Positions 1 through 64,000 of a stretch of 64,000 nucleotides of DNA are shown here, piece by piece; the first letter of the stretch is position 1; every line of letters begins with the position of its first letter. The notes below the pieces were generated by a model. It worked only from the letters and a program-made list of their open reading frames with translations, was not told where the DNA came from and did no database searches. The position numbers and the translations under genes were made by a program. Origin of the DNA: Candidatus Denitrolinea symbiosum (GTDB lineage Bacteria; Chloroflexota; Anaerolineae; Anaerolineales; Villigracilaceae). The stretch is taken from assembly GCA_017312345.1 (NCBI GenBank), contig BLAA01000001.1, positions 2,232,001-2,296,000 on the forward strand, read 5' to 3'.

Positions 1-1
1 G

Positions 2-1303
2 ACTAGCCTTTATCGCTCGCGTGTGACGACCCCGCAGGAGGCGGTTCGCGCCATTCAGTCTGGCAACCGCGTCTTCCTGACGGGGAACGTATCGGTGCCG
101 CGGGTGATTCTCGCGGCCCTGGTGGAGCAGGCCCCCAACCTGACCGACGTGGAGATCGTCCAGCTATTGACGATTGGCGACGCGAATTATGTCCAGCCGT
201 CGATGGAAGGCCATCTGCGCGTCAACGCGATGTTCATCAGCCCCAACACCCGCAAAGCCGTGCAGGAGGGACGCGCCGACTTTACGCCCGTCCTGCTCTC
301 GGAATTTCCCCTGCTGTTCAAGCGCGGCACGCTGTCTCTCGATGTGGCCCTCATCCAGGTCTCCCCGCCGGACGAACACGGCTTTTGCAGCCTCGGCGTG
401 GAAGTCGGCCCCACCAAGACGCCCGCGGAAACAGCCCGGATCATCATCGCCGAAGTCAACGAGCAAATGCCGCGCACGCTGGGCGATTCGTTCATCCACG
501 TCAGCCGCCTGCACCACATCATCCCGGTCAACTACGCGATCTCCGAACTGGTTATGGCCGAGGACGGCGACGCCGCCATCGTGGAAAAGATCGCCGGCCA
601 CATCGCCGGCCTGATCCCCGACGGAGCCACCATGCAATTGGGCATCGGCGCCATCCCCGACGCGGTGTTAAGATACCTCTACGACAAAAAAGACCTGGGC
701 ATTCACACCGAGTTATTCTCGGACGGCGTGATAGACCTGGTCAACGCGGGGGTGTTGACGAACGCCCGCAAAACCCTCCATCCCGGCAAGATCGTGGCGG
801 GCTTTTTGATGGGCAGCAGGCGACTCTACGATTGGGTGGACGATAACCCGATGATCGAACTGCACCGCACGGAATACGTCAACGACCCGTTTATCATCGC
901 CCAGAACGAACGCATGGTGGCGATCAACTCCGCCATCGAAGTGGACCTGACCGGCCAGGTCTGCGCCGACAGCATCGGCCCGAAATTCTACAGCGGCGTC
1001 GGCGGCCAGCTGGACTTCGTCTACGGGGCCTCGCGCTCTAAAGACGGCGTGCCGATCATCGCCCTGCCCAGCTCGGTCACGTTGAAAGATGGGACCGTGA
1101 TAAGCAAGATCTCGCACATGCTCAAACAGGGCGCGGGCGTGGTCACCACCCGCAACCATGTGCGCTTCATCGTCACCGAATTCGGCGTGGCCGAACTCTA
1201 CGGCAAGACCATTCGCCAGCGCGCCCAGGCGCTCATCAACGTGGCTCATCCCGACTTCCGCGCCGAACTGAAAAAACAGGCCGCGGAACTGCACTATTTG
1301 TAA
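2..1303 (+). CDS. Acetyl-CoA hydrolase/transferase family protein (5' end outside window)
   Basis: CoA-transferase of the acetyl-CoA hydrolase / 4-hydroxybutyrate CoA-transferase family, which moves CoA between acyl-CoA and a free acid in the cytoplasm. The motif HTELFSDG near residue 230 (counted from the internal GTG at 23) carries the glutamate expected to form the glutamyl-CoA intermediate, and GVGGQLDF near residue 328 is the family glycine motif. The frame stays open from position 2 and encodes TSLYRSRV before TTPQEAV, which resembles the family N-terminus. The real start is therefore probably upstream of the window and the GTG at 23 is only an internal candidate. Exact acyl substrate cannot be told from sequence. 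Confidence 0.85.
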   Translation, partial: TSLYRSRVTTPQEAVRAIQSGNRVFLTGNVSVPRVILAALVEQAPNLTDVEIVQLLTIGDANYVQPSMEGHLRVNAMFISPNTRKAVQEGRADFTPVLLSEFPLLFKRGTLSLDVALIQVSPPDEHGFCSLGVEVGPTKTPAETARIIIAEVNEQMPRTLGDSFIHVSRLHHIIPVNYAISELVMAEDGDAAIVEKIAGHIAGLIPDGATMQLGIGAIPDAVLRYLYDKKDLGIHTELFSDGVIDLVNAGVLTNARKTLHPGKIVAGFLMGSRRLYDWVDDNPMIELHRTEYVNDPFIIAQNERMVAINSAIEVDLTGQVCADSIGPKFYSGVGGQLDFVYGASRSKDGVPIIALPSSVTLKDGTVISKISHMLKQGAGVVTTRNHVRFIVTEFGVAELYGKTIRQRAQALINVAHPDFRAELKKQAAELHYL

Positions 1304-1361
1304 TCGCGGCTTCCGGGCATCACGGATTCGTGATCTGAAGAAAGCCCCCAACTTCATGGCG

Positions 1362-1388
1362 CCCGCGCATCCTTCCAGGGTGCGCGGG
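1362..1388 (+). terminator. Hairpin between CoA-transferase and pyk
   Basis: An 8-bp perfect stem (CCCGCGCA/TGCGCGGG) with an 11-nt loop lies after the CoA-transferase stop. A smaller palindrome (ATCACG-GATT-CGTGAT) sits at 1319-1334. There is no long T-run, so termination is only likely. Confidence 0.4.
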
Positions 1389-1414
1389 TGTTATGTGCAT
1401 GAGGCATTTTATCC

Positions 1415-2866
<1,452 letters not shown>

Positions 2867-2873
2867 ACGGGAT

Positions 2874-3746
2874 TTATTCCCGACTGGCAACGACCAGCCC
2901 GATCCCGATCAATATCCCGCCGACGATGAAGAGCGGCGTGACGGCTTCGCGCAGGAACAGCGCCCCGAGGATCGTCCCGACGACGGGCTGCGCGAAGAAC
3001 GTCAGCGAGGCGACCGCGGCGGGTAATTCCGCGAAGGCGTAATTCCACAGGAACATGGCGATGGCGGTGGAGATGATGCCGAGGAAAAGTATCCCGCCGA
3101 CCACGCCGGGGGTGATCTCGCCGATCTCCTGCGATTGGATTTCGAAATAACCGAACAGCGCGCTGGACGGAATTCCGCCCGCCAGCATGATGGCGCTGGC
3201 CGTCAGCAGGTCGCCTGCCCGGGAGATTTTCCGCACGAGGACGGAGTACAGCGCCCACGTCAACGCGGCGGCGAGCAGGGACAGGTTGCCCCAGAAGAGG
3301 GAGGGTGAGAGTTCGGCGTTGCGCGGGTCAATGACGGCGATCACGCCGAGCGTCGAGATGACCAGCGCCGCGATCCGCCGCGCCGTCGTCCGCTCGCCGA
3401 GCAGGAGCGGCGCGAAAAGCAGGACGAAGGCGGGCGTGGCCGAGGTCACGAGCGAACCGTTGGAGGCGGTGGAGAGTTTTGTCCCGACGAATTGGAATCC
3501 GAGCGAGACGCCGTATCCCACGAATCCCACCGCGAAGATTTGCCAGAACTGGCGCGCCGTCAGGGACGCGCGCGGACGGAAGGCGATTGCCGCGCCGAGG
3601 GCGAAAATCCCCAACACGAGGCGCGTCGTGAGCAGCGCGAAAGGAGGGATGACTTCCAGGACCACTTTGCTGACCACGTACATCCCGCCCCAAATGGACG
3701 CGGCTGCGAGGCCGGCGAAAAGACCAGCGAGAGGGTGTTTGCGCAT
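2874..3746 (-). CDS. EamA-family (DMT) membrane transporter
   Basis: A 290-residue, ten-helix membrane protein with two tandem EamA domains (about residues 8-145 and 155-288), the arrangement of drug/metabolite exporters such as RhaT/YdcZ-type carriers. The first helix begins LAGLFAGLAAASIWGGMYVVSK, a typical EamA start. Substrate is unknown. It is a single gene, convergent with pyk and divergent from the hypothetical gene at 3852. Confidence 0.88.
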   Translation of the reverse strand: MRKHPLAGLFAGLAAASIWGGMYVVSKVVLEVIPPFALLTTRLVLGIFALGAAIAFRPRASLTARQFWQIFAVGFVGYGVSLGFQFVGTKLSTASNGSLVTSATPAFVLLFAPLLLGERTTARRIAALVISTLGVIAVIDPRNAELSPSLFWGNLSLLAAALTWALYSVLVRKISRAGDLLTASAIMLAGGIPSSALFGYFEIQSQEIGEITPGVVGGILFLGIISTAIAMFLWNYAFAELPAAVASLTFFAQPVVGTILGALFLREAVTPLFIVGGILIGIGLVVASRE

Positions 3747-3793
3747 GGGCGGGGATTATAACCCGGCGGCTGTTTTTGTTTGGGGGTTCACGC

Positions 3794-3821
3794 TTGACTT
3801 TTGCAAAAAACATTGTACAGT
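3794..3821 (+). promoter_or_regulatory. Candidate sigma70-type promoter of the hypothetical gene at 3852
   Basis: TTGACT at 3794-3799 and TACAGT at 3816-3821 are separated by 16 bp, about 30 bp before the ATG. An AGGAGG ribosome site at 3842-3847 decides the start at 3852 rather than an upstream in-frame codon. Confidence 0.45.
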
Positions 3822-3851
3822 ATAGATGTGAGTTCGCCGCCAGGAGGCCGC

Positions 3852-4649
3852 ATGACTACTGACCAGTATCCCATCCGCCTGCGTTTTGACGGGGCTCAAT
3901 TCAAGACGCGCGGCGTTCCAATCCAGGACCTGGGGGAATCTCTGGTTTTGATCCAGCGTATGGTTTACAAGGCGTATTTTATCCGGGAGAAACAAAGTTT
4001 CAAGAAAGCCGTCCCTTCCACTGCGGAGCGGAAACTCCTGGCGATGGAGATTGCGGGAAGAGAGCGCGGTTCCGATGTGTACCAACTGGCCTGGCTGGCC
4101 CGTGACGTTGCCGACAATGTAGCGGCCGGCGCTTTACAAGGGATATCGGGGGAAATCGCCTCTGCCCTGATGGTCTTAACCGCGAATCAGATATGGGATT
4201 TGATCCAGAAACGCAAACGCCGGCCTGTAGATCTGCTCGCCATTTCCATCTTCAATGATCTTGAGGAACTGACCAATCGTATTGGCAAGGCGGGCGATAT
4301 CCGTCGAATCGAGATTCACTTTGCGGGAAAGCGCGGTCCGGTGGTGATAGACGCGAAAACGCGGGACGCGGTCAAAAACGCGAGGAAGTTGTTGAAAAAG
4401 GGAAAATCCCAGTCGCTGGAGGGCGACGTGATTGCGCCGCATACGATCGGGCAGGACTACGCCTTCGTCCGCGTGGGAACCGACCGCGTCAAAGTCTACA
4501 TGAAGAGGAAGGTGTTTCGGGAAATGATGGCGGTCCTTGGCGAGGAACCGATTGCCCGCCTTCGATTTTCGGGACGCCCGCGGCTGATGATTGACTTTGA
4601 CCCGGGCCGTTTCGTCGAATATTACGCCGATTCCGTTCAACGCGCGTAA
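3852..4649 (+). CDS. Hypothetical protein, 265 aa
   Basis: Soluble 265-residue protein I do not recognise. The start at 3852 is fixed by a perfect AGGAGG four bases upstream. The middle (about 75-125) is rich in alanine and hydrophobic residues and could form an amphipathic helical hairpin. The C-terminal half (150-260) alternates strands and basic segments (KNARKLLKKGK). There is no signal peptide or enzyme motif. It is not in an operon. Confidence 0.7.
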   Translation: MTTDQYPIRLRFDGAQFKTRGVPIQDLGESLVLIQRMVYKAYFIREKQSFKKAVPSTAERKLLAMEIAGRERGSDVYQLAWLARDVADNVAAGALQGISGEIASALMVLTANQIWDLIQKRKRRPVDLLAISIFNDLEELTNRIGKAGDIRRIEIHFAGKRGPVVIDAKTRDAVKNARKLLKKGKSQSLEGDVIAPHTIGQDYAFVRVGTDRVKVYMKRKVFREMMAVLGEEPIARLRFSGRPRLMIDFDPGRFVEYYADSVQRA

Positions 4650-4748
4650 GCGGACGCTTATCCCGTTTGACCGGGTTGAACGACGCTTCTCCTATTAAAT
4701 AGCACGGGTTGACGCGAATCTTGGCGCGCCAACCCGTGCGCTGGAATG

Positions 4749-5135
4749 CTATTTATTGTTGTATAGCAGGCCTCCGATGATCGAGAATCCCAGGACAGCC
4801 AGGCTTACCAGTTGTTGCTCCGGGATCCACCCGAACAGATTGCCGCCCAGCGCCAACGCCCAGATCGGAAACGCTATTGCGGCGAGGATGATGTTTTGTA
4901 CTTTTCCCTGCCCGTCTGTGGCGAACCATCGAAGCGCTATTGAACCGATCCAGCAGAACAATGTCCAGTAGGTCGCGTATGTGGGCGCGGTTGTCAGGCC
5001 GACCACGTACACCCCCACAACTTCCGCTGGAACATGGGCCGCTACATTTCCCAGAAACTCTTTGACGTTGTCCGAAACGGCGCGGACGCCCGCTCGGGCT
5101 GGGACGCCGCCGATATGACCGTATAGAGTAGCCAT
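4749..5135 (-). CDS. Small integral membrane protein
   Basis: A 128-residue protein with about four hydrophobic segments (roughly 35-55, 60-72, 82-100 and 106-125), ending in a short polar tail YNNK. A good AAGGAG ribosome site precedes ATG at 5135. No family recognised. It stands alone between the hypothetical gene and arfB; the 270 bp upstream shows no further gene. Confidence 0.7.
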   Translation of the reverse strand: MATLYGHIGGVPARAGVRAVSDNVKEFLGNVAAHVPAEVVGVYVVGLTTAPTYATYWTLFCWIGSIALRWFATDGQGKVQNIILAAIAFPIWALALGGNLFGWIPEQQLVSLAVLGFSIIGGLLYNNK

Positions 5136-5405
5136 TTTTTCTCCTTTGGGTTGGAAGACACAGATTAGACCTTGCCAAAAGACGAGGGGCGCCTCCTTCC
5201 AGCGGATGATTTATGCGGCCGATAATTTAAAGTCCAGCCGACGATCGGCGAAAATCAGTAGATCGCGAAAGCGCCGGATTTGCGCTAGAGAGCGCAAGTC
5301 ACACGCGGTTTTCGTAACCTGCCGGAAATTACTTTTAAATTATAAGGATTTTGATTTGAAATACAAGCGGCAATTTTTCTGACTGGGCGCGCGGTTCATG
5401 CCGGT

Positions 5406-5804
5406 CTATGACCAGTCGTTTCCCTGCCTGCTTCGTTTGATTTCCGCGCGTTTTCGCTTTCCCTCGAGCCGCCGTTCTTTTGACGCGCGCGTGGGACTCG
5501 TCGGCTTGCGCGTCCTGGGCCTCTGGCTGGCTTTTTTGAGCATCCCGTAAAACCGCTCCAGCGCGTCGAAGCGATTCTGCTCCTGCGCGCGATACCGCTT
5601 GGCCTCGATGACCAGAATCCCGTCCGCGCTGACGCGTTTTCCCGCGAGTTTCACCAGCCGCGCTTTGACCTCCTCGCTCAGGGAGGGGGAGCGCGTCACG
5701 TCGAACCGCAGTTGCACCGCCGTCGCCACTTTGTTGACGTTTTGTCCGCCCGGCCCCGACGAGCGGACATACTCGAACGAGAGTTCCCTTTCGATTGAAT
5801 TCAT
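5406..5804 (-). CDS. arfB: Peptidyl-tRNA hydrolase ArfB (ribosome rescue)
   Basis: ArfB/YaeJ-type release factor homologue that frees ribosomes stalled on truncated mRNA. The catalytic GGQ is in SSGPGGQNVNK (residues about 15-25), followed by the class-I release-factor fold and the usual basic C-terminal tail (about 95-132) that threads into the empty mRNA channel. Length (132 aa) is close to the family norm of about 140. Monocistronic, transcribed leftward. Confidence 0.93.
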   Translation of the reverse strand: MNSIERELSFEYVRSSGPGGQNVNKVATAVQLRFDVTRSPSLSEEVKARLVKLAGKRVSADGILVIEAKRYRAQEQNRFDALERFYGMLKKASQRPRTRKPTSPTRASKERRLEGKRKRAEIKRSRQGNDWS

Positions 5805-5893
5805 GGCGCGATTATACAGGATTCATCGTCTGCGCGTAGCCAGAATACCGTCAGCCGGGCCGCCAATCCGACCTGCGCCAACTGGAAGTTAAA

Positions 5894-5915
5894 GCCCGTC
5901 GATTTCTCGACGGGC
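5894..5915 (-). terminator. Terminator of the kor operon
   Basis: A perfect 9-bp stem GCCCGTCGA/TCGACGGGC with a TTTC loop, followed on the minus strand by TTTAA, lies 64 bp after the korB stop. The adjoining 5916-5976 stretch is an iterated CTGAC/CCGACTA word repeat. Confidence 0.65.
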
Positions 5916-5978
5916 GGACTGACAGACTACCCAACTATTCGGCTAACAGACCATCCGACTATCTGACTAACCGACTAA

Positions 5979-7034
5979 TTAGAACATCATCGCGTTGATG
6001 GTTTTGATCGTCTCGGGGAGCGGGCGGAGGTCGGCCTCAGCGAGGCGATTGAGAGGCGTATCCACGAGTCCGTAAGTCTCGGTGAAGCCGGGCTTTTGAG
6101 CGTCCACGTAGATCAGGCCGGTTACCAGTTGATTCTCGCGCTGGGCCTCTTCGAGCATTCTCAAGGCTTCCATGCGGTTGGTGGGATCGTAATCCTCGCC
6201 CAATTTTTTCAGCCGAATGGCCGAGCCGTCGTGCAGTTCCACCTCGCGCACGGTGCCCGGCTCAAAGTCTTCGACGGTGATCTCGTCGCGCGCCGGGATG
6301 AACGCGACCTCGTGCAGGGGCGATTCGTGGTCCTTGCCCCAGGCGTAAGAGTGATAAGAACTGTCCTCGTTGTTGAACGTGACGCATGGGCTGATGATGT
6401 CGAGCATGGCGATGCCCTTGTGCGCCAGCGCGGCCTTGATGAGCTCCTTCACCTGCTTCGGGTCGCCCGCGAAGGAACGCGCCACAAAGGTCGCGTTCGA
6501 GGCCATGGCCTCCATGCAGATGTCAATGGGCATGTACAGATTCACGCCCTGCTTCTTAAGCTCGAGACCCACCTCGGCGGTGGCGGAAAACTGTCCCTTG
6601 GTGAGGCCGTACACGCCGTTGTTCTCGACGATGTAGACCATTTCCATGTTGCGGCGCATGATGTGTTTGAACTGTCCCATGCCGATGCTGGCCGAGTCGC
6701 CGTCGCCCGAAACGCCGATGCCGCGCAGCGACCGATCGGCAAACAGCGCGCCCGTGGCAAGGGAGGGCATGCGTCCGTGCAGGCCGTTGAACCCAAAGGA
6801 CCGGTTCAGGAAGTAGGTGGGCGATTTACTCGAACAGCCGATGCCGCTGAACTTGACGATCTTCTCCGGCGTCAAGTTCATCTCGTAACACGCGGCGATG
6901 ATCTGGCTGGAGATCGAGTTGTGTCCGCAGCCCTGGCACAGGGTGGTGGGGTTTCCGATATAATCCTTTCGGCTCAGCCCGATGGCATTCACGTTTGCGG
7001 GGGCCGCGCCGACCATGGGTAGCGTTTCGGTCAT
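5979..7034 (-). CDS. korB: 2-oxoacid:ferredoxin oxidoreductase subunit beta
   Basis: Beta subunit of a 2-oxoacid (probably 2-oxoglutarate) ferredoxin oxidoreductase, the thiamine-diphosphate-binding half that oxidatively decarboxylates 2-oxoacids and passes electrons to ferredoxin. CQGCGHN near residue 35 and GIGCSSKSP near 65 supply iron-sulfur cysteines. GVSGDGDSASIG near 108 is the ThDP/Mg motif. At 351 aa it is longer than the usual ~290 because of an extended C-terminus after about residue 290. It overlaps korA by 4 bp, so the two are translationally coupled. Substrate choice (2-oxoglutarate against pyruvate) is inferred from the fused alpha partner. Confidence 0.92.
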   Translation of the reverse strand: MTETLPMVGAAPANVNAIGLSRKDYIGNPTTLCQGCGHNSISSQIIAACYEMNLTPEKIVKFSGIGCSSKSPTYFLNRSFGFNGLHGRMPSLATGALFADRSLRGIGVSGDGDSASIGMGQFKHIMRRNMEMVYIVENNGVYGLTKGQFSATAEVGLELKKQGVNLYMPIDICMEAMASNATFVARSFAGDPKQVKELIKAALAHKGIAMLDIISPCVTFNNEDSSYHSYAWGKDHESPLHEVAFIPARDEITVEDFEPGTVREVELHDGSAIRLKKLGEDYDPTNRMEALRMLEEAQRENQLVTGLIYVDAQKPGFTETYGLVDTPLNRLAEADLRPLPETIKTINAMMF

Positions 7035-8923
7035 TTCCTGGCTCCTTTCCTGGCGACATTCTTTTTAACGACAGCCTTCTTGCTGGACGCTTTATTCCGG
7101 GCCGGCGATCCCTTTGCCGGTTTCTTCGGGGCGGGTTTGACGAATTTCAAAATGCCCTCGCGGATCCATTTGGCCGAAGCGGGCAGCCCGTCCTGGAAGG
7201 CGACCGAGTGGAGTTTGGGCGCCAGCTCGGGAAACTCCATACAGAACAGTTGATACATCTGCCCGTCGCGGTTCATCTCGACCACGATGATCTGGTCGTA
7301 TTTTCGGATGAACTTTTCGACAGACGCGGGGAAGGGCAGCGCCCGAACCCGCATCATGCTCGACTTGAGGCCGGACGCGGCCAATTGGGCGCGCGCCTCC
7401 TCGACGGCCGATTCGGTCGAACCGTAGGCGATGATGCCCACTTTCGCGCCGCGCGTCTCGTGGGTGATCGGCTCCGGGACGTAGGCCCTCGCAGTCTCGA
7501 ATTTTTTCTTCAGGCGTTCCATCCCGCGATAAAAGGTGGACGGGTCCTCGGAGTAGCGGGCGTATTCGTCGTGTCCTGTGCCGCGCGTAAAGTACGACGA
7601 TAGCGGGTGCATGTTGCCGGGCAGGGTGCGATAGGGAATGCCGTCCCCGTCCTTGTCGAGATAGCGCCCCCAGTTGCCCTTCAATTCTTCCAGATCCTTT
7701 TCGGTGAGGACTTTCCCGCGGTCCATCTTTGTGGGAGGGTATTCGAAGGGCTTGCTCATCCACTGGTTCATGCCGATATCGAGGTCGGCCAGCACGAAGA
7801 CGGGCGTCTGCAGGCGCTCGGCCAGGTCGAAAGCCTTCCAGCCGAATTCGAAGCACTCGAACACGTTGCCCGGCAGCAGGATGACGGATTGCGAGCCGCC
7901 GTGACCGATGAACGCCGCGAAGGTCAGGTCGCCTTGCGAAGTTCGGGTGGGCAGGCCGGTGGAGGGGCCGATGCGCTGCACGTCCCAGATGACGACGGGT
8001 ATTTCGGCGTAATACGCCAGGCCCGCGAACTCGGTCATCAGGGAAAGTCCCGGGCCGGAGGTGGAGGTCATCGAGCGCAGGCCGGCCCAGCCCGCTCCCA
8101 CCGCCATGCCCAGCGCGGCAAGTTCGTCTTCCGCCTGGACGACCGCGTAGGTATGCTTGCCGTCTTCGCGTTTGCGGAGCAGGGGCAGGTATTCGTTGAG
8201 GGATTCGGCCAGGCTGGTGGCGGGCGTGATCGGATACCAGCCCGCGAATTGAACGCCGCCGTAGATGGAGCCGAGCGCCCCGGCCGTGTTGCCGTCGGCC
8301 ATGATCAGGCCTTCGGTCTTGTTCATCGGCTCGAGCCAGAACGGATCGGTCTTGACGAGGTTGGCCTTCGCCCAGTCCGCGCCGGCCTGGACGGCGCTCA
8401 TGTTCATCAGGGTGGGTTTTTCGCGGTGTTTGAAGTGGAAGTCCAGCGCGGCGCGGACCGCTTCCATGTCAATGCCGATCATCTGGGCGATGATGCCCAC
8501 GTAGATCATGTTGCCGACGAGTCCGCGCAGGCTGTTCGGCACGTCGGTCAGCTCGCGGACGAGATGTTTGACCGGCATGGGATAGACGGAGATGTCGCTG
8601 CGGGTGATGGCCTGCTGGATGTCGTCGGCGTAGAAAAAAGCCCCGCCCGGCGCGACCGATTCGAGGTCACGCGTGAACGAGGCCGGGTTGATGGTCGCCA
8701 CGATGTGGTTTTTTTCGTCGCGTCCAATGTAGCCATCTTTGCTGACGCGGATGGTGTACCAGGTCGGCAATCCCTGAATGTTGGAGGGGAAGAGGTTCTT
8801 GCCGCTGACCGGGATGCCCATTTTGAAAATGGCGCGCAGGATGGTAGTGTTGGCCGTGGACGAACCAGAACCGTTCACGGTGCCGACGGTGATGGAAAAG
8901 TCGTTCACGATTTTTTGGTTCAT
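7031..8923 (-). CDS. korA: 2-oxoacid:ferredoxin oxidoreductase, fused gamma-alpha subunit
   Basis: Partner of KorB. Residues about 1-190 form the gamma domain (GSGSSTANTTILRAIF), and about 205-590 form the alpha pyrimidine-binding domain with GWYPITPATSLAE. This fusion is typical of KorA. The last ~35 residues are a Lys/Ala/Pro-rich tail (PAPKKPAKGSPARNK, then KKAVVKKN) that is not part of the family fold and is disordered in appearance. Similar tails occur on transketolase and P5C dehydrogenase in this window. First enzyme gene of the operon gntR-korA-korB. Confidence 0.93.
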   Translation of the reverse strand: MNQKIVNDFSITVGTVNGSGSSTANTTILRAIFKMGIPVSGKNLFPSNIQGLPTWYTIRVSKDGYIGRDEKNHIVATINPASFTRDLESVAPGGAFFYADDIQQAITRSDISVYPMPVKHLVRELTDVPNSLRGLVGNMIYVGIIAQMIGIDMEAVRAALDFHFKHREKPTLMNMSAVQAGADWAKANLVKTDPFWLEPMNKTEGLIMADGNTAGALGSIYGGVQFAGWYPITPATSLAESLNEYLPLLRKREDGKHTYAVVQAEDELAALGMAVGAGWAGLRSMTSTSGPGLSLMTEFAGLAYYAEIPVVIWDVQRIGPSTGLPTRTSQGDLTFAAFIGHGGSQSVILLPGNVFECFEFGWKAFDLAERLQTPVFVLADLDIGMNQWMSKPFEYPPTKMDRGKVLTEKDLEELKGNWGRYLDKDGDGIPYRTLPGNMHPLSSYFTRGTGHDEYARYSEDPSTFYRGMERLKKKFETARAYVPEPITHETRGAKVGIIAYGSTESAVEEARAQLAASGLKSSMMRVRALPFPASVEKFIRKYDQIIVVEMNRDGQMYQLFCMEFPELAPKLHSVAFQDGLPASAKWIREGILKFVKPAPKKPAKGSPARNKASSKKAVVKKNVARKGARK

Positions 8924-8994
8924 AAAACTCCTCGATGAGGTTTGATTTTTGCCGCGGATGGAAGGGTTAGTGCGCGTGTAATTTCGTCCACGGT

Positions 8995-9666
8995 TTATTT
9001 TGACGATGAGATCAACTGATGGATCAGGTCGGTGTGTTCGATAAGAGCTTTGTAGCCTTCGTCGAATTCTCCTTCGCAGATGGCGTCCACCATTTTTTGA
9101 TGGTAGGTCCAGACTTCGGTGAGGTAGTCGTAGTCGGTAAAGACGTTGAGGCCGACGGCTTCGTAGGCGTCCCAGTAGGCTTGCAGGAGGCCGGTGACGA
9201 AGGGATTGTTGAGGCGGCAGTAGATGACGGTATGCAGTTCGCGGTGTTCGGGGTGGGGGATTTCGATGGGGTTGCCGCGCAGTTTTTCCCAGGCGCGCGC
9301 CAAAAGAGATTGGAGCGCGGCGTGGTCTTCGGGAGTGAGAAGCGCGACGGCCTCCTGCCAGTAGGCGGTTTCGATGTGACGCCGCAGGTCGGCGAAGGTG
9401 AAGAAACTGGATTTGTCGAGGGCGAGGGCGTATTGGAGACTTTGCCGGACGGCGGGATGGAAACTATATGGCTGGCGGCGGATGCCGGTGCGCGGCTTGA
9501 CTTCGACCAGGCCGAGGGCGCGCGCCACCTCCAGTTGTTCGCGCAGGGACGCGACCGAGACTCCCAGCTCGGCGCTCAACGCGGTGAGCGCCGGCAGGCT
9601 TTGCTCGGTCTGTTCGTGTGAGGCAAGGTATTGGAGGAATTCGGAGAGAGGCCGGTCGCGAAACAT
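8995..9666 (-). CDS. GntR-family regulator with FCD (FadR-type) effector domain
   Basis: A 223-residue regulator: winged helix at about 1-62 (LPALTALSAELGVSVASLREQLEVARALGLVE) and an all-helical FCD domain at 80-215 with FADLRRHIE and spaced histidines (HRELHTV, YHQKM, EHTDLIHQL) that bind a metal/carboxylate effector in this family. It is the first gene of the operon, 71 bp before korA, so it probably senses an organic acid and controls 2-oxoacid oxidation and itself. No strong ribosome site is visible before ATG at 9666. Confidence 0.88.
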   Translation of the reverse strand: MFRDRPLSEFLQYLASHEQTEQSLPALTALSAELGVSVASLREQLEVARALGLVEVKPRTGIRRQPYSFHPAVRQSLQYALALDKSSFFTFADLRRHIETAYWQEAVALLTPEDHAALQSLLARAWEKLRGNPIEIPHPEHRELHTVIYCRLNNPFVTGLLQAYWDAYEAVGLNVFTDYDYLTEVWTYHQKMVDAICEGEFDEGYKALIEHTDLIHQLISSSK

Positions 9667-9671
9667 CGGAT

Positions 9672-9685
9672 GATTAGTATTAATC
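9672..9685 (-). promoter_or_regulatory. Candidate GntR operator
   Basis: Palindrome GATTA-GTAT-TAATC, flanked by two copies of CATCCGAT on the minus strand, lies between the promoter and the regulator start. It is the right place for autoregulation. Inference only. Confidence 0.4.
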
Positions 9686-9704
9686 GGATGAATAGGACGA
9701 TTGG

Positions 9705-9733
9705 AGTATATTACGGCTGCGATAGGATGTCAA
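9705..9733 (-). promoter_or_regulatory. Promoter of the gntR-korAB operon
   Basis: On the minus strand TTGACA (9728-9733) and TATACT (9705-9710) are 17 bp apart, giving a leader of about 30 nt before the regulator ATG. Confidence 0.7.
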
Positions 9734-9794
9734 GAGAACGCAGCGGCTCTCACGCGGCCCTCTCAAAATTGGTAGGTTTTCGCGTTGCCGTCAA

Positions 9795-9862
9795 AATTCA
9801 TCGCGAAGAACGCCAGGTTTAAGTAGGCTTCTTCGCGATCTTTGCGGGCTTCGCGGTTCAAT
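9795..9862. repeat. Word-like intergenic repeat (CGCGAAGAACGC / GGGCTTCGCGGTTCAA)
   Basis: Non-coding stretch made of short iterated words such as TTCGCGATCTTTGCGGGCTTC. The tail GGGCTTCGCGGTTCAA recurs exactly at about 59790-59805. Confidence 0.55.
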
Positions 9863-9900
9863 GGGTTGGCGGCGAACAATGACTTTGCCAATATGACGCG

Positions 9901-11328
9901 CTATCCGCCCGGCCCCGTCAACTTCCTCAAGTCCTTCAACACCGCTTCCACTTCCTCCGCCGAGACGGCGCGCGCCTCGTCGCGGTGTTTCAGCGCGCCC
10001 GCCTTCGCCCGCTCGACCGCGACCTCGCGGACGGTCGCGTTGCGCTTCAAGGCTTCCTTCACCAGCGCCGCGCCCTGGGCGTAACCGATCAGCGGATTCA
10101 GCGCCGTGACGATGATGGCGTTCTTCTCCAGCCAGCCCTCGGCTTTTTCGCGGTTGGCTTTCACGCCGCGCACGGCCTTTTCGGTGAAAGCGCGCGTCGC
10201 CCCGATTGTGATCTGCATCTGCTCGAACAATTCGTACGCGATCACCGGCATCATCACGTTCAATTCCAACTGCCCGGCCTGGGCCGCCAGCGCCACCGTC
10301 GTCTCGCACCCGGCCACGTGGAACATCGCCATGTCCAGCATCTCGGCCATCACCGGGTTGACTTTGCCCGGCATGATGCTCGAACCGGGCTGTACCGCCG
10401 GGAGTTGGATCTCGTCCAGCCCGGTGGCGGGACCCGAGGCCAGCAGGCGGAAATCGTTGGCGATGCGGATCAACGTCAGCGCCAGGGTTTTGATGGCGGA
10501 CGAGAACGCCGCCGCGTCGGACATGGACTGCATCGACTCGAACAGATTGTCGGACGTGTACAGCCTCAGCCCCGTCAATTCGGATAATTTCTTCGTCATG
10601 CGGACGTGATATTCGGGATGGGCGTTCAGCCCGGACCCGGTAGCGGTCCCGCCGATTCCGAGCCGTCTCAGCCCCTCGGCCGCGGACTCGATCCGCGCCG
10701 CGTCGCGCTCCACCGCTTTGGCGTACGCGCCGAATTCCTGCCCCAGGCGGACGGGGACGGCGTCCTGCAAATGCGTCCGTCCCGATTTAACGATGTCGTC
10801 GAACTCGACGGCTTTTTCGTTCAACGCCTCGGCCAGGTCTTTCAGGACGCCCAGCAATTCATCCAGCCGCCACAGGCATCCGAGACGGATGGCGGTCGGG
10901 ATGGTGTCGTTTGTGGACTGCGACATGTTGACGTGGTCGTTCGGGTGGACGCGGTACTCCCCGAGTTGTCCGCCCATGATCTGCGTGGCGCGGTTGGCGA
11001 CGACTTCGTTGACGTTCATGTTGTGGCTGGTCCCCGCGCCCGCCTGGAAGGGGTCCACGACGAATTGATCGTCCCACCGCCCGGCGATGACTTCGTCCGC
11101 GGCCTGGATGATGGACGCGGCCCGCTGGTCGTCGAGCAGGCCGAGGTCGCGGTTGACTTCGGCGGCCGCCCGTTTGATCGTCGCCATGGACCAGACGAAG
11201 GCGCGGCGCGGCCTGAGTCCGCTGATCGGGAAGTTGTCCACCGCGCGCTGGGTCTGCGCGCCATATAGCGCCTCGGCGGGGACCTGTACTTCGCCGAGCG
11301 AATCGCGTTCGATGCGAGTGTTTTTCAT
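9901..11328 (-). CDS. Class II fumarase / aspartate ammonia-lyase family enzyme
   Basis: 475-residue enzyme of the fumarase/aspartase superfamily, which adds or removes water or ammonia across fumarate. TSHNMNVNEV near residue 100, HPNDHVNMSQSTNDT near 137 and the signature GSSIMPGKVNPV near 315 are conserved catalytic regions. The N-terminus RIERDSLGEVQVPAEALYGAQTQRA suits either enzyme, and I cannot separate fumarate hydratase from aspartase. I chose the ATG at 11328 because the upstream 16 codons lack family similarity. Single gene, C-terminus LTGPGG. Confidence 0.88.
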   Translation of the reverse strand: MKNTRIERDSLGEVQVPAEALYGAQTQRAVDNFPISGLRPRRAFVWSMATIKRAAAEVNRDLGLLDDQRAASIIQAADEVIAGRWDDQFVVDPFQAGAGTSHNMNVNEVVANRATQIMGGQLGEYRVHPNDHVNMSQSTNDTIPTAIRLGCLWRLDELLGVLKDLAEALNEKAVEFDDIVKSGRTHLQDAVPVRLGQEFGAYAKAVERDAARIESAAEGLRRLGIGGTATGSGLNAHPEYHVRMTKKLSELTGLRLYTSDNLFESMQSMSDAAAFSSAIKTLALTLIRIANDFRLLASGPATGLDEIQLPAVQPGSSIMPGKVNPVMAEMLDMAMFHVAGCETTVALAAQAGQLELNVMMPVIAYELFEQMQITIGATRAFTEKAVRGVKANREKAEGWLEKNAIIVTALNPLIGYAQGAALVKEALKRNATVREVAVERAKAGALKHRDEARAVSAEEVEAVLKDLRKLTGPGG

Positions 11329-11359
11329 GGGGGCGAGTCTATCACAAGTAAGAGACGTC

Positions 11360-11722
11360 TCAGCGTTTTCCCGCAACCAGCACGCTCAGGAACACCAACC
11401 CGATGGCGAGTCCCTCGCGCAGGGAGGGGATTTGCTTCGAGCCGAGGTAACTCGCCAGCACGTAAGTGAACTGCACGATGAATCCCTGAAGCATGGCCGC
11501 GGCCCAGAAGCGTTGGTTGTAGAACGCGTACATGGCGCGGTAACTCCACCAGACCGGGAAGACGGAAAACGCGAAGTAAAGCAGCGTCAACGGGTTGAGT
11601 CCGAACTTGACCACGCTGGCCCAGTTGGGCGCGGTGGTCTGGCGGGCGTCAATATAGAAGTAAATGCCGAAGAAGACGATCTGGGCGCCAATGGCGGCGA
11701 TAAGATTGAGCGAAGGAGTCAT
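11360..11722 (-). CDS. Four-helix membrane protein
   Basis: 120-residue protein with hydrophobic segments at about 5-23, 45-63, 75-93 and 103-118. The start at 11722 (MTPSLNLIAAIG) is preferred. The frame continues open upstream to 11914 only because it reads through a non-coding repeat. Family not recognised. It ends 31 bp before the fumarase/aspartase start and probably precedes it in one transcript. Confidence 0.68.
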   Translation of the reverse strand: MTPSLNLIAAIGAQIVFFGIYFYIDARQTTAPNWASVVKFGLNPLTLLYFAFSVFPVWWSYRAMYAFYNQRFWAAAMLQGFIVQFTYVLASYLGSKQIPSLREGLAIGLVFLSVLVAGKR

Positions 11723-11820
11723 AGATAGTTTTCCTGAAAGCAAATTTCCGCGCGAACCCGAAAAATCCGCGTCCCGCTGGCTTCGGGAAGGCTGTTTGCT
11801 GGACATTATCGGAAATAATG

Positions 11821-11912
11821 TCGGCGTCTCTCTTTCTGCCGCGAACGACGCGAATTTCGCGAAAAATCGTGGAAAATTCGCGCGCATTCGTGAAATTCGC
11901 GGAAGGATTTTC
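11821..11912. repeat. Word-like repeat family W1, copy 1
   Basis: Iterated, partly palindromic words (TTCGCGAAAAATCGTGG, AAATTCGCGG) without coding sense. Very close to 12258-12333 and related to 16862-16950 and 57347-57412. Confidence 0.6.
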
Positions 11913-11964
11913 ATTTTTGAAGGAGTCTGTTGTAAAATATGGACATCACCGAAAGGAGTCAGCC

Positions 11965-12237
11965 ATGGCCGACAAAGACCTGCGTACGTTACTCGAAGAT
12001 TTGCGAGGCGAACTCCACAAGGCCGAAAGCCTGGACGACAAGGGCCGCGCGCTCCTGCACGAACTGGACGCCGATATCCGCGATCTGCTTCAACGCTCGG
12101 GCGAGGCGCCCGCGCCCTCCGGCGACGCGCTCCGCGCCGCCCTGCAATCCGCCATTGACCATTTCCAGATCACGCACCCGCAATTGACCATCCTCCTCTC
12201 CGAGCTGACGACCTCCCTCAGCAACGCGGGCATTTGA
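11965..12237 (+). CDS. DUF4404 family protein
   Basis: 90-residue soluble, helical protein matching the DUF4404 pattern: N-terminal LRTLLEDLRGELHK, central LLHELDADIRDLL, and C-terminal FQITHPQLTILLSELTTSLSNAGI. Function of the family is unknown. Start at 11965 is set by AAAGGAG seven bases upstream; a longer open frame from 11818 runs through repeat DNA. Monocistronic. Confidence 0.8.
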   Translation: MADKDLRTLLEDLRGELHKAESLDDKGRALLHELDADIRDLLQRSGEAPAPSGDALRAALQSAIDHFQITHPQLTILLSELTTSLSNAGI

Positions 12238-12257
12238 TCAGACCTTCTCGAAAATAA

Positions 12258-12465
12258 TGTCGGCGTCTCTTCCTGCCGCGAACGACGCGGATTTCGCGAA
12301 AAATCATGGAGAATTCGCGAGTATCCGTGAAGGTAGGACTACAGTAGACCGTGGAGTCTTCCGTTTTGCCTAAAATCAGCCACAGATTTACCCTTCGGGT
12401 ACGATGTCACAGATTTCCACAGATTTTCAAAAGCAATCTGTGATAATCCGTGCTAATCTGTGGCA
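12258..12465. repeat. Repeat-filled intergenic region before transketolase
   Basis: No gene in 12238-12539. It holds W1 copy 2 (12258-12333) and then an inverted block at 12376-12465 that begins CCACAGATT and ends AATCTGTGG, with internal repeats of ACAGATT and AATCTGTG. Confidence 0.6.
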
Positions 12466-12539
12466 AAGAATCGCTCCACACTTAAGTGCAGTCCTACCTC
12501 CGTGAAATTCGCGGCCAGGAATTTTGTTTCTGAAAGAGT

Positions 12540-14591
12540 TTATCGTTTCCGCCGCGCGGGCTTCTTTGGTTTACTTTTCGGCTTGACGGGCTTCTTCGCG
12601 GGCGGCTTGGGCATAACCGCCCTGGCCTGCGCGATGACGTTTTCGACCGTCAGGCCGAATTTTTCGTAGATGACCTTGTACGGGGCCGACGCGCCGAACC
12701 GCTCGATGGAGACGACCCTGCCTCCCGCGCCGACGTATCGCTCCCAGCCTATGCCGACTCCCGCTTCGATGGCGACTCTCGCCGCGACCTTCTTCGGCAA
12801 CACCGACTCCCGATAAGCCTCATCCTGTTTCTCGAACAATTCCCAGCAGGGGAACGACACCACGCGGACGCTGTGTCCTTTTTCGTGGAGGGCTTTCGCC
12901 GCGTCCATCACGAGGCTGACCTCCGATCCCGACGCCATCAGGATCACGTCGGGGATCTTCCTGCCGAGGTGCGCCAGCACGTACGCGCCCTTTTCGACCG
13001 TCGGCTGGCTGGAGGGCGGGAAGGTGGGGACGGATTGACGCGTCAACGCCAGGACTGTGGGGCCGCGTCGGTTTTCGAGCGCGACCTTCCACGCCTGCGC
13101 GGTCTCGTTCGCGTCCGCGGGGCGGATGACGGTCAGGTTGGGCATCGCCCGCAGCGCGGCAAGCTGATCCACGGGCTGGTGAGTCGGGCCGTCCTCGCCC
13201 AGGCCGATGGAGTCGTGCGTGAAGACGAAGATCGAGGGAGTGTGTGAAAGCGCGGCGATGCGGATGGCGGGACGGTTGTAATCCGAGAAGACGAGGAAGG
13301 TGCCGCCGTAGGGGATGAGTCCGCCGAAGAGCGCCATGCCATTCAGCGCGGCTGCCATGGCGTGTTCGCGCACGCCGAAGTGGAAGTTGCGTCCCTGCGG
13401 GGTCTCTTTTTGGAAGTCGGGCAGGCCGTCAATGCGGGTGTTGTTCGAGGGGGCCAGGTCGGCGGAGCCGCCCAACAGTTCAGGGATGATCGGCGCCAGC
13501 GCGTTGATGACCTTGCCCGAGGCGGCGCGCGTCGCCATGCCTTTCGCGTCCGCGGGGAAGATGGGCAGGAGTTTCGTCCAGCCTTTCGGCAGGACGCCCG
13601 CCAACCTGCGTTCCAGTTCCACGCCTTTGTCGGGATTGGCCTTTTTGTACGCGCTGAATTTTTTGTTCCATTCCGCTTCCAGTTCGTGGCCGCGTTCGAC
13701 GGCCTCGCGGTAGAAATCCAGCACGTCGTCGGGGATGTAGAAGCGCGGCTCCTTGGGCCAGTTGAGATTCTCTTTGGCGGCGTTCAGTTCCTCGTTGCCC
13801 AGCGGCTCGCCGTGGGCTTTGGACGTCCCCTGTTTTTTCGGCGCGCCGAAACCGATGATGGTGCGGCACATAATGATGGACGGACGCGGGTCGGCTTTGG
13901 CGGCGCGGATGGCGGCGTCTATCGCCTCCACGTCGTTTCCGTCCGCCACGTGCTGGACGTGCCAGCCGTAGGCTTCGAAGCGTTTGCCGCGGTCTTCGGT
14001 GAAGGCGAGATTGGTGGAGCCGTCAATCGAGATGTGGTTGTCGTCGTAGAGATAGATGAGCCTGCCGAGTTGGAGATGTCCCGCCAGCGATGCGGCTTCG
14101 GAGGCGACGCCCTCCATCAAATCGCCGTCGGTGACGATGGCGTAGATGAAGTTGTCGAACAGTTCGGGGGAGTAGACCGCCGCGAGGTGCGTGGAGGCGA
14201 TGGCCATGCCCACGCCGGTGGCGAATCCCTGCCCGAGCGGACCGGTGGTCATTTCCACGCCGGGAGTCAGTCCGTATTCGGGATGGCCGGGCGTGCGGCT
14301 GCCCCACTGACGGAAGTTCTTCAACTCGTCGAGCGGGAGGCTGTAGCCGGTGAGATGCAGGAGCGAGTAGAGCAGCATCGAACCGTGTCCGCCCGAAAGG
14401 AGGAAGCGGTCGCGTCCCGCCCATTTGGGGTTGTGCGGGTTGTGGCGCAGGTGACGCGTCCAGACGACGAAGGCCATGGCGGCCGCGCCCATCGGCAGTC
14501 CGGGATGTCCCGAATTGGCCTGTTGGACCGCGTCGGCGGAGAGGAAACGGATGGTGTTGATGGCTCGGGTTTCGAGGTTGTCAGTGGTCAT
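12540..14591 (-). CDS. tkt: Transketolase
   Basis: Transketolase moves two-carbon ketol units in the pentose phosphate pathway. 683 residues: ThDP domain with GHPGLPMG (about residue 28) and [18 protein letters not shown] (about 155), pyrimidine domain with [13 protein letters not shown] (about 460), and the C-terminal transketolase domain. The normal fold ends near residue 655. The last ~22 residues ([16 protein letters not shown] and on) are a Lys/Pro-rich tail unlike typical transketolases. Single gene; RpiB, which acts in the same pathway, is encoded 3 kb away. Confidence 0.96.
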
Positions 14592-14721
14592 GGTCGCCTC
14601 TTTTTTTTATCATTTTTATCGGTTCAAATAAATCAAGATTGGCTTTTTTGACGAAAAAAATTTAGTAAGGCATCGGCCGCGGGACAAAGTGAGCGTCTTT
14701 TGGCACACTTTGGCAAGAGAC

Positions 14722-15483
14722 TTAATACTTCCCCTTCAACTCTCTTGTTGGCAGGGTTATGAACCCCTCCTCCTGCGCGCCGAGCCGCATGGTCTCGTCG
14801 GGACGTTTGGCGGCCATCCATGCGGTGTGGGCGGCGGCGAGCGCGTCGAGTTGGTCGGGAGGGTAGATCAGTTCCATCGGCATCATACCCAGGCGCAGGC
14901 GTCGGCGGGTGATCTCTTCGAAGAAGTCCATCGGGTCTTTGATGCGCAGGCCCGCGTCGTATAGAACGACCTGGCGTTGGAGGCGGCCTTCGAGCGTGGG
15001 CTTGGGAAGCGGGACCTGTCCGAGCAGGGCGCAGAAGCAGGCGTGGGGATGAGTCTCCAGCCAGACGCAGTTGGCCGCCTCGGTCGGATACGGCTTGAAT
15101 CCCATCTTTTCGAGGCGTTTGTAGAGCGTGAATCCCATCTGGACCCAGCCCGCGCAGGCCTCGACGCGGGACGGCGTCGGCGAGACGGAGATGCCGCGCT
15201 CGCGCAGGTCGCGCTCCGCCAGCCGAAGGTCCGCGCCGCGAAGCGGGTGGGCGGTCAGCGTCTCTTTTTCAAGGCGTTTCCGCTCCAGTCCCGCGTTGAC
15301 GCGCGCGGGGGCGTTCACCGCAACCCATGCCGAGGGGAAGTTGCCGATGAAGGTCAGCGCGTCCTCCAGTTCGCCCTCGGCGAGCGCGATCAGGTTACGT
15401 TCGTCGTCCAGCGCGGCGAAGGTGAAGGGGCTGCGCCCGGCGGTGGGGTCTATGCCGATGAAGGCGGCGGAGGAGAAGAGCAT
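14722..15483 (-). CDS. DUF429-type protein
   Basis: 253-residue protein with an N-terminal IGIDPTAG strand and acidic residues spaced as in the RNase H-like DUF429 family (predicted nuclease/ASKHA-like fold). Also RVEACAGWVQMGF near 110 and PTEAANCVWLETHPHA near 135, a DUF429-type motif. ATG at 15483 is chosen because the upstream codons lack similarity; its ribosome site is weak (CAGGA). Divergent from the thioredoxin-like gene. Function unproven. Confidence 0.7.
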   Translation of the reverse strand: MLFSSAAFIGIDPTAGRSPFTFAALDDERNLIALAEGELEDALTFIGNFPSAWVAVNAPARVNAGLERKRLEKETLTAHPLRGADLRLAERDLRERGISVSPTPSRVEACAGWVQMGFTLYKRLEKMGFKPYPTEAANCVWLETHPHACFCALLGQVPLPKPTLEGRLQRQVVLYDAGLRIKDPMDFFEEITRRRLRLGMMPMELIYPPDQLDALAAAHTAWMAAKRPDETMRLGAQEEGFITLPTRELKGKY

Positions 15484-15596
15484 GGTAAGATGGTTCCTGG
15501 GAAAGGCGTCGCAGAGACGGAGGCCATCCCTGCACCGGCGGAACGACCGCCGTGAATAAATGGACTCGACAAAAGTGTAGCCCAAAAAGGATTTTT

Positions 15597-16148
15597 ATGC
15601 AATTGAAACGAAGGGTTTGGTTCGCGGGAATTTTGGCTCTCGGCCTGGCTTGGATCTTCGTCGGAGCGGATTGGAGCGGGACTTCGACAAACGGGCAGAT
15701 CCCCGCGCCGCAGGCGGGATTCCTGGCCCCCGACTTCACGCTCGAAACGCTCGACGGCGGGACAGTCACTTTGTCCGACCTGCGCGGGCAGGCGGTCATC
15801 GTCAACCTGTGGGCCTCGTGGTGCGGACCGTGCCGCCTGGAGATGCCCGCCTTCAAGAAGGTCTCGCAGGAATACGCGGGACGCGGCCTCGTCATTCTGG
15901 CCGTCAACTCGACTTCGCAGGATACGCGCGCCGCGGCCGCTTCGTTCGCGGACGAGTACCAGCTGCCCTTCACGATCGCGCTCGACCTCGACGGGCGCGT
16001 GGCGCGCCTCTACAGGATCAGCGCCCTCCCGACGACGTTCTTCGTCAACCGCAGCGGCGTGATCCGCAAGGTCGTCCTCGGCGGGCCGCTGGCGGAGACC
16101 ACGCTTCGGGCGGAGATCGAATCCCTGCTGGCGGAGGCGACGCCCTGA
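15597..16148 (+). CDS. TlpA/ResA-like membrane-anchored thioredoxin
   Basis: 183-residue redox protein: signal-anchor helix at 6-24, then an AhpC/TSA-Redoxin fold starting PAPQAGFLAPDFTLETLDG and the CxxC active site WASWCGPC near residue 80. Acts outside the membrane to reduce disulfides or cytochrome apoproteins in the ResA/TlpA group. Start at 15597 follows AAAAAGG. Its stop overlaps the start of the next gene by one base (TGATG), so the two are coupled. Confidence 0.9.
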   Translation: MQLKRRVWFAGILALGLAWIFVGADWSGTSTNGQIPAPQAGFLAPDFTLETLDGGTVTLSDLRGQAVIVNLWASWCGPCRLEMPAFKKVSQEYAGRGLVILAVNSTSQDTRAAAASFADEYQLPFTIALDLDGRVARLYRISALPTTFFVNRSGVIRKVVLGGPLAETTLRAEIESLLAEATP

Positions 16149-16909
16149 TGTTTCCCATCATTCAGCTTGGCCCGCTCGCAGTCCAGGCCGCGGGGCTGTT
16201 CGTCATCGCCTCGGTGTATCTCGGCATAGTATTGGCGGAGAAACGCGCCGCGAACTACGGCTTGAAACCCGAACTGCTCGACAATTTGCTCCTGCTTTCG
16301 CTCACGGCTTTCCTCATCGGCGGACGGATTTCCTTTCTGCTTCAACGCTGGGACAGTTTCCGCGCCTCTCCGCTCGACCTCTTCTCCCCGAATCCGTCTC
16401 TCTTCGACCTGGCGGGCGGACTTGCGATCGGCCTCCTCGCCGCGCTGGTCTTTATCCGCCGCAAGGGACTCGCCTTCTGGTCCACGCTCGACGCGGCGAC
16501 GCCGTTCTTCTCCGCCGTGATGGTCGGCCTCGCGGCCGCGCATCTCGCGGACGGTTCGGCCTTCGGCAAAGCGACCTCCCTGCCGTGGGGCATCGAACTG
16601 TACGGCGCGACGCGGCATCCCAGCCAAATCTACGAACTGATCGCCGCGCTGCTCATCCTCGGTTTGATCGGGCTGCGGAAGCCGTTCCCTGCGGCGGGCG
16701 TCCTGTTCCTGACCTTCGCGGCCGCCTCGGCGGGCGCGCGTCTCTTCCTCGAAGCCTTCCGCGGCGACAGCGTCCTCGTCTTCGGCGGCCTGCGGCTCGG
16801 ACAGATCCTGGCATGGCTGGCGCTTTTCCTCGCGCTGGCGGGGATGGAAAAAATTCGGTCTCGGTACACGGATGACACGGATTTTGCGGATTCGCACGGA
16901 AAATTTTAA
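16148..16909 (+). CDS. Lgt-like (prolipoprotein diacylglyceryl transferase family) membrane protein
   Basis: 253-residue, about seven-helix membrane protein with the Lgt motif RHPSQIYE near residue 160 and GGRISF near 58. It lacks the RxGNFxNGE segment (it has LAAAHLADGSAFG instead) and the usual histidine-glycine loop is FDLAGGLAIG, so it is probably a divergent paralogue rather than the housekeeping Lgt. The C-terminal RSRYTDDTDFADSHGKF is encoded by W1-type repeat DNA that has run into the gene. Coupled to the thioredoxin-like gene. Confidence 0.75.
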   Translation: MFPIIQLGPLAVQAAGLFVIASVYLGIVLAEKRAANYGLKPELLDNLLLLSLTAFLIGGRISFLLQRWDSFRASPLDLFSPNPSLFDLAGGLAIGLLAALVFIRRKGLAFWSTLDAATPFFSAVMVGLAAAHLADGSAFGKATSLPWGIELYGATRHPSQIYELIAALLILGLIGLRKPFPAAGVLFLTFAAASAGARLFLEAFRGDSVLVFGGLRLGQILAWLALFLALAGMEKIRSRYTDDTDFADSHGKF

Positions 16910-16950
16910 AAAATCCGTGAAATTCCGTCCTTTCCGTGAAATCCATGTAC
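16862..16950. repeat. W1-type repeat overlapping the end of the Lgt-like gene
   Basis: Iterated ACGGATT/AATCCGTGAAATTCCGT words. They supply the last ~17 codons of the upstream gene. Confidence 0.55.
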
Positions 16951-17019
16951 AAAAGGCAGAAATAACCGTTGGAAGTCGGCGGGAAGGGTTATACTTGTCG
17001 AACCAGAGGTGAAAACGCC

Positions 17020-17235
17020 ATGACTTCCGTCGCTCTTGGATTGCTCTTTGTTCTCATTGGATTGCTTGCCATGCTCGGATCCGTCTTGAACTGGAGGCTC
17101 GTTACGCATTTGGGCAAATTGCTGAACATGCTCCTCGGCGACAGGATCGCGCGGGGAATTTACATCCTGCTCGGCCTGTTCCTCTTCGTGCTGGGAATGG
17201 GTCAACTCTTTGGGATGAATTGGATAGGAAATTAA
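17020..17235 (+). CDS. Small two-helix membrane protein (Imm17-like)
   Basis: 71 residues with helices at about 2-22 and 46-66 and the connecting motif NWRLVTHLGKLLNMLLGDRIARGIYILLG, which resembles the Imm17 domain. That resemblance is from memory. Start at 17020 after AGAGGTG. No toxin is adjacent, so an immunity role is not supported. It overlaps nothing and sits 5 bp before rpiB, probably in one transcript. Confidence 0.65.
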   Translation: MTSVALGLLFVLIGLLAMLGSVLNWRLVTHLGKLLNMLLGDRIARGIYILLGLFLFVLGMGQLFGMNWIGN

Positions 17236-17240
17236 AGCGT

Positions 17241-17702
17241 ATGAAAATTGCCGTCGCTTGCGATCATGCTGGTTTTCCGTTGAAGGAGGCCGTCCTCGAA
17301 TCCGTGCGCGCCGCGGGACACGAACCGATTGACCTGGGGACGAATAGTCCCGACCCCGTGGATTTCCCCGACGTTGCCGTAAAGCTTGGGCGCGCCGTCC
17401 AGTCGGGCGAGGCGGAGCGCGGGATTCTGCTGTGCGGCTCGGGCGTCGGCGCATGCATCGCCGCGAACAAGATGAAGGGCGTCTGGGCGGCGATCTGTCA
17501 CGACGCTTACTCCGCCGCGCAGGGCGTCCAACACGACAACATGAACGTGCTGTGCCTCGGCGGACGAGTCATAGGAATCGAACTCGTGAAAGTCCTCGTG
17601 CCGGCTTTTTTAAGCGCGCGCTATCTGGGCGTGGACAAGGGCGGCGAACGTTTCGAGCGACGCGTCCGCAAGGTGCGCGAACTGGAAAAAGACTGGCATT
17701 GA
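17241..17702 (+). CDS. rpiB: Ribose-5-phosphate isomerase B
   Basis: RpiB interconverts ribose 5-phosphate and ribulose 5-phosphate. 153 residues with KIAVACDHAGFPLKE at the start, the catalytic cysteine region ILLCGSGVGACIAANK near residue 65, and the HDAYSAAQGVQHDNMNVLCLGGRVIG motif near 95. ATG at 17241 is preferred over 17220 because family proteins begin at MKIAVACD. Works with transketolase in the pentose phosphate pathway. Confidence 0.95.
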   Translation: MKIAVACDHAGFPLKEAVLESVRAAGHEPIDLGTNSPDPVDFPDVAVKLGRAVQSGEAERGILLCGSGVGACIAANKMKGVWAAICHDAYSAAQGVQHDNMNVLCLGGRVIGIELVKVLVPAFLSARYLGVDKGGERFERRVRKVRELEKDWH

Positions 17703-17790
17703 GCGGGAGGCTTCGGGGGCGTTGACGACTGATCCATGAAGCCGGGGATGGGACGCGGGGCTCTCCCGCCTCGGCGTCTCCCATCCCGCC

Positions 17791-18684
17791 CTATTTCAAC
17801 GGGATCAACAACAGCGGCAGGCTGGAGCGGTTCGCCACTTTCGGCGCGACGCTGCGCGCCCAGAACGCGCCCATCCCCGCCCGGCGATGCGTGCTTAGCG
17901 CTATCAAATCCGCGCCGACGCGCTCTGCCGACTTGACTATCTCCGTCGCGGGGTCGCCGCGCGCCACCTCGGCGTTTGCGACCAAGCCCGCGGCGCGTAA
18001 CTCGTCAATATGCTCCTGCAAATGTTCGCGGGCGTTCTCCTCCTTGATGTCGAGCAGGACGGTGGCGGTGGCGGGCAGCATGCTTCCCGCGGCGGCTTCC
18101 TGTCCCGCCAGAGCGCCGAAGGTGGGGATCACGCTGAACAGGTACAGTTCCGCGTCGAAGGCGCGCGCCAGTCCCTCGGACAGAGGCAGGCTGTCGTCGT
18201 GGATGGATTCGCTGTCGAGCGGGACGAAGATGCGCTTCAGTTGGAACGTCCCCGCCTGGCGCGGACGGACGAGCAACAGCGGCGTCGTCCCCTGCGCCAC
18301 CACCTGTTGGGCGATGCTTCCGAAGAGCAGGTCGCGCATCCCGCCGTTGCCGTGCGCGCACATTACGATCAGGTCTGGCTCAAACTCCTCCTGCGCGTGT
18401 TGGACGATGCTGCGCGCCACGTCGGCCACGGCCGCGCTGTGGACGTGAGTCTCGACGCGCGCTCCGGGAGGGAAGGCGCGTCCCGCGACCTCGTGCAGGT
18501 ACGCGGCCGCCTCGCCCGCCTCCGTCAAATGGCGGTCGTGATGGACCTCGCGGCGGGCGTCCTGCTCGACGATGTGCAGCAGCGTGACGGGCGCGCCGAG
18601 GGCGCGCGCCATGAGCGCGGCGGGAGCCAGCGCGGCTTCCGCCAGTTGCGAACCATCCAGGGGGACGAGGATTTGTTTGAACAT
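17791..18684 (-). CDS. Tandem universal stress protein (UspA)
   Basis: 297-residue cytoplasmic protein with two UspA domains (about 1-145 and 150-297). The first ends in the ATP-binding pattern HGNGGMRDLLFGSIAQQV. The second has HRRAGMGAFWARSVAPKV, a slightly altered version. Located 4 bp after the Nramp gene on the same strand, so the two are likely co-transcribed. Confidence 0.9.
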   Translation of the reverse strand: MFKQILVPLDGSQLAEAALAPAALMARALGAPVTLLHIVEQDARREVHHDRHLTEAGEAAAYLHEVAGRAFPPGARVETHVHSAAVADVARSIVQHAQEEFEPDLIVMCAHGNGGMRDLLFGSIAQQVVAQGTTPLLLVRPRQAGTFQLKRIFVPLDSESIHDDSLPLSEGLARAFDAELYLFSVIPTFGALAGQEAAAGSMLPATATVLLDIKEENAREHLQEHIDELRAAGLVANAEVARGDPATEIVKSAERVGADLIALSTHRRAGMGAFWARSVAPKVANRSSLPLLLIPLK

Positions 18685-18688
18685 GAGT

Positions 18689-19990
18689 TTATCCGCTGAA
18701 GAAGATCTGGTGAAGCAGGAAGATGTTGAGGAGAATGATGAACGCGGCCACGATGCTGGCGATGACGGTGGTGATGCGCCGATTGACCAGCGTCCCCATG
18801 ATCTTCTTATCGCTGGTGAACATGACGAGCGGGATGACCGCGAACGGCAGGCCGAAACTCAACACGACCTGGCTGATGACGAGCGTGCGCGTCGGCTCCA
18901 GCCCGATGCCGATGACGATCAACGATGGGATGATGGTGATCAGCCGCCGCACCCACGGCGGGATGTGACGATGCAGGAATCCCTGCATGATGACCTGTCC
19001 CGCCATCGTGCCGACGGACGAGGAGGAGAGTCCCGAGGCGAGCAGGGAGATGCCGAAGACCAGCGAGGCCGCGCCGCCCAGCAATGGTTCGAGCGTGCGA
19101 TGCGCCTCCTCGATGGCGCCGATCTCGGTCAGCCCGTGGAAATAAAATGTAGAGGCGGCCATCATCAGCATGGAGATGTTGATCATGCTGGCGAGTCCCA
19201 TGGCGATGAACACGTCGATCAATTCATAGCGGAAGAGCGTCTGCTGCTGTTTGGGGTTGCGGGCGACGATGCGGTCCTGCGTCAACGCGGAGTGGAGGAA
19301 GAGCGCGTGCGGCATCACCGTCGCGCCGAGGATGCCCGTCGCCAGCAGGACGCTTTCCGTTCCCTGAAATTGCGGGACGAACAGGTGATACGTCACCGCG
19401 CCCCAATCGGGCTTGGAAAGGAAGGTCTCGATGAGGTAACTGACCGCCACCACCGCCACCAGCGCGGTGATGACCGCTTCCAGCGGGCGGAAGCCGTAGC
19501 GCTCCAGCCCGAGGATGAGGAAGGTGATGACTGCCGTCAGCAACCCCGCCGCGAAGAGCGGCATCCCAAAGAGCAGGTTCAGCGCCAGCGCCGCGCCGAG
19601 GAACTCCGCCAGGTCGGTGGCAATGGCGACCAGTTCGCCGATGACCCACATCCCGATCACGACGGGGCGGGAGAACTGGTTGCGGCAATGTTCAGCCAGG
19701 TTGTGTCCGGTGGCGATCCCGAGTTTGGCGGAGAGCGATTGCAGGAGCATCGCCATCAGGTTGCTGGCGAGGATGACCCACAATAGCATGTATCCGAATT
19801 TCGCGCCACCCTGAATATTGGTGGCGAAATTGCCCGGGTCCACGTAGGCCACGCTGGCGATGAAGGCGGGACCGAGGAACGGCATCAGCCGCGCGAAGAA
19901 TCCCTTTTTGCTTTTGCCCGAAAGCACGTCCCGCGCGGATTGGACGGTTTTGCGGTCTTTTTGGACGGGCTTGTCTGTTGTCTGCTTCAT
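18689..19990 (-). CDS. mntH: Nramp-family divalent metal transporter
   Basis: Proton-coupled Mn2+/Fe2+ importer of 433 residues with eleven predicted helices. The metal-binding DPGN of helix 1 is in AYVDPGNFATN (about residue 52) and the helix 6 motif is ATVMPHALFLHSAL (about 210), both canonical. A 30-residue basic N-terminal extension precedes helix 1. ATG at 19990 is chosen over a longer frame. Upstream lies a promoter overlapped by a DtxR-like box, which fits metal-dependent repression. The substrate Mn rather than Fe is inferred. Confidence 0.93.
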   Translation of the reverse strand: MKQTTDKPVQKDRKTVQSARDVLSGKSKKGFFARLMPFLGPAFIASVAYVDPGNFATNIQGGAKFGYMLLWVILASNLMAMLLQSLSAKLGIATGHNLAEHCRNQFSRPVVIGMWVIGELVAIATDLAEFLGAALALNLLFGMPLFAAGLLTAVITFLILGLERYGFRPLEAVITALVAVVAVSYLIETFLSKPDWGAVTYHLFVPQFQGTESVLLATGILGATVMPHALFLHSALTQDRIVARNPKQQQTLFRYELIDVFIAMGLASMINISMLMMAASTFYFHGLTEIGAIEEAHRTLEPLLGGAASLVFGISLLASGLSSSSVGTMAGQVIMQGFLHRHIPPWVRRLITIIPSLIVIGIGLEPTRTLVISQVVLSFGLPFAVIPLVMFTSDKKIMGTLVNRRITTVIASIVAAFIILLNIFLLHQIFFSG

Positions 19991-20167
19991 AAATACCTGT
20001 AAGGATTTGATTTCCTGCCGAGCCTTCGACCTGGGCAACGTCTCCATGCGCGGAGCGCGCTACGCGCCTGACTGGATCGCGGACGCGCGGCGCTTCTCGT
20101 CGATCTCATGGATGCGTTTCGGGCGTTCCTGGACGGGGCAGGAGTTCAGTCGCGGCTAATCAATGAT

Positions 20168-20186
20168 TTAGGATAGGCTAAATTAT
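20168..20186 (-). promoter_or_regulatory. DtxR/IdeR/MntR-type operator
   Basis: TTAGGATAGGCTAAATTAT on the plus strand matches the published DtxR/IdeR box TTAGGTTAGGCTAACCTAA at 15 of 19 positions. It overlaps the end of the mntH -10 element and covers the expected start point. Confidence 0.65.
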
Positions 20187-20214
20187 TTTAGTCTCGCTTT
20201 TTCGTTTTCGTCAA
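20185..20214 (-). promoter_or_regulatory. mntH promoter
   Basis: Minus strand TTGACG (20209-20214) and TAAAAT (20185-20190), spacing 18 bp. The mRNA leader to ATG 19990 would be about 185 nt. I see no known riboswitch consensus in it. Confidence 0.6.
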
Positions 20215-20227
20215 GAGGGCAACAGGG

Positions 20228-20256
20228 TTGACTTTTGGGACGGATGTTTGTATAAT
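20228..20256 (+). promoter_or_regulatory. Promoter of the amino-sugar operon
   Basis: TTGACT (20228-20233) and TATAAT (20251-20256) with the ideal 17-bp spacing, 85 bp before the ROK regulator ATG. Confidence 0.75.
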
Positions 20257-20259
20257 TTG

Positions 20260-20284
20260 TTTGTAAGTCCATTGAATTTACAAA
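20260..20284 (+). promoter_or_regulatory. Candidate ROK-repressor operator
   Basis: Inverted repeat TTTGTAA-N11-TTACAAA over the transcription start of the operon. Such sites are typical of ROK (NagC/XylR) repressors, so autoregulation is likely. Confidence 0.55.
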
Positions 20285-20340
20285 GTCGCCCGAACGGAGC
20301 ATCGCGTCTGACCGCCCCGCGGCGGAATGTGGAAGCGCTT

Positions 20341-21489
20341 ATGAAAAAAGCCACGCATCAACTGACCAAACAACACAACCGCGACTTGATCCTCCGCACG
20401 ATCTTTGAACGCGAGTCGATCAGCCGCGCCGAGATCGCCCGCGTAACACATCTCACGCGGACGACGGTCTCCGATTTGGTGGGGGGCATGATTAACGCGG
20501 GATTGGTGGATGAAGTCGGGCTGGGCGCGTCCATTGGGGGGAAGTCGCCGATCCTGTTGAGCGTCGTGCCGGACGCCCGCTACATGATCGGCCTGAACCT
20601 GACGCAGGATAAATTCATCGGCGCGGTCGTCAACCTGCGGGGCGAGATCAAAGAGACCGTCGAAGTGGAGGTCCACGACGACAATGGGGAGAAGGCGCTC
20701 CAACTCGTTTATCAGATCATCGACCAACTCATCCGCAAGAAATTGAAGCCCATTGTCGGCATCGGCGTGGGGACGCCCGGCCTGGTCAACACCCGCGAAG
20801 GCATCGTGGTTAACGCGGTCAATTTGGAGTGGCAGGATCTGCCTCTTGGCCGACTGCTCCAGAAGAAATACCAGATCCCCGTTTCGGTCCTGAACGACAG
20901 CCAGGCCACGGCCATCGGCGAGTTCGTCTACGGCGGCGGCCATCGCTCCGACCAGAATCTGATCGTCGTCAACGTGCGGCACGGGATCGGCGCGGGCATT
21001 TTGATCAACGGGCGGCTGTTCCAGGGCGACGGCGGCGGCGCGGGCGAGATCGGCCACGTGGTGGCGCAGGAAAACGGCAGCCTGTGCCGCTGTGGAAAAC
21101 GCGGCTGCCTCGAAACGATCTCGAGCGCGCGCGCGGTCTTGAAGCAGACCGGCCTGCCCGCCATGGATCAGGTCCGCGCCGCGCTCGAAGCCGGGGACGC
21201 CCGCGCGGCGAAGACGGTTGAAAACGCCGGTCACTATCTTGGAATTTCCCTTGCCAATTTGATCGGCACTTTGAACATCCAAAAGATCGTCCTCATGGGC
21301 GATATGAACAAACTGGGGTCGTTCTGGCTGGACACGGTGGACGCCTCGATGCGCAACGCGGCGCTGGCGCGCATGTCCGACGGGACGCGGCTCGAACTGG
21401 GGGAATTGGACGTCCGCGCCTGCATCCTCGGCGCGTCCGCGTTCCTCCTGCTCGATAACTACTCGCTCCTTTATACCGAGGAAAACTAA
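20341..21489 (+). CDS. ROK-family transcriptional repressor
   Basis: 382-residue repressor of the NagC/XylR/Mlc type. A winged helix at about 10-65 (ISRAEIARVTHLTRTTVSDLVGGMINAGLV) is followed by a sugar-kinase-like ROK fold with the phosphate motif IGLNLTQDKF, the GIGVGTPGLV region and the zinc motif CRCGKRGCLE near residue 255. It likely senses an N-acetyl-hexosamine or derivative. Start at 20341 is preferred because the upstream 31 codons lack similarity. Its stop overlaps the next start by one base. Confidence 0.9.
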   Translation: MKKATHQLTKQHNRDLILRTIFERESISRAEIARVTHLTRTTVSDLVGGMINAGLVDEVGLGASIGGKSPILLSVVPDARYMIGLNLTQDKFIGAVVNLRGEIKETVEVEVHDDNGEKALQLVYQIIDQLIRKKLKPIVGIGVGTPGLVNTREGIVVNAVNLEWQDLPLGRLLQKKYQIPVSVLNDSQATAIGEFVYGGGHRSDQNLIVVNVRHGIGAGILINGRLFQGDGGGAGEIGHVVAQENGSLCRCGKRGCLETISSARAVLKQTGLPAMDQVRAALEAGDARAAKTVENAGHYLGISLANLIGTLNIQKIVLMGDMNKLGSFWLDTVDASMRNAALARMSDGTRLELGELDVRACILGASAFLLLDNYSLLYTEEN

Positions 21490-22880
21490 TGCCCCTGGAA
21501 TTGATTGCCCCGCGTGTTCTGCCTCCGCTGGACGAATCCTTCCGCCCGGCGGCGTTGGCGAATCGAGCCTTCCAACGCGAAGCCGCGAACGGCGAGCGAC
21601 TCGTCGTCAGCCTGCAGCGAAGCGGCGAGGAGTTCTCGCGCTTCGAGACGAAGGTCTATCCCGAAGGTCATCCGAACTTTGAGGCTAATTTCCAATACGT
21701 CGAGCGGATCGTCAAATTTTTGCTCTGGCAGCGCGGCGGACACACCTTGTACGTGGGAGGCTCGCCGCGCATCGCCGAACATCTGACCCGCGTCTACTCT
21801 GCCGAGGGCGCGCGGGCATTTGATTATCACTTCATGGGCGAACAGGTTTACGAGAAACCGTTCACAGTAATCGCCTGCGGCGCGGACGACGCGCCCGCTG
21901 CGCGCGAGACGGGCAGGCGGCTCGGACGAAACCTGGCGGGACGCCGTATCGGCTTCGATCTCGGCGCGTCCGACCGCAAAGTGAGCGCGGTGGTGGACGG
22001 AGTCCCCGTCTATAGCGAGGAAGTCATGTGGGAGCCGCGCAGGCACGCCGATCCCGATTATCACTATCGCGAGATCCAGACAGCCTTGAAGACCGCCGCG
22101 TCGAAGATGACCCGCGTGGACGCCATCGGCGGCAGTTCGGCCGGCATTTATATTGACAATCGCCCGATGGTCGCCTCGCTGTTTCGCAGCGTGCCGGCGG
22201 AGCGTTTCAGCGAGGTCAAGAATCTCTTTCTGCGTTTGCGCGCCGAGTTTGGCGCGCCGCTCGAAGTCATCAATGACGGCGACGTGACCGCGCTGGCGGG
22301 CTCCATGTCCATCGGCGATAACGGCATCCTCGGCATCGCCCTCGGTTCGAGCGAGGCCGCGGGCTACGTGGATACGGAAGGCCACATCAAGGGCTGGCTG
22401 AACGAGCTGGCTTTCGCCCCGGTGGATTACAGCCCGGACGCGCCCGTTGACGAATGGTCGGGGGACAAGGGCTGCGGCGCTTCATATTTTTCGCAGCAGT
22501 GCGTTTTCCGTCTCGCGGCGCGGGCGGGTATTGAAATCCCTTCAAATTTGAAGGACGCCGAGAAACTGGAATTTGTGCAAAAGAAGCTTGAAGCGGGTTT
22601 TGGGGGCGCGCTCGCAATCTGGCGGAGCATGGGCGTCTATCTGGGGTACGGCCTGGCGCAATATGCCGATTTCTACGACCTCAAGCATGTTTTGATTCTG
22701 GGACGCTGCACCTCGGGCCGCGGCGGCAACATTTTGCTTTCGGGCGTGCGTCAGGTCTGGGAGGTTGAGTTCCCTGATCTGTTGGAAAAAATCGCCTTGC
22801 ACCTGCCGGACGAGAAAACGCGCCGCGTCGGGCAGTCTGTGGCCGCCGCGAGTTTGCCGGCGTTGGAAGGGAAGTCATGA
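21489..22880 (+). CDS. ROK-like sugar kinase
   Basis: 463-residue ASKHA-fold protein. Residues about 1-145 are a domain I do not recognise. From about 155 comes a ROK core with RIGFDLGASDRKVSAVVDG (phosphate 1), EVINDGDVTALAGS (catalytic Asp region, about 259) and GIALGSSEAAGYVD (phosphate 2). The zinc CxCGxxGCxE motif is missing; GDKGCGASYFSQQCVF is in a later position. It may phosphorylate the sugar released by the operon, but activity is unproven. Coupled (TAATG) to the repressor and overlapping the deacetylase by 4 bp. Confidence 0.8.
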   Translation: MPLELIAPRVLPPLDESFRPAALANRAFQREAANGERLVVSLQRSGEEFSRFETKVYPEGHPNFEANFQYVERIVKFLLWQRGGHTLYVGGSPRIAEHLTRVYSAEGARAFDYHFMGEQVYEKPFTVIACGADDAPAARETGRRLGRNLAGRRIGFDLGASDRKVSAVVDGVPVYSEEVMWEPRRHADPDYHYREIQTALKTAASKMTRVDAIGGSSAGIYIDNRPMVASLFRSVPAERFSEVKNLFLRLRAEFGAPLEVINDGDVTALAGSMSIGDNGILGIALGSSEAAGYVDTEGHIKGWLNELAFAPVDYSPDAPVDEWSGDKGCGASYFSQQCVFRLAARAGIEIPSNLKDAEKLEFVQKKLEAGFGGALAIWRSMGVYLGYGLAQYADFYDLKHVLILGRCTSGRGGNILLSGVRQVWEVEFPDLLEKIALHLPDEKTRRVGQSVAAASLPALEGKS

Positions 22881-23725
22881 AATTTCACCTCGCTACTTCC
22901 GAAGTCTTCATCCCCGACGGCCTGCCGGTCGAGCAGGCGCTGGCGCGCGTCACGCACTTGTGCGTCTCCGCTCACCAGGACGACATCGAGATTATGGCCG
23001 TCCAGCCGATTCTGGAATGTTTCCAGCAGGCGGACAAATGGTTCGCGGGCGCGGTTGTGACGGACGGACGCGGCTCGCCCCGCAACGGTCTCTACGAAAA
23101 TTACAGCGACGACGAGATGCGCCTCGTCCGTTTTAAAGAGCAGCGCAAGGCCGCCATCGTCGGCGAGTTCGCCGCGCAGGTCATGCTGGATTATCCCAGC
23201 AAGGTCGTCAAAGACGCCTCCCGCCCGGAGCCGGCGGACGATTTGACGCAACTGTTCCGCGCGGCCAGGCCGCAATTCGTCTACACCCACAATCTGGCCG
23301 ACAAGCACGATACGCATGTGGCGGTCGCGCTGAGGGTGATCGAGGCTCTTCGGAGGCTGGACCCGGCCGAACGTCCCGCGCGGCTCGTCGGCTGCGAAGT
23401 CTGGCGCGCGTTGGATTGGATGGACGACGCCGATAAATTCCTGATGGACGCGTCGCCGCGCGAGAATCTCCAATTTGCGTTGCTGGGCGTTTTCGACTCG
23501 CAGATCGCGGGCGGCAAACGCTACGACCTGGCTTCCATGGGACGCCGCCGCGCCAACGCCACTTATTTCGAGTCTCATGGCGTGGACGCAGCCACCGGGC
23601 TTTCGTACGGGATGGACATGACGCCGCTCGTGAACGACGCCTCGAAAAACCCGGCCGATTTCGCGCTGGATTTCATCCAACGATTTGAACAGGATGTGAA
23701 AGATCGCATTGGCAGGATGAGTTGA
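22877..23725 (+). CDS. PIG-L (LmbE) family N-acetylglucosaminyl deacetylase-like protein
   Basis: 282-residue zinc hydrolase of the PIG-L family, which removes acetyl from N-acetylglucosamine-type sugars. The metal motif AHPDDxE appears as AHQDDIE near residue 36 (proline replaced by glutamine), and the third ligand is in HDTHVAVAL near residue 150. ATG overlaps the kinase stop by 4 bp, so it is within the same operon. This supports amino-sugar use as the operon role. Confidence 0.85.
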   Translation: MKFHLATSEVFIPDGLPVEQALARVTHLCVSAHQDDIEIMAVQPILECFQQADKWFAGAVVTDGRGSPRNGLYENYSDDEMRLVRFKEQRKAAIVGEFAAQVMLDYPSKVVKDASRPEPADDLTQLFRAARPQFVYTHNLADKHDTHVAVALRVIEALRRLDPAERPARLVGCEVWRALDWMDDADKFLMDASPRENLQFALLGVFDSQIAGGKRYDLASMGRRRANATYFESHGVDAATGLSYGMDMTPLVNDASKNPADFALDFIQRFEQDVKDRIGRMS

Positions 23726-23838
23726 CAAGTTCATAGACCCTGAACCATCCGCAGAAAGGAGAGAGTAAGCAGTTACCATTTCGACCAGGAACAAGTTGCG
23801 CGTCTAATTTCGAATCTAATTCCAAGGAGAAGAAAACC

Positions 23839-25209
23839 ATGCGTAAGAATCTGTTCGCTATCCTGACCGTCCTCGTGCTGCTCAGCATGGCGCTGACAGC
23901 CTGCGGCGGCAGGCCGACCCAGGCTCCCGCTACCAAGGCCCCGGAGCAGCCGCCCGCCGCCACCAAAGTCCCCGAGCAGCCTCCCGCCGAAGCAGTCACC
24001 TTGAAGATCTACCTGCTCGATTACACGCCCGACACCATCGCCTGGCTGAAGAGCGACATCAACCCCGCCTTCGAAGCGGCTCATCCCGGCGTGACAATTG
24101 AGATCACCGAAGGCTCCTGGTCTGGCTGGGACACCACCTTTGCCGGCTTCTTTGCCGCCGGAGACGGCCCCGACATCATCAACCTCGGCTCGGAGATGAA
24201 CACCCTGTATGGCAACAGCCTCGCCGATATGGATTCCTACCTCGGCGAAGCGGCCTGGCCCGACATCAAGAACTTTGGCCCCGCGCTCGAAAACGCCAAG
24301 TTCGAAGGCAAACTGCGCGGCCTGCCGATCTTCACCGCCCCGCGCTACGTGTTCTGCCGCACCGACTTGATGGAAACCTCCGGCTGGACGACCGGCACGC
24401 CCAAGGACTTCGCAGAGTGGATCGCATTTGCCAAGCAGGCCTCCAAGGTTGACCCCGCCACCAACTCGCTGACCCAGCAGGCGCTCGTCCCGGTGGACGC
24501 CGGCTCGATGGCCGACTGGCAGTGGTGGCTGCTCGTGTTCTACTCGCTCGGCGGTCAACTCTACAAAGCCGACGGTACGCCCAACTTCGACTCCCCCGAA
24601 GCGCTGGCTACCACCAAGTTCCTGCTCGAGATGCGACAGGCCACCTACGGTCCCGCCGCGAACGCGGTCGGTTCGCTCCCGACTGGAACCGGCTCCGTGA
24701 TTGACGTGGACGACGCCACCGGCAAGAACAACGGCGCGGTCTGCCTCGCGCACTCCGGCTGGGCCGCTCCCGCCTTCACGCGCCCGACCTGGGACAAGAT
24801 CAGCATTGACCCGTTCTACGGCGATCCCGCCAACTTCCCGAACAGCAAGCCCGTTGTGCTGGCCTTCAACGACTGGCTGGCCGTGGCCGATTACAGCAAG
24901 CACAAAGACCTGGCCGCGGACTGGCTGAAACTGGCCTTCACGAAGGAAGCCAACAACAAGTGGAACGAGACCATGGGCCTGATCCCCGCCCGCAACGACT
25001 CGCAGTACGGCTACGTCACCGACTCGCCGCAGTTGAAGATCGAAGCGGAACTGGCCGCCAAATATGGCGTCGGCTTTGCCGGCATCCTGGAATCCTCGAA
25101 ACTCTCCACCATCATGCAGGACGCCCTCGGCAAACTCATCACTGAGGAACTGACTCCTGAGCAGGTGAACGAGAAGATCCAGGCCGACTATTCGGCCGCG
25201 CTCAAGTAA
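23839..25209 (+). CDS. ABC sugar-binding lipoprotein
   Basis: 456-residue extracellular solute-binding protein of the carbohydrate (family 1) type. Lipoprotein signal at 1-21 ending in lipobox LTAC, then an Ala/Pro/Lys-rich linker (about 28-52) and a binding domain. AAGGAG precedes ATG 23839. The 113-bp gap before it may hold a processing site that raises expression of the binding protein. Delivers sugar to the two permeases downstream. Confidence 0.93.
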   Translation: MRKNLFAILTVLVLLSMALTACGGRPTQAPATKAPEQPPAATKVPEQPPAEAVTLKIYLLDYTPDTIAWLKSDINPAFEAAHPGVTIEITEGSWSGWDTTFAGFFAAGDGPDIINLGSEMNTLYGNSLADMDSYLGEAAWPDIKNFGPALENAKFEGKLRGLPIFTAPRYVFCRTDLMETSGWTTGTPKDFAEWIAFAKQASKVDPATNSLTQQALVPVDAGSMADWQWWLLVFYSLGGQLYKADGTPNFDSPEALATTKFLLEMRQATYGPAANAVGSLPTGTGSVIDVDDATGKNNGAVCLAHSGWAAPAFTRPTWDKISIDPFYGDPANFPNSKPVVLAFNDWLAVADYSKHKDLAADWLKLAFTKEANNKWNETMGLIPARNDSQYGYVTDSPQLKIEAELAAKYGVGFAGILESSKLSTIMQDALGKLITEELTPEQVNEKIQADYSAALK

Positions 25210-25280
25210 GTCGGGTTACATTGACGATGGAGGGGAGCGATTCCCCTCCATCGTTTCGTTGATTTACGAGAGGACAGCCC

Positions 25281-26432
25281 ATGATCAAGAACCCGTATCT
25301 CGATGTCCTGGCGACGGCCGCTCTGACGGTCCTCTTCATCATCGTCAGCAGTTACCTGGTCGGGGGGCTGGCGCGTCTCATTGTGAAATGGCGCGGCGCC
25401 ACGCCTCGCAAACAGGCGAATACGTTTGCGGGTTACCTGTTCGCCTCGCCCTGGATCGTGGGCTTCTTCATCTTCGTCGTTGTGCCGCTCGGATTTTCGC
25501 TGTATTGGAGTTTCACCGATTACCGCATCGCGTCGGGGAAACCCATCCAATGGGTGGGACTGGAAAATTACGAGACCATTTTATTCAAGGACGACAACTT
25601 CCGCGCCTCGCTCGTCAACACGCTTTATCTCACCGTCATCGGGCTGCCGCTCCAGTTGGCGGTTGCGCTTTTCCTGGCAGCGCTGCTTAACCAGAAAATA
25701 AAAGGCGAACGCGTCTTCCGCATGTCGTTTTACCTGCCCGTGATTTTGGGATTCAACACCGCCGTCCTTTTGTGCTGGCGCCTGATGCTGAACACCGGGA
25801 CGGGCATCATCAACCAACTCCTGCGCGCCATGTCGGCTTTCCAGCCGTTCAGTTACCTGATGCGCGGCGCGATCTTCGTCCAGGAAGTTTCTGCGGCATT
25901 TTTTCTGGGGATCAACAACCGTAATTTCAACCTGTTCCATAAAGTGATCGAGGCGGGATTCCCCGCCGCCAACCGCGTCCCGCTGTGGGTGCAGAGTCCG
26001 CTCTGGTCGAAGATGTCGGTCGTCCTGCTGCTGGTCTGGGGCTGCGGCACGATGATGCTCATCTTCCTGGCGGGACTGAACAACATCCCGAAGGAATTGC
26101 ACGAGGCCGCCGAAGTGGACGGCGCTTCGGGCTGGCAGCGCTTCTGGAAGGTCTCGTTCCCCCTGCTCACGCCCTACATCTTCTACAACCTTGTGGTGGG
26201 GATGATCGCCTCCCTGCAGATCTTCGAGCCGATCTTTGTGCTGTACCGCGACAACCAGCCGCTCGTCCCCTCGGCCATTTCGATGGTCTATTACCTGTGG
26301 CAGAAAAGCTTCAGTCACTTCGAGATCGGCTATGGCTCGGCCATCTCGTGGCTGGCGCTGCTCATCATCCTGGTCATCACCGTGATCCAGTTCCGTTTGC
26401 AGGACCGCTGGGTCACGTACGACGTGTATTAG
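25281..26432 (+). CDS. ABC sugar permease (MalF/UgpA-like)
   Basis: 383-residue inner-membrane permease with about seven to eight helices. The EAA loop that docks the ATPase is EAAEVDGASGWQRFWKVSFPLL near residue 275. A loop of ~90 residues between the third and fourth core helices is longer than usual. First permease of the CUT1-type pair; no ATPase gene is in the operon, so a shared MsmX/UgpC-type ATPase elsewhere is expected. Confidence 0.92.
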   Translation: MIKNPYLDVLATAALTVLFIIVSSYLVGGLARLIVKWRGATPRKQANTFAGYLFASPWIVGFFIFVVVPLGFSLYWSFTDYRIASGKPIQWVGLENYETILFKDDNFRASLVNTLYLTVIGLPLQLAVALFLAALLNQKIKGERVFRMSFYLPVILGFNTAVLLCWRLMLNTGTGIINQLLRAMSAFQPFSYLMRGAIFVQEVSAAFFLGINNRNFNLFHKVIEAGFPAANRVPLWVQSPLWSKMSVVLLLVWGCGTMMLIFLAGLNNIPKELHEAAEVDGASGWQRFWKVSFPLLTPYIFYNLVVGMIASLQIFEPIFVLYRDNQPLVPSAISMVYYLWQKSFSHFEIGYGSAISWLALLIILVITVIQFRLQDRWVTYDVY

Positions 26433-26441
26433 GAGGGCGGC

Positions 26442-27284
26442 ATGAAACGCTACTGGCAAATGCTCAAAGGCCTGATCCTGTACATCCTCCTGACCGGCGC
26501 GACCGTGATGATGAGCTTCCCGCTCTTTTGGATGATCTCCTCCTCGTTGAAGACCGTCAGCGAGACCAACTCGCCCGGCATCATCTGGGTTCCGCCTCAT
26601 CCCACCCTGCAAGCCTACTTTGACATTTTTAAGAACAAGGCTTTCCTCACCGCCTACTTCAACTCCGTCTTCTACGTCACCCTCGCGCTGGCGGGGACGC
26701 TCATCTCCATCGCCGCGGTGGCGTACGCGTTCAGCCGCATCGAGTGGCCGGGACGCAACCTCGTCTTCTTCCTGATGCTTTCCACCATGATGATTCCCCC
26801 GCAGGCGTTGATCGTGCCGCAATACGTGTTCTTCAACCTGCTCGGCTGGGTCGGGACGTTCAAACCGTTGATCATCCCCGGCTACTTCGCGGGCGGCGCG
26901 GCCATGGTCTTTCTCCTGCGTCAGTCCATGGCGCAAATCCCGAAGGAACTGGACGAGTCCGCGTTCGTGGACGGCGCCAACCACGTGCAGATCTGGTGGG
27001 AGATCGTCCTGCCGCTGGTCAAAGCGCCGCTCGCCACCATCGCCACCTTCCTCTTCGTCGGCTTGTGGAACAGCCTGCTCACCCCGCTCATGTACCTGCA
27101 AAACGTGTCCATGTACACCCTGCCCGTGTACGTCTCCACGCTCTACAACATCAACCTGACCGTCCAGCCCTGGCCGACCATTATGACCGCCGCCGTGCTG
27201 ACGACCGTCCCATTGATGGTGGTGTTCTTCTTCGCGCAGCGCTACATCCTCGAAAGCGTGGTCGTCTCCGGCCTGAAAGGTTGA
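26442..27284 (+). CDS. ABC sugar permease (MalG/UgpE-like)
   Basis: 280-residue permease with six helices and the EAA loop ESAFVDGANHVQIWWEIVLPLV near residue 170. It begins 9 bp after the first permease behind GGAGGGC. Pairs with it to form the channel for the sugar brought by the binding protein. Confidence 0.92.
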   Translation: MKRYWQMLKGLILYILLTGATVMMSFPLFWMISSSLKTVSETNSPGIIWVPPHPTLQAYFDIFKNKAFLTAYFNSVFYVTLALAGTLISIAAVAYAFSRIEWPGRNLVFFLMLSTMMIPPQALIVPQYVFFNLLGWVGTFKPLIIPGYFAGGAAMVFLLRQSMAQIPKELDESAFVDGANHVQIWWEIVLPLVKAPLATIATFLFVGLWNSLLTPLMYLQNVSMYTLPVYVSTLYNINLTVQPWPTIMTAAVLTTVPLMVVFFFAQRYILESVVVSGLKG

Positions 27285-27285
27285 C

Positions 27286-28860
27286 GTGGAACTTCATCAA
27301 GCCATCGGCCAGAAACTCCTGCTGGCCTTCAAGGGGAAGGACAAACCCTCCGACGAGATCGTCCGCGCCCTGCGGGACTACCGCCCGGGCGGGATCACGC
27401 TCTTTCGTCCCTTCAACATTGACAACCCGACTCAACTCCGCGCCTTGACCGACTCCCTGCAACGCCTCGCGCGTGACCTCGACCTGCCTCCGCTTCTGAT
27501 CGCGACCGACCAGGAGGGCGGGCAGCTGATGGCCCTTGGCGACGGGACGCCCCTGCCCGGCAACATGGCCCTCGGCGCGACCGGCTCCGAGGAGTTGGCG
27601 CGCCGCGCCGGTGAAGTCCTCGGGCGCGAACTGGCCGCGGTCGGCGTCAACGTGGATTACGCTCCCTGCGTGGACGTGAACGTGAATCCGCAAAACCCGG
27701 TGGTGGGCGTCCGCTCGTTCGGCGAGGACCCGGCGCTCGCGGCGCGCCTCGGCGCGGCGGTGATCGCGGGGATTCAGTCGCAGGGCGTGGCCGCCGCCGC
27801 CAAACATTTCCCCGGTCACGGCGACACAGCCAGCGATTCGCATCTCGGCCTGCCGACTCTCCCGCATGGACTGGACCGACTGCGGGCGGTGGAGTTCCCC
27901 CCGTTCCGCGCGGCGATTCAGGCGGGCGCGAAGTTGATCATGAGCGCGCACATCGGCCTGCCCGCCATTGACGGAAAGGACGCGCCGCCTGCCACGCTTT
28001 CCAAAAATATCCTGGACGGCATCCTGCGCCGCGAGCTGGGCTTCGAGGGCGTTATCGTCTCCGACGCGTTGGACATGCACGCCATCGGGCAGGGGGATGC
28101 GCTCGGTCCGAACGCGGCGCGCGCCGCGAACGCGGGCGTGGACCTGCTGCTGGCGACGACCGATCCGCTCGACCAGCAGCGCATCCATGCTGCGCTGACG
28201 GAAGCCGCGCGGGACGGGACGCTGGCGCGGGACGAGTTCGCGGCCTCGGCGGCGCGCATCCTGTCCCTGAAGAAATGGCTGGGGGATACGTGGAGTCAGC
28301 CCGACTTAAGCGTGATCCGTTCCGCCGAACACATGGAAGTCGCGCGGGAGATCGCGGAAGCGTCCATCACGTTGGTCCGCGACGAGGCGGGAATCCTTCC
28401 GCTGAAGTTGACGTCCGACCAGCGCGTCGCGGTCATCCTGCCGCGTCCGCTCGACCTGACCCCCGCGGACACTTCGTCGTATGTGACGCCAAAACTGGCG
28501 GAGGCGCTGCGCGAGTACCATTCCCGCGTGGATGAGTTCATCCTGCCGCACGCGCCGGGCGATTCCGACATCGCCGGGATCGTGGAGAAAGCGCGCGGCT
28601 ATGACCTGATCGTTGTCGGCACGTTGAACGCGCATCAGCAAACGGGACAGGCCGCGTTGGTCCGCGAATTGCTCAAGACAAACCTGCCGGTTGTGGTTGC
28701 CGCGCTGCGCCTGCCGTACGACCTGGCGGCTTTCCCCGCCGCGCCGACCTATCTCTGCGCGTACAGTATTCTCGAACCCTCGATGCGCGCGCTGGCGAAA
28801 GCGCTGTTTGGAAAGTTGGAAACGCGTGGACGGTTGCCGGTGACTATCCCTGAAGAATGA
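27286..28860 (+). CDS. nagZ: Glycoside hydrolase family 3, beta-N-acetylhexosaminidase (NagZ type)
   Basis: 524-residue GH3 enzyme. The NagZ signature KHFPGHGDTASDSHLGLP (about residue 170) carries the Asp/His dyad that replaces the usual acid/base. The nucleophile Asp is in VIVSDALDMHAI (about 262). A GH3 C-terminal domain follows (about 340-520). No signal peptide, so it acts inside the cell on imported GlcNAc-containing oligosaccharides or muropeptides. GTG start one base after the permease stop; last gene of the operon. Confidence 0.92.
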   Translation: MELHQAIGQKLLLAFKGKDKPSDEIVRALRDYRPGGITLFRPFNIDNPTQLRALTDSLQRLARDLDLPPLLIATDQEGGQLMALGDGTPLPGNMALGATGSEELARRAGEVLGRELAAVGVNVDYAPCVDVNVNPQNPVVGVRSFGEDPALAARLGAAVIAGIQSQGVAAAAKHFPGHGDTASDSHLGLPTLPHGLDRLRAVEFPPFRAAIQAGAKLIMSAHIGLPAIDGKDAPPATLSKNILDGILRRELGFEGVIVSDALDMHAIGQGDALGPNAARAANAGVDLLLATTDPLDQQRIHAALTEAARDGTLARDEFAASAARILSLKKWLGDTWSQPDLSVIRSAEHMEVAREIAEASITLVRDEAGILPLKLTSDQRVAVILPRPLDLTPADTSSYVTPKLAEALREYHSRVDEFILPHAPGDSDIAGIVEKARGYDLIVVGTLNAHQQTGQAALVRELLKTNLPVVVAALRLPYDLAAFPAAPTYLCAYSILEPSMRALAKALFGKLETRGRLPVTIPEE

Positions 28861-28862
28861 TG

Positions 28863-28893
28863 AAAAAAAGCCCCCGACGAGGATATCAGGGGC
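28863..28893 (-). terminator. Terminator facing out of the integron
   Basis: On the minus strand a GCCCC...GGGGC stem is followed by TTTTTTT. It would stop leftward cassette transcription from entering nagZ antisense. A second hairpin (AGAGTCCC/GGGACTCT) lies at about 28962-28990. Confidence 0.55.
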
Positions 28894-29002
28894 GCGGAGG
28901 GTGACACGGTTTCGGATAGTGCAAGGATTTTTCTGTAAAAGTGACCTGGATTTCCTCGGAAGGAGAGTCCCAAAAACGGAGAAGGGACTCTGGGAAGACA
29001 AA

Positions 29003-29283
29003 GTTCTGGTAAAATGGGCTCACCCCCCAGGAAACGGGAACGGCGTCTTTTCAGCGCAGTTCTCGTTTTCATTTGCGGGGGGACTTCCAAAATCGGACAT
29101 CGAGCAGAAGCGGATATTCCCCGATTCCGAAAGATGAGTTCGGGGACGGCGAAGCGTTCCCGAAAAAAGGGAAATCCTGGCGGGAAATAAAAAAACGGCC
29201 GCCCGCGCAGCCGTGACAGATCGTCTAAAAATTGATTTCCCAAATTGCATCCCAAAGACTTGACACTGCAAGTAATCGGTACC
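29003..29283 (+). mobile_element. Truncated copy of the 771-bp IS110-derived element
   Basis: Right-hand 281 bp of the element (from GTTCTGGTAAAATGGG to ATCGGTACC). The left part with the transposase start is gone. It is followed directly by an attC arm (GTCAGCTGCACGC) rather than by the long hairpin arm seen elsewhere. Confidence 0.8.
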
Positions 29284-29312
29284 CACCGTCAGCTGCACGC
29301 ATTGTTAGGCAC
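29284..29312 (-). repeat. Last attC-like site of the array (one arm only)
   Basis: Minus strand GTGCCTAACAATGCGTGCAG, the RYYYAAC arm that follows the FRG gene. Its GTGCCTAAC is the exact complement of GTTAGGCAC at the other end of the same cassette (30286-30294). Confidence 0.75.
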
Positions 29313-29338
29313 GTTTCTTAGATTTCTCCTGCGGCTTC

Positions 29339-30277
29339 TTATTGCTCGGACCTCGATTTAAATTCTCGCCAATTATTATATAAATCATCATCAACAGGAT
29401 AGCGAAACCGTATCTTAAGAGATCGGGCATACCCATCAAGACCTGGAAACAAGGTTGCTGCGGTGATATTCATTTCTTTTAGGTCAAAAATTGTAGTTGC
29501 ATGACATCCCTTCGGAAGGATTAGTTTGATTACGGACGCCGAATTAATCTGCTCATAAGTAACCTTGTCCGATCTAATCGGATTTGCCATCGCTTGACCA
29601 AACTGTTCTGTTAAAATGTCAAAAGTTGCTAAAAGATTCTGCATGAATGTGACGTCTGCATTTAGCGGAAAAAGAAAAAGACCTTGTTGGATAGATACCC
29701 GTTCGGACAGGTGGATTGGCTCTACATCAACAACTAGATTATGGTCGCGTTTTTCTTGACCAATATAACCTTCAACTACTTCGATTTTTCTTTTGTTTAC
29801 ATCTGATAAATCCATGCTCCACAAAGTAGTATCTAAACCGAGTTTGTTGTTGAGAGATAAATCTATTTTGCTGTGATCTACTGCCCAGATAGCAGAATCG
29901 GTTTTCGCTGTTTCTACTGAGAAAAAAGCCGCAACGTAAAAGGAATGCGTGAAATCAAGGAGGCGGGTAGGACATCCATAATGTTGAAGCAGGGCAAGCC
30001 ATTCTAAGTTGTCACTATCTGCGGGCGGATGCGGCACATAGTGATAGACACGACGCTTCATTTCGTAAATAAGTTCTGCTTCAATTGCCTCCATGTCTAT
30101 CTCTAGCCTGGGATGTTCTCGACTTTCATAATTATCTTTCCTAGCCCTTTCCGCCGAAGATTCCAGATCCCATGTAGCATCCTCTTGCCCACGGAAGGAC
30201 CATAAACCTAAGTGATCAGCCAATTTGCGTGCTGATTCCCATGAGTTCGCTGTAATTGAGAGAATTTTATTGTTCAT
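29339..30277 (-). CDS. FRG-domain protein (integron cassette)
   Basis: 312-residue cassette gene with an FRG domain: WSFRGQEDATWDLESSAER (about 26-45), then LEWLALLQHYGCPTRLLDFTHSFYVAAFFS (about 90-120). FRG proteins are frequent in defence islands and integrons, but the activity is unknown. Starts 9-17 bp from the GTTAGGC cassette boundary, the compact layout normal for cassettes. Codon use is more AT-rich than the host genes. No promoter clearly visible. Confidence 0.85.
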   Translation of the reverse strand: MNNKILSITANSWESARKLADHLGLWSFRGQEDATWDLESSAERARKDNYESREHPRLEIDMEAIEAELIYEMKRRVYHYVPHPPADSDNLEWLALLQHYGCPTRLLDFTHSFYVAAFFSVETAKTDSAIWAVDHSKIDLSLNNKLGLDTTLWSMDLSDVNKRKIEVVEGYIGQEKRDHNLVVDVEPIHLSERVSIQQGLFLFPLNADVTFMQNLLATFDILTEQFGQAMANPIRSDKVTYEQINSASVIKLILPKGCHATTIFDLKEMNITAATLFPGLDGYARSLKIRFRYPVDDDLYNNWREFKSRSEQ

Positions 30278-30285
30278 TGTCGAAA

Positions 30286-31269
30286 GTGCCTAACGGCTTG
30301 CGTTATTAGAATGTCCTTGCCTGGGACGTGGTGTCAGTGTATCCTCGGCGGTGATACCAACCGCGGGAGCGCGGACAGGGCGTGAGCGCGAGGGTCTCCC
30401 GGCCGCAGCTATGGGATGGCGCACAAACGTCAAAGCCCGGTGCGTTAAATGGGAGCCCGCGGAAACTAATCTGGGCCCGGTCAAGACAGCCGGAAGCCCG
30501 TATCGGTACCTGTAACTCAAACCCAACAAGGTCCCGATGTTCTTTCGGGACAATCCACGTCCCAATCCACGAACACAAGGAGAGTGTAGCATGGAAGGAG
30601 CAGAAAAAGCAAGAGGGCTGGAAAGATACATTGGCCTGGACATCCACAAAGAGTACGCGCTGGTCGTGGGGCATGGACGAAAGCGCGCGCCTGGGATTGA
30701 CCTGCAAACAGTTCGCCAAATATGCCTTGTTGAAGTTGGGCGTCGAGACCGACATCACGCGCTTTGTGCGGAAGGACGTGCCGCGTCGGGTGGCCTCCAA
30801 CGCCGAGACGCTGGCGCGCATGGCCGAGTTGGGTCTCAGCCTGTAAGCGGAAGAACGGCGCGTTCCCGCCAGAGCTGGTTCTGGTAAAATGGGCTCACCC
30901 CCCCAGGAAACGGGAACGGCGTCTTTTCAGCGCAGTTCTCGTTTTCATTTACGGGGGGACTTCCAAAATCGGACATCGAGCAGAAGCGGATATTCTCCGA
31001 TTCCGAAAGATGAGTTCGGAGACGGCGAAGCGTTCCCGAAAAAAGGGAAATCCTGGCGGGAAATAAAAAAACGGCCGCCCGCGCAGCCGTGACAGATCGT
31101 CTAAAAATTGATTTCCCAAATTGCATCCCAAAGACTTGACACTGCAAGTAATCGGTACCTGCGCTGGGGCGGGGACGGCGAAGCCGTCCAACTAGAAAAA
31201 TGATAAGGCGTGTGAAAATGCTTGGGATGTGCGCAGAATCCCCAGCGTCAGGTGCACGCTTTGTTCGGC
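30286..31269 (-). repeat. attC-like site of the PIN cassette, containing an inserted element
   Basis: Bounded by GCCGAAC (minus strand, near 31269) and GTTAGGC (near 30288). The outer arms form a CGCTGGGG/CCCCAGCG hairpin (31162-31250), and the rest is split by the 771-bp element at 30390-31160. Confidence 0.75.
30390..31160 (+). mobile_element. IS110-derived miniature element, copy 1
   Basis: 771 bp from GAGGGTCTCCCGG to ATCGGTACCT, with limits set by comparison with empty sites at 38887-39097 and 39774-39984. Holds a GC-rich structured 5' region (about 200 bp), an AAGGAG site and ATG (30591) opening YIGLDIHKEYALVVG, which resembles the IS110 DEDD transposase N-terminus. This frame ends at 30887, only 98 aa. 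A second frame (to 30846) gives CKQFAKYALLKLGVETDI and may be the shifted remainder. A minus-strand intrinsic terminator lies at 31064-31091. ATCGGTACCTG occurs both upstream of the ORF and at the right end. Confidence 0.75.
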
Positions 31270-31338
31270 GTTTTGCTGTTGTGCAAGACTGTTTGCCATT
31301 AAAAAGAGCGCAAGCATAAAAATACCTGCGCCCATAAT

Positions 31339-31551
31339 TTACTTTGCCGCTTTCCTCATTTTTTCAATTTCACTCACAATATCTTGGACAGATTTATTTG
31401 CAAAAAGGATTTCTCGCTCTTTGGTGTAATCTCCAAAACCTTGAGTAAATTGTTTTAGAAAACGAACAGCGTCCACAACGCCTAATTCTTTATAAAGTAG
31501 GCTAATCGCTTGTTGATTAATTTCTACCAGTGGTCTTATGTCTGTAATCAT
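31339..31551 (-). CDS. Antitoxin-like partner of the PIN protein (integron cassette)
   Basis: 70-residue basic-acidic helical protein (ELGVVDAVRFLKQFTQGFGDYTKERE). Its start overlaps the PIN gene stop by 4 bp (ATGA), so the pair is coupled with the toxin-like gene first. Similar small proteins accompany PIN genes in other genomes as far as I recall. A DNA-binding motif is not evident. Confidence 0.7.
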   Translation of the reverse strand: MITDIRPLVEINQQAISLLYKELGVVDAVRFLKQFTQGFGDYTKEREILFANKSVQDIVSEIEKMRKAAK

Positions 31552-31988
31552 TTTTCAATCTCCTGAACTAAATCAACAGGATTTATCACTTTTATCGCCA
31601 AGTCTTCAACCTTTTTCGAGTTTCGCAACAACCTATCGTCGCACGTACAGAAATAATCTGCTTTTCCTGTTTCCGCTAAAGCCAGATGAAGAGCGTCGAG
31701 GGACTTAATTCCGAAAGCAGTTAAGTTTATGGCTCGCTCTGTTTCTTTTTCGGTAACTTTGATGACTTCTTTGGCATTTGCTAAAACGGCAAGCGTATGC
31801 TCTTCTCGTGTCGGTATTGAACTTTGTTTCCCTTCATAAATCAATGCTTCTGATGAAAGTAATTCTGCCTGCCCAGTTTCGCAAAAAGCGATGATGCCTA
31901 AAACCGCTTCTGATTCTAAAATAATCCGAACTTGATTTGCTGTATCAAGTGGTCGTTGAATAGCGCATAAATCAAGGTAAATTTTCAT
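31548..31988 (-). CDS. PIN-domain protein (integron cassette toxin)
   Basis: 146-residue PIN ribonuclease-like protein. Acidic residues are at YLDLCAIQRP (about 5-7), KSLDALHLALAE (about 97) and CDDRLLRN (about 117), a VapC-like set. The cassette boundary GTTAGGCG lies about 38 bp upstream, and TTAAAATAGCCGCATG puts a -10-like TAAAAT only a few bases from the start, suggesting a leaderless mRNA. Functions with the downstream 70-aa partner. Confidence 0.82.
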   Translation of the reverse strand: MKIYLDLCAIQRPLDTANQVRIILESEAVLGIIAFCETGQAELLSSEALIYEGKQSSIPTREEHTLAVLANAKEVIKVTEKETERAINLTAFGIKSLDALHLALAETGKADYFCTCDDRLLRNSKKVEDLAIKVINPVDLVQEIEK

Positions 31989-32025
31989 GCGGCTATTTTA
32001 ACACTTTTCATCTTGGAAAGGAAAC

Positions 32026-33006
32026 GCCTAACGGTTTGCGTTATGAGAATGTCCTTGCCTGGGACGTGGTGTCAGTGTATCCTCGGCAGTGATACCAACC
32101 GCGGGAGCGCGGACAGGGCGTGAGCGCGAGGGTCTCCCGGCCGCAGCTATGGGATGGCGCACAAACGTCAAAGCCCGGTGCGTTAAATGGGAGCCCGCGG
32201 AAACTAATCTGGGCCCGGTCAAGACAGCCGGAAGCCCGTATCGGTACCTGTAACTCAAACCCAACAAGGTCCCGATGTTCTTTCGGGAAAATCCACGTCC
32301 CAATCCACGAACACAAGGAGAGTGTAGCATGGAAGGAGCAGAAAAAGCAAGAGGGCTGGAAAGATACATTGGCCTGGACATCCACAAAGAGTACGCGCTG
32401 GTCGTGGGACATGGACGAAAGCGCGCGCCTGGGATTGACCTGCAAACAGTTCGCCAAATATGCCTTGTTGAAGTTGGGCGTCGAGACCGACATCACGCGC
32501 TTTGTGCGGAAGGACGTGCCGCGTCGGGTGGCCTCCAACGCCGAGACGCTGGCGCGCATGGCCGAGTTGGGTCTCAGTCTGTAAGCGGAAGAACGGCGCG
32601 TTCCCGCCAGAGCTGGTTCTGGTAAAATGGGCTCACCCCCCAGGAAACGGGAACGGCGTCTTTTCAGCGCAGTTCTCGTTTTCATTTGCGGGGGGACTTC
32701 CAAAATCGGACATCGAGCAGAAGCGGATATTCCCCGATTCCGAAAGATGAGTTCGGGGACGGCGAAGCGTTCCCGAAAAAAGGGAAACCCCGGCGGGAAA
32801 TAAAAAAAACGGCCGCCCGCGCAGCCGTGACAGATCGTCTAAAAATTGATTTCCCAAATTGCATCCCAAAGACTTGACACTGCAAGTAATCGGTACCTGC
32901 GTGTGGGCGGGCGTGGATTCTGCTTGGGAGCAGGAAAAACTCGAAGCGTGGAAAATGCTCGAAAATGCCGCAGAATCCCACACGTCAGGTGCACGCTTTG
33001 TTGTGC
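32026..33006 (-). repeat. attC-like site of the truncated cassette at 33030, with inserted element
   Basis: Bounded by GCACAAC and GTTAGGC on the minus strand. Outer arms CGTGTGGG/CCCACACG and GGATTCTGC/GCAGAATCC fold as a long hairpin. The element lies at 32128-32898. Confidence 0.75.
32128..32898 (+). mobile_element. IS110-derived miniature element, copy 2
   Basis: Same length and ends as copy 1 with a few base changes. The transposase-start ATG is at 32329 and its frame stops at 32625. Confidence 0.75.
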
Positions 33007-33029
33007 CGCCGCTGGCTTGGAAGCACGCC

Positions 33030-33204
33030 TTAATAACTGGCTAATGCCGTTTCGATTTCATCTGGCGGCAATAATTCCATTGTCCATAATTCGCGTATAG
33101 TTGTTGCTGGCTTGCGGAGTCTTTCTTCATCGTACTGCGCCATTAATCCAAGACAGCGTAATGATGCTTGAATATTGCGTAAAACTTTTTCTTGCCGTTC
33201 TTCA
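33030..33204 (-). pseudogene. Cassette gene fragment cut by an IS1-like element
   Basis: The last ~58 codons of a small gene (ERQEKVLRNIQASLRCLGLMAQYDEERL ... ETALASY) end at 33030, 24 bp from its attC arm. The 5' part is missing because the insertion sequence begins at 33205. Apparent longer frames use IS sequence. The product is unknown. Confidence 0.65.
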
Positions 33205-34447
33205 GGTAGCCCCCCACTAAAACGTGGTGGTGCGTAAATCTTGCGGAAAAATGGGTTCACTGGCAAACTCGTACGACTTCCACATCGAGCGAGGAGTCAA
33301 TGAACCCACAAACACTATTTTGCCCGAACATGGATTGTCCCGCAAGAGGACATAAAGGGAAAGGGAACATCCAAGTTCACAGTCAGAAAGACCAGCGGTG
33401 TGTGTGTCAAGTGTGCGGACAAACGTTTACGGTCACCAAAGGCACGATTTTCTATCGGTTACGCCATGCGCCTGAGCTGGTGATCCAAGTGTTGATTCTG
33501 CTGGCATACGGCTGCCCCATTCAAGCCATCGTTCGCGCCTTTGGATTGGACGAGCGGACCGTTCGAGATTGGCACGCTCGTGCAGGCAACCATTGTCAGC
33601 AGGTACATAAGCATCTGGTTGAAAACACGGTACATGACTTGAAGCAAGCGCAAGCGGATGAAATCAAAGTCAAGACGCAGAAAGGCACATTCTGGATGGC
33701 TCTGGCGATTTGGGTTCAGCCTCGTCTGTGGATGGGCGGGGTGGTTAGTCCCACACGTGACCTGAATTTGATTCAGGCCTTGGCGGACAAAATCAAGGGC
33801 ATGGCTTTGTGTCGTCCACTCTTGCTGGCGGTAGACGGATTGTCCAGTTATGTCGGCGCCTTTCGGACTGCCTTTCGGAGCAAGTTTCCTCGCTCGGAGG
33901 GAGAAAGGGGACGATGCAAGATGGTGGCTTGGCAAGAGATTGCCATTGTGCAAGTCGTCAAACAGCGTATGGAAGGCGTCCTGAGTGTTAAGCGACGCAT
34001 TGTTCAGGGTGCAAAAGATGCGGTCGAGCGTCTGATCCAAACCACTCAAGGAAAAGGCGTGATCAATACCGCTTTCATCGAACGTCTCAATGCCACCTTT
34101 CGTCAGAGGATCAGCGCCCTAACGCGGCGCACGCGCAACTTGGCGCAACAGGCTGAGACCTTGGTGGCAGGCATGTATTTGGTCGGTTGCTTCTACAACT
34201 TTTGTGACTTCCACAAAAGCCTGCGTTTGAAACTGTCTGTTGGTTCTTTCGGCCATCGCTGGGTGCAACGTACTCCTGCCATCGCCGCAGGCTTGACTGA
34301 CCATCAGTGGACGCCTGCGGAATTGCTTCACTTCCGAGTTCCGCTTCCGCGTTGGAAATTGCCCAAACAGCGCGGCAGACCTTCTGCCACCTTGCTTCAA
34401 CTCACTCAACAATGGGCAAATTGACCACGCTTAACTGCGGCGCTACC
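33205..34447 (+). mobile_element. IS1-like insertion sequence, copy A (1243 bp)
   Basis: Ends GGTAGCCCCCCACT and (inverted) GGTAGCGCCGCAGT form an imperfect ~22-bp terminal inverted repeat with shared CGTGGT. Its flanks do not match each other, so the target duplication has been separated by rearrangement. One transposase gene inside. Confidence 0.9.
33300..34424 (+). CDS. IS1-like transposase (copy A)
   Basis: 374-residue transposase. N-terminal zinc ribbon CPNMDCPARG...CVCQVCGQTF (about 8-45), helix-turn-helix around ERTVRDWHARAG (about 80-92), then a DDE domain with ADEIKVKTQKG (about 118), AVDGLSSYVGAF (about 180) and IERLNATFRQRISALTRRT (about 258), the last like the InsB motif of IS1. 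One residue (K against E near 103) differs from copy B. Complete and probably active. Confidence 0.88.
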   Translation: MNPQTLFCPNMDCPARGHKGKGNIQVHSQKDQRCVCQVCGQTFTVTKGTIFYRLRHAPELVIQVLILLAYGCPIQAIVRAFGLDERTVRDWHARAGNHCQQVHKHLVENTVHDLKQAQADEIKVKTQKGTFWMALAIWVQPRLWMGGVVSPTRDLNLIQALADKIKGMALCRPLLLAVDGLSSYVGAFRTAFRSKFPRSEGERGRCKMVAWQEIAIVQVVKQRMEGVLSVKRRIVQGAKDAVERLIQTTQGKGVINTAFIERLNATFRQRISALTRRTRNLAQQAETLVAGMYLVGCFYNFCDFHKSLRLKLSVGSFGHRWVQRTPAIAAGLTDHQWTPAELLHFRVPLPRWKLPKQRGRPSATLLQLTQQWAN

Positions 34448-34473
34448 CCTTGCAAAACGAGAGTTCATTATTC

Positions 34474-35304
34474 ATGTCAAAACGTGGTGAAGTCCTTGTA
34501 GCGATAATCAATAAGAAATTGGATTTTGCCATTTTGCGTGAGCAACTCTGGTATAGAATTCCTGTAAGCAGTGTCGAGAAGTGGATTAAGGAGCGTTGGT
34601 CTCCAAAGTGGTTGGCGTTTTATCAAACATTGGCATTTGGCGCAGAGAAACACGCGATAAACTATTTCGCAGAAGTTCTTGATATTCGTGAAGTTCGTCG
34701 CTGGCAATTGTTTCCCGATGAGCCACACGACGAGAAAAGTAACAGGCGATATTATCAAGTTTTTGTGAAGTCTGTTCAGACATTGCCAAAACCAATTTTT
34801 AGCCGAAGGTTTCGTAGAATTATTTTCATCCCGACAACTTGGGAGAAATTTATAAACGCAAGCGAGATAAACGACCTGTTTGATGAAAGTTCATTGGAAG
34901 ATAAATTGTGGGCAGAATTCAAGCGGCATAACATTCCAGCAGAAAGACAGGAATATGTTATTGCCAGAAAAAATGATTATGCGTTGGATTTTGCGGTATA
35001 TTGTGCCAAAGGCAATATTGATATAGAAACGGATGGCGATTTCTGGCACGCCAATCCTGAAAAAGCCGAGCAAGATAATTTGCGTGACCACGATTTGAGT
35101 ACAGAAGGATGGAAGATTTTACGGTTCAGTGAAAATCAAATTCAAGAGCAAGCCGCCAGTTATTGCGTGAAAACCGTTTCCGATAACATCAATCTTCTTG
35201 GTGGAGTGGATGAAGGCAAAGTGATTCCACGAAAGATAAATCTTGACAGCGGTTCTTATCAGCCTTCATTATTCGATGGTCTTAAAAAAGCAGACGAGTC
35301 TTAA
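34474..35304 (+). CDS. DUF559/Vsr-like endonuclease-domain protein, copy 1 (integron cassette)
   Basis: 276 residues. The N-terminal ~150 residues are unrecognised (PVSSVEKWIKERWSPKWLAFYQ). The C-terminal ~110 look like the DUF559/Vsr branch of PD-(D/E)XK nucleases: YALDFAVYCAKGNIDIETDGDFWH (about 168-191), then GWKILRFSENQI. Start ATG 34474; weak ribosome site. The IS end lies 26 bp upstream and has replaced the original cassette boundary. Identical to the copy at 36327 over its length. A DNA-cleaving or defence role is inferred. Confidence 0.8.
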   Translation: MSKRGEVLVAIINKKLDFAILREQLWYRIPVSSVEKWIKERWSPKWLAFYQTLAFGAEKHAINYFAEVLDIREVRRWQLFPDEPHDEKSNRRYYQVFVKSVQTLPKPIFSRRFRRIIFIPTTWEKFINASEINDLFDESSLEDKLWAEFKRHNIPAERQEYVIARKNDYALDFAVYCAKGNIDIETDGDFWHANPEKAEQDNLRDHDLSTEGWKILRFSENQIQEQAASYCVKTVSDNINLLGGVDEGKVIPRKINLDSGSYQPSLFDGLKKADES

Positions 35305-35314
35305 GGTCAAAAGC

Positions 35315-36297
35315 GTGCCAACACAGCGTGCACCTGACGCTGGGGATTCTGCGCACATCCCAAGCCTTTTTCACGCCTCTGCCTTTTTCTGGCTGGACGG
35401 CTTCGCCGTCCCCGCCCCAGCGCAGGTACCGATTACTTGCAGTGTCAAGTCTTTGGGATGCAATTTGGGAAATCAATTTTTAGACGATCTGTCACGGCTG
35501 CGCGAGCGGCCGTTTTTTTTATTTCCCGCCGGGATTTCCCTTTTTTAGGGAACGCTTCGCCGTCCCCGAACGCATCTTTCGGAATCGGGGAATATCCGCT
35601 TCTGCTCGATGTCCGATTTTGGAAGTCCCCCCGCAAATGAAAACGAGAACTGCGCTGAAAAGACGCCGTTCCCGTTTCCTGGGGGGTGAGCCCATTTTAC
35701 CAGAACCAGCTCGGGCGGGAACGCGCCGTTCTTCCGCTTACAGGCTGAGACCCAACTCGGCCATGCGCGCCAGCGTCTCGGCGTTGGAGGCCACCCGACG
35801 CGGCACGTCCTTCCGCACAAAGCGCGTGATGTCGGTCTCGACGCCCAACTTCAACAAGGCATATTTGGCGAACTGTTTGCAGGTCAATCCCAGGCGCGCG
35901 CTTTCGTCCATGTCCCACGGCCAGCGCGTACTCTTTGTGGATGTCCAGGCCAATGTATCTTTCCAGCCCTCTTGCTTTTTCTGCTCCTTCCATGCTACAC
36001 TCTCCTTGTGTTCGTGGATTGGGACGTGGATTGTCCCGAAAGAACATCGGGACCTTGTTGGGTTTGAGTTACAGGTACCGATACGGGCTTCCGGCTGTCT
36101 TGACCGGGCCCAGATTAGTTTCCGCGGGCTCCCATTTAACGCACCGGGCTTTGACGTTTGTGCGCCATCCCATAGCTGCGGCCGGGAGACCCTCGCGCTC
36201 ACGCCCTGTCCGCGCTCCCGCGGTTGGTATCACCGCCGAGGATACACTGACGCCACGTCCCAGGCAAGGACATTCTAATAACGCAAACCGTTGGCAC
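35315..36297 (+). repeat. attC-like site of nuclease cassette copy 1, with inserted element
   Basis: Bounded by GTGCCAAC and GTTGGCAC, exact complements. CGCTGGGG-type hairpin arm. Orientation is opposite to the outer array. Confidence 0.78.
35424..36194 (-). mobile_element. IS110-derived miniature element, copy 3
   Basis: Same 771-bp element, reversed. Transposase-start ATG at 35993, frame ending at 35697. Confidence 0.75.
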
Positions 36298-36326
36298 GCC
36301 CCTTGCAAAACGAGAGTTCATTATTC

Positions 36327-37157
36327 ATGTCAAAACGTGGTGAAGTCCTTGTAGCGATAATCAATAAGAAATTGGATTTTGCCATTTTGCGTGAGCAACT
36401 CTGGTATAGAATTCCTGTAAGCAGTGTCGAGAAGTGGATTAAGGAGCGTTGGTCTCCAAAGTGGTTGGCGTTTTATCAAACATTGGCATTTGGCGCAGAG
36501 AAACACGCGATAAACTATTTCGCAGAAGTTCTTGATATTCGTGAAGTTCGTCGCTGGCAATTGTTTCCCGATGAGCCACACGACGAGAAAAGTAACAGGC
36601 GATATTATCAAGTTTTTGTGAAGTCTGTTCAGACATTGCCAAAACCAATTTTTAGCCGAAGGTTTCGTAGAATTATTTTCATCCCGACAACTTGGGAGAA
36701 ATTTATAAACGCAAGCGAGATAAACGACCTGTTTGATGAAAGTTCATTGGAAGATAAATTGTGGGCAGAATTCAAGCGGCATAACATTCCAGCAGAAAGA
36801 CAGGAATATGTTATTGCCAGAAAAAATGATTATGCGTTGGATTTTGCGGTATATTGTGCCAAAGGCAATATTGATATAGAAACGGATGGCGATTTCTGGC
36901 ACGCCAATCCTGAAAAAGCCGAGCAAGATAATTTGCGTGACCACGATTTGAGTACAGAAGGATGGAAGATTTTACGGTTCAGTGAAAATCAAATTCAAGA
37001 GCAAGCCGCCAGTTATTGCGTGAAAACCGTTTCCGATAACATCAATCTTCTTGGTGGAGTGGATGAAGGCAAAGTGATTCCACGAAAGATAAATCTTGAC
37101 AGCGGTTCTTATCAGCCTTCATTATTCGATGGTCTTAAAAAAGCAGACGAGTCTTAA
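36327..37157 (+). CDS. DUF559/Vsr-like endonuclease-domain protein, copy 2 (integron cassette)
   Basis: Same protein as at 34474, displaced by exactly 1853 bp. This copy keeps its cassette boundary GTTGGCACGCC 30 bp upstream, so it shows the undisturbed 5' end of the cassette. Confidence 0.8.
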   Translation: MSKRGEVLVAIINKKLDFAILREQLWYRIPVSSVEKWIKERWSPKWLAFYQTLAFGAEKHAINYFAEVLDIREVRRWQLFPDEPHDEKSNRRYYQVFVKSVQTLPKPIFSRRFRRIIFIPTTWEKFINASEINDLFDESSLEDKLWAEFKRHNIPAERQEYVIARKNDYALDFAVYCAKGNIDIETDGDFWHANPEKAEQDNLRDHDLSTEGWKILRFSENQIQEQAASYCVKTVSDNINLLGGVDEGKVIPRKINLDSGSYQPSLFDGLKKADES

Positions 37158-37167
37158 GGTCAAAAGC

Positions 37168-38175
37168 GTGCCAACACAGCGTGCACCTGACGCTGGGGAT
37201 TCTGCGCACATCCCAAGCCTTTTTCACGCCTCTGCCTTTTTCTGGCTGGACGGCTTCGCCGTCCCCGCCCCAGCGCAGGTACCGATTACTTGCAGTGTCA
37301 AGTCTTTGGGATGCAATTTGGGAAATCAATTTTTAGACGATCTGTCACGGCTGCGCGAGCGGCCGTTTTTTTTATTTCCCGCCGGGATTTCCCTTTTTTA
37401 GGGAACGCTTCGCCGTCCCCGAACGCATCTTTCGGAATCGGGGAATATCCGCTTCTGCTCGATGTCCGATTTTGGAAGTCCCCCCGCAAATGAAAACGAG
37501 AACTGCGCTGAAAAGACGCCGTTCCCGTTTCCTGGGGGGTGAGCCCATTTTACCAGAACCAGCTCGGGCGGGAACGCGCCGTTCTTCCGCTTACAGGCTG
37601 AGACCCAACTCGGCCATGCGCGCCAGCGTCTCGGCGTTGGAGGCCACCCGACGCGGCACGTCCTTCCGCACAAAGCGCGTGATGTCGGTCTCGACGCCCA
37701 ACTTCAACAAGGCATATTTGGCGAACTGTTTGCAGGTCAATCCCAGGCGCGCGCTTTCGTCCATGTCCCACGGCCAGCGCGTACTCTTTGTGGATGTCCA
37801 GGCCAATGTATCTTTCCAGCCCTCTTGCTTTTTCTGCTCCTTCCATGCTACACTCTCCTTGTGTTCGTGGATTGGGACGTGGATTTTCCCGAAAGAACAT
37901 CGGGACCTTGTTGGGCTTGAGTTACAGGTACCGATACGGGCTTCCGGCTGTCTTGACCGGGCCCAGATTAGTTTCCGCGGGCTCCCATTTAACGCACCGG
38001 GCTTTGACGTTTGTGCGCCGTCCCATAGCTGCGGCCGGGAGACCCTCGCGCTCACGCCCTGTCCGCGCTCCCGCGGTTGGTATCACCGCCGAGGATACAC
38101 TGACACCACGTCCCAGGCAAGGACATTCTAATAACGCAAGCCGTTAACGCAAGCCGTTAACGCAAGCCGTTAGCC
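37168..38175 (+). repeat. attC-like site of nuclease cassette copy 2, with element and triplicated end
   Basis: Begins GTGCCAAC and ends in GTTAGCC of the next cassette. The end word TAACGCAAGCCGT is present three times in tandem (38132-38170) instead of once. Confidence 0.75.
37277..38047 (-). mobile_element. IS110-derived miniature element, copy 4
   Basis: Same 771-bp element, reversed. Transposase-start ATG at 37846, frame ending at 37550. Differs from copy 3 at a few bases, so the two duplicated cassettes are not byte-identical. Confidence 0.75.
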
Positions 38176-38269
38176 ACCTTCCCGCAAAATAAAGTTCAAA
38201 AATTCACCGTCTATTGGTGTAAAATAAATTCAGATAGTCTCGATTTAGCAAATACTGGAGTAAAAAGCC

Positions 38270-38482
38270 ATGACACTTGACGAGAAAATTCACCAATATA
38301 CACAAAAACTTCCGTATTCATTTCAGGAAGAATTATTTGATTTTGTTCAGTATTTACTTATGAAGGCTGAACAACAGGAAAAACAAGACTGGGCTTCATT
38401 ATCTTTATCTTCGGCAATGCGTGATATGGAAGATGAGCCTGATTTATACAGTCTTTCTGATTTACGGATAACCTTCGCATGA
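38270..38482 (+). CDS. DUF2281-like antitoxin (integron cassette)
   Basis: 70-residue acidic protein (MTLDEKIHQYTQKLPYSFQEELFDFVQYLLM), matching the small DUF2281-type antitoxins. CTGGAG lies upstream. Its stop overlaps the toxin start by 4 bp (ATGA). Confidence 0.78.
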   Translation: MTLDEKIHQYTQKLPYSFQEELFDFVQYLLMKAEQQEKQDWASLSLSSAMRDMEDEPDLYSLSDLRITFA

Positions 38483-38838
38483 CACAAGACTTGAAGAAAG
38501 TAGGGCAAGTTGTGGCGTTTCGGTTTCCGCAGACCGACCTTGAAAAAGGTAAGTTGCGCCCTGCGCTTTTGCTGGCAAAATTACCGAATGAATATGACGA
38601 TTGGCTAACTTGTATGATTTCATCACAAACTCGCCATTATGTTGCTGGGTTTGATGAAATAGTACAAGAAAGCGATGATGATTTTGAACAAAGTGGGCTA
38701 AAAGTTACAAGCATAATTCGAGTTGGGCGGTTAGCGGTTATATCGGGAGAGTCTTTACTCGGCGCAATGGGTCAAATTTCTGATGAGCGTTTGGAGCGAG
38801 TCAAGAAACACTTATCAGATTGGATTTCTAAAAAGTAA
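38479..38838 (+). CDS. PemK/MazF-type toxin (integron cassette)
   Basis: 119-residue MazF/PemK-like mRNA interferase. KGKLRPALLLAKL (about 22-34) is the RPALVL-type motif, and SIIRVGRLAVI (about 78-88) is the second conserved strand. Coupled to the antitoxin upstream. The module may stabilise the array against cassette loss. Confidence 0.85.
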   Translation: MTQDLKKVGQVVAFRFPQTDLEKGKLRPALLLAKLPNEYDDWLTCMISSQTRHYVAGFDEIVQESDDDFEQSGLKVTSIIRVGRLAVISGESLLGAMGQISDERLERVKKHLSDWISKK

Positions 38839-38886
38839 AGCAAGCGAGTCTGTGAAAAGCCAAAAGGTCTCTTAAACAAAAACGGT

Positions 38887-39097
38887 GGCTAACAAAGCGT
38901 GCACCTGACGTGTGGGATTCTGCAGCATTTTCAGGCATTTTCCTCGCTTCGAGTTTTTCCTGCTCCCAAGCAGAATCCACGCCCGCCCACACGCAGCGCT
39001 CACGCCCTGTCCGCGCTCCCGCGGTTGGTATCACCGCCGAGGATACGCTGACACCACGTCCCAGGCAAGGACATTCTAATAACGCAAACCGTTGGGC
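38887..39097 (+). repeat. Empty attC-like site of the PemK cassette
   Basis: 211 bp, GGCTAAC to GTTGGGC; the cassette's own ends GGTGGCTAAC and GTTAGCCACC are complements. No element: CACACGC joins GCGCTCACG with one A between, which defines the insertion point of the 771-bp element. Confidence 0.8.
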
Positions 39098-39119
39098 AAC
39101 CCCGTGCAAAATTGAGTTC

Positions 39120-39148
39120 TTGAAAATATTATCGCTTCGTGATATTAT
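39120..39148 (+). promoter_or_regulatory. Cassette promoter of the HigBA module
   Basis: TTGAAA (39120-39125) and TATTAT (39143-39148), spacing 17 bp. Only 6 bp separate the -10 from ATG 39155, so the mRNA is probably leaderless. Confidence 0.6.
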
Positions 39149-39154
39149 CGGCGC

Positions 39155-39439
39155 ATGATTGAATCTTTCGTATCCGATGAAACCGAAAAAATCTTTCGCG
39201 GTCAAGTCTCAAAGAAATTCCCGAAAGATATTCAACGAACCGCCCGCCGAAAGTTGATTTACTTGGACGACGCAGAAGATTTACAAGATTTGCTTGCGCC
39301 CCCTGGAAATCGGCTGGAAAAATTAAAAGGCGACAGGGCGGGGCAACACAGCATCCGCATTAATGACCAATGGCGAATTTGCTTCAAATGGTCAGGTAAC
39401 AAGGCGAAAGATGTTGAGATTGTGGATTATCACGGATGA
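39155..39439 (+). CDS. higB: HigB-type toxin (integron cassette)
   Basis: 94-residue RelE/HigB-superfamily toxin: MIESFVSDETEKIFRGQ start, LEKLKGDRAGQHSIRINDQWRICFKW (about 54-79) with the catalytic-face basic residues, and VEIVDYHG end. Toxin-first order is characteristic of HigBA. Overlaps higA by 4 bp. Confidence 0.9.
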   Translation: MIESFVSDETEKIFRGQVSKKFPKDIQRTARRKLIYLDDAEDLQDLLAPPGNRLEKLKGDRAGQHSIRINDQWRICFKWSGNKAKDVEIVDYHG

Positions 39440-39762
39440 GAGAAAAAATGATGGATAAAACTTTATCACCCATTCACCCTGGCGAAATTTTGCTAGAAGA
39501 TTTCATGAAACCGCTTGGTTTAAGCCAGTATCGTCTGGCGCATGACATCAGCGTTACTCCAATTCGCATCAGCCAGATTGTTAATGGCGAGCGTTCGATT
39601 ACTGTTGATACTGCCATGCGTCTTGCCCGTTATTTTGGTACAAGCGCGGCAGTTTGGCTTCGTTTGCAAGTCCGTTACGATTTAGAAGTTGCAGAAAGTG
39701 AATTGAGCGGAAAAATCAATAAAGAAGTCAAGGTATTGGCTCAAACACCAAGTCGCGTGTAA
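39436..39762 (+). CDS. higA: HigA-type antitoxin (integron cassette)
   Basis: 108-residue XRE-family antitoxin: HPGEILLEDFMKPLGLSQYRLAHDISVTPIRISQIVNGERSITVDTAMRLARYFGTSAAVWLRLQ is the HigA helix-turn-helix core (about 14-78). A start at ATGATGG a few codons in is also possible. Represses its own module and neutralises HigB. Confidence 0.9.
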   Translation: MREKMMDKTLSPIHPGEILLEDFMKPLGLSQYRLAHDISVTPIRISQIVNGERSITVDTAMRLARYFGTSAAVWLRLQVRYDLEVAESELSGKINKEVKVLAQTPSRV

Positions 39763-39773
39763 ACCAGCAGGTT

Positions 39774-39984
39774 GCCCAACACAGCGTCAGCTGACGTGTG
39801 GGATTCTGCGGCATTTTCGGGCTTTTTCTACACCCGAACAGAATCCTGTTTTCGAAGTTTTGTCCACACCCGCCCACACGCCGCGCTCACGCCCTGTCCG
39901 CGCTCCCGCGGTTGGTATCACCGCCGAGGATACACTGACGCCACGTCCCAGGCAAGGACATTCTAATAACGCAAACCGTTAGCC
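39774..39984 (+). repeat. Empty attC-like site of the HigBA cassette
   Basis: 211 bp, GCCCAAC to GTTAGCC; the cassette ends GTTGCCCAAC and GTTGGGCAAC are exact complements. Arms CGTGTGGG/CCCACACG flank a GAATCCTG-containing loop that differs from the other copies. No inserted element. Confidence 0.8.
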
Positions 39985-40021
39985 ACCATCTTGCAAAACA
40001 TAGGTAGGAGAAAATCAAGAA

Positions 40022-40259
40022 ATGCTTTCGTTGATGAATATGCTTTTTTACGTTTTCGATATTGTGTTCGACTTTTGGTTTGTGTTAATATTTACCCCGC
40101 TTCAAAATAGAAAGAACTGGCTTAGAAATATAGTTTATGGTTGGGCGGCTTGGGCAGTTATTCGCATTATTTTATTTTTCGCCCCAGAGCCTCTCCCCTC
40201 TTTAGCAATCCCCGAACCTTTAAGCACAATTTTATTTTTTGTTACTGGCTTTGTTTTGA
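40022..40259 (+). pseudogene. Cassette membrane protein truncated by IS
   Basis: 79 codons of a small hydrophobic protein (helices about 3-25 and 38-53, again 66-79) are cut by the IS that begins at 40260. The cassette boundary GTTAGCCACC lies about 40 bp upstream. The frame and the cassette ends do not match the fragment at 33030, so these are two different genes. Confidence 0.65.
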
Positions 40260-41502
40260 GGTAGCCCCCCACTAAAACGTGGTGGTGCGTAAATCTTGCG
40301 GAAAAATGGGTTCACTGGCAAACTCGTACGACTTCCACATCGAGCGAGGAGTCAATGAACCCACAAACACTATTTTGCCCGAACATGGATTGTCCCGCAA
40401 GAGGACATAAAGGGAAAGGGAACATCCAAGTTCACAGTCAGAAAGACCAGCGGTGTGTGTGTCAAGTGTGCGGACAAACGTTTACGGTCACCAAAGGCAC
40501 GATTTTCTATCGGTTACGCCATGCGCCTGAGCTGGTGATCCAAGTGTTGATTCTGCTGGCATACGGCTGCCCCATTCAAGCCATCGTTCGCGCCTTTGGA
40601 TTGGACGAGCGGACCGTTCGAGATTGGCACGCTCGTGCAGGCAACCATTGTCAGCAGGTACATGAGCATCTGGTTGAAAACACGGTACATGACTTGAAGC
40701 AAGCGCAAGCGGATGAAATCAAAGTCAAGACGCAGAAAGGCACATTCTGGATGGCTCTGGCGATTTGGGTTCAGCCTCGTCTGTGGATGGGCGGGGTGGT
40801 TAGTCCCACACGTGACCTGAATTTGATTCAGGCCTTGGCGGACAAAATCAAGGGCATGGCTTTGTGTCGTCCACTCTTGCTGGCGGTAGACGGATTGTCC
40901 AGTTATGTCGGCGCCTTTCGGACTGCCTTTCGGAGCAAGTTTCCTCGCTCGGAGGGAGAAAGGGGACGATGCAAGATGGTGGCTTGGCAAGAGATTGCCA
41001 TTGTGCAAGTCGTCAAACAGCGTATGGAAGGCGTCCTGAGTGTTAAGCGACGCATTGTTCAGGGTGCAAAAGATGCGGTCGAGCGTCTGATCCAAACCAC
41101 TCAAGGAAAAGGCGTGATCAATACCGCTTTCATCGAACGTCTCAATGCCACCTTTCGTCAGAGGATCAGCGCCCTAACGCGGCGCACGCGCAACTTGGCG
41201 CAACAGGCTGAGACCTTGGTGGCAGGCATGTATTTGGTCGGTTGCTTCTACAACTTTTGTGACTTCCACAAAAGCCTGCGTTTGAAACTGTCTGTTGGTT
41301 CTTTCGGCCATCGCTGGGTGCAACGTACTCCTGCCATCGCCGCAGGCTTGACTGACCATCAGTGGACGCCTGCGGAATTGCTTCACTTCCGAGTTCCGCT
41401 TCCGCGTTGGAAATTGCCCAAACAGCGCGGCAGACCTTCTGCCACCTTGCTTCAACTCACTCAACAATGGGCAAATTGACCACGCTTAACTGCGGCGCTA
41501 CC
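40260..41502 (+). mobile_element. IS1-like insertion sequence, copy B (1243 bp)
   Basis: Same length, ends and orientation as copy A. Its right flank TTGCAAGG, with the reversed right flank of copy A (CCTTGCAA), reconstructs an 8-bp target duplication. Confidence 0.9.
40355..41479 (+). CDS. IS1-like transposase (copy B)
   Basis: 374 residues, identical to copy A except for one lysine-to-glutamate change near residue 103. The near identity shows recent duplication. Confidence 0.88.
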   Translation: MNPQTLFCPNMDCPARGHKGKGNIQVHSQKDQRCVCQVCGQTFTVTKGTIFYRLRHAPELVIQVLILLAYGCPIQAIVRAFGLDERTVRDWHARAGNHCQQVHEHLVENTVHDLKQAQADEIKVKTQKGTFWMALAIWVQPRLWMGGVVSPTRDLNLIQALADKIKGMALCRPLLLAVDGLSSYVGAFRTAFRSKFPRSEGERGRCKMVAWQEIAIVQVVKQRMEGVLSVKRRIVQGAKDAVERLIQTTQGKGVINTAFIERLNATFRQRISALTRRTRNLAQQAETLVAGMYLVGCFYNFCDFHKSLRLKLSVGSFGHRWVQRTPAIAAGLTDHQWTPAELLHFRVPLPRWKLPKQRGRPSATLLQLTQQWAN

Positions 41503-41513
41503 TTGCAAGGGGC

Positions 41514-42495
41514 GTGCCAACGGTTTGCGTTATGAGAATGTCCTTGCCTGGGACGTGGTGTCAGTGTATCCTCGGCGGTGATACCAACCGCGGGAGCGCG
41601 GACAGGGCGTGAGCGCGAGGGTCTCCCGGCCGCAGCTATGGGATGGCGCACAAACGTCAAAGCCCGGTGCGTTAAATGGGAGCCCGCGGAAACTAATCTG
41701 GGCCCGGTCAAGACAGCCGGAAGCCCGTATCGGTACCTGTAACTCAAACCCAACAAGGTCCCGATGTTCTTTCGGGAAAATCCACGTCCCAATCCACGAA
41801 CACAAGGAGAGTGTAGCATGGAAGGAGCAGAAAAAGCAAGAGGGCTGGAAAGATACATTGGCCTGGACATCCACAAAGAGTACGCGCTGGTCGTGGGACA
41901 TGGACGAAAGCGCGCGCCTGGGATTGACCTGCAAACAGTTCGCCAAATATGCCTTGTTGAAGTTGGGCGTCGAGACCGACATCACGCGCTTTGTGCGGAA
42001 GGACGTGCCGCGTCGGGTGGCCTCCAACGCCGAGACGCTGGCGCGCATGGCCGAGTTGGGTCTCAGTCTGTAAGCGGAAGAACGGCGCGTTCCCGCCAGA
42101 GCTGGTTCTGGTAAAATGGGCTCACCCCCCAGGAAACGGGAACGGCGTCTTTTCAGCGCAGTTCTCGTTTTCATTTGCGGGGGGACTTCCAAAATCGGAC
42201 ATCGAGCAGAAGCGGATATTCCCCGATTCCGAAAGATGAGTTCGGGGACGGCGAAGCGTTCCCGAAAAAAGGGAAACCCCGGCGGGAAATAAAAAAAACG
42301 GCCGCCCGCGCAGCCGTGACAGATCGTCTAAAAATTGATTTCCCAAATTGCATCCCAAAGACTTGACACTGCAAGTAATCGGTACCTGCGTGTGGGCGGG
42401 CGTGGATTCTGCTTGGGAGCAGGAAAAACTCGAAGCGTGGAAAATGCTCGAAAATGCCGCAGAATCCCACACGTCAGGTGCACGCTGTGTTGGGC
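41514..42495 (-). repeat. attC-like site of the receiver cassette, with inserted element
   Basis: Minus strand GCCCAAC near 42495 to GTTGGCAC near 41514. GTGTGGG-type hairpin arm. Confidence 0.77.
41617..42387 (+). mobile_element. IS110-derived miniature element, copy 5
   Basis: 771 bp. Transposase-start ATG at 41818, frame to 42114. Very close to copy 2. Confidence 0.75.
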
Positions 42496-42510
42496 AGGTT
42501 TTTGCAAGAC

Positions 42511-43284
42511 TCAACTGTGGGTAACAATAGCCTTCATCACCATTGGGAATAGCTCTTGCGGATTATTTGTTGTGCCTTGACCGCCATGTTCAATAGTTTC
42601 GTGCTTATGTTCTGGCAAATTTGAGCCAGCGTAAATAAAATATGGCGTTTGGTTGCCCTGTTGTCGTACCGTATCTAATAAAACATACCCTTCTCGGTTT
42701 CCTTCTCGCCTGCCCATATCAGAAATGATAGCGGCGTATTTATTGCGCTTAAGGAGTTCTAATGCTTCGTTAGTAGATAGAGCGAGAGTGAATTGTATGC
42801 CCACAGATTCAAACGCCCTACGTTCATAAGTATTGTTATCTGGGCGGTCATCAACCCAAAGAATATGATTACGCCAATCATTTTTCTCTTGTAGATTAGC
42901 AGGGATAGATTGCCTTACCACTTCAATAATTTTTTGTATATCAATTTCCGATGTTGGCACATCAGATTTTGTAGTGGCAGCAGTTAGTTGTGCCACAGCC
43001 GTCATTTGCATTTTTACATAATTTTCTTCGTCTTTGAAGTCGCTTGGCGAAAAAAGTTTTCCGCTGTGCCTACTTACCAACCATGCAAAGACAATCAACA
43101 CAATCACTGGGAACAGAACTAAAAACCAAATAAGAGGTAATCTTTCGCTTGGAGTTAGTGAACCTGAAAAAGCCGTAACGAGTCCAGCGACTCCATAAAT
43201 AAGAACTATGAAAAGCGCAATAATGCCGAGTGGGTTACGAGACAAACTTTTTGCCGTTTGACCAAATGAATTTAATTCGCTCAT
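42511..43284 (-). CDS. Membrane-anchored receiver-like protein (integron cassette)
   Basis: 257 residues: two membrane helices (about 18-40 and 48-68), a helical linker (about 85-135), then a receiver-like domain from HILWVDDRPDNNTYERRAFESVG (about 142) with the acceptor-site aspartate in AAIISDMGRREGNREGY (about 185) and TPYFIYAG (about 213). It has no DNA-binding output, so it is unusual for a response regulator. Cassette ends CCTGCCCAAC and GTTGGGCAGG match. Function unknown. Confidence 0.78.
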   Translation of the reverse strand: MSELNSFGQTAKSLSRNPLGIIALFIVLIYGVAGLVTAFSGSLTPSERLPLIWFLVLFPVIVLIVFAWLVSRHSGKLFSPSDFKDEENYVKMQMTAVAQLTAATTKSDVPTSEIDIQKIIEVVRQSIPANLQEKNDWRNHILWVDDRPDNNTYERRAFESVGIQFTLALSTNEALELLKRNKYAAIISDMGRREGNREGYVLLDTVRQQGNQTPYFIYAGSNLPEHKHETIEHGGQGTTNNPQELFPMVMKAIVTHS

Positions 43285-43319
43285 TGTCTTATCCTTTCAA
43301 ATTGTGCTTTGCGTTACCT

Positions 43320-44300
43320 GCCCAACGGTTTGCGTTATTAGAATGTCCTTGCCTGGGACGTGGCGTCAGTGTATCCTCGGCGGTGATACCAACCGCGGGA
43401 GCGCGGACAGGGCGTGAGCGCGAGGGTCTCCCGGCCGCAGCTATGGGATGGCGCACAAACGTCAAAGCCCGGTGCGTTAAATGGGAGCCCGCGGAAACTA
43501 ATCTGGGCCCGGTCAAAACAGCCGGAAGCCCGTATCGGTACCTGTAACTCAAACCCAACAAGGTCCCGATGTTCTTTCGGGAAAATCCACGTCCCAATCC
43601 ACGAACACAAGGAGAGTGTAGCATGGAAGGAGCAGAAAAAGCAAGAGGGCTGGAAAGATACATTGGCCTGGACATCCACAAAGAGTACGCGCTGGTCGTG
43701 GGACATGGACGAAAGCGCGCGCCTGGGATTGACCTGCAAACAGTTCGCCAAATATGCCTTGTTGAAGTTGGGCGTCGAGACCGACATCACGCGCTTTGTG
43801 CGGAAGGACGTGCCGCGTCGGGTGGCCTCCAACGCCGAGACGCTGGCGCGCATGGCCGAGTTGGGTCTCAGCCTGTAAGCGGAAGAACGGCGCGTTCCCG
43901 CCAGAGCTGGTTCTGGTAAAATGGGCTCACCCCCCAGGAAACGGGAACGGCGTCTTTTCAGCGCAGTTCTCGTTTTCATTTGCGGGGGGACTTCCAAAAT
44001 CGGACATCGAGCAGAAGCGGATATTCCCCGATTCCGAAAGATGAGTTCGGGGACGGCGAAGCGTTCCCGAAAAAAGGGAAACCCCGGCGGGAAATAAAAA
44101 AACGGCCGCCCGCGCAGCCGTGACAGATCGTCTAAAAATTGATTTCCCAAATTGCATCCCAAAGACTTGACACTGCAAGTAATCGGTACCTGCGTGTGGG
44201 CGGGCGTGGACTCTGCTTGGGAGCAGGATAAAACTCGAAGCCAGAAAAATGCTCGAAAATGCCGCAGAATCCCACACGTCAGGTGCACGCTTTGTTGGGC
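43320..44300 (-). repeat. attC-like site of the first cassette, with inserted element
   Basis: Minus strand GCCCAAC near 44300 to GTTGGGC near 43320, same hairpin arms. Confidence 0.77.
43422..44191 (+). mobile_element. IS110-derived miniature element, copy 6
   Basis: 770 bp (one A fewer in the A-run of the terminator). Transposase-start ATG at 43623, frame to 43919. Confidence 0.75.
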
Positions 44301-44314
44301 AACTTTTGTGGGGA

Positions 44315-45046
44315 TTAGTGATTGATTGGAATAACCCATTCTGCATATTCAATGCTTGATAAATTTTCTACAATAAAAACAATTTCTGTTATTGATGTGT
44401 CCGAGTGGTCAACGCCATACGCCAGACCACAACATAAATAGCCGTCTAGTCTTGAACTATCTCCCGAATCTAGAATGATTGAATCTTCAAACGTCCTTCC
44501 TTTGGCTTCTGCGAAGCCATCTTTATAAATTGTTCCATTATTATCTTTAACCGTAAAAGTTGGGTCTCCAAAAGTAAAAGATATGGAACTCGGCGACACA
44601 TTTTTTACTTCAACATTAATGCTAACGTATTTTCCTGAATAAAAACCGCCTGCAACTTCATAATCAATACTCACAACAGTAAAGGCGATGTTTCCTTGTC
44701 GATAAGTTTGTCCAAGTTGAAGCCCTGTATTTGGTTGAGTAGTTGGTGTATTTGTTGGCGGAATTTCTGTTGGAGTACGAGTCATTGTTGGAGGAGGAAC
44801 TGTAAACGTGGGAGGTTTTGTAGGCGGAATTACTGTGTGAGTTATAGTGGGAATCGGCATATTCACAGTATCTTTGGTAGCCGCAACAGTAACGGCAACT
44901 TGTGAAGGCGTTGGATTTATTTTGCTTAAGCCCCATTCAATTATAGGAACTCCCAGACCGATACAAGCAGCAAGAACGGCAAAAACGCCGCTGATGATAG
45001 CCACTTTTGTCGCCACTGACTTTTCGCTGTGTTCTGTTTTACTCAT
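44315..45046 (-). CDS. Membrane-anchored protein with Thr/Pro linker (first integron cassette)
   Basis: 243 residues: one N-terminal helix (about 12-38), a long Thr/Pro linker (about 58-112, such as PPTKPPTFTVPPP), then a beta-rich domain (NIAFTVVSIDYEVAGG, VEVKNVSPSSISFTFGDPTFTVKD) resembling DUF4352-type extracellular domains. AAGGAG precedes ATG 45046. It is the cassette next to the integrase stub. Surface-exposed location is inferred. Confidence 0.75.
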   Translation of the reverse strand: MSKTEHSEKSVATKVAIISGVFAVLAACIGLGVPIIEWGLSKINPTPSQVAVTVAATKDTVNMPIPTITHTVIPPTKPPTFTVPPPTMTRTPTEIPPTNTPTTQPNTGLQLGQTYRQGNIAFTVVSIDYEVAGGFYSGKYVSINVEVKNVSPSSISFTFGDPTFTVKDNNGTIYKDGFAEAKGRTFEDSIILDSGDSSRLDGYLCCGLAYGVDHSDTSITEIVFIVENLSSIEYAEWVIPINH

Positions 45047-45085
45047 AGATTCTCCTTTTGTAGTATTGGTTGTACATGACTTGTT

Positions 45086-45092
45086 GCCCAAC
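45086..45092 (-). other. attI/cassette junction
   Basis: GTTGGGC on the minus strand at the start of the first cassette, after which no attC repeat remains on the integrase side. GTTGGGCAAC here is complementary to GTTGCCCAAC at the other end of the same cassette (44294-44303). The attI region is expected at 45093-45290. Confidence 0.6.
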
Positions 45093-45100
45093 TATGTATT

Positions 45101-45230
45101 ATACGGAAAGTTTCCGTATAACCGCCCCCTGCGGGGGCTTATGCGGACGTTTTCCGTATAAGACCCCAAATCAGCGTCATATACGGAATTTTTCTGTATA
45201 ATATCCTTGTCCAGAGTCATATACAGAAAC
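45101..45230. repeat. Array of 20-bp palindromes with a 40-bp period
   Basis: ATACGGAAAGTTTCCGTATA at 45101-45120, ATGCGGACGTTTTCCGTATA at 45141-45160 and ATACGGAATTTTTCTGTATA at 45181-45200, then a half-site ATACAGAAAC at 45221-45230. The first spacer is itself a hairpin (GCCCCCTGCGGGGGC). Lies between the first cassette and the integrase start. Operators for integrase or cassette transcription, or integrase accessory sites, are possible. Confidence 0.75.
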
Positions 45231-45290
45231 ATTGCGCCAAATATACAATCAGTTTCATAATTTGACAATCCTTTTGCCGCAGGAAAAATC

Positions 45291-45404
45291 ATGGAAAACC
45301 CAACCGCCCAACCTCCGCAGGGAAGAAAACTCCTCGACCAGGTCCGCGACATGATCAAAACCAAACACTACTCCTCGCGCACTGGCGAGACCTGCGTGTA
45401 CTAA
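45291..45404 (+). pseudogene. intI: Integron integrase, N-terminal stub
   Basis: 37 codons followed by TAA. GRKLLDQVRDMIKTKHYSSR and TGETCVY align with the N-terminus of IntI-type tyrosine recombinases (LLDQVRxxIRxKHYSxRTExxYV). The start follows CAGGAAAA. The catalytic domain is missing, and the gene ends 17 bp from the stop of the convergent CoA-transferase gene. Its position, divergent from the cassettes, is the normal place for intI. Integration and excision must now depend on an integrase elsewhere or have ceased. Confidence 0.8.
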
Positions 45405-45421
45405 ACCCGCAACCCGCCCCC

Positions 45422-46318
45422 CTAATACCTCCCATAATTGATCGGCTCGCTCAACTGCGGCTCGATCTTCAACCGCTCCTGCGCGCCGAGTTTCTGCCAG
45501 TATTCGGCGCGGTCCTTCACGCCGAAGACCCACTCGTCGAGATATTTTGTCACCGCCTCGGGCGATTCGCTGATCTTATCCCAGGCCAGATAGAACTCAT
45601 TGTCACGGTCGTAGTATCCCTGCGCGTAGGAGGGATGACACGCGAACGGGACATGGCACACCGCGCTGACGATGATGCCGGGGATCATCGTCCGATTCGG
45701 GTCGGAACGGATGACGGACTCGTCCACGATCTCCTCCGCCGTCAGGATGACCTTCCGCGCCGCGAACGCGGCTTCCTTCTGCTCGCCGATGATTCCCCAC
45801 AGGTGCGCGTTCCCGTTCGCGTCCGCGCGCTGGACGTGGACGATGGACACGTCGGGGTTGAGCGCCGGGACGGCGATCAGGTCGGGTCCGCCGTACGGGT
45901 CGGGAACCCGCTTGATGGACGGGTTGGCCCGCTCGAGGTCCGACGCGCCCGTCTGCTTCATCGGCAGGAAGGGCAGTCCCGACGCGCCGGCCTGCAGGCG
46001 GGTGATCATCCCGAAGTGGGAATATTCCTCCCACTCCAATTCGCCGCGCTCGATGGCCGCGCGCACGAGTCGCAGGCTCCCGACGCCCGGGTTGCCCATA
46101 TACGAGAAGATGACTTTGCGCGCGCATCCCGCCGCGACCATCTGGTCGTAGATCAGGTCGGGCGTGGCGCGGGCCAGGGTGAGGTTCTTTTTCTGCTGGC
46201 GGATGATCTCATGTCCCGCCGCGAACGGGATGAGGTGGGTGAAACCTGCGGCGTAAACCGCGTCGCCGTCGTTGACGAATTTCGCGACAGCCTCGGAAAG
46301 CGGGAGGAGTTTGCTCAT
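45422..46318 (-). CDS. CoA-transferase subunit A (glutaconate/3-oxoacid type)
   Basis: 298-residue alpha subunit of a family I CoA-transferase (GctA/IpdA group). SKLLPLSEAVAKFVNDGDAVYAAGF at the start and VPALNPDVSIVHVQRADANGNAHLWG (about 170-195) are the family motifs. Start at 46318 has GCAGGAAAAG. It overlaps the small membrane gene by 4 bp. The catalytic B subunit, which normally follows directly, is missing; the integrase stub begins there instead. Confidence 0.87.
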   Translation of the reverse strand: MSKLLPLSEAVAKFVNDGDAVYAAGFTHLIPFAAGHEIIRQQKKNLTLARATPDLIYDQMVAAGCARKVIFSYMGNPGVGSLRLVRAAIERGELEWEEYSHFGMITRLQAGASGLPFLPMKQTGASDLERANPSIKRVPDPYGGPDLIAVPALNPDVSIVHVQRADANGNAHLWGIIGEQKEAAFAARKVILTAEEIVDESVIRSDPNRTMIPGIIVSAVCHVPFACHPSYAQGYYDRDNEFYLAWDKISESPEAVTKYLDEWVFGVKDRAEYWQKLGAQERLKIEPQLSEPINYGRY

Positions 46319-46602
46319 TTCTTTTCCTGCTCTTTTTTCTTTTTGATCTTTTCCTGTCTTGCCGCCTCGCGCCGCGCCTGGATCTTTTTGATGTAACGGA
46401 ATCGCTCCGCGGCCTGGGGCGGCGCGGCGGTCTTGCGGAAGAGGAAGCCCACCAGAAGCAGCGCCACCGCGATGCACAGCAGGCTGAAGTTCACGCTGCC
46501 CGCCGTGTATTTGGTTGAAGCGTCCGACGCGATGAAGAGCGCGGCCGACCCGATTCCCATCAGGATGAAGAATGTTCCGACGCGGGCGACGAAATCTTTC
46601 AT
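46315..46602 (-). CDS. Small two-helix membrane protein with charged tail
   Basis: 95 residues: helices at about 6-26 and 38-56, then a basic coiled-coil-like tail (ARREAARQEKIKKKKEQEKK). Translationally coupled (ATGA) to the CoA-transferase gene downstream. No known family. Confidence 0.7.
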   Translation of the reverse strand: MKDFVARVGTFFILMGIGSAALFIASDASTKYTAGSVNFSLLCIAVALLLVGFLFRKTAAPPQAAERFRYIKKIQARREAARQEKIKKKKEQEKK

Positions 46603-46658
46603 GTGAGAAAGCAGAGCGAGATATTATCTCGCTCTGCTGATTCTAATTCGCGAGGCGA

Positions 46659-48314
46659 TTATTTCTTCGCCTTCCTGGCGGTTTTCTTGACGGCTTTCCT
46701 GACGACCTTCCTGGCTGCCTTTTTCGGCGCGGCCTTTTTCGCGGGTTTGATCAGGGTCTGAATCTGCTCGTGCATGTAGAGCTGCACGTAGTAGTAGCCG
46801 CCGCCGTTCTTGCCGCTCGCGCCGGAGCCTTTCCAGCCGCCGAAGGGTTGGAAGCCCGGCCACGCGCCGGTCGTCGCGCCCTGCGGACGGTTGGCGTACG
46901 TCACGCCTGCTTCGATCTTGTCGAAGAACCATTTGACCTCGGCCGCATTGCCGTAGAAGCCGGCGGTCAAGCCGTAGTTGACGCTGTTGGCGATCTGCAT
47001 GGCTTCGTCGAGATTGTCCACCTTGCCGATGGTGGCGATGGGCAGGAACATCTCATACTGCCACAGGCGGTGGCTGAAGGGCAGGTCGGTGACGAAGGTC
47101 GGTTCGCAGAAGTAGCCCTTGTCGAAGTCGCCGCCGGTCTTCACGTGACCGCCGGTCAGGAAGTTGCCGCCGGCCTGGTTGATCTCTTCGGTGAAGTTTT
47201 TGAAGTCGTTGTAGGAACCCTTGTTGATGACCGGGCCGAGGTAGGTGGCGCGCTCGGTCGGGTCGCCGATGGCGAGTTTGTCGGTGAGGGTCTTCAGTTT
47301 GGAGACCAGTTCGTCGTAGACGGGCGCTTCCACAATGACGCGCGAGGCGGCGGAGCATTTCTGTCCCTGCAGGCCAAAGGCCGAGCGGACGATGCCGGTC
47401 GCGGCGTCGTCCAAATTGGCGTTGCGCGAGACGATGGCGGGGTTCTTGCCGCCAAGTTCCAGCACCACCGGGCGGACGTAGTTGCGGTTGGCGAAGTCGC
47501 GGTAGAGTTTCATGCCCACGTCGAAGGAGCCGGTGAAGGTGGCGCCGTCGAATTCGGGGCTGTCCACCAGCGCCTGTCCGAGCGTGGAGCCGGGGCCGGT
47601 GACGAAGTTCACCACGCCGTCGGGGAAGCCGGCGTCGCGCAGGCATTCGGCGTAGAGGCGGACGATCCAGGCGGTGTCGGTGGCGGGCTTGATGACGACG
47701 GTGTTGCCCGCGACCAGCGCCGCGCCGGTCGGGCCGCCGGTCAACGCGAAGGGGAAGTTGAACGGCGAGACGACCAGCCACACCCCGTAGGGCTTCAGCA
47801 CAGACATGTTCGTGGCGTCGTAGCCGACCAGCGGGTCTTTGCCCATTGGCTTGATGAAGCCCTTGTTCTCTTCCATCATTTGGGCAGAGTAGTACATCAG
47901 GTCGGCGGTTTCCTGCACGTCGCCGAGGGCTTCCATGCGGTTCTTGCCCACGTTCAGCGCCATCGCCGCGCCCAGCTCAAAGATGCGCTTTTCGATCAGT
48001 TTCGAGGCCTTGCGGACGAGGGCCACGCGTTTCTGCCACGGGGTACGCGACCAGGCGGGGAAGGCGCGGCGGGCGGCCTCAACCGCCATCTGCGCGTGGG
48101 AGGCGTTTCCTTTCTGCATTACGCCCAACACCCAATCGGTGTTGATCGGGGAGCGGACTTCGAATTTCTCGTCGGCGAACACCTCCCTGCCGTCAATGAA
48201 CATGCCATATTCCCGTCCCAGATTCTGCTTGAGGGCGGCAACGGCTTTGTCGAAGCCCTTGTGCAATTCCTCGGGCGGATTGAACATGGTGGCGTAGGTT
48301 AGTTTGAAAGCCAT
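46659..48314 (-). CDS. pruA: Delta-1-pyrroline-5-carboxylate dehydrogenase
   Basis: 551-residue aldehyde dehydrogenase of the P5C dehydrogenase (RocA/PutA-C) group, which oxidises glutamate semialdehyde to glutamate in proline breakdown. Cofactor region VVSPFNFPFALTGGPTGAAL (about 180), general base in VLELGGKNPAIV (about 285), nucleophile in GLQGQKCSAASR (about 320) and GPVINKGSYNDF (about 372). The enzyme fold ends near 520. The last ~29 residues (KPAKKAAPKKAARKVVRK and on) are a basic tail like those of KorA and transketolase. Confidence 0.92.
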   Translation of the reverse strand: MAFKLTYATMFNPPEELHKGFDKAVAALKQNLGREYGMFIDGREVFADEKFEVRSPINTDWVLGVMQKGNASHAQMAVEAARRAFPAWSRTPWQKRVALVRKASKLIEKRIFELGAAMALNVGKNRMEALGDVQETADLMYYSAQMMEENKGFIKPMGKDPLVGYDATNMSVLKPYGVWLVVSPFNFPFALTGGPTGAALVAGNTVVIKPATDTAWIVRLYAECLRDAGFPDGVVNFVTGPGSTLGQALVDSPEFDGATFTGSFDVGMKLYRDFANRNYVRPVVLELGGKNPAIVSRNANLDDAATGIVRSAFGLQGQKCSAASRVIVEAPVYDELVSKLKTLTDKLAIGDPTERATYLGPVINKGSYNDFKNFTEEINQAGGNFLTGGHVKTGGDFDKGYFCEPTFVTDLPFSHRLWQYEMFLPIATIGKVDNLDEAMQIANSVNYGLTAGFYGNAAEVKWFFDKIEAGVTYANRPQGATTGAWPGFQPFGGWKGSGASGKNGGGYYYVQLYMHEQIQTLIKPAKKAAPKKAARKVVRKAVKKTARKAKK

Positions 48315-48321
48315 GAGGGAC

Positions 48322-48415
48322 TCCTTGTTAGTCTGATGGTCTTTGGTCTGATAGTCTCATAGTCGTTGATCCAACAACCTGATTTGTGGGCTGTCAGATA
48401 CTTGACTGGCGACTG
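48322..48415. repeat. Word-like repeat (GTCTGATAGTC type)
   Basis: Iterated GTCTGATGGTCTTTGGTCTGATAG words between pruA and the ECF operon, similar in style to 5916-5976. Confidence 0.5.
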
Positions 48416-48483
48416 ACAAAGTATAGCGTAGTAAATCACAAACGTCAAAGTGACGAAGTTCCTCACTTAAGAAACCAGACTTC

Positions 48484-48512
48484 TTGACAGTCTCCTCTAC
48501 TGCGTTGATAAT
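48484..48512 (+). promoter_or_regulatory. Promoter of the ECF transporter operon (leaderless)
   Basis: TTGACA (48484-48489) and GATAAT (48507-48512), spacing 17 bp. ATG begins 8 bp after the -10, so transcription likely starts at or next to the A of ATG. No ribosome site is present. Confidence 0.7.
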
Positions 48513-48520
48513 TGGGCGCA

Positions 48521-50161
48521 ATGTCCAACTCTCCTCTTGTCGTAGAAAATCTATCCTTTCGTTACCGCGACCGGCAGGGCGCGGCTATTCATGATATTTC
48601 GTTCGCGGCGAACGCGGGCGAAATTCTGTTGATCGCGGGCGCCAGCGGATGCGGGAAGACCACGCTCATCCGTTGCGTCAACGGGCTGATCCCGCGCAGT
48701 TACAAGGGCGAGGCGGGCGGACGAATCCTCATCCACGGCGAAGACACGGCGAAGATGAAACTGTCCACGATCTCGCAAAAAGTCGGGACGGTGCTGCAAG
48801 ACCCCGAGCGGCAAATCCTCGGGACGAAGGTGCTGAACGAGGTGGCGTTCGGGCTGGAGAATCTCGGCCTCGCCCGCGAGGAAATTTATCAGCGCGCCGA
48901 CGAGGCGCTGGAGCATTTGAAGATCGCGCATCTGCGCGGCCGCGACACGTTCCTGCTTTCGGGCGGCGAAAAACAGAAAGTCGCGCTGGCGGGCGTGCTG
49001 GCGATGCGCCCATCCATTTTGTTATTGGATGAACCGCTGGCGAGTCTCGATCCCGCCTCCGCGGGCGAGACGCTCGACGCGGTGCGCTTCCTCGCCGACG
49101 AGGGGATGACCGTCCTGATGGTGGAGCATCGCGTCGAAGACGTGCTGCGCATCCATCCCGAACGCGTCATGTATATGAGCGAGGGGACGATTCGTTACCT
49201 CGGCGAGGTGGGCGGGTTATCAAGAGTAGTGAACTATCACGAGGTGAAACTCCCTGCCGAACAGATCGTCCGACGGGCGAAGCAGGATCCCGCCCCGGCG
49301 GAGATCCGCGTCCTGCCCGGCGCGGCCGGCCGAACGTCGGAGCGGGGCGAGGCGGAAACGTCGGAGGACGAAGCGCTGGTCCGCTTCGAAAACGTCTCGT
49401 TCGGCTACGAGGCGGACGTCGAAATCCTGCACGGGATCAATCTCGAGATCAAGCGCGGCGACGTGATCGCGGTGTTGGGTCCGAACGGTTCGGGCAAGAC
49501 CACTTTTGTCAAACACGCCATCGGCCTGCTCAAGCCGAAATCGGGGCGCGTGCTCGTGAACGGAAAAGATACGCGCGAGTCGAGCGTGGCCGAGATCGCC
49601 AGCACGCTTGGGTACGTTTTCCAAAGTCCGAGCCACATGCTCTTCGCGCCGACCGTGCGCGAGGAACTGGCGTTCGGCCCGACGAATTTGAAGCATTCAA
49701 AGGAAGAGATCGAAAAGGAGGTGCAAGAGGCGTTACGAATCGTCAACCTGTCTGAGTTCGAGCAAGACCCTCCGCTGGCGCTTTCGTTCGGCCAGCAAAA
49801 ACGCGTCAGCATCGCGGCCATCCTGGCGATGCGCTCCCGCATCCTCGTCATGGACGAGCCGACCGCGGGGCAGGACTATCGGAATTACATGAACTTCATG
49901 GATTCCATTTTGCAGATGCCCGGCTTCGAGGCGGTGATGTTCATCACGCACGACGTGGACCTGGCGGTGATCTATGCCAACCGCGTCCTGCTCGTGGCGG
50001 ACGGGCGACTCGTGGCTGACGGCTCGCCGCACGAAGTCCTGCGCGACTTCCCTCGACTGGAATCCTGCCGCGTCGTCCCGAGCTCGCTCCTGGCCCTGAA
50101 CGTGGAGCGCTTCCCGCAAACGGGACAGTTCCTGCGCGCGGAGGCGCTGGCGCATGTGTGA
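48521..50161 (+). CDS. ECF transporter, fused double ATPase (EcfA-EcfA')
   Basis: 546-residue protein with two ABC ATPase domains that power vitamin/micronutrient import. First: Walker A GASGCGKTT, signature LLSGGEKQKVALAG, Walker B ILLLDEP. Second (from about 285): GPNGSGKTT, LSFGQQKRVSIAA, ILVMDEP. Start at 48521 fits the leaderless promoter. It is followed by the S and T components. Fused A subunits are a known ECF variant. Substrate depends on the S component. Confidence 0.92.
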   Translation: MSNSPLVVENLSFRYRDRQGAAIHDISFAANAGEILLIAGASGCGKTTLIRCVNGLIPRSYKGEAGGRILIHGEDTAKMKLSTISQKVGTVLQDPERQILGTKVLNEVAFGLENLGLAREEIYQRADEALEHLKIAHLRGRDTFLLSGGEKQKVALAGVLAMRPSILLLDEPLASLDPASAGETLDAVRFLADEGMTVLMVEHRVEDVLRIHPERVMYMSEGTIRYLGEVGGLSRVVNYHEVKLPAEQIVRRAKQDPAPAEIRVLPGAAGRTSERGEAETSEDEALVRFENVSFGYEADVEILHGINLEIKRGDVIAVLGPNGSGKTTFVKHAIGLLKPKSGRVLVNGKDTRESSVAEIASTLGYVFQSPSHMLFAPTVREELAFGPTNLKHSKEEIEKEVQEALRIVNLSEFEQDPPLALSFGQQKRVSIAAILAMRSRILVMDEPTAGQDYRNYMNFMDSILQMPGFEAVMFITHDVDLAVIYANRVLLVADGRLVADGSPHEVLRDFPRLESCRVVPSSLLALNVERFPQTGQFLRAEALAHV

Positions 50162-50220
50162 CGGTTTTGGCGTTTGCAGGAATCCGAAAACATTGCTTTC
50201 GGATCGCCCCGAAGTAGAAC

Positions 50221-50312
50221 TTCGGGATTCCTGAACAGAAGTACTTCGGAATTCCCGAACGAAAGAACTTCGGGATTCCTGAATTGCGCCGCCTAACTTC
50301 GGAATTCCTGAA
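50221..50312. repeat. Four palindromic TTCGGRATTCCYGAA repeats
   Basis: Copies at 50221-50235, 50245-50259, 50269-50283 and 50298-50312 (24, 24 and 29 bp apart). Each can form a hairpin. They lie between the ECF ATPase and S-component genes and could act as mRNA-processing signals or as regulator sites. Confidence 0.75.
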
Positions 50313-50346
50313 CGAACGCAATCAATTTTTCACAAAGGAGAATGAG

Positions 50347-51288
50347 ATGGATAAACGTTTGTCTTCTGTGGCGATCTGGCTGGTGGCGATTCTTGCCATC
50401 TTCGCGATCATCGTGTTCGTGCTGGGCAATACGCTCGGCATCGAGCGTTTCCAGACCGATAATGCCACGCTCGGCCTGCGCTTCCTGTTTGTGATCGTGG
50501 GCCTGCTGATCGCCTTCGCGGTCTACCTGTTCACCAAAGAGAACAAGGCCTGGGAAGTGGGCACGCGCGAGGTGGTGTGGATGGCTATCGGCGCGGCGCT
50601 GTATGCCGTGTTCTCGTGGTACTTCAACGCCACCGTGTTCGTCGTCCCCTCGCTGAGCCAGGTGGCGCTCCGTCCTGCCATCGCCATCCCGATGTTCTTC
50701 GGCTACGCCTTCGGCCCCATCGTCGGCTTCTTCACGGGCGCGGTCGGCAACATGTTCGGCGACGCGATCTCGGGCTTCGGACTTTCCCCGCAGTGGAGCA
50801 TCGGCAACGGACTCGTCGGCTTCATCGCTGGCCTGCCCGCGCTGTTCGCGAGCCGCAAGAAAGCCACCGATACCGTCCTGTGGGTGGGCGGCGCTCTCGT
50901 CCTGCTTGCCACCATCGTCTACTTCCTCAACCGCGGCGAGACGAACATGATGTTCTTCGATCCCGCCAACAACGTCTTCGGCGACCAACCCATCGCGTTG
51001 ACCGCGGGCATCGCCCTGCTGGTTGGCTTCGTGCTGGTGCTGGTCGTCCGCTTTGCGTTCGGGAAGAACGCTGCCGTCGGCGAGGCGGTCATCTGGGGCA
51101 TGTTGGGCAACGTCCTCGGCATCGGCTTCGCGGCCATCTCCGACATCTGGATCAACGGATTCAGCGCCACGGCCGCCATCGTGGGCGAGTTCCTGCCCGC
51201 GGCGGGTCCGAACCTGATCTTCGCCGCCATCCTCGTCCCGCTGCTCGTCGCGGCCTACGCGGCAGTGCAGAGGCAGTCGGGGCGGTAA
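50347..51288 (+). CDS. ECF transporter substrate-binding (S) component
   Basis: 313-residue membrane protein. Residues about 8-62 form an extra helical pair, and a core of about six helices follows with RPAIAIPMFFGYAFGPIVGFFTGAVGNMFGDAISGFG (about 107-143), which fits ECF S components. A further ~100 residues contain more helices. It is longer than normal S proteins (about 180-200 aa). AAAGGAG sets ATG 50347. The substrate cannot be read from the sequence. Confidence 0.82.
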   Translation: MDKRLSSVAIWLVAILAIFAIIVFVLGNTLGIERFQTDNATLGLRFLFVIVGLLIAFAVYLFTKENKAWEVGTREVVWMAIGAALYAVFSWYFNATVFVVPSLSQVALRPAIAIPMFFGYAFGPIVGFFTGAVGNMFGDAISGFGLSPQWSIGNGLVGFIAGLPALFASRKKATDTVLWVGGALVLLATIVYFLNRGETNMMFFDPANNVFGDQPIALTAGIALLVGFVLVLVVRFAFGKNAAVGEAVIWGMLGNVLGIGFAAISDIWINGFSATAAIVGEFLPAAGPNLIFAAILVPLLVAAYAAVQRQSGR

Positions 51289-51300
51289 GAGAGAAGAGAA

Positions 51301-51335
51301 CAGAGGGTAGAGAACAGTCCGTTCTCTACCCTCTG
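51301..51335. repeat. Perfect 15-bp inverted repeat between S and T genes
   Basis: CAGAGGGTAGAGAAC and GTTCTCTACCCTCTG with a 5-nt loop, inside an AGAGAA/TTCTCT word repeat (51289-51366). No T-run, so it could stabilise or process mRNA. Confidence 0.6.
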
Positions 51336-51367
51336 CCTGCTCTCTATTCTCTACTCATCTACTTTCT

Positions 51368-52243
51368 ATGTTAGTCGCCTGGCGTTATCGCTCCCGTCCC
51401 CGCTCGTTCATCCAGTCCTTCGACCCGCGTGCCTGGATGATGTTCTACGGCTGCTTCCTCTTTTCCACGCTCGCGTTTTGGGACGTGCGCTTTTTGCTGT
51501 TCTTCGCGGCCATCGCGCTCTTCGTCCTGCTCACCTCGGGCGTGACGTGGAACGAGATCCGCCGCGCGATCTTGTTCATCGTCGGTTTCGTGTCCATCTT
51601 CGCCTTTTTCACCTTCCTGACGGGCCGCGGCGGGGTGGAACTCTACGAGCAGGAGCATCTCATCCGACGGTTCGAAGCGTCCTTCTCCATCCTCGGCTGG
51701 ACGCCCGCGCTGGACGTCACTGTCGAGCGCGCCTTCTTTGGGGTCAGCCAGTTCGTGCGCGTCTTCAGCATCGCCATTATGACGATCCTGATCCCCTACT
51801 CGCTCAACCCCGCGCTGTACGGGATCACCTTCCGCGGGCTGGGACTGCCCGACAAGATCGCCTACGCCATGGACCTGACCATGCGCTTCATCCCGACCTT
51901 CAGCCGCGATTTCCAACTGACGATGGACGCGCAGAAAGCGCGCGGCTTCGAGCTGGAGAAGATCGGCGGCGGACTCATCCAGCAGGTGCGGAAGATCGGC
52001 CCGCTGATGGTCCCCGTCACCATCCATGCCATCATCGGCAGCGAGGACATCATCGACGCCATGGACTTGCGCGCCTTCGGCATCGGCCCGCGCACCTGGC
52101 TGCAAAAACTGGATTACAAAATGAAAGACCGCATCCTGATCGGGGTCGGGCTCGCGATCCTGCTCTTCTCGATGGCGCTCAGTACCCTCGGCCAGGGACA
52201 GTTCTGGGTCCCGCCGGGACTGCTGGCGTTGGCGGGAGGGTGA
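51368..52243 (+). CDS. ecfT: ECF transporter transmembrane (T) component
   Basis: 291 residues, about six helices. The coupling-helix ARG motif is DAQKARGFELEKIG (about 189-202), with a second Ala-Arg-Gly-like motif DAMDLRAFG (about 231). Links the S component with the fused ATPase. Only an 80-bp gap with a strong hairpin separates it from the S gene. Ends 73 bp before the tRNA. Confidence 0.9.
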   Translation: MLVAWRYRSRPRSFIQSFDPRAWMMFYGCFLFSTLAFWDVRFLLFFAAIALFVLLTSGVTWNEIRRAILFIVGFVSIFAFFTFLTGRGGVELYEQEHLIRRFEASFSILGWTPALDVTVERAFFGVSQFVRVFSIAIMTILIPYSLNPALYGITFRGLGLPDKIAYAMDLTMRFIPTFSRDFQLTMDAQKARGFELEKIGGGLIQQVRKIGPLMVPVTIHAIIGSEDIIDAMDLRAFGIGPRTWLQKLDYKMKDRILIGVGLAILLFSMALSTLGQGQFWVPPGLLALAGG

Positions 52244-52316
52244 GCATATTTCCATTCCAAAATTTGCTTGACTTTGCCTTGATTGGATGGTAAACTCTGC
52301 GGGCTTTAAAAACCGA

Positions 52317-52390
52317 TGCGGGGTAGAGCAGTGGCAGCTCGTCGGGCTCATAACCCGGAGGTCGCAGGTTCGAGTCCTGCCCCCGCTACC
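52317..52390 (+). tRNA. Initiator tRNA-fMet (CAT)
   Basis: Cloverleaf with anticodon CAT at 52349-52351, anticodon stem with the three G-C pairs of initiators (CGGGCTCATAACCCG), and TTCGAGTC T-loop. Position 1 (T52317) does not pair with position 72 (T52387); a U-U mismatch replaces the usual C-A mismatch. CCA is not fully encoded (ACC then TGA). Confidence 0.93.
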
Positions 52391-52402
52391 TGAACGAATC
52401 CA

Positions 52403-52433
52403 AAGACCGCCAGGCATTCAGCCTGGCGGTCTT
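52403..52433 (+). terminator. Terminator after tRNA-fMet
   Basis: 13-bp perfect stem AAGACCGCCAGGC/GCCTGGCGGTCTT with loop ATTCA. Confidence 0.8.
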
Positions 52434-52635
52434 GCGTATTTCGAACAGCGAGTCCCGGCTACTTAGCCGCCGGTTTCTTCGGGTCGTTGCGCTGCGCGCC
52501 CAAGCCATGCAATTCCGCTTGGATACGCGCGTTGGGCAGTCAGACTGAGGCTGCGCGTAACGGTCGGCGCCGCCGTCCCCGGGCGGAGCGCGGCAGCCCC
52601 GTTTGGAATTGAAGCCGCGCCGCTTTGTCCGTCTT

Positions 52636-53574
52636 TTAGGATGCTGCGCCAGCTCGCTTTTGTCGCTGTAGCTTATATAAACTGACGGCAAAGACGATAA
52701 ATCCAAGCGGCGTGGCGATGAAATACAGAATCCAATTGGCGTGCGCCGTTAAGTTTATTGACATGGCGAGAGCGTATATAAGGACGCTTGTAACAGGCAG
52801 GCCAAATAACCCGGGGTAGTTTTTCAGGGGAGCGCGGCCGTTCAGTGTTTCCAGCAGCGACCCCTCGGCCTCGCTCGCGCGATTTTGACGCAATCCCCAG
52901 TACGATAGCCCAAAAAGAATGGGCAGGATAATGACTGCGATTGGGCTGGCTGGCGCCGCTATTAAAAGGAAATAAAGCGCAAACAAGCCGCTGATTACAA
53001 TCGTCGTCCAGCGATTCCACTTCATCGGGGTTGACGAACTCCAATTCGCCAGCCAGTAGGCAAGTATTGCCAGCGTTGTAGTCGTGAAAGTAAACGCGGA
53101 AAATTCAAGGACAGATGAGACCCTGCCGTCCGGCTCAGTCCACCAGCTGGTGGCCCAAAAACCATAAACCAACCCTGTCAGGCTGGAAAGTTTTATGCTC
53201 GACCAGATGTTGGAAGACAGGAGCGCTTTTTGAACCGCATACCAGCCGATCCATACGGTCAGCAGGGCGTGCCAGGCGAGTCCTGTAAATGAGATGGATA
53301 AGGGGAGCATGTCATAGGCGGTTTGCACAATAACGCCTTCGGCAAGCCAGCCAAAAACAGCCCCAGCCAGAAATAAGGCCCAAATTTCTTTAACTCGAAA
53401 ATAGGAAACCAGGCGAAGGAAAATGTAGGCCATCAGCGAATAAACCATCCATGCGCTGAACCAGTTTTTGAGCGAATCGTCTGCCCGAACATGCGCCCAA
53501 AATAAATGTTCCGAAAAATAGACGAAGACGTATCCTGTGGAAAGAACGAACAGAATGTTTTTCAGAGTATTCAT
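52636..53574 (-). CDS. Polytopic membrane protein
   Basis: 312 residues with about nine helices (first at 5-24, last near 285-305) and a short basic C-terminus (KLQRQKRAGAAS). ATG 53574 (MNTLKNILFVLSTG) is chosen over a longer frame. Not recognised as a transporter family. Aromatic residues near helix ends (FSEHLFWAHV, WWTEPDG) are frequent. The 245 bp between it and the tRNA terminator hold no gene. Confidence 0.7.
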   Translation of the reverse strand: MNTLKNILFVLSTGYVFVYFSEHLFWAHVRADDSLKNWFSAWMVYSLMAYIFLRLVSYFRVKEIWALFLAGAVFGWLAEGVIVQTAYDMLPLSISFTGLAWHALLTVWIGWYAVQKALLSSNIWSSIKLSSLTGLVYGFWATSWWTEPDGRVSSVLEFSAFTFTTTTLAILAYWLANWSSSTPMKWNRWTTIVISGLFALYFLLIAAPASPIAVIILPILFGLSYWGLRQNRASEAEGSLLETLNGRAPLKNYPGLFGLPVTSVLIYALAMSINLTAHANWILYFIATPLGFIVFAVSLYKLQRQKRAGAAS

Positions 53575-53731
53575 GGCGCGTCCAACTGCAACCTGGAAGA
53601 CGGCGGCCTGCCGCATGAGAAGGCGATGGCTACCGCCGCCTCAGCCATGCAGCCGCCCGACCGACCCTAAACCTGGCGGCGTCCCCGCGCTTGACAGAAA
53701 CCGGCGCGGGGACGCGCGTGACGTTTTGACG

Positions 53732-54379
53732 CTACTCGCCTGGCGGAACAGAAAAAACCAACTCGATCAGCTTGACGCTTGAAAATTCGACGCCCGAATT
53801 CGAATTACCCGCATTCGGGGGCAGGCTTAAATCAACTTTCATGATTTTCCCGCCAGGAAATAACCCGCCTTGAAAATCCCCGACCTCTTCTGGAACGAGC
53901 AGGAGAACAGCCTCGTTGTTTTGGAGAAACTGGATTTTCTTTGCAGATTGATCGAATCTAATTGTGATATCGCAACTGGTTTCGGAGTTGCCGCCTGGCA
54001 TATCCAGTTCATCTGTGTATACGGGAGATTCTGACGCGCCGTCGCGAAGAATGACCCCCAGCCTCCCGTCCATGCAGGAGAGCTCCATGCGCTTGGTGCC
54101 TGCCCACCACGGTTCCCCTCCCCCTTCAGCGTACGTTAAACCGATGATATTTTCGCCAACCGACTTCATGCTCAACTTCATCTCGAACTCGCCGGAAAAG
54201 AGCAGATTTTCCGCCAGTAACGCGCCGTCCCACTGGTCGGAGACATTTTGTTTTTCCATGGGGCGATCTTGTTTGGAGACGATGCTTGCAGCGCTTACCC
54301 AGGGTTTGGGGGCGCATCCGCTCAACAAAACTGCCAGCACGACAAACGCAAAGAGCGCTGATGGGAACGATTTTTTCAT
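53732..54379 (-). CDS. Lipoprotein of unknown function
   Basis: 215 residues: signal with lipobox LLSGC (Cys about 22), then a beta-rich domain with NIIGLTYAEGGGEPWWAGTKRMELSC (about 75-105) and ITIRFDQSAKKIQFLQNNEAVLLL, like a sugar- or ligand-binding jelly roll. AAAGGAG precedes ATG 54379. Divergent from the arsR operon. Ligand unknown. Confidence 0.75.
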   Translation of the reverse strand: MKKSFPSALFAFVVLAVLLSGCAPKPWVSAASIVSKQDRPMEKQNVSDQWDGALLAENLLFSGEFEMKLSMKSVGENIIGLTYAEGGGEPWWAGTKRMELSCMDGRLGVILRDGASESPVYTDELDMPGGNSETSCDITIRFDQSAKKIQFLQNNEAVLLLVPEEVGDFQGGLFPGGKIMKVDLSLPPNAGNSNSGVEFSSVKLIELVFSVPPGE

Positions 54380-54543
54380 GGTGTACACTCCTTTTGATGT
54401 GATTGCGAAGCCGTCCAACGAGGCTGTCGAAAAACTGGAAATTCGGCCCCGGCCGCTGCGATCGGGGCGAACGGTCCCCATTGTACATCGGCTTGGGGCC
54501 TGGCGCACAGGGCGGCGCGGCGACGCGCTTCTGCCTGCGCCTC

Positions 54544-54573
54544 TTGACAGCGTTTATCCGCGCATGGTAGCAT
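54544..54573 (+). promoter_or_regulatory. Promoter of the arsR-metal ATPase operon
   Basis: TTGACA (54544-54549) and TAGCAT (54568-54573), spacing 18 bp, just before the operator. Confidence 0.55.
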
Positions 54574-54580
54574 TGTCAAC

Positions 54581-54600
54581 AGTTGAGCAATCGTTCAACT
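54581..54600 (+). promoter_or_regulatory. ArsR/SmtB-type operator
   Basis: AGTTGAGCAATCGTTCAACT, an imperfect 20-bp palindrome of the TGAnCAA...TTGTTCA type at the likely transcription start, 25 bp before the regulator ATG. Confidence 0.65.
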
Positions 54601-54625
54601 AAACGAACACAGAGCGTCCATTACC

Positions 54626-54925
54626 ATGCCGGATAAATTCATCCCTCCCGATACCGCCTCCCGCCTCGCCAGCCTCTTCGAGGCCCTCAGCGACCCCACG
54701 CGCGTGCGCATCATCGGCGCGCTCATGGACGGGGAGGTGGGCGTCGGCGAACTCGTCGCGCGGCTGGGATTGACCAAATCCGCCGTCTCGCACCAACTGC
54801 GCGGATTGCGCGACAAACGCATCATCCGCGCCCGCAAGCGGGGACGCAATGTGTTCGTCAGCCTGGACGACGACCACATCGTCGAACTCTTTCAACGCGG
54901 GCTGGATCACGTCCGCCACGGATGA
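54626..54925 (+). CDS. ArsR/SmtB-family metal-sensing repressor (CzrA type)
   Basis: 99-residue winged-helix repressor. DNA-recognition helix TKSAVSHQLRGLRDKRII (about 50-67). The last helix DDDHIVELFQRGLDHVRH has Asp/His, then His at +11 and +14, the exact spacing of the CzrA alpha-5 Zn(II)/Co(II) site. No Cys site of the alpha-3 type. Repression is lifted by metal. Its stop overlaps the ATPase start by 4 bp. Confidence 0.9.
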   Translation: MPDKFIPPDTASRLASLFEALSDPTRVRIIGALMDGEVGVGELVARLGLTKSAVSHQLRGLRDKRIIRARKRGRNVFVSLDDDHIVELFQRGLDHVRHG

Positions 54926-57330
54926 GCCGCCCCACAACCGCGTCAGAAACGGACCCCCGGATGGAAAAAACCGTCAAGCTCGACCTCCCGCTCCTGCTTC
55001 CGGGCATCGAAGACGAGAAAGACGAATGCCTCTCCCGCCTGGAAGCCGCGCTGCAAAACCGCAAGGGGATTCTGCGCGCCCACGTCGAACGCGAACGATC
55101 GCCCGCGGACGTGTGCCTGCACTACGATCCCAACCTCCTGACCCTGCCCGACGTCAAACGCATGGCCGAACGCGCCGGCGCGGAGATCGCCAGCCGCTTC
55201 CGTCACGCCTCCATCCGCATCGAAGGCATGGACTGCTCGGATTGCAGCCTGGTGGTGGAACACAGCCTCGGGCGCATGGACGGCGTGCTGAACGTCAGCG
55301 TCAACTACCCGGCCGAAACCATGTGGGTGGAATACGACCGCCAAAAGACCAGCCGAGCCGCCATCGAAAAACGCGTGCGCTCGCTCGGCTACCAGGTCCC
55401 GCTCGACGAATTTCACTCGCGCCTGCTGGAAAACCGCGAACTGCTCTTCAGCCTGCTCTCCGGGCTGTTCCTGCTGGTTGGCTGGCTGGGCGGACTCCTG
55501 TTGCGCTTCCCGACCTCCCTCAGTCTCGGCCTCTACGCCGCCGCCTACCTCTTCGGCGGCTGGGATATTTCGCGCCACGCCTGGCACGCCCTGCGCGGCC
55601 GGCATTTCAACACCGACGGTTTAATGGTGGCGGCCGCCATCGGCGCGGCCAGCCTCGGACAGTTCGCCGAGGGCGCGCTGCTGCTCTTCCTCTTCAGCCT
55701 CGGACACGCCCTCGAAGAACGCGCCCTCGACCGCGCCCGCGCCGCCGTCCGCGCTCTCGCCGACCTCGCGCCGAAGACCGCCCTCGTCCGGCGCGACGGC
55801 CGGGAACGCGAACTCCCCGTCGAATCGCTCCAACTCGACGACGTCGTCATCGTCCGCCCGGGCGTTCGCATCCCCGTGGACGGGGTCGTCACCGAAGGCC
55901 GCTCCAGCGTGGACCAGGCCCCCGTCACGGGCGAATCGCTTTCCGTGGACAAAGCCCCGGGCGACCAGGTCTTTGCCGGCACGGTCAACGGCGAAGGCGC
56001 GCTGGAAGTGAGGGCGACCCGCCTCGCAAAAGATTCGACCCTGGCCCGCGTGATGAAGATGGTCGAAGAGGCGCAGGCGCAGAAATCGCCCACGCAGCAA
56101 ACCGTGGAAAAATTCGAGCGCGTCTTCGTCCCCGCGGCGCTGGGACTCGCCGCGCTGGCGGTCGTCGTCCCGCCGCTGTTCGGCTTCCCGTTTCGCGAAT
56201 CGTTCCTGCGGGCGATGAGCCTGCTCGTCGCCGTATCGCCGTGCGCGCTGGCGCTGGGCGCGCCTGCCCCCGTTTTGGCCGGGATCGCGCAGGCGGCGCG
56301 CAACGGCGTGCTGGTCAAGGGCGGCGCGCATCTCGAGAACCTCGGCCGCCTGGACGCCATCGCGTTCGACAAAACCGGCACGCTCACGCATGGCCGCCCC
56401 GAAGTGACCGACCTGGTCGTGTTTCCCGCCTCCCCGAGGACGGAAGCGGAGACGCTCTCCATCGCGGCGGGCGCGGAATCCCGTTCCGCGCATCCGCTGG
56501 CGCAAGCCGTCCTGCGCTCGGCTCAGACTCGGGGGCTGCCGGTTGCCGCGATGGACGAAGTGGAGGCGTTGACGGGGCGCGGCCTGCGCGCCGTCTTCGA
56601 AGGACGGACGGTCTGGATCGGCAGCCAAAAATTGATGGACGCGGCCGGCGTGGAACTGCCCGAAGACGCGCTCCAGAAAGCGCAGGCGCTGCAAGACGCG
56701 GGCAGGACCTTGATGTGGGTCGCCGAGGGACAGACCGCGCTGGGGCTGATCGGGCTGGCCGACACGCTGCGAGACGAGGCCGCGCCGACGATGAAGGCCC
56801 TGGAAAGGATCGGCGTGCGGCATACCGTTATGTTGACGGGCGACAACGCCCGCGCGGCCGCGGCGATCGCCCGCGAGATCGGCCTTGCCGAGTACCGCGC
56901 CGAACTGATGCCCGAAGATAAACTGGCCGCGCTCCGCTCCCTGACGCAGGAATACGGGCAGGCGGCGATGGTCGGCGACGGCGTGAACGACGCGCCCGCG
57001 CTGGCGAATGCCTCGGTGGGCATCGCCATGGGCGGCGCGGGGACGGATGTGGCGCTCGAAACCGCCGACGTGGTTTTGATGGGCGACGATCTCTCCAAGC
57101 TGCCGTTTGCCGTCGGGCTGGGACGCGCCACGCGGCGGGTCATCGTGCAGAACCTGTCCATCGCGCTGGGCGTGATCGTCCTGCTGGCGGCGGCCTCGTT
57201 GACCGGCTTCGTCGGTGTCGGGCTGGCGGTCGTCTTCCACGAGGGGAGCACGCTGGTAGTCGCGCTCAACGCGCTGCGCCTGCTGGGATACAAAGAGCGC
57301 CCCGCGTCCCCCTCCCGCGCCGCGGCGTGA
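54922..57330 (+). CDS. P1B-type metal-exporting ATPase
   Basis: 802-residue P-type ATPase. Residues 1-90 are a degenerate heavy-metal-associated domain, and about 97-165 a second one with GMDCSDCS. Then helices, TGESLSVD (about 335), the membrane metal motif SPCALALG (about 440), DKTGTLTHG (about 484), the HP locus SAHPLAQAV (about 523), GDGVNDAPAL (about 685) and HEGST in a later helix (about 773). SPC plus HEG(S/G)T marks the P1B-4 subgroup (Co/Zn/Fe export). An alternative ATG lies at 54961. Operon with the CzrA-like sensor. Confidence 0.92.
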   Translation: MSRPTTASETDPRMEKTVKLDLPLLLPGIEDEKDECLSRLEAALQNRKGILRAHVERERSPADVCLHYDPNLLTLPDVKRMAERAGAEIASRFRHASIRIEGMDCSDCSLVVEHSLGRMDGVLNVSVNYPAETMWVEYDRQKTSRAAIEKRVRSLGYQVPLDEFHSRLLENRELLFSLLSGLFLLVGWLGGLLLRFPTSLSLGLYAAAYLFGGWDISRHAWHALRGRHFNTDGLMVAAAIGAASLGQFAEGALLLFLFSLGHALEERALDRARAAVRALADLAPKTALVRRDGRERELPVESLQLDDVVIVRPGVRIPVDGVVTEGRSSVDQAPVTGESLSVDKAPGDQVFAGTVNGEGALEVRATRLAKDSTLARVMKMVEEAQAQKSPTQQTVEKFERVFVPAALGLAALAVVVPPLFGFPFRESFLRAMSLLVAVSPCALALGAPAPVLAGIAQAARNGVLVKGGAHLENLGRLDAIAFDKTGTLTHGRPEVTDLVVFPASPRTEAETLSIAAGAESRSAHPLAQAVLRSAQTRGLPVAAMDEVEALTGRGLRAVFEGRTVWIGSQKLMDAAGVELPEDALQKAQALQDAGRTLMWVAEGQTALGLIGLADTLRDEAAPTMKALERIGVRHTVMLTGDNARAAAAIAREIGLAEYRAELMPEDKLAALRSLTQEYGQAAMVGDGVNDAPALANASVGIAMGGAGTDVALETADVVLMGDDLSKLPFAVGLGRATRRVIVQNLSIALGVIVLLAAASLTGFVGVGLAVVFHEGSTLVVALNALRLLGYKERPASPSRAAA

Positions 57331-57346
57331 AATCCCGCTTTAACTT

Positions 57347-57412
57347 GCGTGCACGGATTACGCGGATTTTACAGATTTTCGCGGATAGAGCCAAAAAATC
57401 CGTGTATAAAAA
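57347..57412. repeat. W1-type repeat in the 397-bp gap before the exporter gene
   Basis: GTGCACGGATTACGCGGATTTT words with AATCCGTG at the other end. The rest of 57331-57727 has no gene; a TATAAT at 57441-57446 lacks a good -35. Confidence 0.5.
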
Positions 57413-57727
57413 GAATGGGAACGCGACGGATTTTTTGCGGTATAATACCGCCGTTCGATGGGAATGGTATGCACAATGGCTCTTCTGCTCGAACGGAGAA
57501 GCAGGTTGGACCGGATTTGAATCAAAGTCCAACGCTGTAATGCCCAAGTTCTGCCGGACCGCCTGGCCTTGACGAGAATCAAGAATGACCAGCGGTTTTT
57601 TTATGAGACAGGCAACAAGACGATGGGCGGGCGCGCAGCGCGGCCTCCGCAAGAGAGTTGAGACTCCATCACTCGCCGCTTTACGACGCGGTTCCTGTCC
57701 GAAGGATATCTCCTGTCGGAAGGGCGG

Positions 57728-58597
57728 ATGCTCGGAATTCAACGAATGATCGAAAACGAACAATGGGATATGGTCATCCAGCCCCAGCGCGGCCTGCTCG
57801 ACCTGCGTCTGGGCGAGTTGTGGCGTTACCGGGACCTGGTGGCGCTTTTTGTGCGGCGCGATTTCGTGGCGGCCTATAAACAGACCATCCTCGGCCCGCT
57901 GTGGTATCTCATCCAGCCGCTGTTGACCACGGTCACGTTCACGGTCATCTTCGGCAACATCGCCAGCCTGCCCACCGACGGACTGCCGCAGTTCCTCTTT
58001 TATATGTCCGGGACGGTGGTGTGGAGTTACTTCGCCGCCTGCCTGACCAAGACCAGCGAGACTTTCGTGCAGAACGCCAACCTGTTCGGCAAGGTATATT
58101 TCCCGCGCATGGCCGTGCCGGTCTCGATCCTGATCTCGAACCTGATCACCTTCCTGATCCAGTTCGGCCTGTTCCTGGCGTTCGTCCTTTTCTTCGCGCT
58201 GCGCGGCTCGGACGTGCGGGTCAACTGGCTGTGGGCCGCGCTCTCGCCGCTGCTCGTCCTCGTCATGGCCGGGCTGGGACTGGGCTTCGGCATCATCATC
58301 TCCTCGCTGACGACCAAGTACCGCGACCTGCGCTTCCTCGTCGCTTTTGGCGTGTCGCTGCTGATGTACGCCACGCCGGTCATCTACCCGGTCTCGTCCA
58401 TCCCGGCGCGCTGGCAGTGGGTCATCCTCGCCAACCCGATGACGTCCATCGTGGAAGCCTTCCGCTACGCCTTCCTCGGCGCGGGCAGCGTGGACCTGGG
58501 CCGCCTGCTCTACAGTTTCGGCTTCATGCTGGCGGTCGTCTTCATCGGCGCGGTGATCTTCAACCGGGTGGAGCAGACGTTTATGGATACGGTGTAG
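57728..58597 (+). CDS. Polysaccharide ABC exporter permease (Wzm/TagG type)
   Basis: 289 residues, six helices, ABC-2 family. RDLVALFVRRDFVAAYKQTILGPLWYLIQPLL (about 35-66) is the typical Wzm/TagG start, and NPMTSIVEAFRYAFLG (about 233) is the conserved C-terminal motif. Exports O-antigen-like or other surface polysaccharide with a Wzt ATPase. GGGCGG precedes ATG 57728. The natural partner gene is no longer next to it; fragments of one are at 59809 and 60687, and an intact one at 61464. Confidence 0.9.
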   Translation: MLGIQRMIENEQWDMVIQPQRGLLDLRLGELWRYRDLVALFVRRDFVAAYKQTILGPLWYLIQPLLTTVTFTVIFGNIASLPTDGLPQFLFYMSGTVVWSYFAACLTKTSETFVQNANLFGKVYFPRMAVPVSILISNLITFLIQFGLFLAFVLFFALRGSDVRVNWLWAALSPLLVLVMAGLGLGFGIIISSLTTKYRDLRFLVAFGVSLLMYATPVIYPVSSIPARWQWVILANPMTSIVEAFRYAFLGAGSVDLGRLLYSFGFMLAVVFIGAVIFNRVEQTFMDTV

Positions 58598-58647
58598 GGG
58601 ACGGGAGACCGGCCCGCCTCCCGTCTCCCATCTTTCGCTCTCTTTAT

Positions 58648-58681
58648 TTGACAGCCGTACAAAGAAATGCTAACATGTACG
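58648..58681 (+). promoter_or_regulatory. Promoter and operator of the RHH/DUF433/DUF5615 module
   Basis: TTGACA (58648-58653) and TAACAT (58671-58676), spacing 17 bp. CGTACA-N14-TGTACG (58656-58681) spans spacer and -10, as expected for an autoregulated antitoxin. Confidence 0.6.
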
Positions 58682-58695
58682 ACAGGAGGTTTGCC

Positions 58696-58974
58696 ATGGA
58701 ACAAACAGAATTAACCGTGCGCATACCGCGGGATTTACTGGAAAACGTGAAGCGCTACGCGGCGGAGAACCATACAACGCTTACTGACCTGATCGAGGCC
58801 TATCTGCGCCGGATCCCCGCTCTTGAACCATTGAATAACGCCCCCATCGTTTGCCGGTTGAGCGGCATCCTGCCCAGGGATGTTTCTGTGCGGGATTATC
58901 GCGATCATCTGGAAGAGCGGATGATTACGAAAGGAAGCTTTGATGGAAAATTTACTGCAACGAATCACATTTGA
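58696..58974 (+). CDS. Ribbon-helix-helix antitoxin-like protein (DUF6364 type)
   Basis: 92 residues. LTVRIPRDLLENVKRYAAENHTTLTDLIEAYLRRI is a typical ribbon-helix-helix domain of the DUF6364 family. AGGAGG precedes ATG 58696. The C-terminal ~10 codons overlap the next gene by 32 bp, so the module is tightly coupled. Confidence 0.75.
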   Translation: MEQTELTVRIPRDLLENVKRYAAENHTTLTDLIEAYLRRIPALEPLNNAPIVCRLSGILPRDVSVRDYRDHLEERMITKGSFDGKFTATNHI

Positions 58975-59179
58975 CCCGCATGTTCTGCTCGGCAAGCCGG
59001 TAATTCGCGGCATGCGCATCTCGGTGGAAATGATCCTCGAATTGCTGGCAAAGGGAAGCGCGCCCGAGGAAATTCTGGAGGATTACCCCCTCCTTGAATC
59101 GCAGGACATTCAAGCGGCGCTCGCGTATGCGCAGCATCTGGTCGCTGGCGAACTGGTTTTTGACCGCATGGCCGCCTAA
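58943..59179 (+). CDS. DUF433 antitoxin
   Basis: 78 residues. HVLLGKPVIRGMRISVEMILELLAKGSAPEEILEDYPLLESQDIQAALAYA is the DUF433 signature, a small DNA-binding antitoxin often followed by a DUF5615 nuclease. AAGGAAG and ATG 58943 set the start. TAA directly abuts the ATG of the toxin. Confidence 0.88.
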   Translation: MENLLQRITFDPHVLLGKPVIRGMRISVEMILELLAKGSAPEEILEDYPLLESQDIQAALAYAQHLVAGELVFDRMAA

Positions 59180-59533
59180 ATGAAATTTCTGTTGGACGTT
59201 AATGCAAGCGGTTCATTGGCGCGCTGGTTGTCGGAGCGCGGGCATAACGTAACTCTGGTGAAAGACCTCGATCCCAAAATGTGGGACGATACGATTCTAG
59301 AGTTAGCGATACGCGAGGAGCGCATTATCGTCACAACCGACCAGGATTTCGAGGAAAAGATTTGGCGGGAAAATAAACCCCATGCAGGCGTGTTGCGTCT
59401 CGAGAACCTGCCCCGCGTCGAGCGCTTGTCTTTGGTTGAATATGTTCTGAAGCATCATGCCAATGACTTGCTATCAGGCGCGGTTGTCATTGCAACCAGC
59501 CGCAAGATTCGCGTCCGCAGGAAGACAGGATGA
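59180..59533 (+). CDS. DUF5615 PIN-like toxin
   Basis: 117 residues: KFLLDVNASGSLARWLSERGHNVTLVKDL start, then IIVTTDQDFEE (about 50-60) with acidic PIN-type residues. Family DUF5615 is related to Mut7-C nucleases. First codon immediately follows the DUF433 stop. Forms the toxin of the module. Confidence 0.88.
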   Translation: MKFLLDVNASGSLARWLSERGHNVTLVKDLDPKMWDDTILELAIREERIIVTTDQDFEEKIWRENKPHAGVLRLENLPRVERLSLVEYVLKHHANDLLSGAVVIATSRKIRVRRKTG

Positions 59534-59741
59534 GAGCGCTGAACATCGCCCCGGAACAAAATCGGTTTTTATGGCTCGCCCTGCCTCGTATCTGGAAACA
59601 GTCGCCTGTTTTGATTTGATCGAACTCCATGGCTATGCCTCGGCAGGAAGTCTTTTAGCTTTACGTGAGCAGGGTCATCAGTTGTTTATCAAGTTGTCTG
59701 CGTTTCGAAAAGCGCTTCGGTAGCGGGAGGGGACTGGGGAG

Positions 59742-59806
59742 GAGCGCAAAGAGCGCAAAGGAAGAATTAAATCCTGGCGGCCTTAGCGGGCTTCGCGGTT
59801 CAAGCA
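59742..59806. repeat. Word-like repeat (GCGCAAAGAGCGCAAAG; GGGCTTCGCGGTTCAA)
   Basis: Non-coding repeat of the same family as 9795-9862. It borders the wzt fragment at 59809. The stretch 59534-59741 holds no recognisable gene. Confidence 0.55.
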
Positions 59807-59808
59807 GC

Positions 59809-59910
59809 GAAGAAGACGATATAGTGTGGGCGCTGAAGGACGTCTCCTTCACCGTCGAGCAGGGAGAGGCGCTGGGCATCATCGGGCGCAACGGCGCGGG
59901 GAAAAGCGTC
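59809..59910 (+). pseudogene. wzt fragment (Walker A region)
   Basis: [20 protein letters not shown] followed by [13 protein letters not shown] aligns with residues about 50-85 of the intact Wzt at 61464 and breaks off right after the Walker A lysine-serine. No start, no rest of the gene. Confidence 0.75.
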
Positions 59911-59972
59911 CTGCGCCCGTGGGTAAAAGAGATCCCGCGTCCCTCGTGTATAATCATTAACGGAGCAACCGT

Positions 59973-60254
59973 ATGAATATGAGAATCCTTGAAATACCTT
60001 ATCCTGCCGACCTGCCGCAGGCGCTGGGCGAAAGCCCCGAAGAATTCGAGCGCCAGATCAAATTCCTGGTAGCGGCCAGAATGTATGAAATGGGACGTGT
60101 CTCTTCCGGCCGTGCGGCGGAATTGGCTGGAGTGAGCCGGGCTGCCTTTCTGGAAGACCTGGGACGCTGCCGGATATCTGTTTTCAATTATCCCTTGAGC
60201 GAGTTGGACAGGGAAATAGGACAAGCGCGTCGCCGCGCCGCGGAGTCTGATTGA
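59973..60254 (+). CDS. UPF0175 family antitoxin-like protein
   Basis: 93 residues: [41 protein letters not shown] is the UPF0175 helix-turn-helix motif (about 33-74). CGGAGC lies before ATG 59973. Its stop overlaps the start of a DUF3368 gene by 4 bp (TTGA). Confidence 0.82.
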
Positions 60255-60632
60255 GAATTGTCGTTAATACGAGTCCGCTCATCCTGCTTGCCAAGATCGA
60301 GCGGCTTGACTTGTTGAAACAGTTGTATGAGATAACGCTGGTTCCAGAAGCCGTGCGCGGGGAAATCGAAGCCAAACCGGGGCGCGTTGCCGACAGGGTC
60401 GGGAGTGGCGCTTGAGACCCATGCTGATCTCGTTGTGATAGACGACCTGGAAGGCCGCCAGTTTGCACGCAACCTGGGCCTGCCGCTCACCGGCACGATT
60501 GGCGTCCTGGTCGAAGCGCGTGAACGCAAATTGATCAGTTCCATCCGCCTGGAATTGGATCATCTGATCGAAGCGGGTATGTGGCTGGATGAAGTTTTCT
60601 ACCACCGCATTCTGAACGAATTCAGCGAATAA
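60251..60632 (+). pseudogene. DUF3368 PIN-like toxin, frameshifted
   Basis: Frame 1 from TTG 60251 gives [45 protein letters not shown] and stops at 60415. The rest (ETHADLVVIDDLEGRQFARNLGLPLTGTIGVLVEARERKLI...) is in another frame that is open from 60387 to 60632. The region between them is also shorter than in intact DUF3368 proteins. The toxin is therefore probably inactive, leaving an orphan antitoxin. Confidence 0.75.
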
Positions 60633-60686
60633 CCCGCCTGCTCCTTTCTCCATTCTCCATCACTCTGCATTCATCCTTCATCCTTT

Positions 60687-60836
60687 ATGCCCGTCATCTC
60701 CGTCGAAAACCTCTCCAAATCCTACCGCCTCGGCCAGATCAACACCGGGACCTTCTCGCGCGATCTCGAAGCCTGGTGGGCGAGACTGCGCGGCAACTTA
60801 AACTCTCTGGTTGGTGCAATATTCTTGGGCAGGTAG
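60687..60836 (+). pseudogene. wzt fragment (N-terminus)
   Basis: PVISVENLSKSYRLGQINTG and RDLEAWWARLRGN match the first ~37 residues of the intact Wzt at 61464, then the frame changes to unrelated residues and stops at 60836. The order of the two fragments (middle before start) shows a rearrangement. A TTCTCCATTCTCC-type word repeat precedes it (60640-60686). Confidence 0.75.
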
Positions 60837-60851
60837 AACAGGTGGGGTGAT

Positions 60852-61430
60852 GTGAAATTTAGTAAATATATATTTCTCTTGAGGTCAGATTTGTATAGGT
60901 ATTCTGGTAATGCTAACTTGCCAAGTTTTCTTTTTACCTTTATGCTTGAGCCTGGTTTTAAATATTCTTTTTGGATGAGATCCTGCGCTTATTTGAAACT
61001 GCACCCAATTTTCCGATATTTCCTTTTTCCTCTAGCTTGGTTAATTTTGGCGCACTATGAATATAAATATGGGATATCAATCTCTTATCGTACCCAAATT
61101 GGCAGTGGTTTATATATTGGGCATTTCGGGGGTATTGTTATTAATAAAAATGTGGTTGTTGGAAAAAACTGCAATATTTCCCATCAGGTCACTTTGGGCA
61201 AGGCAAACAGAGGCGTCAAAAAAGGCTATCCAGTGATTGGGGATAATGTTTATCTAGGTCCGGGGGCTAAGGTGATTGGAAATGTGAAGATTGGGAATAA
61301 CGTGGCTGTAGGAGCTAACTGTGTTGTCACCAAAGATATACCCGATAATGGTGTTGTAGTCGGAATTCCAGGAAAAATTATTTCTCTGGAAGGTTCGTTG
61401 GGTTATATCAACAAAACGAGTTATGAATAA
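60852..61430 (+). CDS. Hexapeptide acyltransferase (serine acetyltransferase-like)
   Basis: 192 residues. N-terminal helix region (about 1-75), then left-handed beta-helix repeats: YIGHFGGIVINKNVVVGKNCNISHQVTLGK (about 92-121) and NVYLGPGAKVIGNVKIGNNVAVGANCVVTKDIPDNGVVVGIPGK, as in CysE/WcaB-type enzymes. GTG start after GGTGGGG. In a polysaccharide locus it more likely acetylates a sugar than serine. Markedly AT-rich compared with upstream genes. Confidence 0.85.
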   Translation: MKFSKYIFLLRSDLYRYSGNANLPSFLFTFMLEPGFKYSFWMRSCAYLKLHPIFRYFLFPLAWLILAHYEYKYGISISYRTQIGSGLYIGHFGGIVINKNVVVGKNCNISHQVTLGKANRGVKKGYPVIGDNVYLGPGAKVIGNVKIGNNVAVGANCVVTKDIPDNGVVVGIPGKIISLEGSLGYINKTSYE

Positions 61431-61463
61431 ACTCGTTTTGTTCTTGAAAAGGAACTATCCTTA

Positions 61464-62753
61464 ATGACTACCGTAATATCTGTTGAAAATCTTTCCAAAA
61501 TATACAGACTTGGACTGATTGGAACTGGTACTATTACCACTGATTTTAATGTGTGGTGGGCAAAAATGCGCGGTAAGCCTAATCCACTGCTCAAGATTGG
61601 CGAAAAAGATCACGGAAACCGTGATGGCGAAGAACTGTGGGCCTTGCGTGATGTTAGTTTTAAAGTAGAACAAGGTGAGGTATTAGGTATTATCGGGCGT
61701 AACGGCGCGGGCAAGAGTACCCTGCTCAAGATTCTTTCACGCACTACCGCGCCGACCTCTGGCAAGATCAGAGTCAAGGGTAGGATTGCAAGTCTGCTCG
61801 AAGTCGGGACCGGTTTCCATCCCGAACTGACTGGACGCGAGAACATCTATCTCAACGGCGCGATCCTGGGTATGAAGCGTGATGAAATTACCCGCAAGTT
61901 TGATGAGATTGTGGATTTTTCTGAAGTTGAAAAGTTTATTGACACACCGGTTAAACGTTATTCAAGTGGTATGTATGTGCGTCTAGCTTTTGCTGTGGCA
62001 GCGCATTTAGACCCCGAAATTCTGGTGGTGGATGAAGTACTTGCCGTTGGCGATGCGACTTTCCAAAAAAAGTGTTTGGGCAAGATGGGCGATGTGGCCC
62101 AGGAAGGGCGGACGGTATTGTTTGTGAGCCACAATATGGTTGCCGTGCAATCATTGTGTACTCAAGCTATTTTGCTAGAATTTGGAAGAATAAGCTATTC
62201 TGGTGAAGTCGATTCAACAGTTACAAAATACTTGAACCAAATTGATAATAATGAAATTGTAGGTTACGAAATATTGCCATCCATGAGGGAGAATGATGGT
62301 AATGGTAAGCTGAAATTCGAAGAATGGTGGATTGAAGATGATGCTTCGGTAAAAAGCCGTGCTGTGCGTTCGTGCCATAAGTGCATGTTCAGAATAACTT
62401 ACAAAACCGGCTCAAAAGAACCACTTTCGAAAGTATCAGTAACATTGACGATAAAGGATAATTATGGGCGGCCATTATTGTCAGGATCTACTTGGCTACT
62501 AAATTCAGATTTTTCCTCAATTCCGCCGACTGGTTTTTTTTCTTGTGTCTTCGAAAATTTACCGTTAGCGCCAGGCGTATATATTTTGCACCTTTATTGT
62601 AGCGTACAAAATGATAGAGTAGAACGTATAACAAATGCCGGAACATTTGAGGTTATCGCAGATGATGTTTATGGTGTTGGTAGAATTCCGCCAAATCATC
62701 ATGGGGTCCTGATTGTGAAAGATTTTTATTGGACGGTTGATCCATGTTCCTGA
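61464..62753 (+). CDS. Polysaccharide ABC exporter ATPase with C-terminal sugar-binding domain (Wzt)
   Basis: 429 residues. ATPase (about 1-255) with [15 protein letters not shown], the signature YSSGMYVRLAFAVAAHL and Walker B ILVVDEVLAVGD. After about 265 comes a Wzt C-terminal domain (WWIEDDASVKSRAVRSCHKCMFRITYKT, GVYILHLYCSVQ), which reads the polysaccharide end-group before export. It is the intact counterpart of the two wzt fragments. Partner: the permease at 57728 or another elsewhere. Overlaps the next gene by 10 bp. Confidence 0.92.
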   Translation: MTTVISVENLSKIYRLGLIGTGTITTDFNVWWAKMRGKPNPLLKIGEKDHGNRDGEELWALRDVSFKVEQGEVLGIIGRNGAGKSTLLKILSRTTAPTSGKIRVKGRIASLLEVGTGFHPELTGRENIYLNGAILGMKRDEITRKFDEIVDFSEVEKFIDTPVKRYSSGMYVRLAFAVAAHLDPEILVVDEVLAVGDATFQKKCLGKMGDVAQEGRTVLFVSHNMVAVQSLCTQAILLEFGRISYSGEVDSTVTKYLNQIDNNEIVGYEILPSMRENDGNGKLKFEEWWIEDDASVKSRAVRSCHKCMFRITYKTGSKEPLSKVSVTLTIKDNYGRPLLSGSTWLLNSDFSSIPPTGFFSCVFENLPLAPGVYILHLYCSVQNDRVERITNAGTFEVIADDVYGVGRIPPNHHGVLIVKDFYWTVDPCS

Positions 62754-63739
62754 TAACATCTCAAGATGGGTACGGCGAAATAGTGAAGCCTTTTTTAGTA
62801 AGTGTTAATATTCCTGTTTATAATGCGGCTGATTATGTTGAACAAGCAGTCGAGTCTGCTTTAGCACTACCACAAACAGCTGAAGTTATCCTTGTGGAGG
62901 ATTGTTCTACGGATAATAGTTGGAAAGTGTGCCAGGCTTTAGCGGCCAAATATGGTAAAGTTCATTTATACCGCCATCCCGATGGTCGAAACCATGGTTG
63001 CAGCGCGAGTCGAAGTTTGGCAGCCGAAAAAAGTACCTGTGAATATATCTCGTTTTTGGATGCCGACGATTTCTATCTTCCGGGGCGTTTTGATACGGCT
63101 GAGCAATTGTTTGGCGCGGATCCGGAATTGGAAGGAGTATATGAAGCAATAGGAGCATACGTTGAAGATGAAGTTGGACTTCAGCGATGGAAGGATGCCG
63201 GTCGGGAAGGGTTTACCCTACATACAATGACCGAATATGTTCAGCCAAGGGAATTATTTTCTACATTAATTGCCGGAAAAACAGGAAGTTTTTCGATTGT
63301 AGGGTTGGTGGTGAAACGTAACGTCTTTGAAAAAGTTGGTTATTTTGACGAAACTTTGTCGCTACACATGGATGAGATTTTTATGTTTAAGTTAGCCGCA
63401 CTTGCTAAACTTTTACCGGGGCAACTGGATAAACCCGTTGCCCTTTGGCGTGTCCATGATCACAACCGCATCTCCGCATATCGGTCGAAAAGTCTGATTT
63501 ATAAAATGAAACTCAAATGGTGGTACGCATTGTGGAAGTCGAGCCGAGGTCAATTAAATTCAGGTGATCAGCAGTTGGTGCTAAGCATGCTCATTAAACA
63601 TGGGATGTCGTTTCAACGCTTTGGCAAAGAACCCGGAAGAGGATATAGGTTAGGAAAGCTGTTATTGTGGATAATGTTATTAATGGATTGTCCCAAGTTA
63701 TTTTTTGAGATTGCTTACTGGCGCCAACTGGATTTTTAA
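62744..63739 (+). CDS. Family 2 glycosyltransferase
   Basis: 331 residues: GT-A fold with LVSVNIPVYNAADYVEQAVESAL (about 18-40), VILVEDCSTDNSW (about 48-60) and the DxD-containing SFLDADDFYLPGRF (about 102-115). The C-terminal helices (about 245-330) are not membrane-spanning at first but end hydrophobic. Start overlaps the Wzt stop by 10 bp. Adds a sugar to the surface polysaccharide. Confidence 0.9.
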   Translation: MFLITSQDGYGEIVKPFLVSVNIPVYNAADYVEQAVESALALPQTAEVILVEDCSTDNSWKVCQALAAKYGKVHLYRHPDGRNHGCSASRSLAAEKSTCEYISFLDADDFYLPGRFDTAEQLFGADPELEGVYEAIGAYVEDEVGLQRWKDAGREGFTLHTMTEYVQPRELFSTLIAGKTGSFSIVGLVVKRNVFEKVGYFDETLSLHMDEIFMFKLAALAKLLPGQLDKPVALWRVHDHNRISAYRSKSLIYKMKLKWWYALWKSSRGQLNSGDQQLVLSMLIKHGMSFQRFGKEPGRGYRLGKLLLWIMLLMDCPKLFFEIAYWRQLDF

Positions 63740-63742
63740 ATA

Positions 63743-64000
63743 ATGATAGATTATTTTGTTGACCTTGATGAAGCCAACTTTGTTAAGGCATTGGTAAGCG
63801 TTATTATCCCTGCATATAATGCGGAGAGATGTATAACACGCGCATTGTTGAGCGCAATAAATCAAACTTATAAAGATTATGAAATTATTGTCGTCGATGA
63901 TGGATCTACTGATGGTACTTTTTCGATAATTTCCCCTTTTTTAGATGATTTGCGAATTAGATATTTCCACCAAAGCAATCGAGGCCGATCAAATGCGCGT
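63743..64000 (+). CDS. Family 2 glycosyltransferase (3' end outside window)
   Basis: 86 codons to the window end: VSVIIPAYNAERCITRALLSAINQTYKDYEIIVVDDGSTDGT is the standard GT2 N-terminus. ATG 63743 lies 3 bp after the preceding stop. AT-rich like its neighbours. Confidence 0.85.
   Translation, partial: MIDYFVDLDEANFVKALVSVIIPAYNAERCITRALLSAINQTYKDYEIIVVDDGSTDGTFSIISPFLDDLRIRYFHQSNRGRSNAR

Follow-up and report, generated by a model that had tools for sequence, protein, structure and literature searches.

Most of what is known about attI sites comes from class 1 integrons and Vibrio, almost the only systems in which such sites have been dissected. In the class 1 site attI1, the L box reads CCCTAAA and lies before ACAAAGTTAGGC (PMC12901181), the integrase IntI1 binds the repeats DR1 and DR2 (PMC3518468; PMC12901181), and the best attI x attC reaction needs the full four-site attI1 (PMC3518468; PMC12901181). 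The attIA site of Vibrio cholerae also consists of an R/L core that adjoins intI, but it is without repeats of this kind (PMC8946536) and its intI is under the control of LexA and CRP. It has been proposed that an attI site co-evolves with its integrase (PMC8946536), and how intI is silenced outside the LexA-controlled Proteobacteria has been stated as an open question (PMC3108266).

The locus described here belongs to Candidatus Denitrolinea symbiosum, and the window is the whole 64,000-nucleotide stretch of this genome that was analyzed. Several hallmarks of an integron attI site are found in it (Table 1). These include a 7-bp GTTRRRY core at the platform/cassette junction (GTTGGGC, 45092-45086 on the minus strand), an inverted L box 6 nt away from this R box that aligns with the L box of attI1 (CCGTATAA-TACATA-GTTGGGC in the window versus CCCTAAA-ACAAA-GTTAGGC in attI1, whose sequence was confirmed in plasmid records), and adjacency to intI, represented by an IntI remnant here and by an intact IntI in relatives. 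The cassette side contains a cassette-like gene and, as judged from the letters of the sequence, an attC-like GTTGGGC at 44294 in a site that is interrupted by an insertion of ~960 bp.

Table 1. Features of the attI region and its palindrome array (positions are those of the window).
Feature	Position	Strand	Sequence or remark
attI core (R box); platform/first cassette boundary	45086..45092	-	GTTGGGC on -, GCCCAAC on +; core-palindrome distance as in at least ~100 loci
attI L box, also outer arm of palindrome 1	45099..45106	-	CCGTATAA on -, TTATACGG on +; position agrees with attI1 L box
Palindrome 1, arms perfect	45100..45120		TATACGGAAAGTTTCCGTATA
Spacer 1, 19 bp, centred dyad	45121..45139		CCGCCCCCTGCGGGGGC (hairpin ~45122-45138)
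Palindrome 2	45140..45160		TATGCGGACGTTTTCCGTATA
Spacer 2	45161..45179		AGACCCCAAATCAGCGTCA
Palindrome 3	45180..45200		TATACGGAATTTTTCTGTATA
Palindrome 4, decayed	45220..45240		left arm TATACAGAA remains, right arm gone
intI stub, 37 codons of integron integrase then TAA	45291..45404	+	stop 45402-45404; remainder of gene missing
First-cassette gene, 243 aa	44315..45046	-	weak DUF4352 match below cut-off; start ~40 bp from attI core, transcribed away from intI
attC-like core at first-cassette end	44294..44300	+	GTTGGGC, preceded by CACGTCAGGTGCACGCTTT; site split by ~960-bp insertion

Between the attI core GCCCAAC (45086-45092) and the 37-codon intI stub (45291-45404) lies an array of palindromes that steps by exactly 40 bp (45100, 45140, 45180 and a fourth, half-decayed palindrome at 45220) and begins after a gap of 7 bp from GCCCAAC. 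Both direct reading and a repeat finder recovered this register, as the first-pass annotation of the DNA had reported it beside the integrase stub, and the existence of the palindromes was likewise upheld; their frame was off by one, with a start at 45100 instead of 45101, and their length is 21 rather than 20 bp, in the layout TATACGGAA NNN TTCCGTATA. By the repeat finder, the 22-bp units at these four positions are 100, 82, 86 and 68% identical to the first unit. The half-site that is repeated throughout the window array is TTATACGGA, of which the family form is TTA[TG][AG]C-N-G[AC]. With up to 3 mismatches and on both strands, the window contains 7 matches to the pattern versus 0.15 expected, a number reached by 0 of 100 shuffles, while at the same tolerance the palindrome pattern is absent from the whole genome (3,705,798 bp) outside the array locus. 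This search, which the annotation had recommended, thus returned a single place and no regulon. Therefore, a genome-wide intergenic repeat unrelated to integrons, the finding that would have spoken against the original observation, can be ruled out, since the motif is confined to one place in this genome and most of the matches listed from other genomes lie at attI cores or intI remnants.

When 84,980 species genomes were scanned for the palindrome without selection, at least 118 stretches were retrieved, mostly from Cyanobacteria and Anaerolineae. Among the matches listed, clustering of the neighboring ORFs identified IntI as the commonest neighbor family of the motif, with IntI or its remnants inside the retrieved DNA for many of them, and no regulator gene was recurrent beside it. 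The exact-pattern sites among these matches comprise 80 that are directly at an AAC core, 9 more within such an array, and 29 that are neither; the last are array fragments plus scattered single matches in Clostridia and other bacteria, and the isolated ones are probably due to chance. At least ~100 loci of Cyanobacteria and Chloroflexota share a layout in which AACTA and 5 nt precede palindrome 1, and later palindromes follow towards intI in steps of 39-41 bp or, at some loci, of 32 or 72-73 bp. For example, the spacings in Nostocales are about 73, 39, 41, 32 and 40 bp towards the start codon. AACTA was used as the anchor in place of a strict RYYYAAC core, a search for which failed at many loci because the letters of the R box come from the cassette. 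The attI signature was present in 21 of 291 cyanobacterial genomes and in 0 of 299 Pseudomonadota genomes, with a near-complete IntI kept in 15 of the 291 cyanobacteria. The array is a real and conserved feature. It appears to be unreported, since the open-access literature searched does not describe arrays of this kind for either Cyanobacteria or Chloroflexota; a description may exist elsewhere.

The spelling of the array boxes points to the integrase as the protein that would occupy them. The annotation had not recognized the array as a feature of attI sites and did not make the link to DR1 and DR2, by which extra integrase sites in an attI were already known. As in attI1, the extra boxes lie between the R/L core and intI, the L box occupies the same place, and the boxes resemble each other in sequence (TTAYGSAGC in attI1 versus TTATACGGA in the array). 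The attI1 repeats, however, are two in number (three in the locus examined), direct, and 16-19 bp apart, or about two helical turns, whereas the array consists of inverted pairs, with up to ~6 palindromes that are set at 40 (32, 72-73) bp and reach towards the intI start. The array thus fits DR1/DR2 in its IntI-box-like spelling and in its place between core and intI, but not in layout. When a matrix built from 21 distinct L boxes of Cyanobacteria and Chloroflexota was applied to the 4,938 9-mers of a class 1 integron locus, DR1 (TTATGGAGC) ranked second and DR2 (TTACGCAGC, two copies there) third, where the letters of DR1 and DR2 are assigned from the direct repeat that can be seen there and from what is generally known of attI1.

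A comparison of boxes within loci gave a similar picture. Across 28 attI sites (the window and 27 others that have an IntI), later half-sites had a mean best match of 7.71/9 to the L box of their own locus versus 6.87/9 to those of other loci, a preference that was reached by 0 of 20,000 permutations, which treat related loci as independent, and that persisted with divergent boxes only; local duplication alone may also bring the half-sites of an array close to the L box in spelling. In addition, the half-site type follows the IntI clade; for example, loci L181-L184 have TATACAGC, whereas other IntI/attI pairs are of the TATACGGA type. Within a clade, some IntIs (L007, L166 and L170) are accompanied by no more than one or two boxes or by a long gap, and an array is missing from many IntIs of Chloroflexota; not all of these integrases can need it. 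Taken together, position, recurrence, spelling and the tracking of IntI clades suggest that IntI binds the array boxes, and we consider it probable, though well short of certain, that the array is an expanded set of IntI-binding boxes that forms the accessory part of a Cyanobacteria/Chloroflexota type of attI. Because it recurs at many attI sites and is spelled like integrase docking sites, it is probably a multi-site landing pad rather than a stray repeat, and we read it as an enlarged form of the accessory sites known from attI, not as a new kind of system.

The period of the array can also be recovered without reference to its motif. To guard against circularity, any repeat with a lag of 20 to 74 bp was scored in the 300 bp upstream of intI. 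The best lag was 40-42 or 72-73 in 12 of 18 cyanobacterial regions (z 2.7-13), and a lag of 40-41 was found in the Chloroflexota loci L010 (z 9.3), L020 (z 6.5), L184 (z 3.9) and L164 (lag 40, z 15.8), while 0 of 29 Pseudomonadota regions had such a lag. Spacings of 39-41, 32 and 72-73 bp keep the helical phase (resultant 0.86 at 10.5 bp), which supports across loci the earlier proposal that the sites share one phase of the helix. L164 (Chloroflexota, G401:C102) has an IntI of another clade and keeps the 40-bp period with a unit sequence that is unrelated to TATACGGAA; upstream of another intI, also of another clade, L161 has a 71-bp repeat (z 19) that is unrelated to it as well.

Perfect palindromes could act in a folded strand as well as in a duplex, and the reading that was initially favored takes the array as a string of hairpins, either in RNA (an intI mRNA leader) or in folded single-stranded DNA. 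Spacers generally contain weak, exactly centred dyads (49% paired versus 43% in shuffled sequences), co-variation between loci is seen in the first palindromes (329 pairs versus 308 +/- 4), and in Nostocales (L103 4681-4705, L132 6632-6656) palindrome 1 is followed by a conserved CTTTTTC run and, read towards intI, scores weakly as a terminator, with 3 G-C pairs. The window array, however, is without a T-run, and two tests contradict the hairpin reading, leaving it highly improbable. Wobble-type mismatches are strand-symmetric on the intI-sense strand (G.T/A.C counts of 25 vs 22 and of 114 vs 113), and within an array arms pair with their own partners no better than across palindromes (1680 vs 1666 +/- 12, or 1032 vs 1050 when the first palindrome is left out). 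The hairpin which the annotation had placed in the first spacer is real, but it is one instance of the dyads common to the spacers, and these results give it no special role. In a search of Rfam, a tRNA alone was matched in the window, and the array matched no family. The arms thus behave like repeats of a single half-site that a protein would read in the duplex. One candidate for such a protein is LexA, as a palindromic LexA box near the intI promoter controls Pint in other integrons, Vibrio and class 1 among them, and SOS control of intI is established in β/γ-Proteobacteria (PMC3108266). A LexA box nevertheless differs from the array in sequence and in having a genome-wide regulon. The lexA promoter of this genome contains CAGAACGCCTGTTCTG (GAAC-N4-GTTC) without the array half-site, and a GAAC-N4-GTTC site is absent from 45090-45300; a LexA/SOS operator array is ruled out by this absence of the genome's own LexA site and has next to no probability.

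Two further readings keep the duplex and dispense with IntI on the array. In one, a dimeric repressor encoded by the host, or else a nucleoid protein, binds the palindromes as an operator array, silences intI and sets the promoter of the first cassette, with IntI confined to the core. Short perfect palindromes that are spaced by four turns and extend as far as the start of intI do resemble a cooperative repressor array, the variation within the array is of the type expected for a half-site in double-stranded DNA, and where LexA-type control is absent another brake on intI is expected (PMC3108266). Against a host repressor are the lack of a regulon (this genome has the motif at attI and at no other place, and most of the matches listed from other genomes are linked to attI as well), the lack of a recurrent regulator gene beside it, and a half-site that varies with the IntI clade, equals the L box, and shares its spelling with the attI1 repeats, whose hosts belong to another phylum, so we regard this reading as unlikely while giving it some weight. 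The other reading is a neutral tandem duplication of the L-box region that has no function. It would account for the like spelling, and it agrees with the decay of site 4, with the dead intI in the window and with the frequent occurrence of cyanobacterial copies beside a broken intI, but it is improbable given that spacing and core distance are the same across two phyla despite diverged half-sites, and that the helical phase is kept when the spacing shifts to 32 or 73 bp.

With the array read as IntI boxes, a mechanism can be proposed. The half-site would duplicate the L box of attI, at which IntI docks on double-stranded attI, and each palindrome would offer two such boxes in inverted orientation. 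A setting of 40 bp (also 32 or 72-73 in relatives) would put the bound proteins on about the same side of the helix, so that a regular complex could grow out from the crossover point in the direction of the start codon of intI. By analogy to DR1/DR2 in attI1, the extra IntI subunits would favor correct attI x attC insertion, and a role in cassette insertion is the most likely one. Judging from position, IntI occupancy between attI and intI may reduce intI transcription and perhaps that of the first cassette too, and such autocontrol of intI, which could stand in for LexA, is probable from the placement of the array. Of the functions offered in the annotation, a repressor array or accessory sites for integrase or host factors, the evidence thus favors integrase accessory sites, and control of intI by its own product would probably follow from where they lie. 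It is possible, and we put it forward tentatively, that both functions are joined in a phased multi-dyad attI, in which the IntI complex directs insertion and represses its own gene, as a LexA-independent, integrase-only control whose box code co-evolves with the IntI clade. Multiple recombinase or accessory sites beside the core control direction in lambda attP and with other tyrosine recombinases. The array differs from such arm-type arrays in that its boxes look like core boxes rather than a separate arm motif, and IntI is not known to have a second DNA-binding domain.

The conserved box array provides a sequence handle on the quieting of intI and on attI itself, which it defines precisely in two phyla, and natural co-variation makes box recognition by IntI testable. 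The search pattern also finds attI sites that lack an intI; cyanobacterial genomes have several of these each, and plasmid pSYSM of the model strain Synechocystis PCC 6803 has one. As many sites are without an adjoining intI, orphan attI sites are common. The pSYSM site (from 79082; L269 ~4001-4100) has a decayed second palindrome, no intI nearby, and lies upstream of an alpha/beta-hydrolase gene, and the same hydrolase/dehydrogenase pair adjoins the copy on pSYLB of PCC 6714. In Microcystis (L070, L136, L146, L150 and others) there are several attI-like cores with arrays per few kb or per genome, mostly without intI and with different breakpoints on the intI side.

The window array is itself an orphan: its intI is deleted, its site 4 is decayed, and if any integrase still acts on it, this would have to be a different IntI supplied in trans. 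The stub is 69.6% identical to the N-terminus of an intact Anaerolineales IntI, and a second genome of the species (L017) carries the same stub. A different, intact IntI is encoded 186 kb away (C1:2463028), and its attI is without such palindromes but has a long-range pair, TTAGGCTGC...GCAGCCTAA. Matches to sigma-70 promoters were few and near chance level in the window and in relatives, and none could be assigned.

Copies of the ~960-bp element, 95-99% identical, are present in the window at 30298-31173, 32036-32996, 41525-42485 and 43330-44290, with further copies at 35326-36286 and 37179-38139 (both on the minus strand) and at C1:2452995-2457000 near the intact IntI. The element is inserted in attC-like sites, its near-full genomic copies are all near the two integrons, and a fragment of it reads like the N-terminus of an IS110-type (DEDD) transposase (GLERYIGLDIHKEYALVVG). 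It resembles the IS1111-attC elements in this habit, but its transposase is broken and gave no Pfam match. A 374-aa transposase-like ORF with an HTH_29 winged-helix match below cut-off lies between cassettes at 40355-41479, and a cassette-like gene at 42511-43284 (minus strand), which lies between two copies of the ~960-bp element, encodes a response-regulator receiver domain (PF00072).
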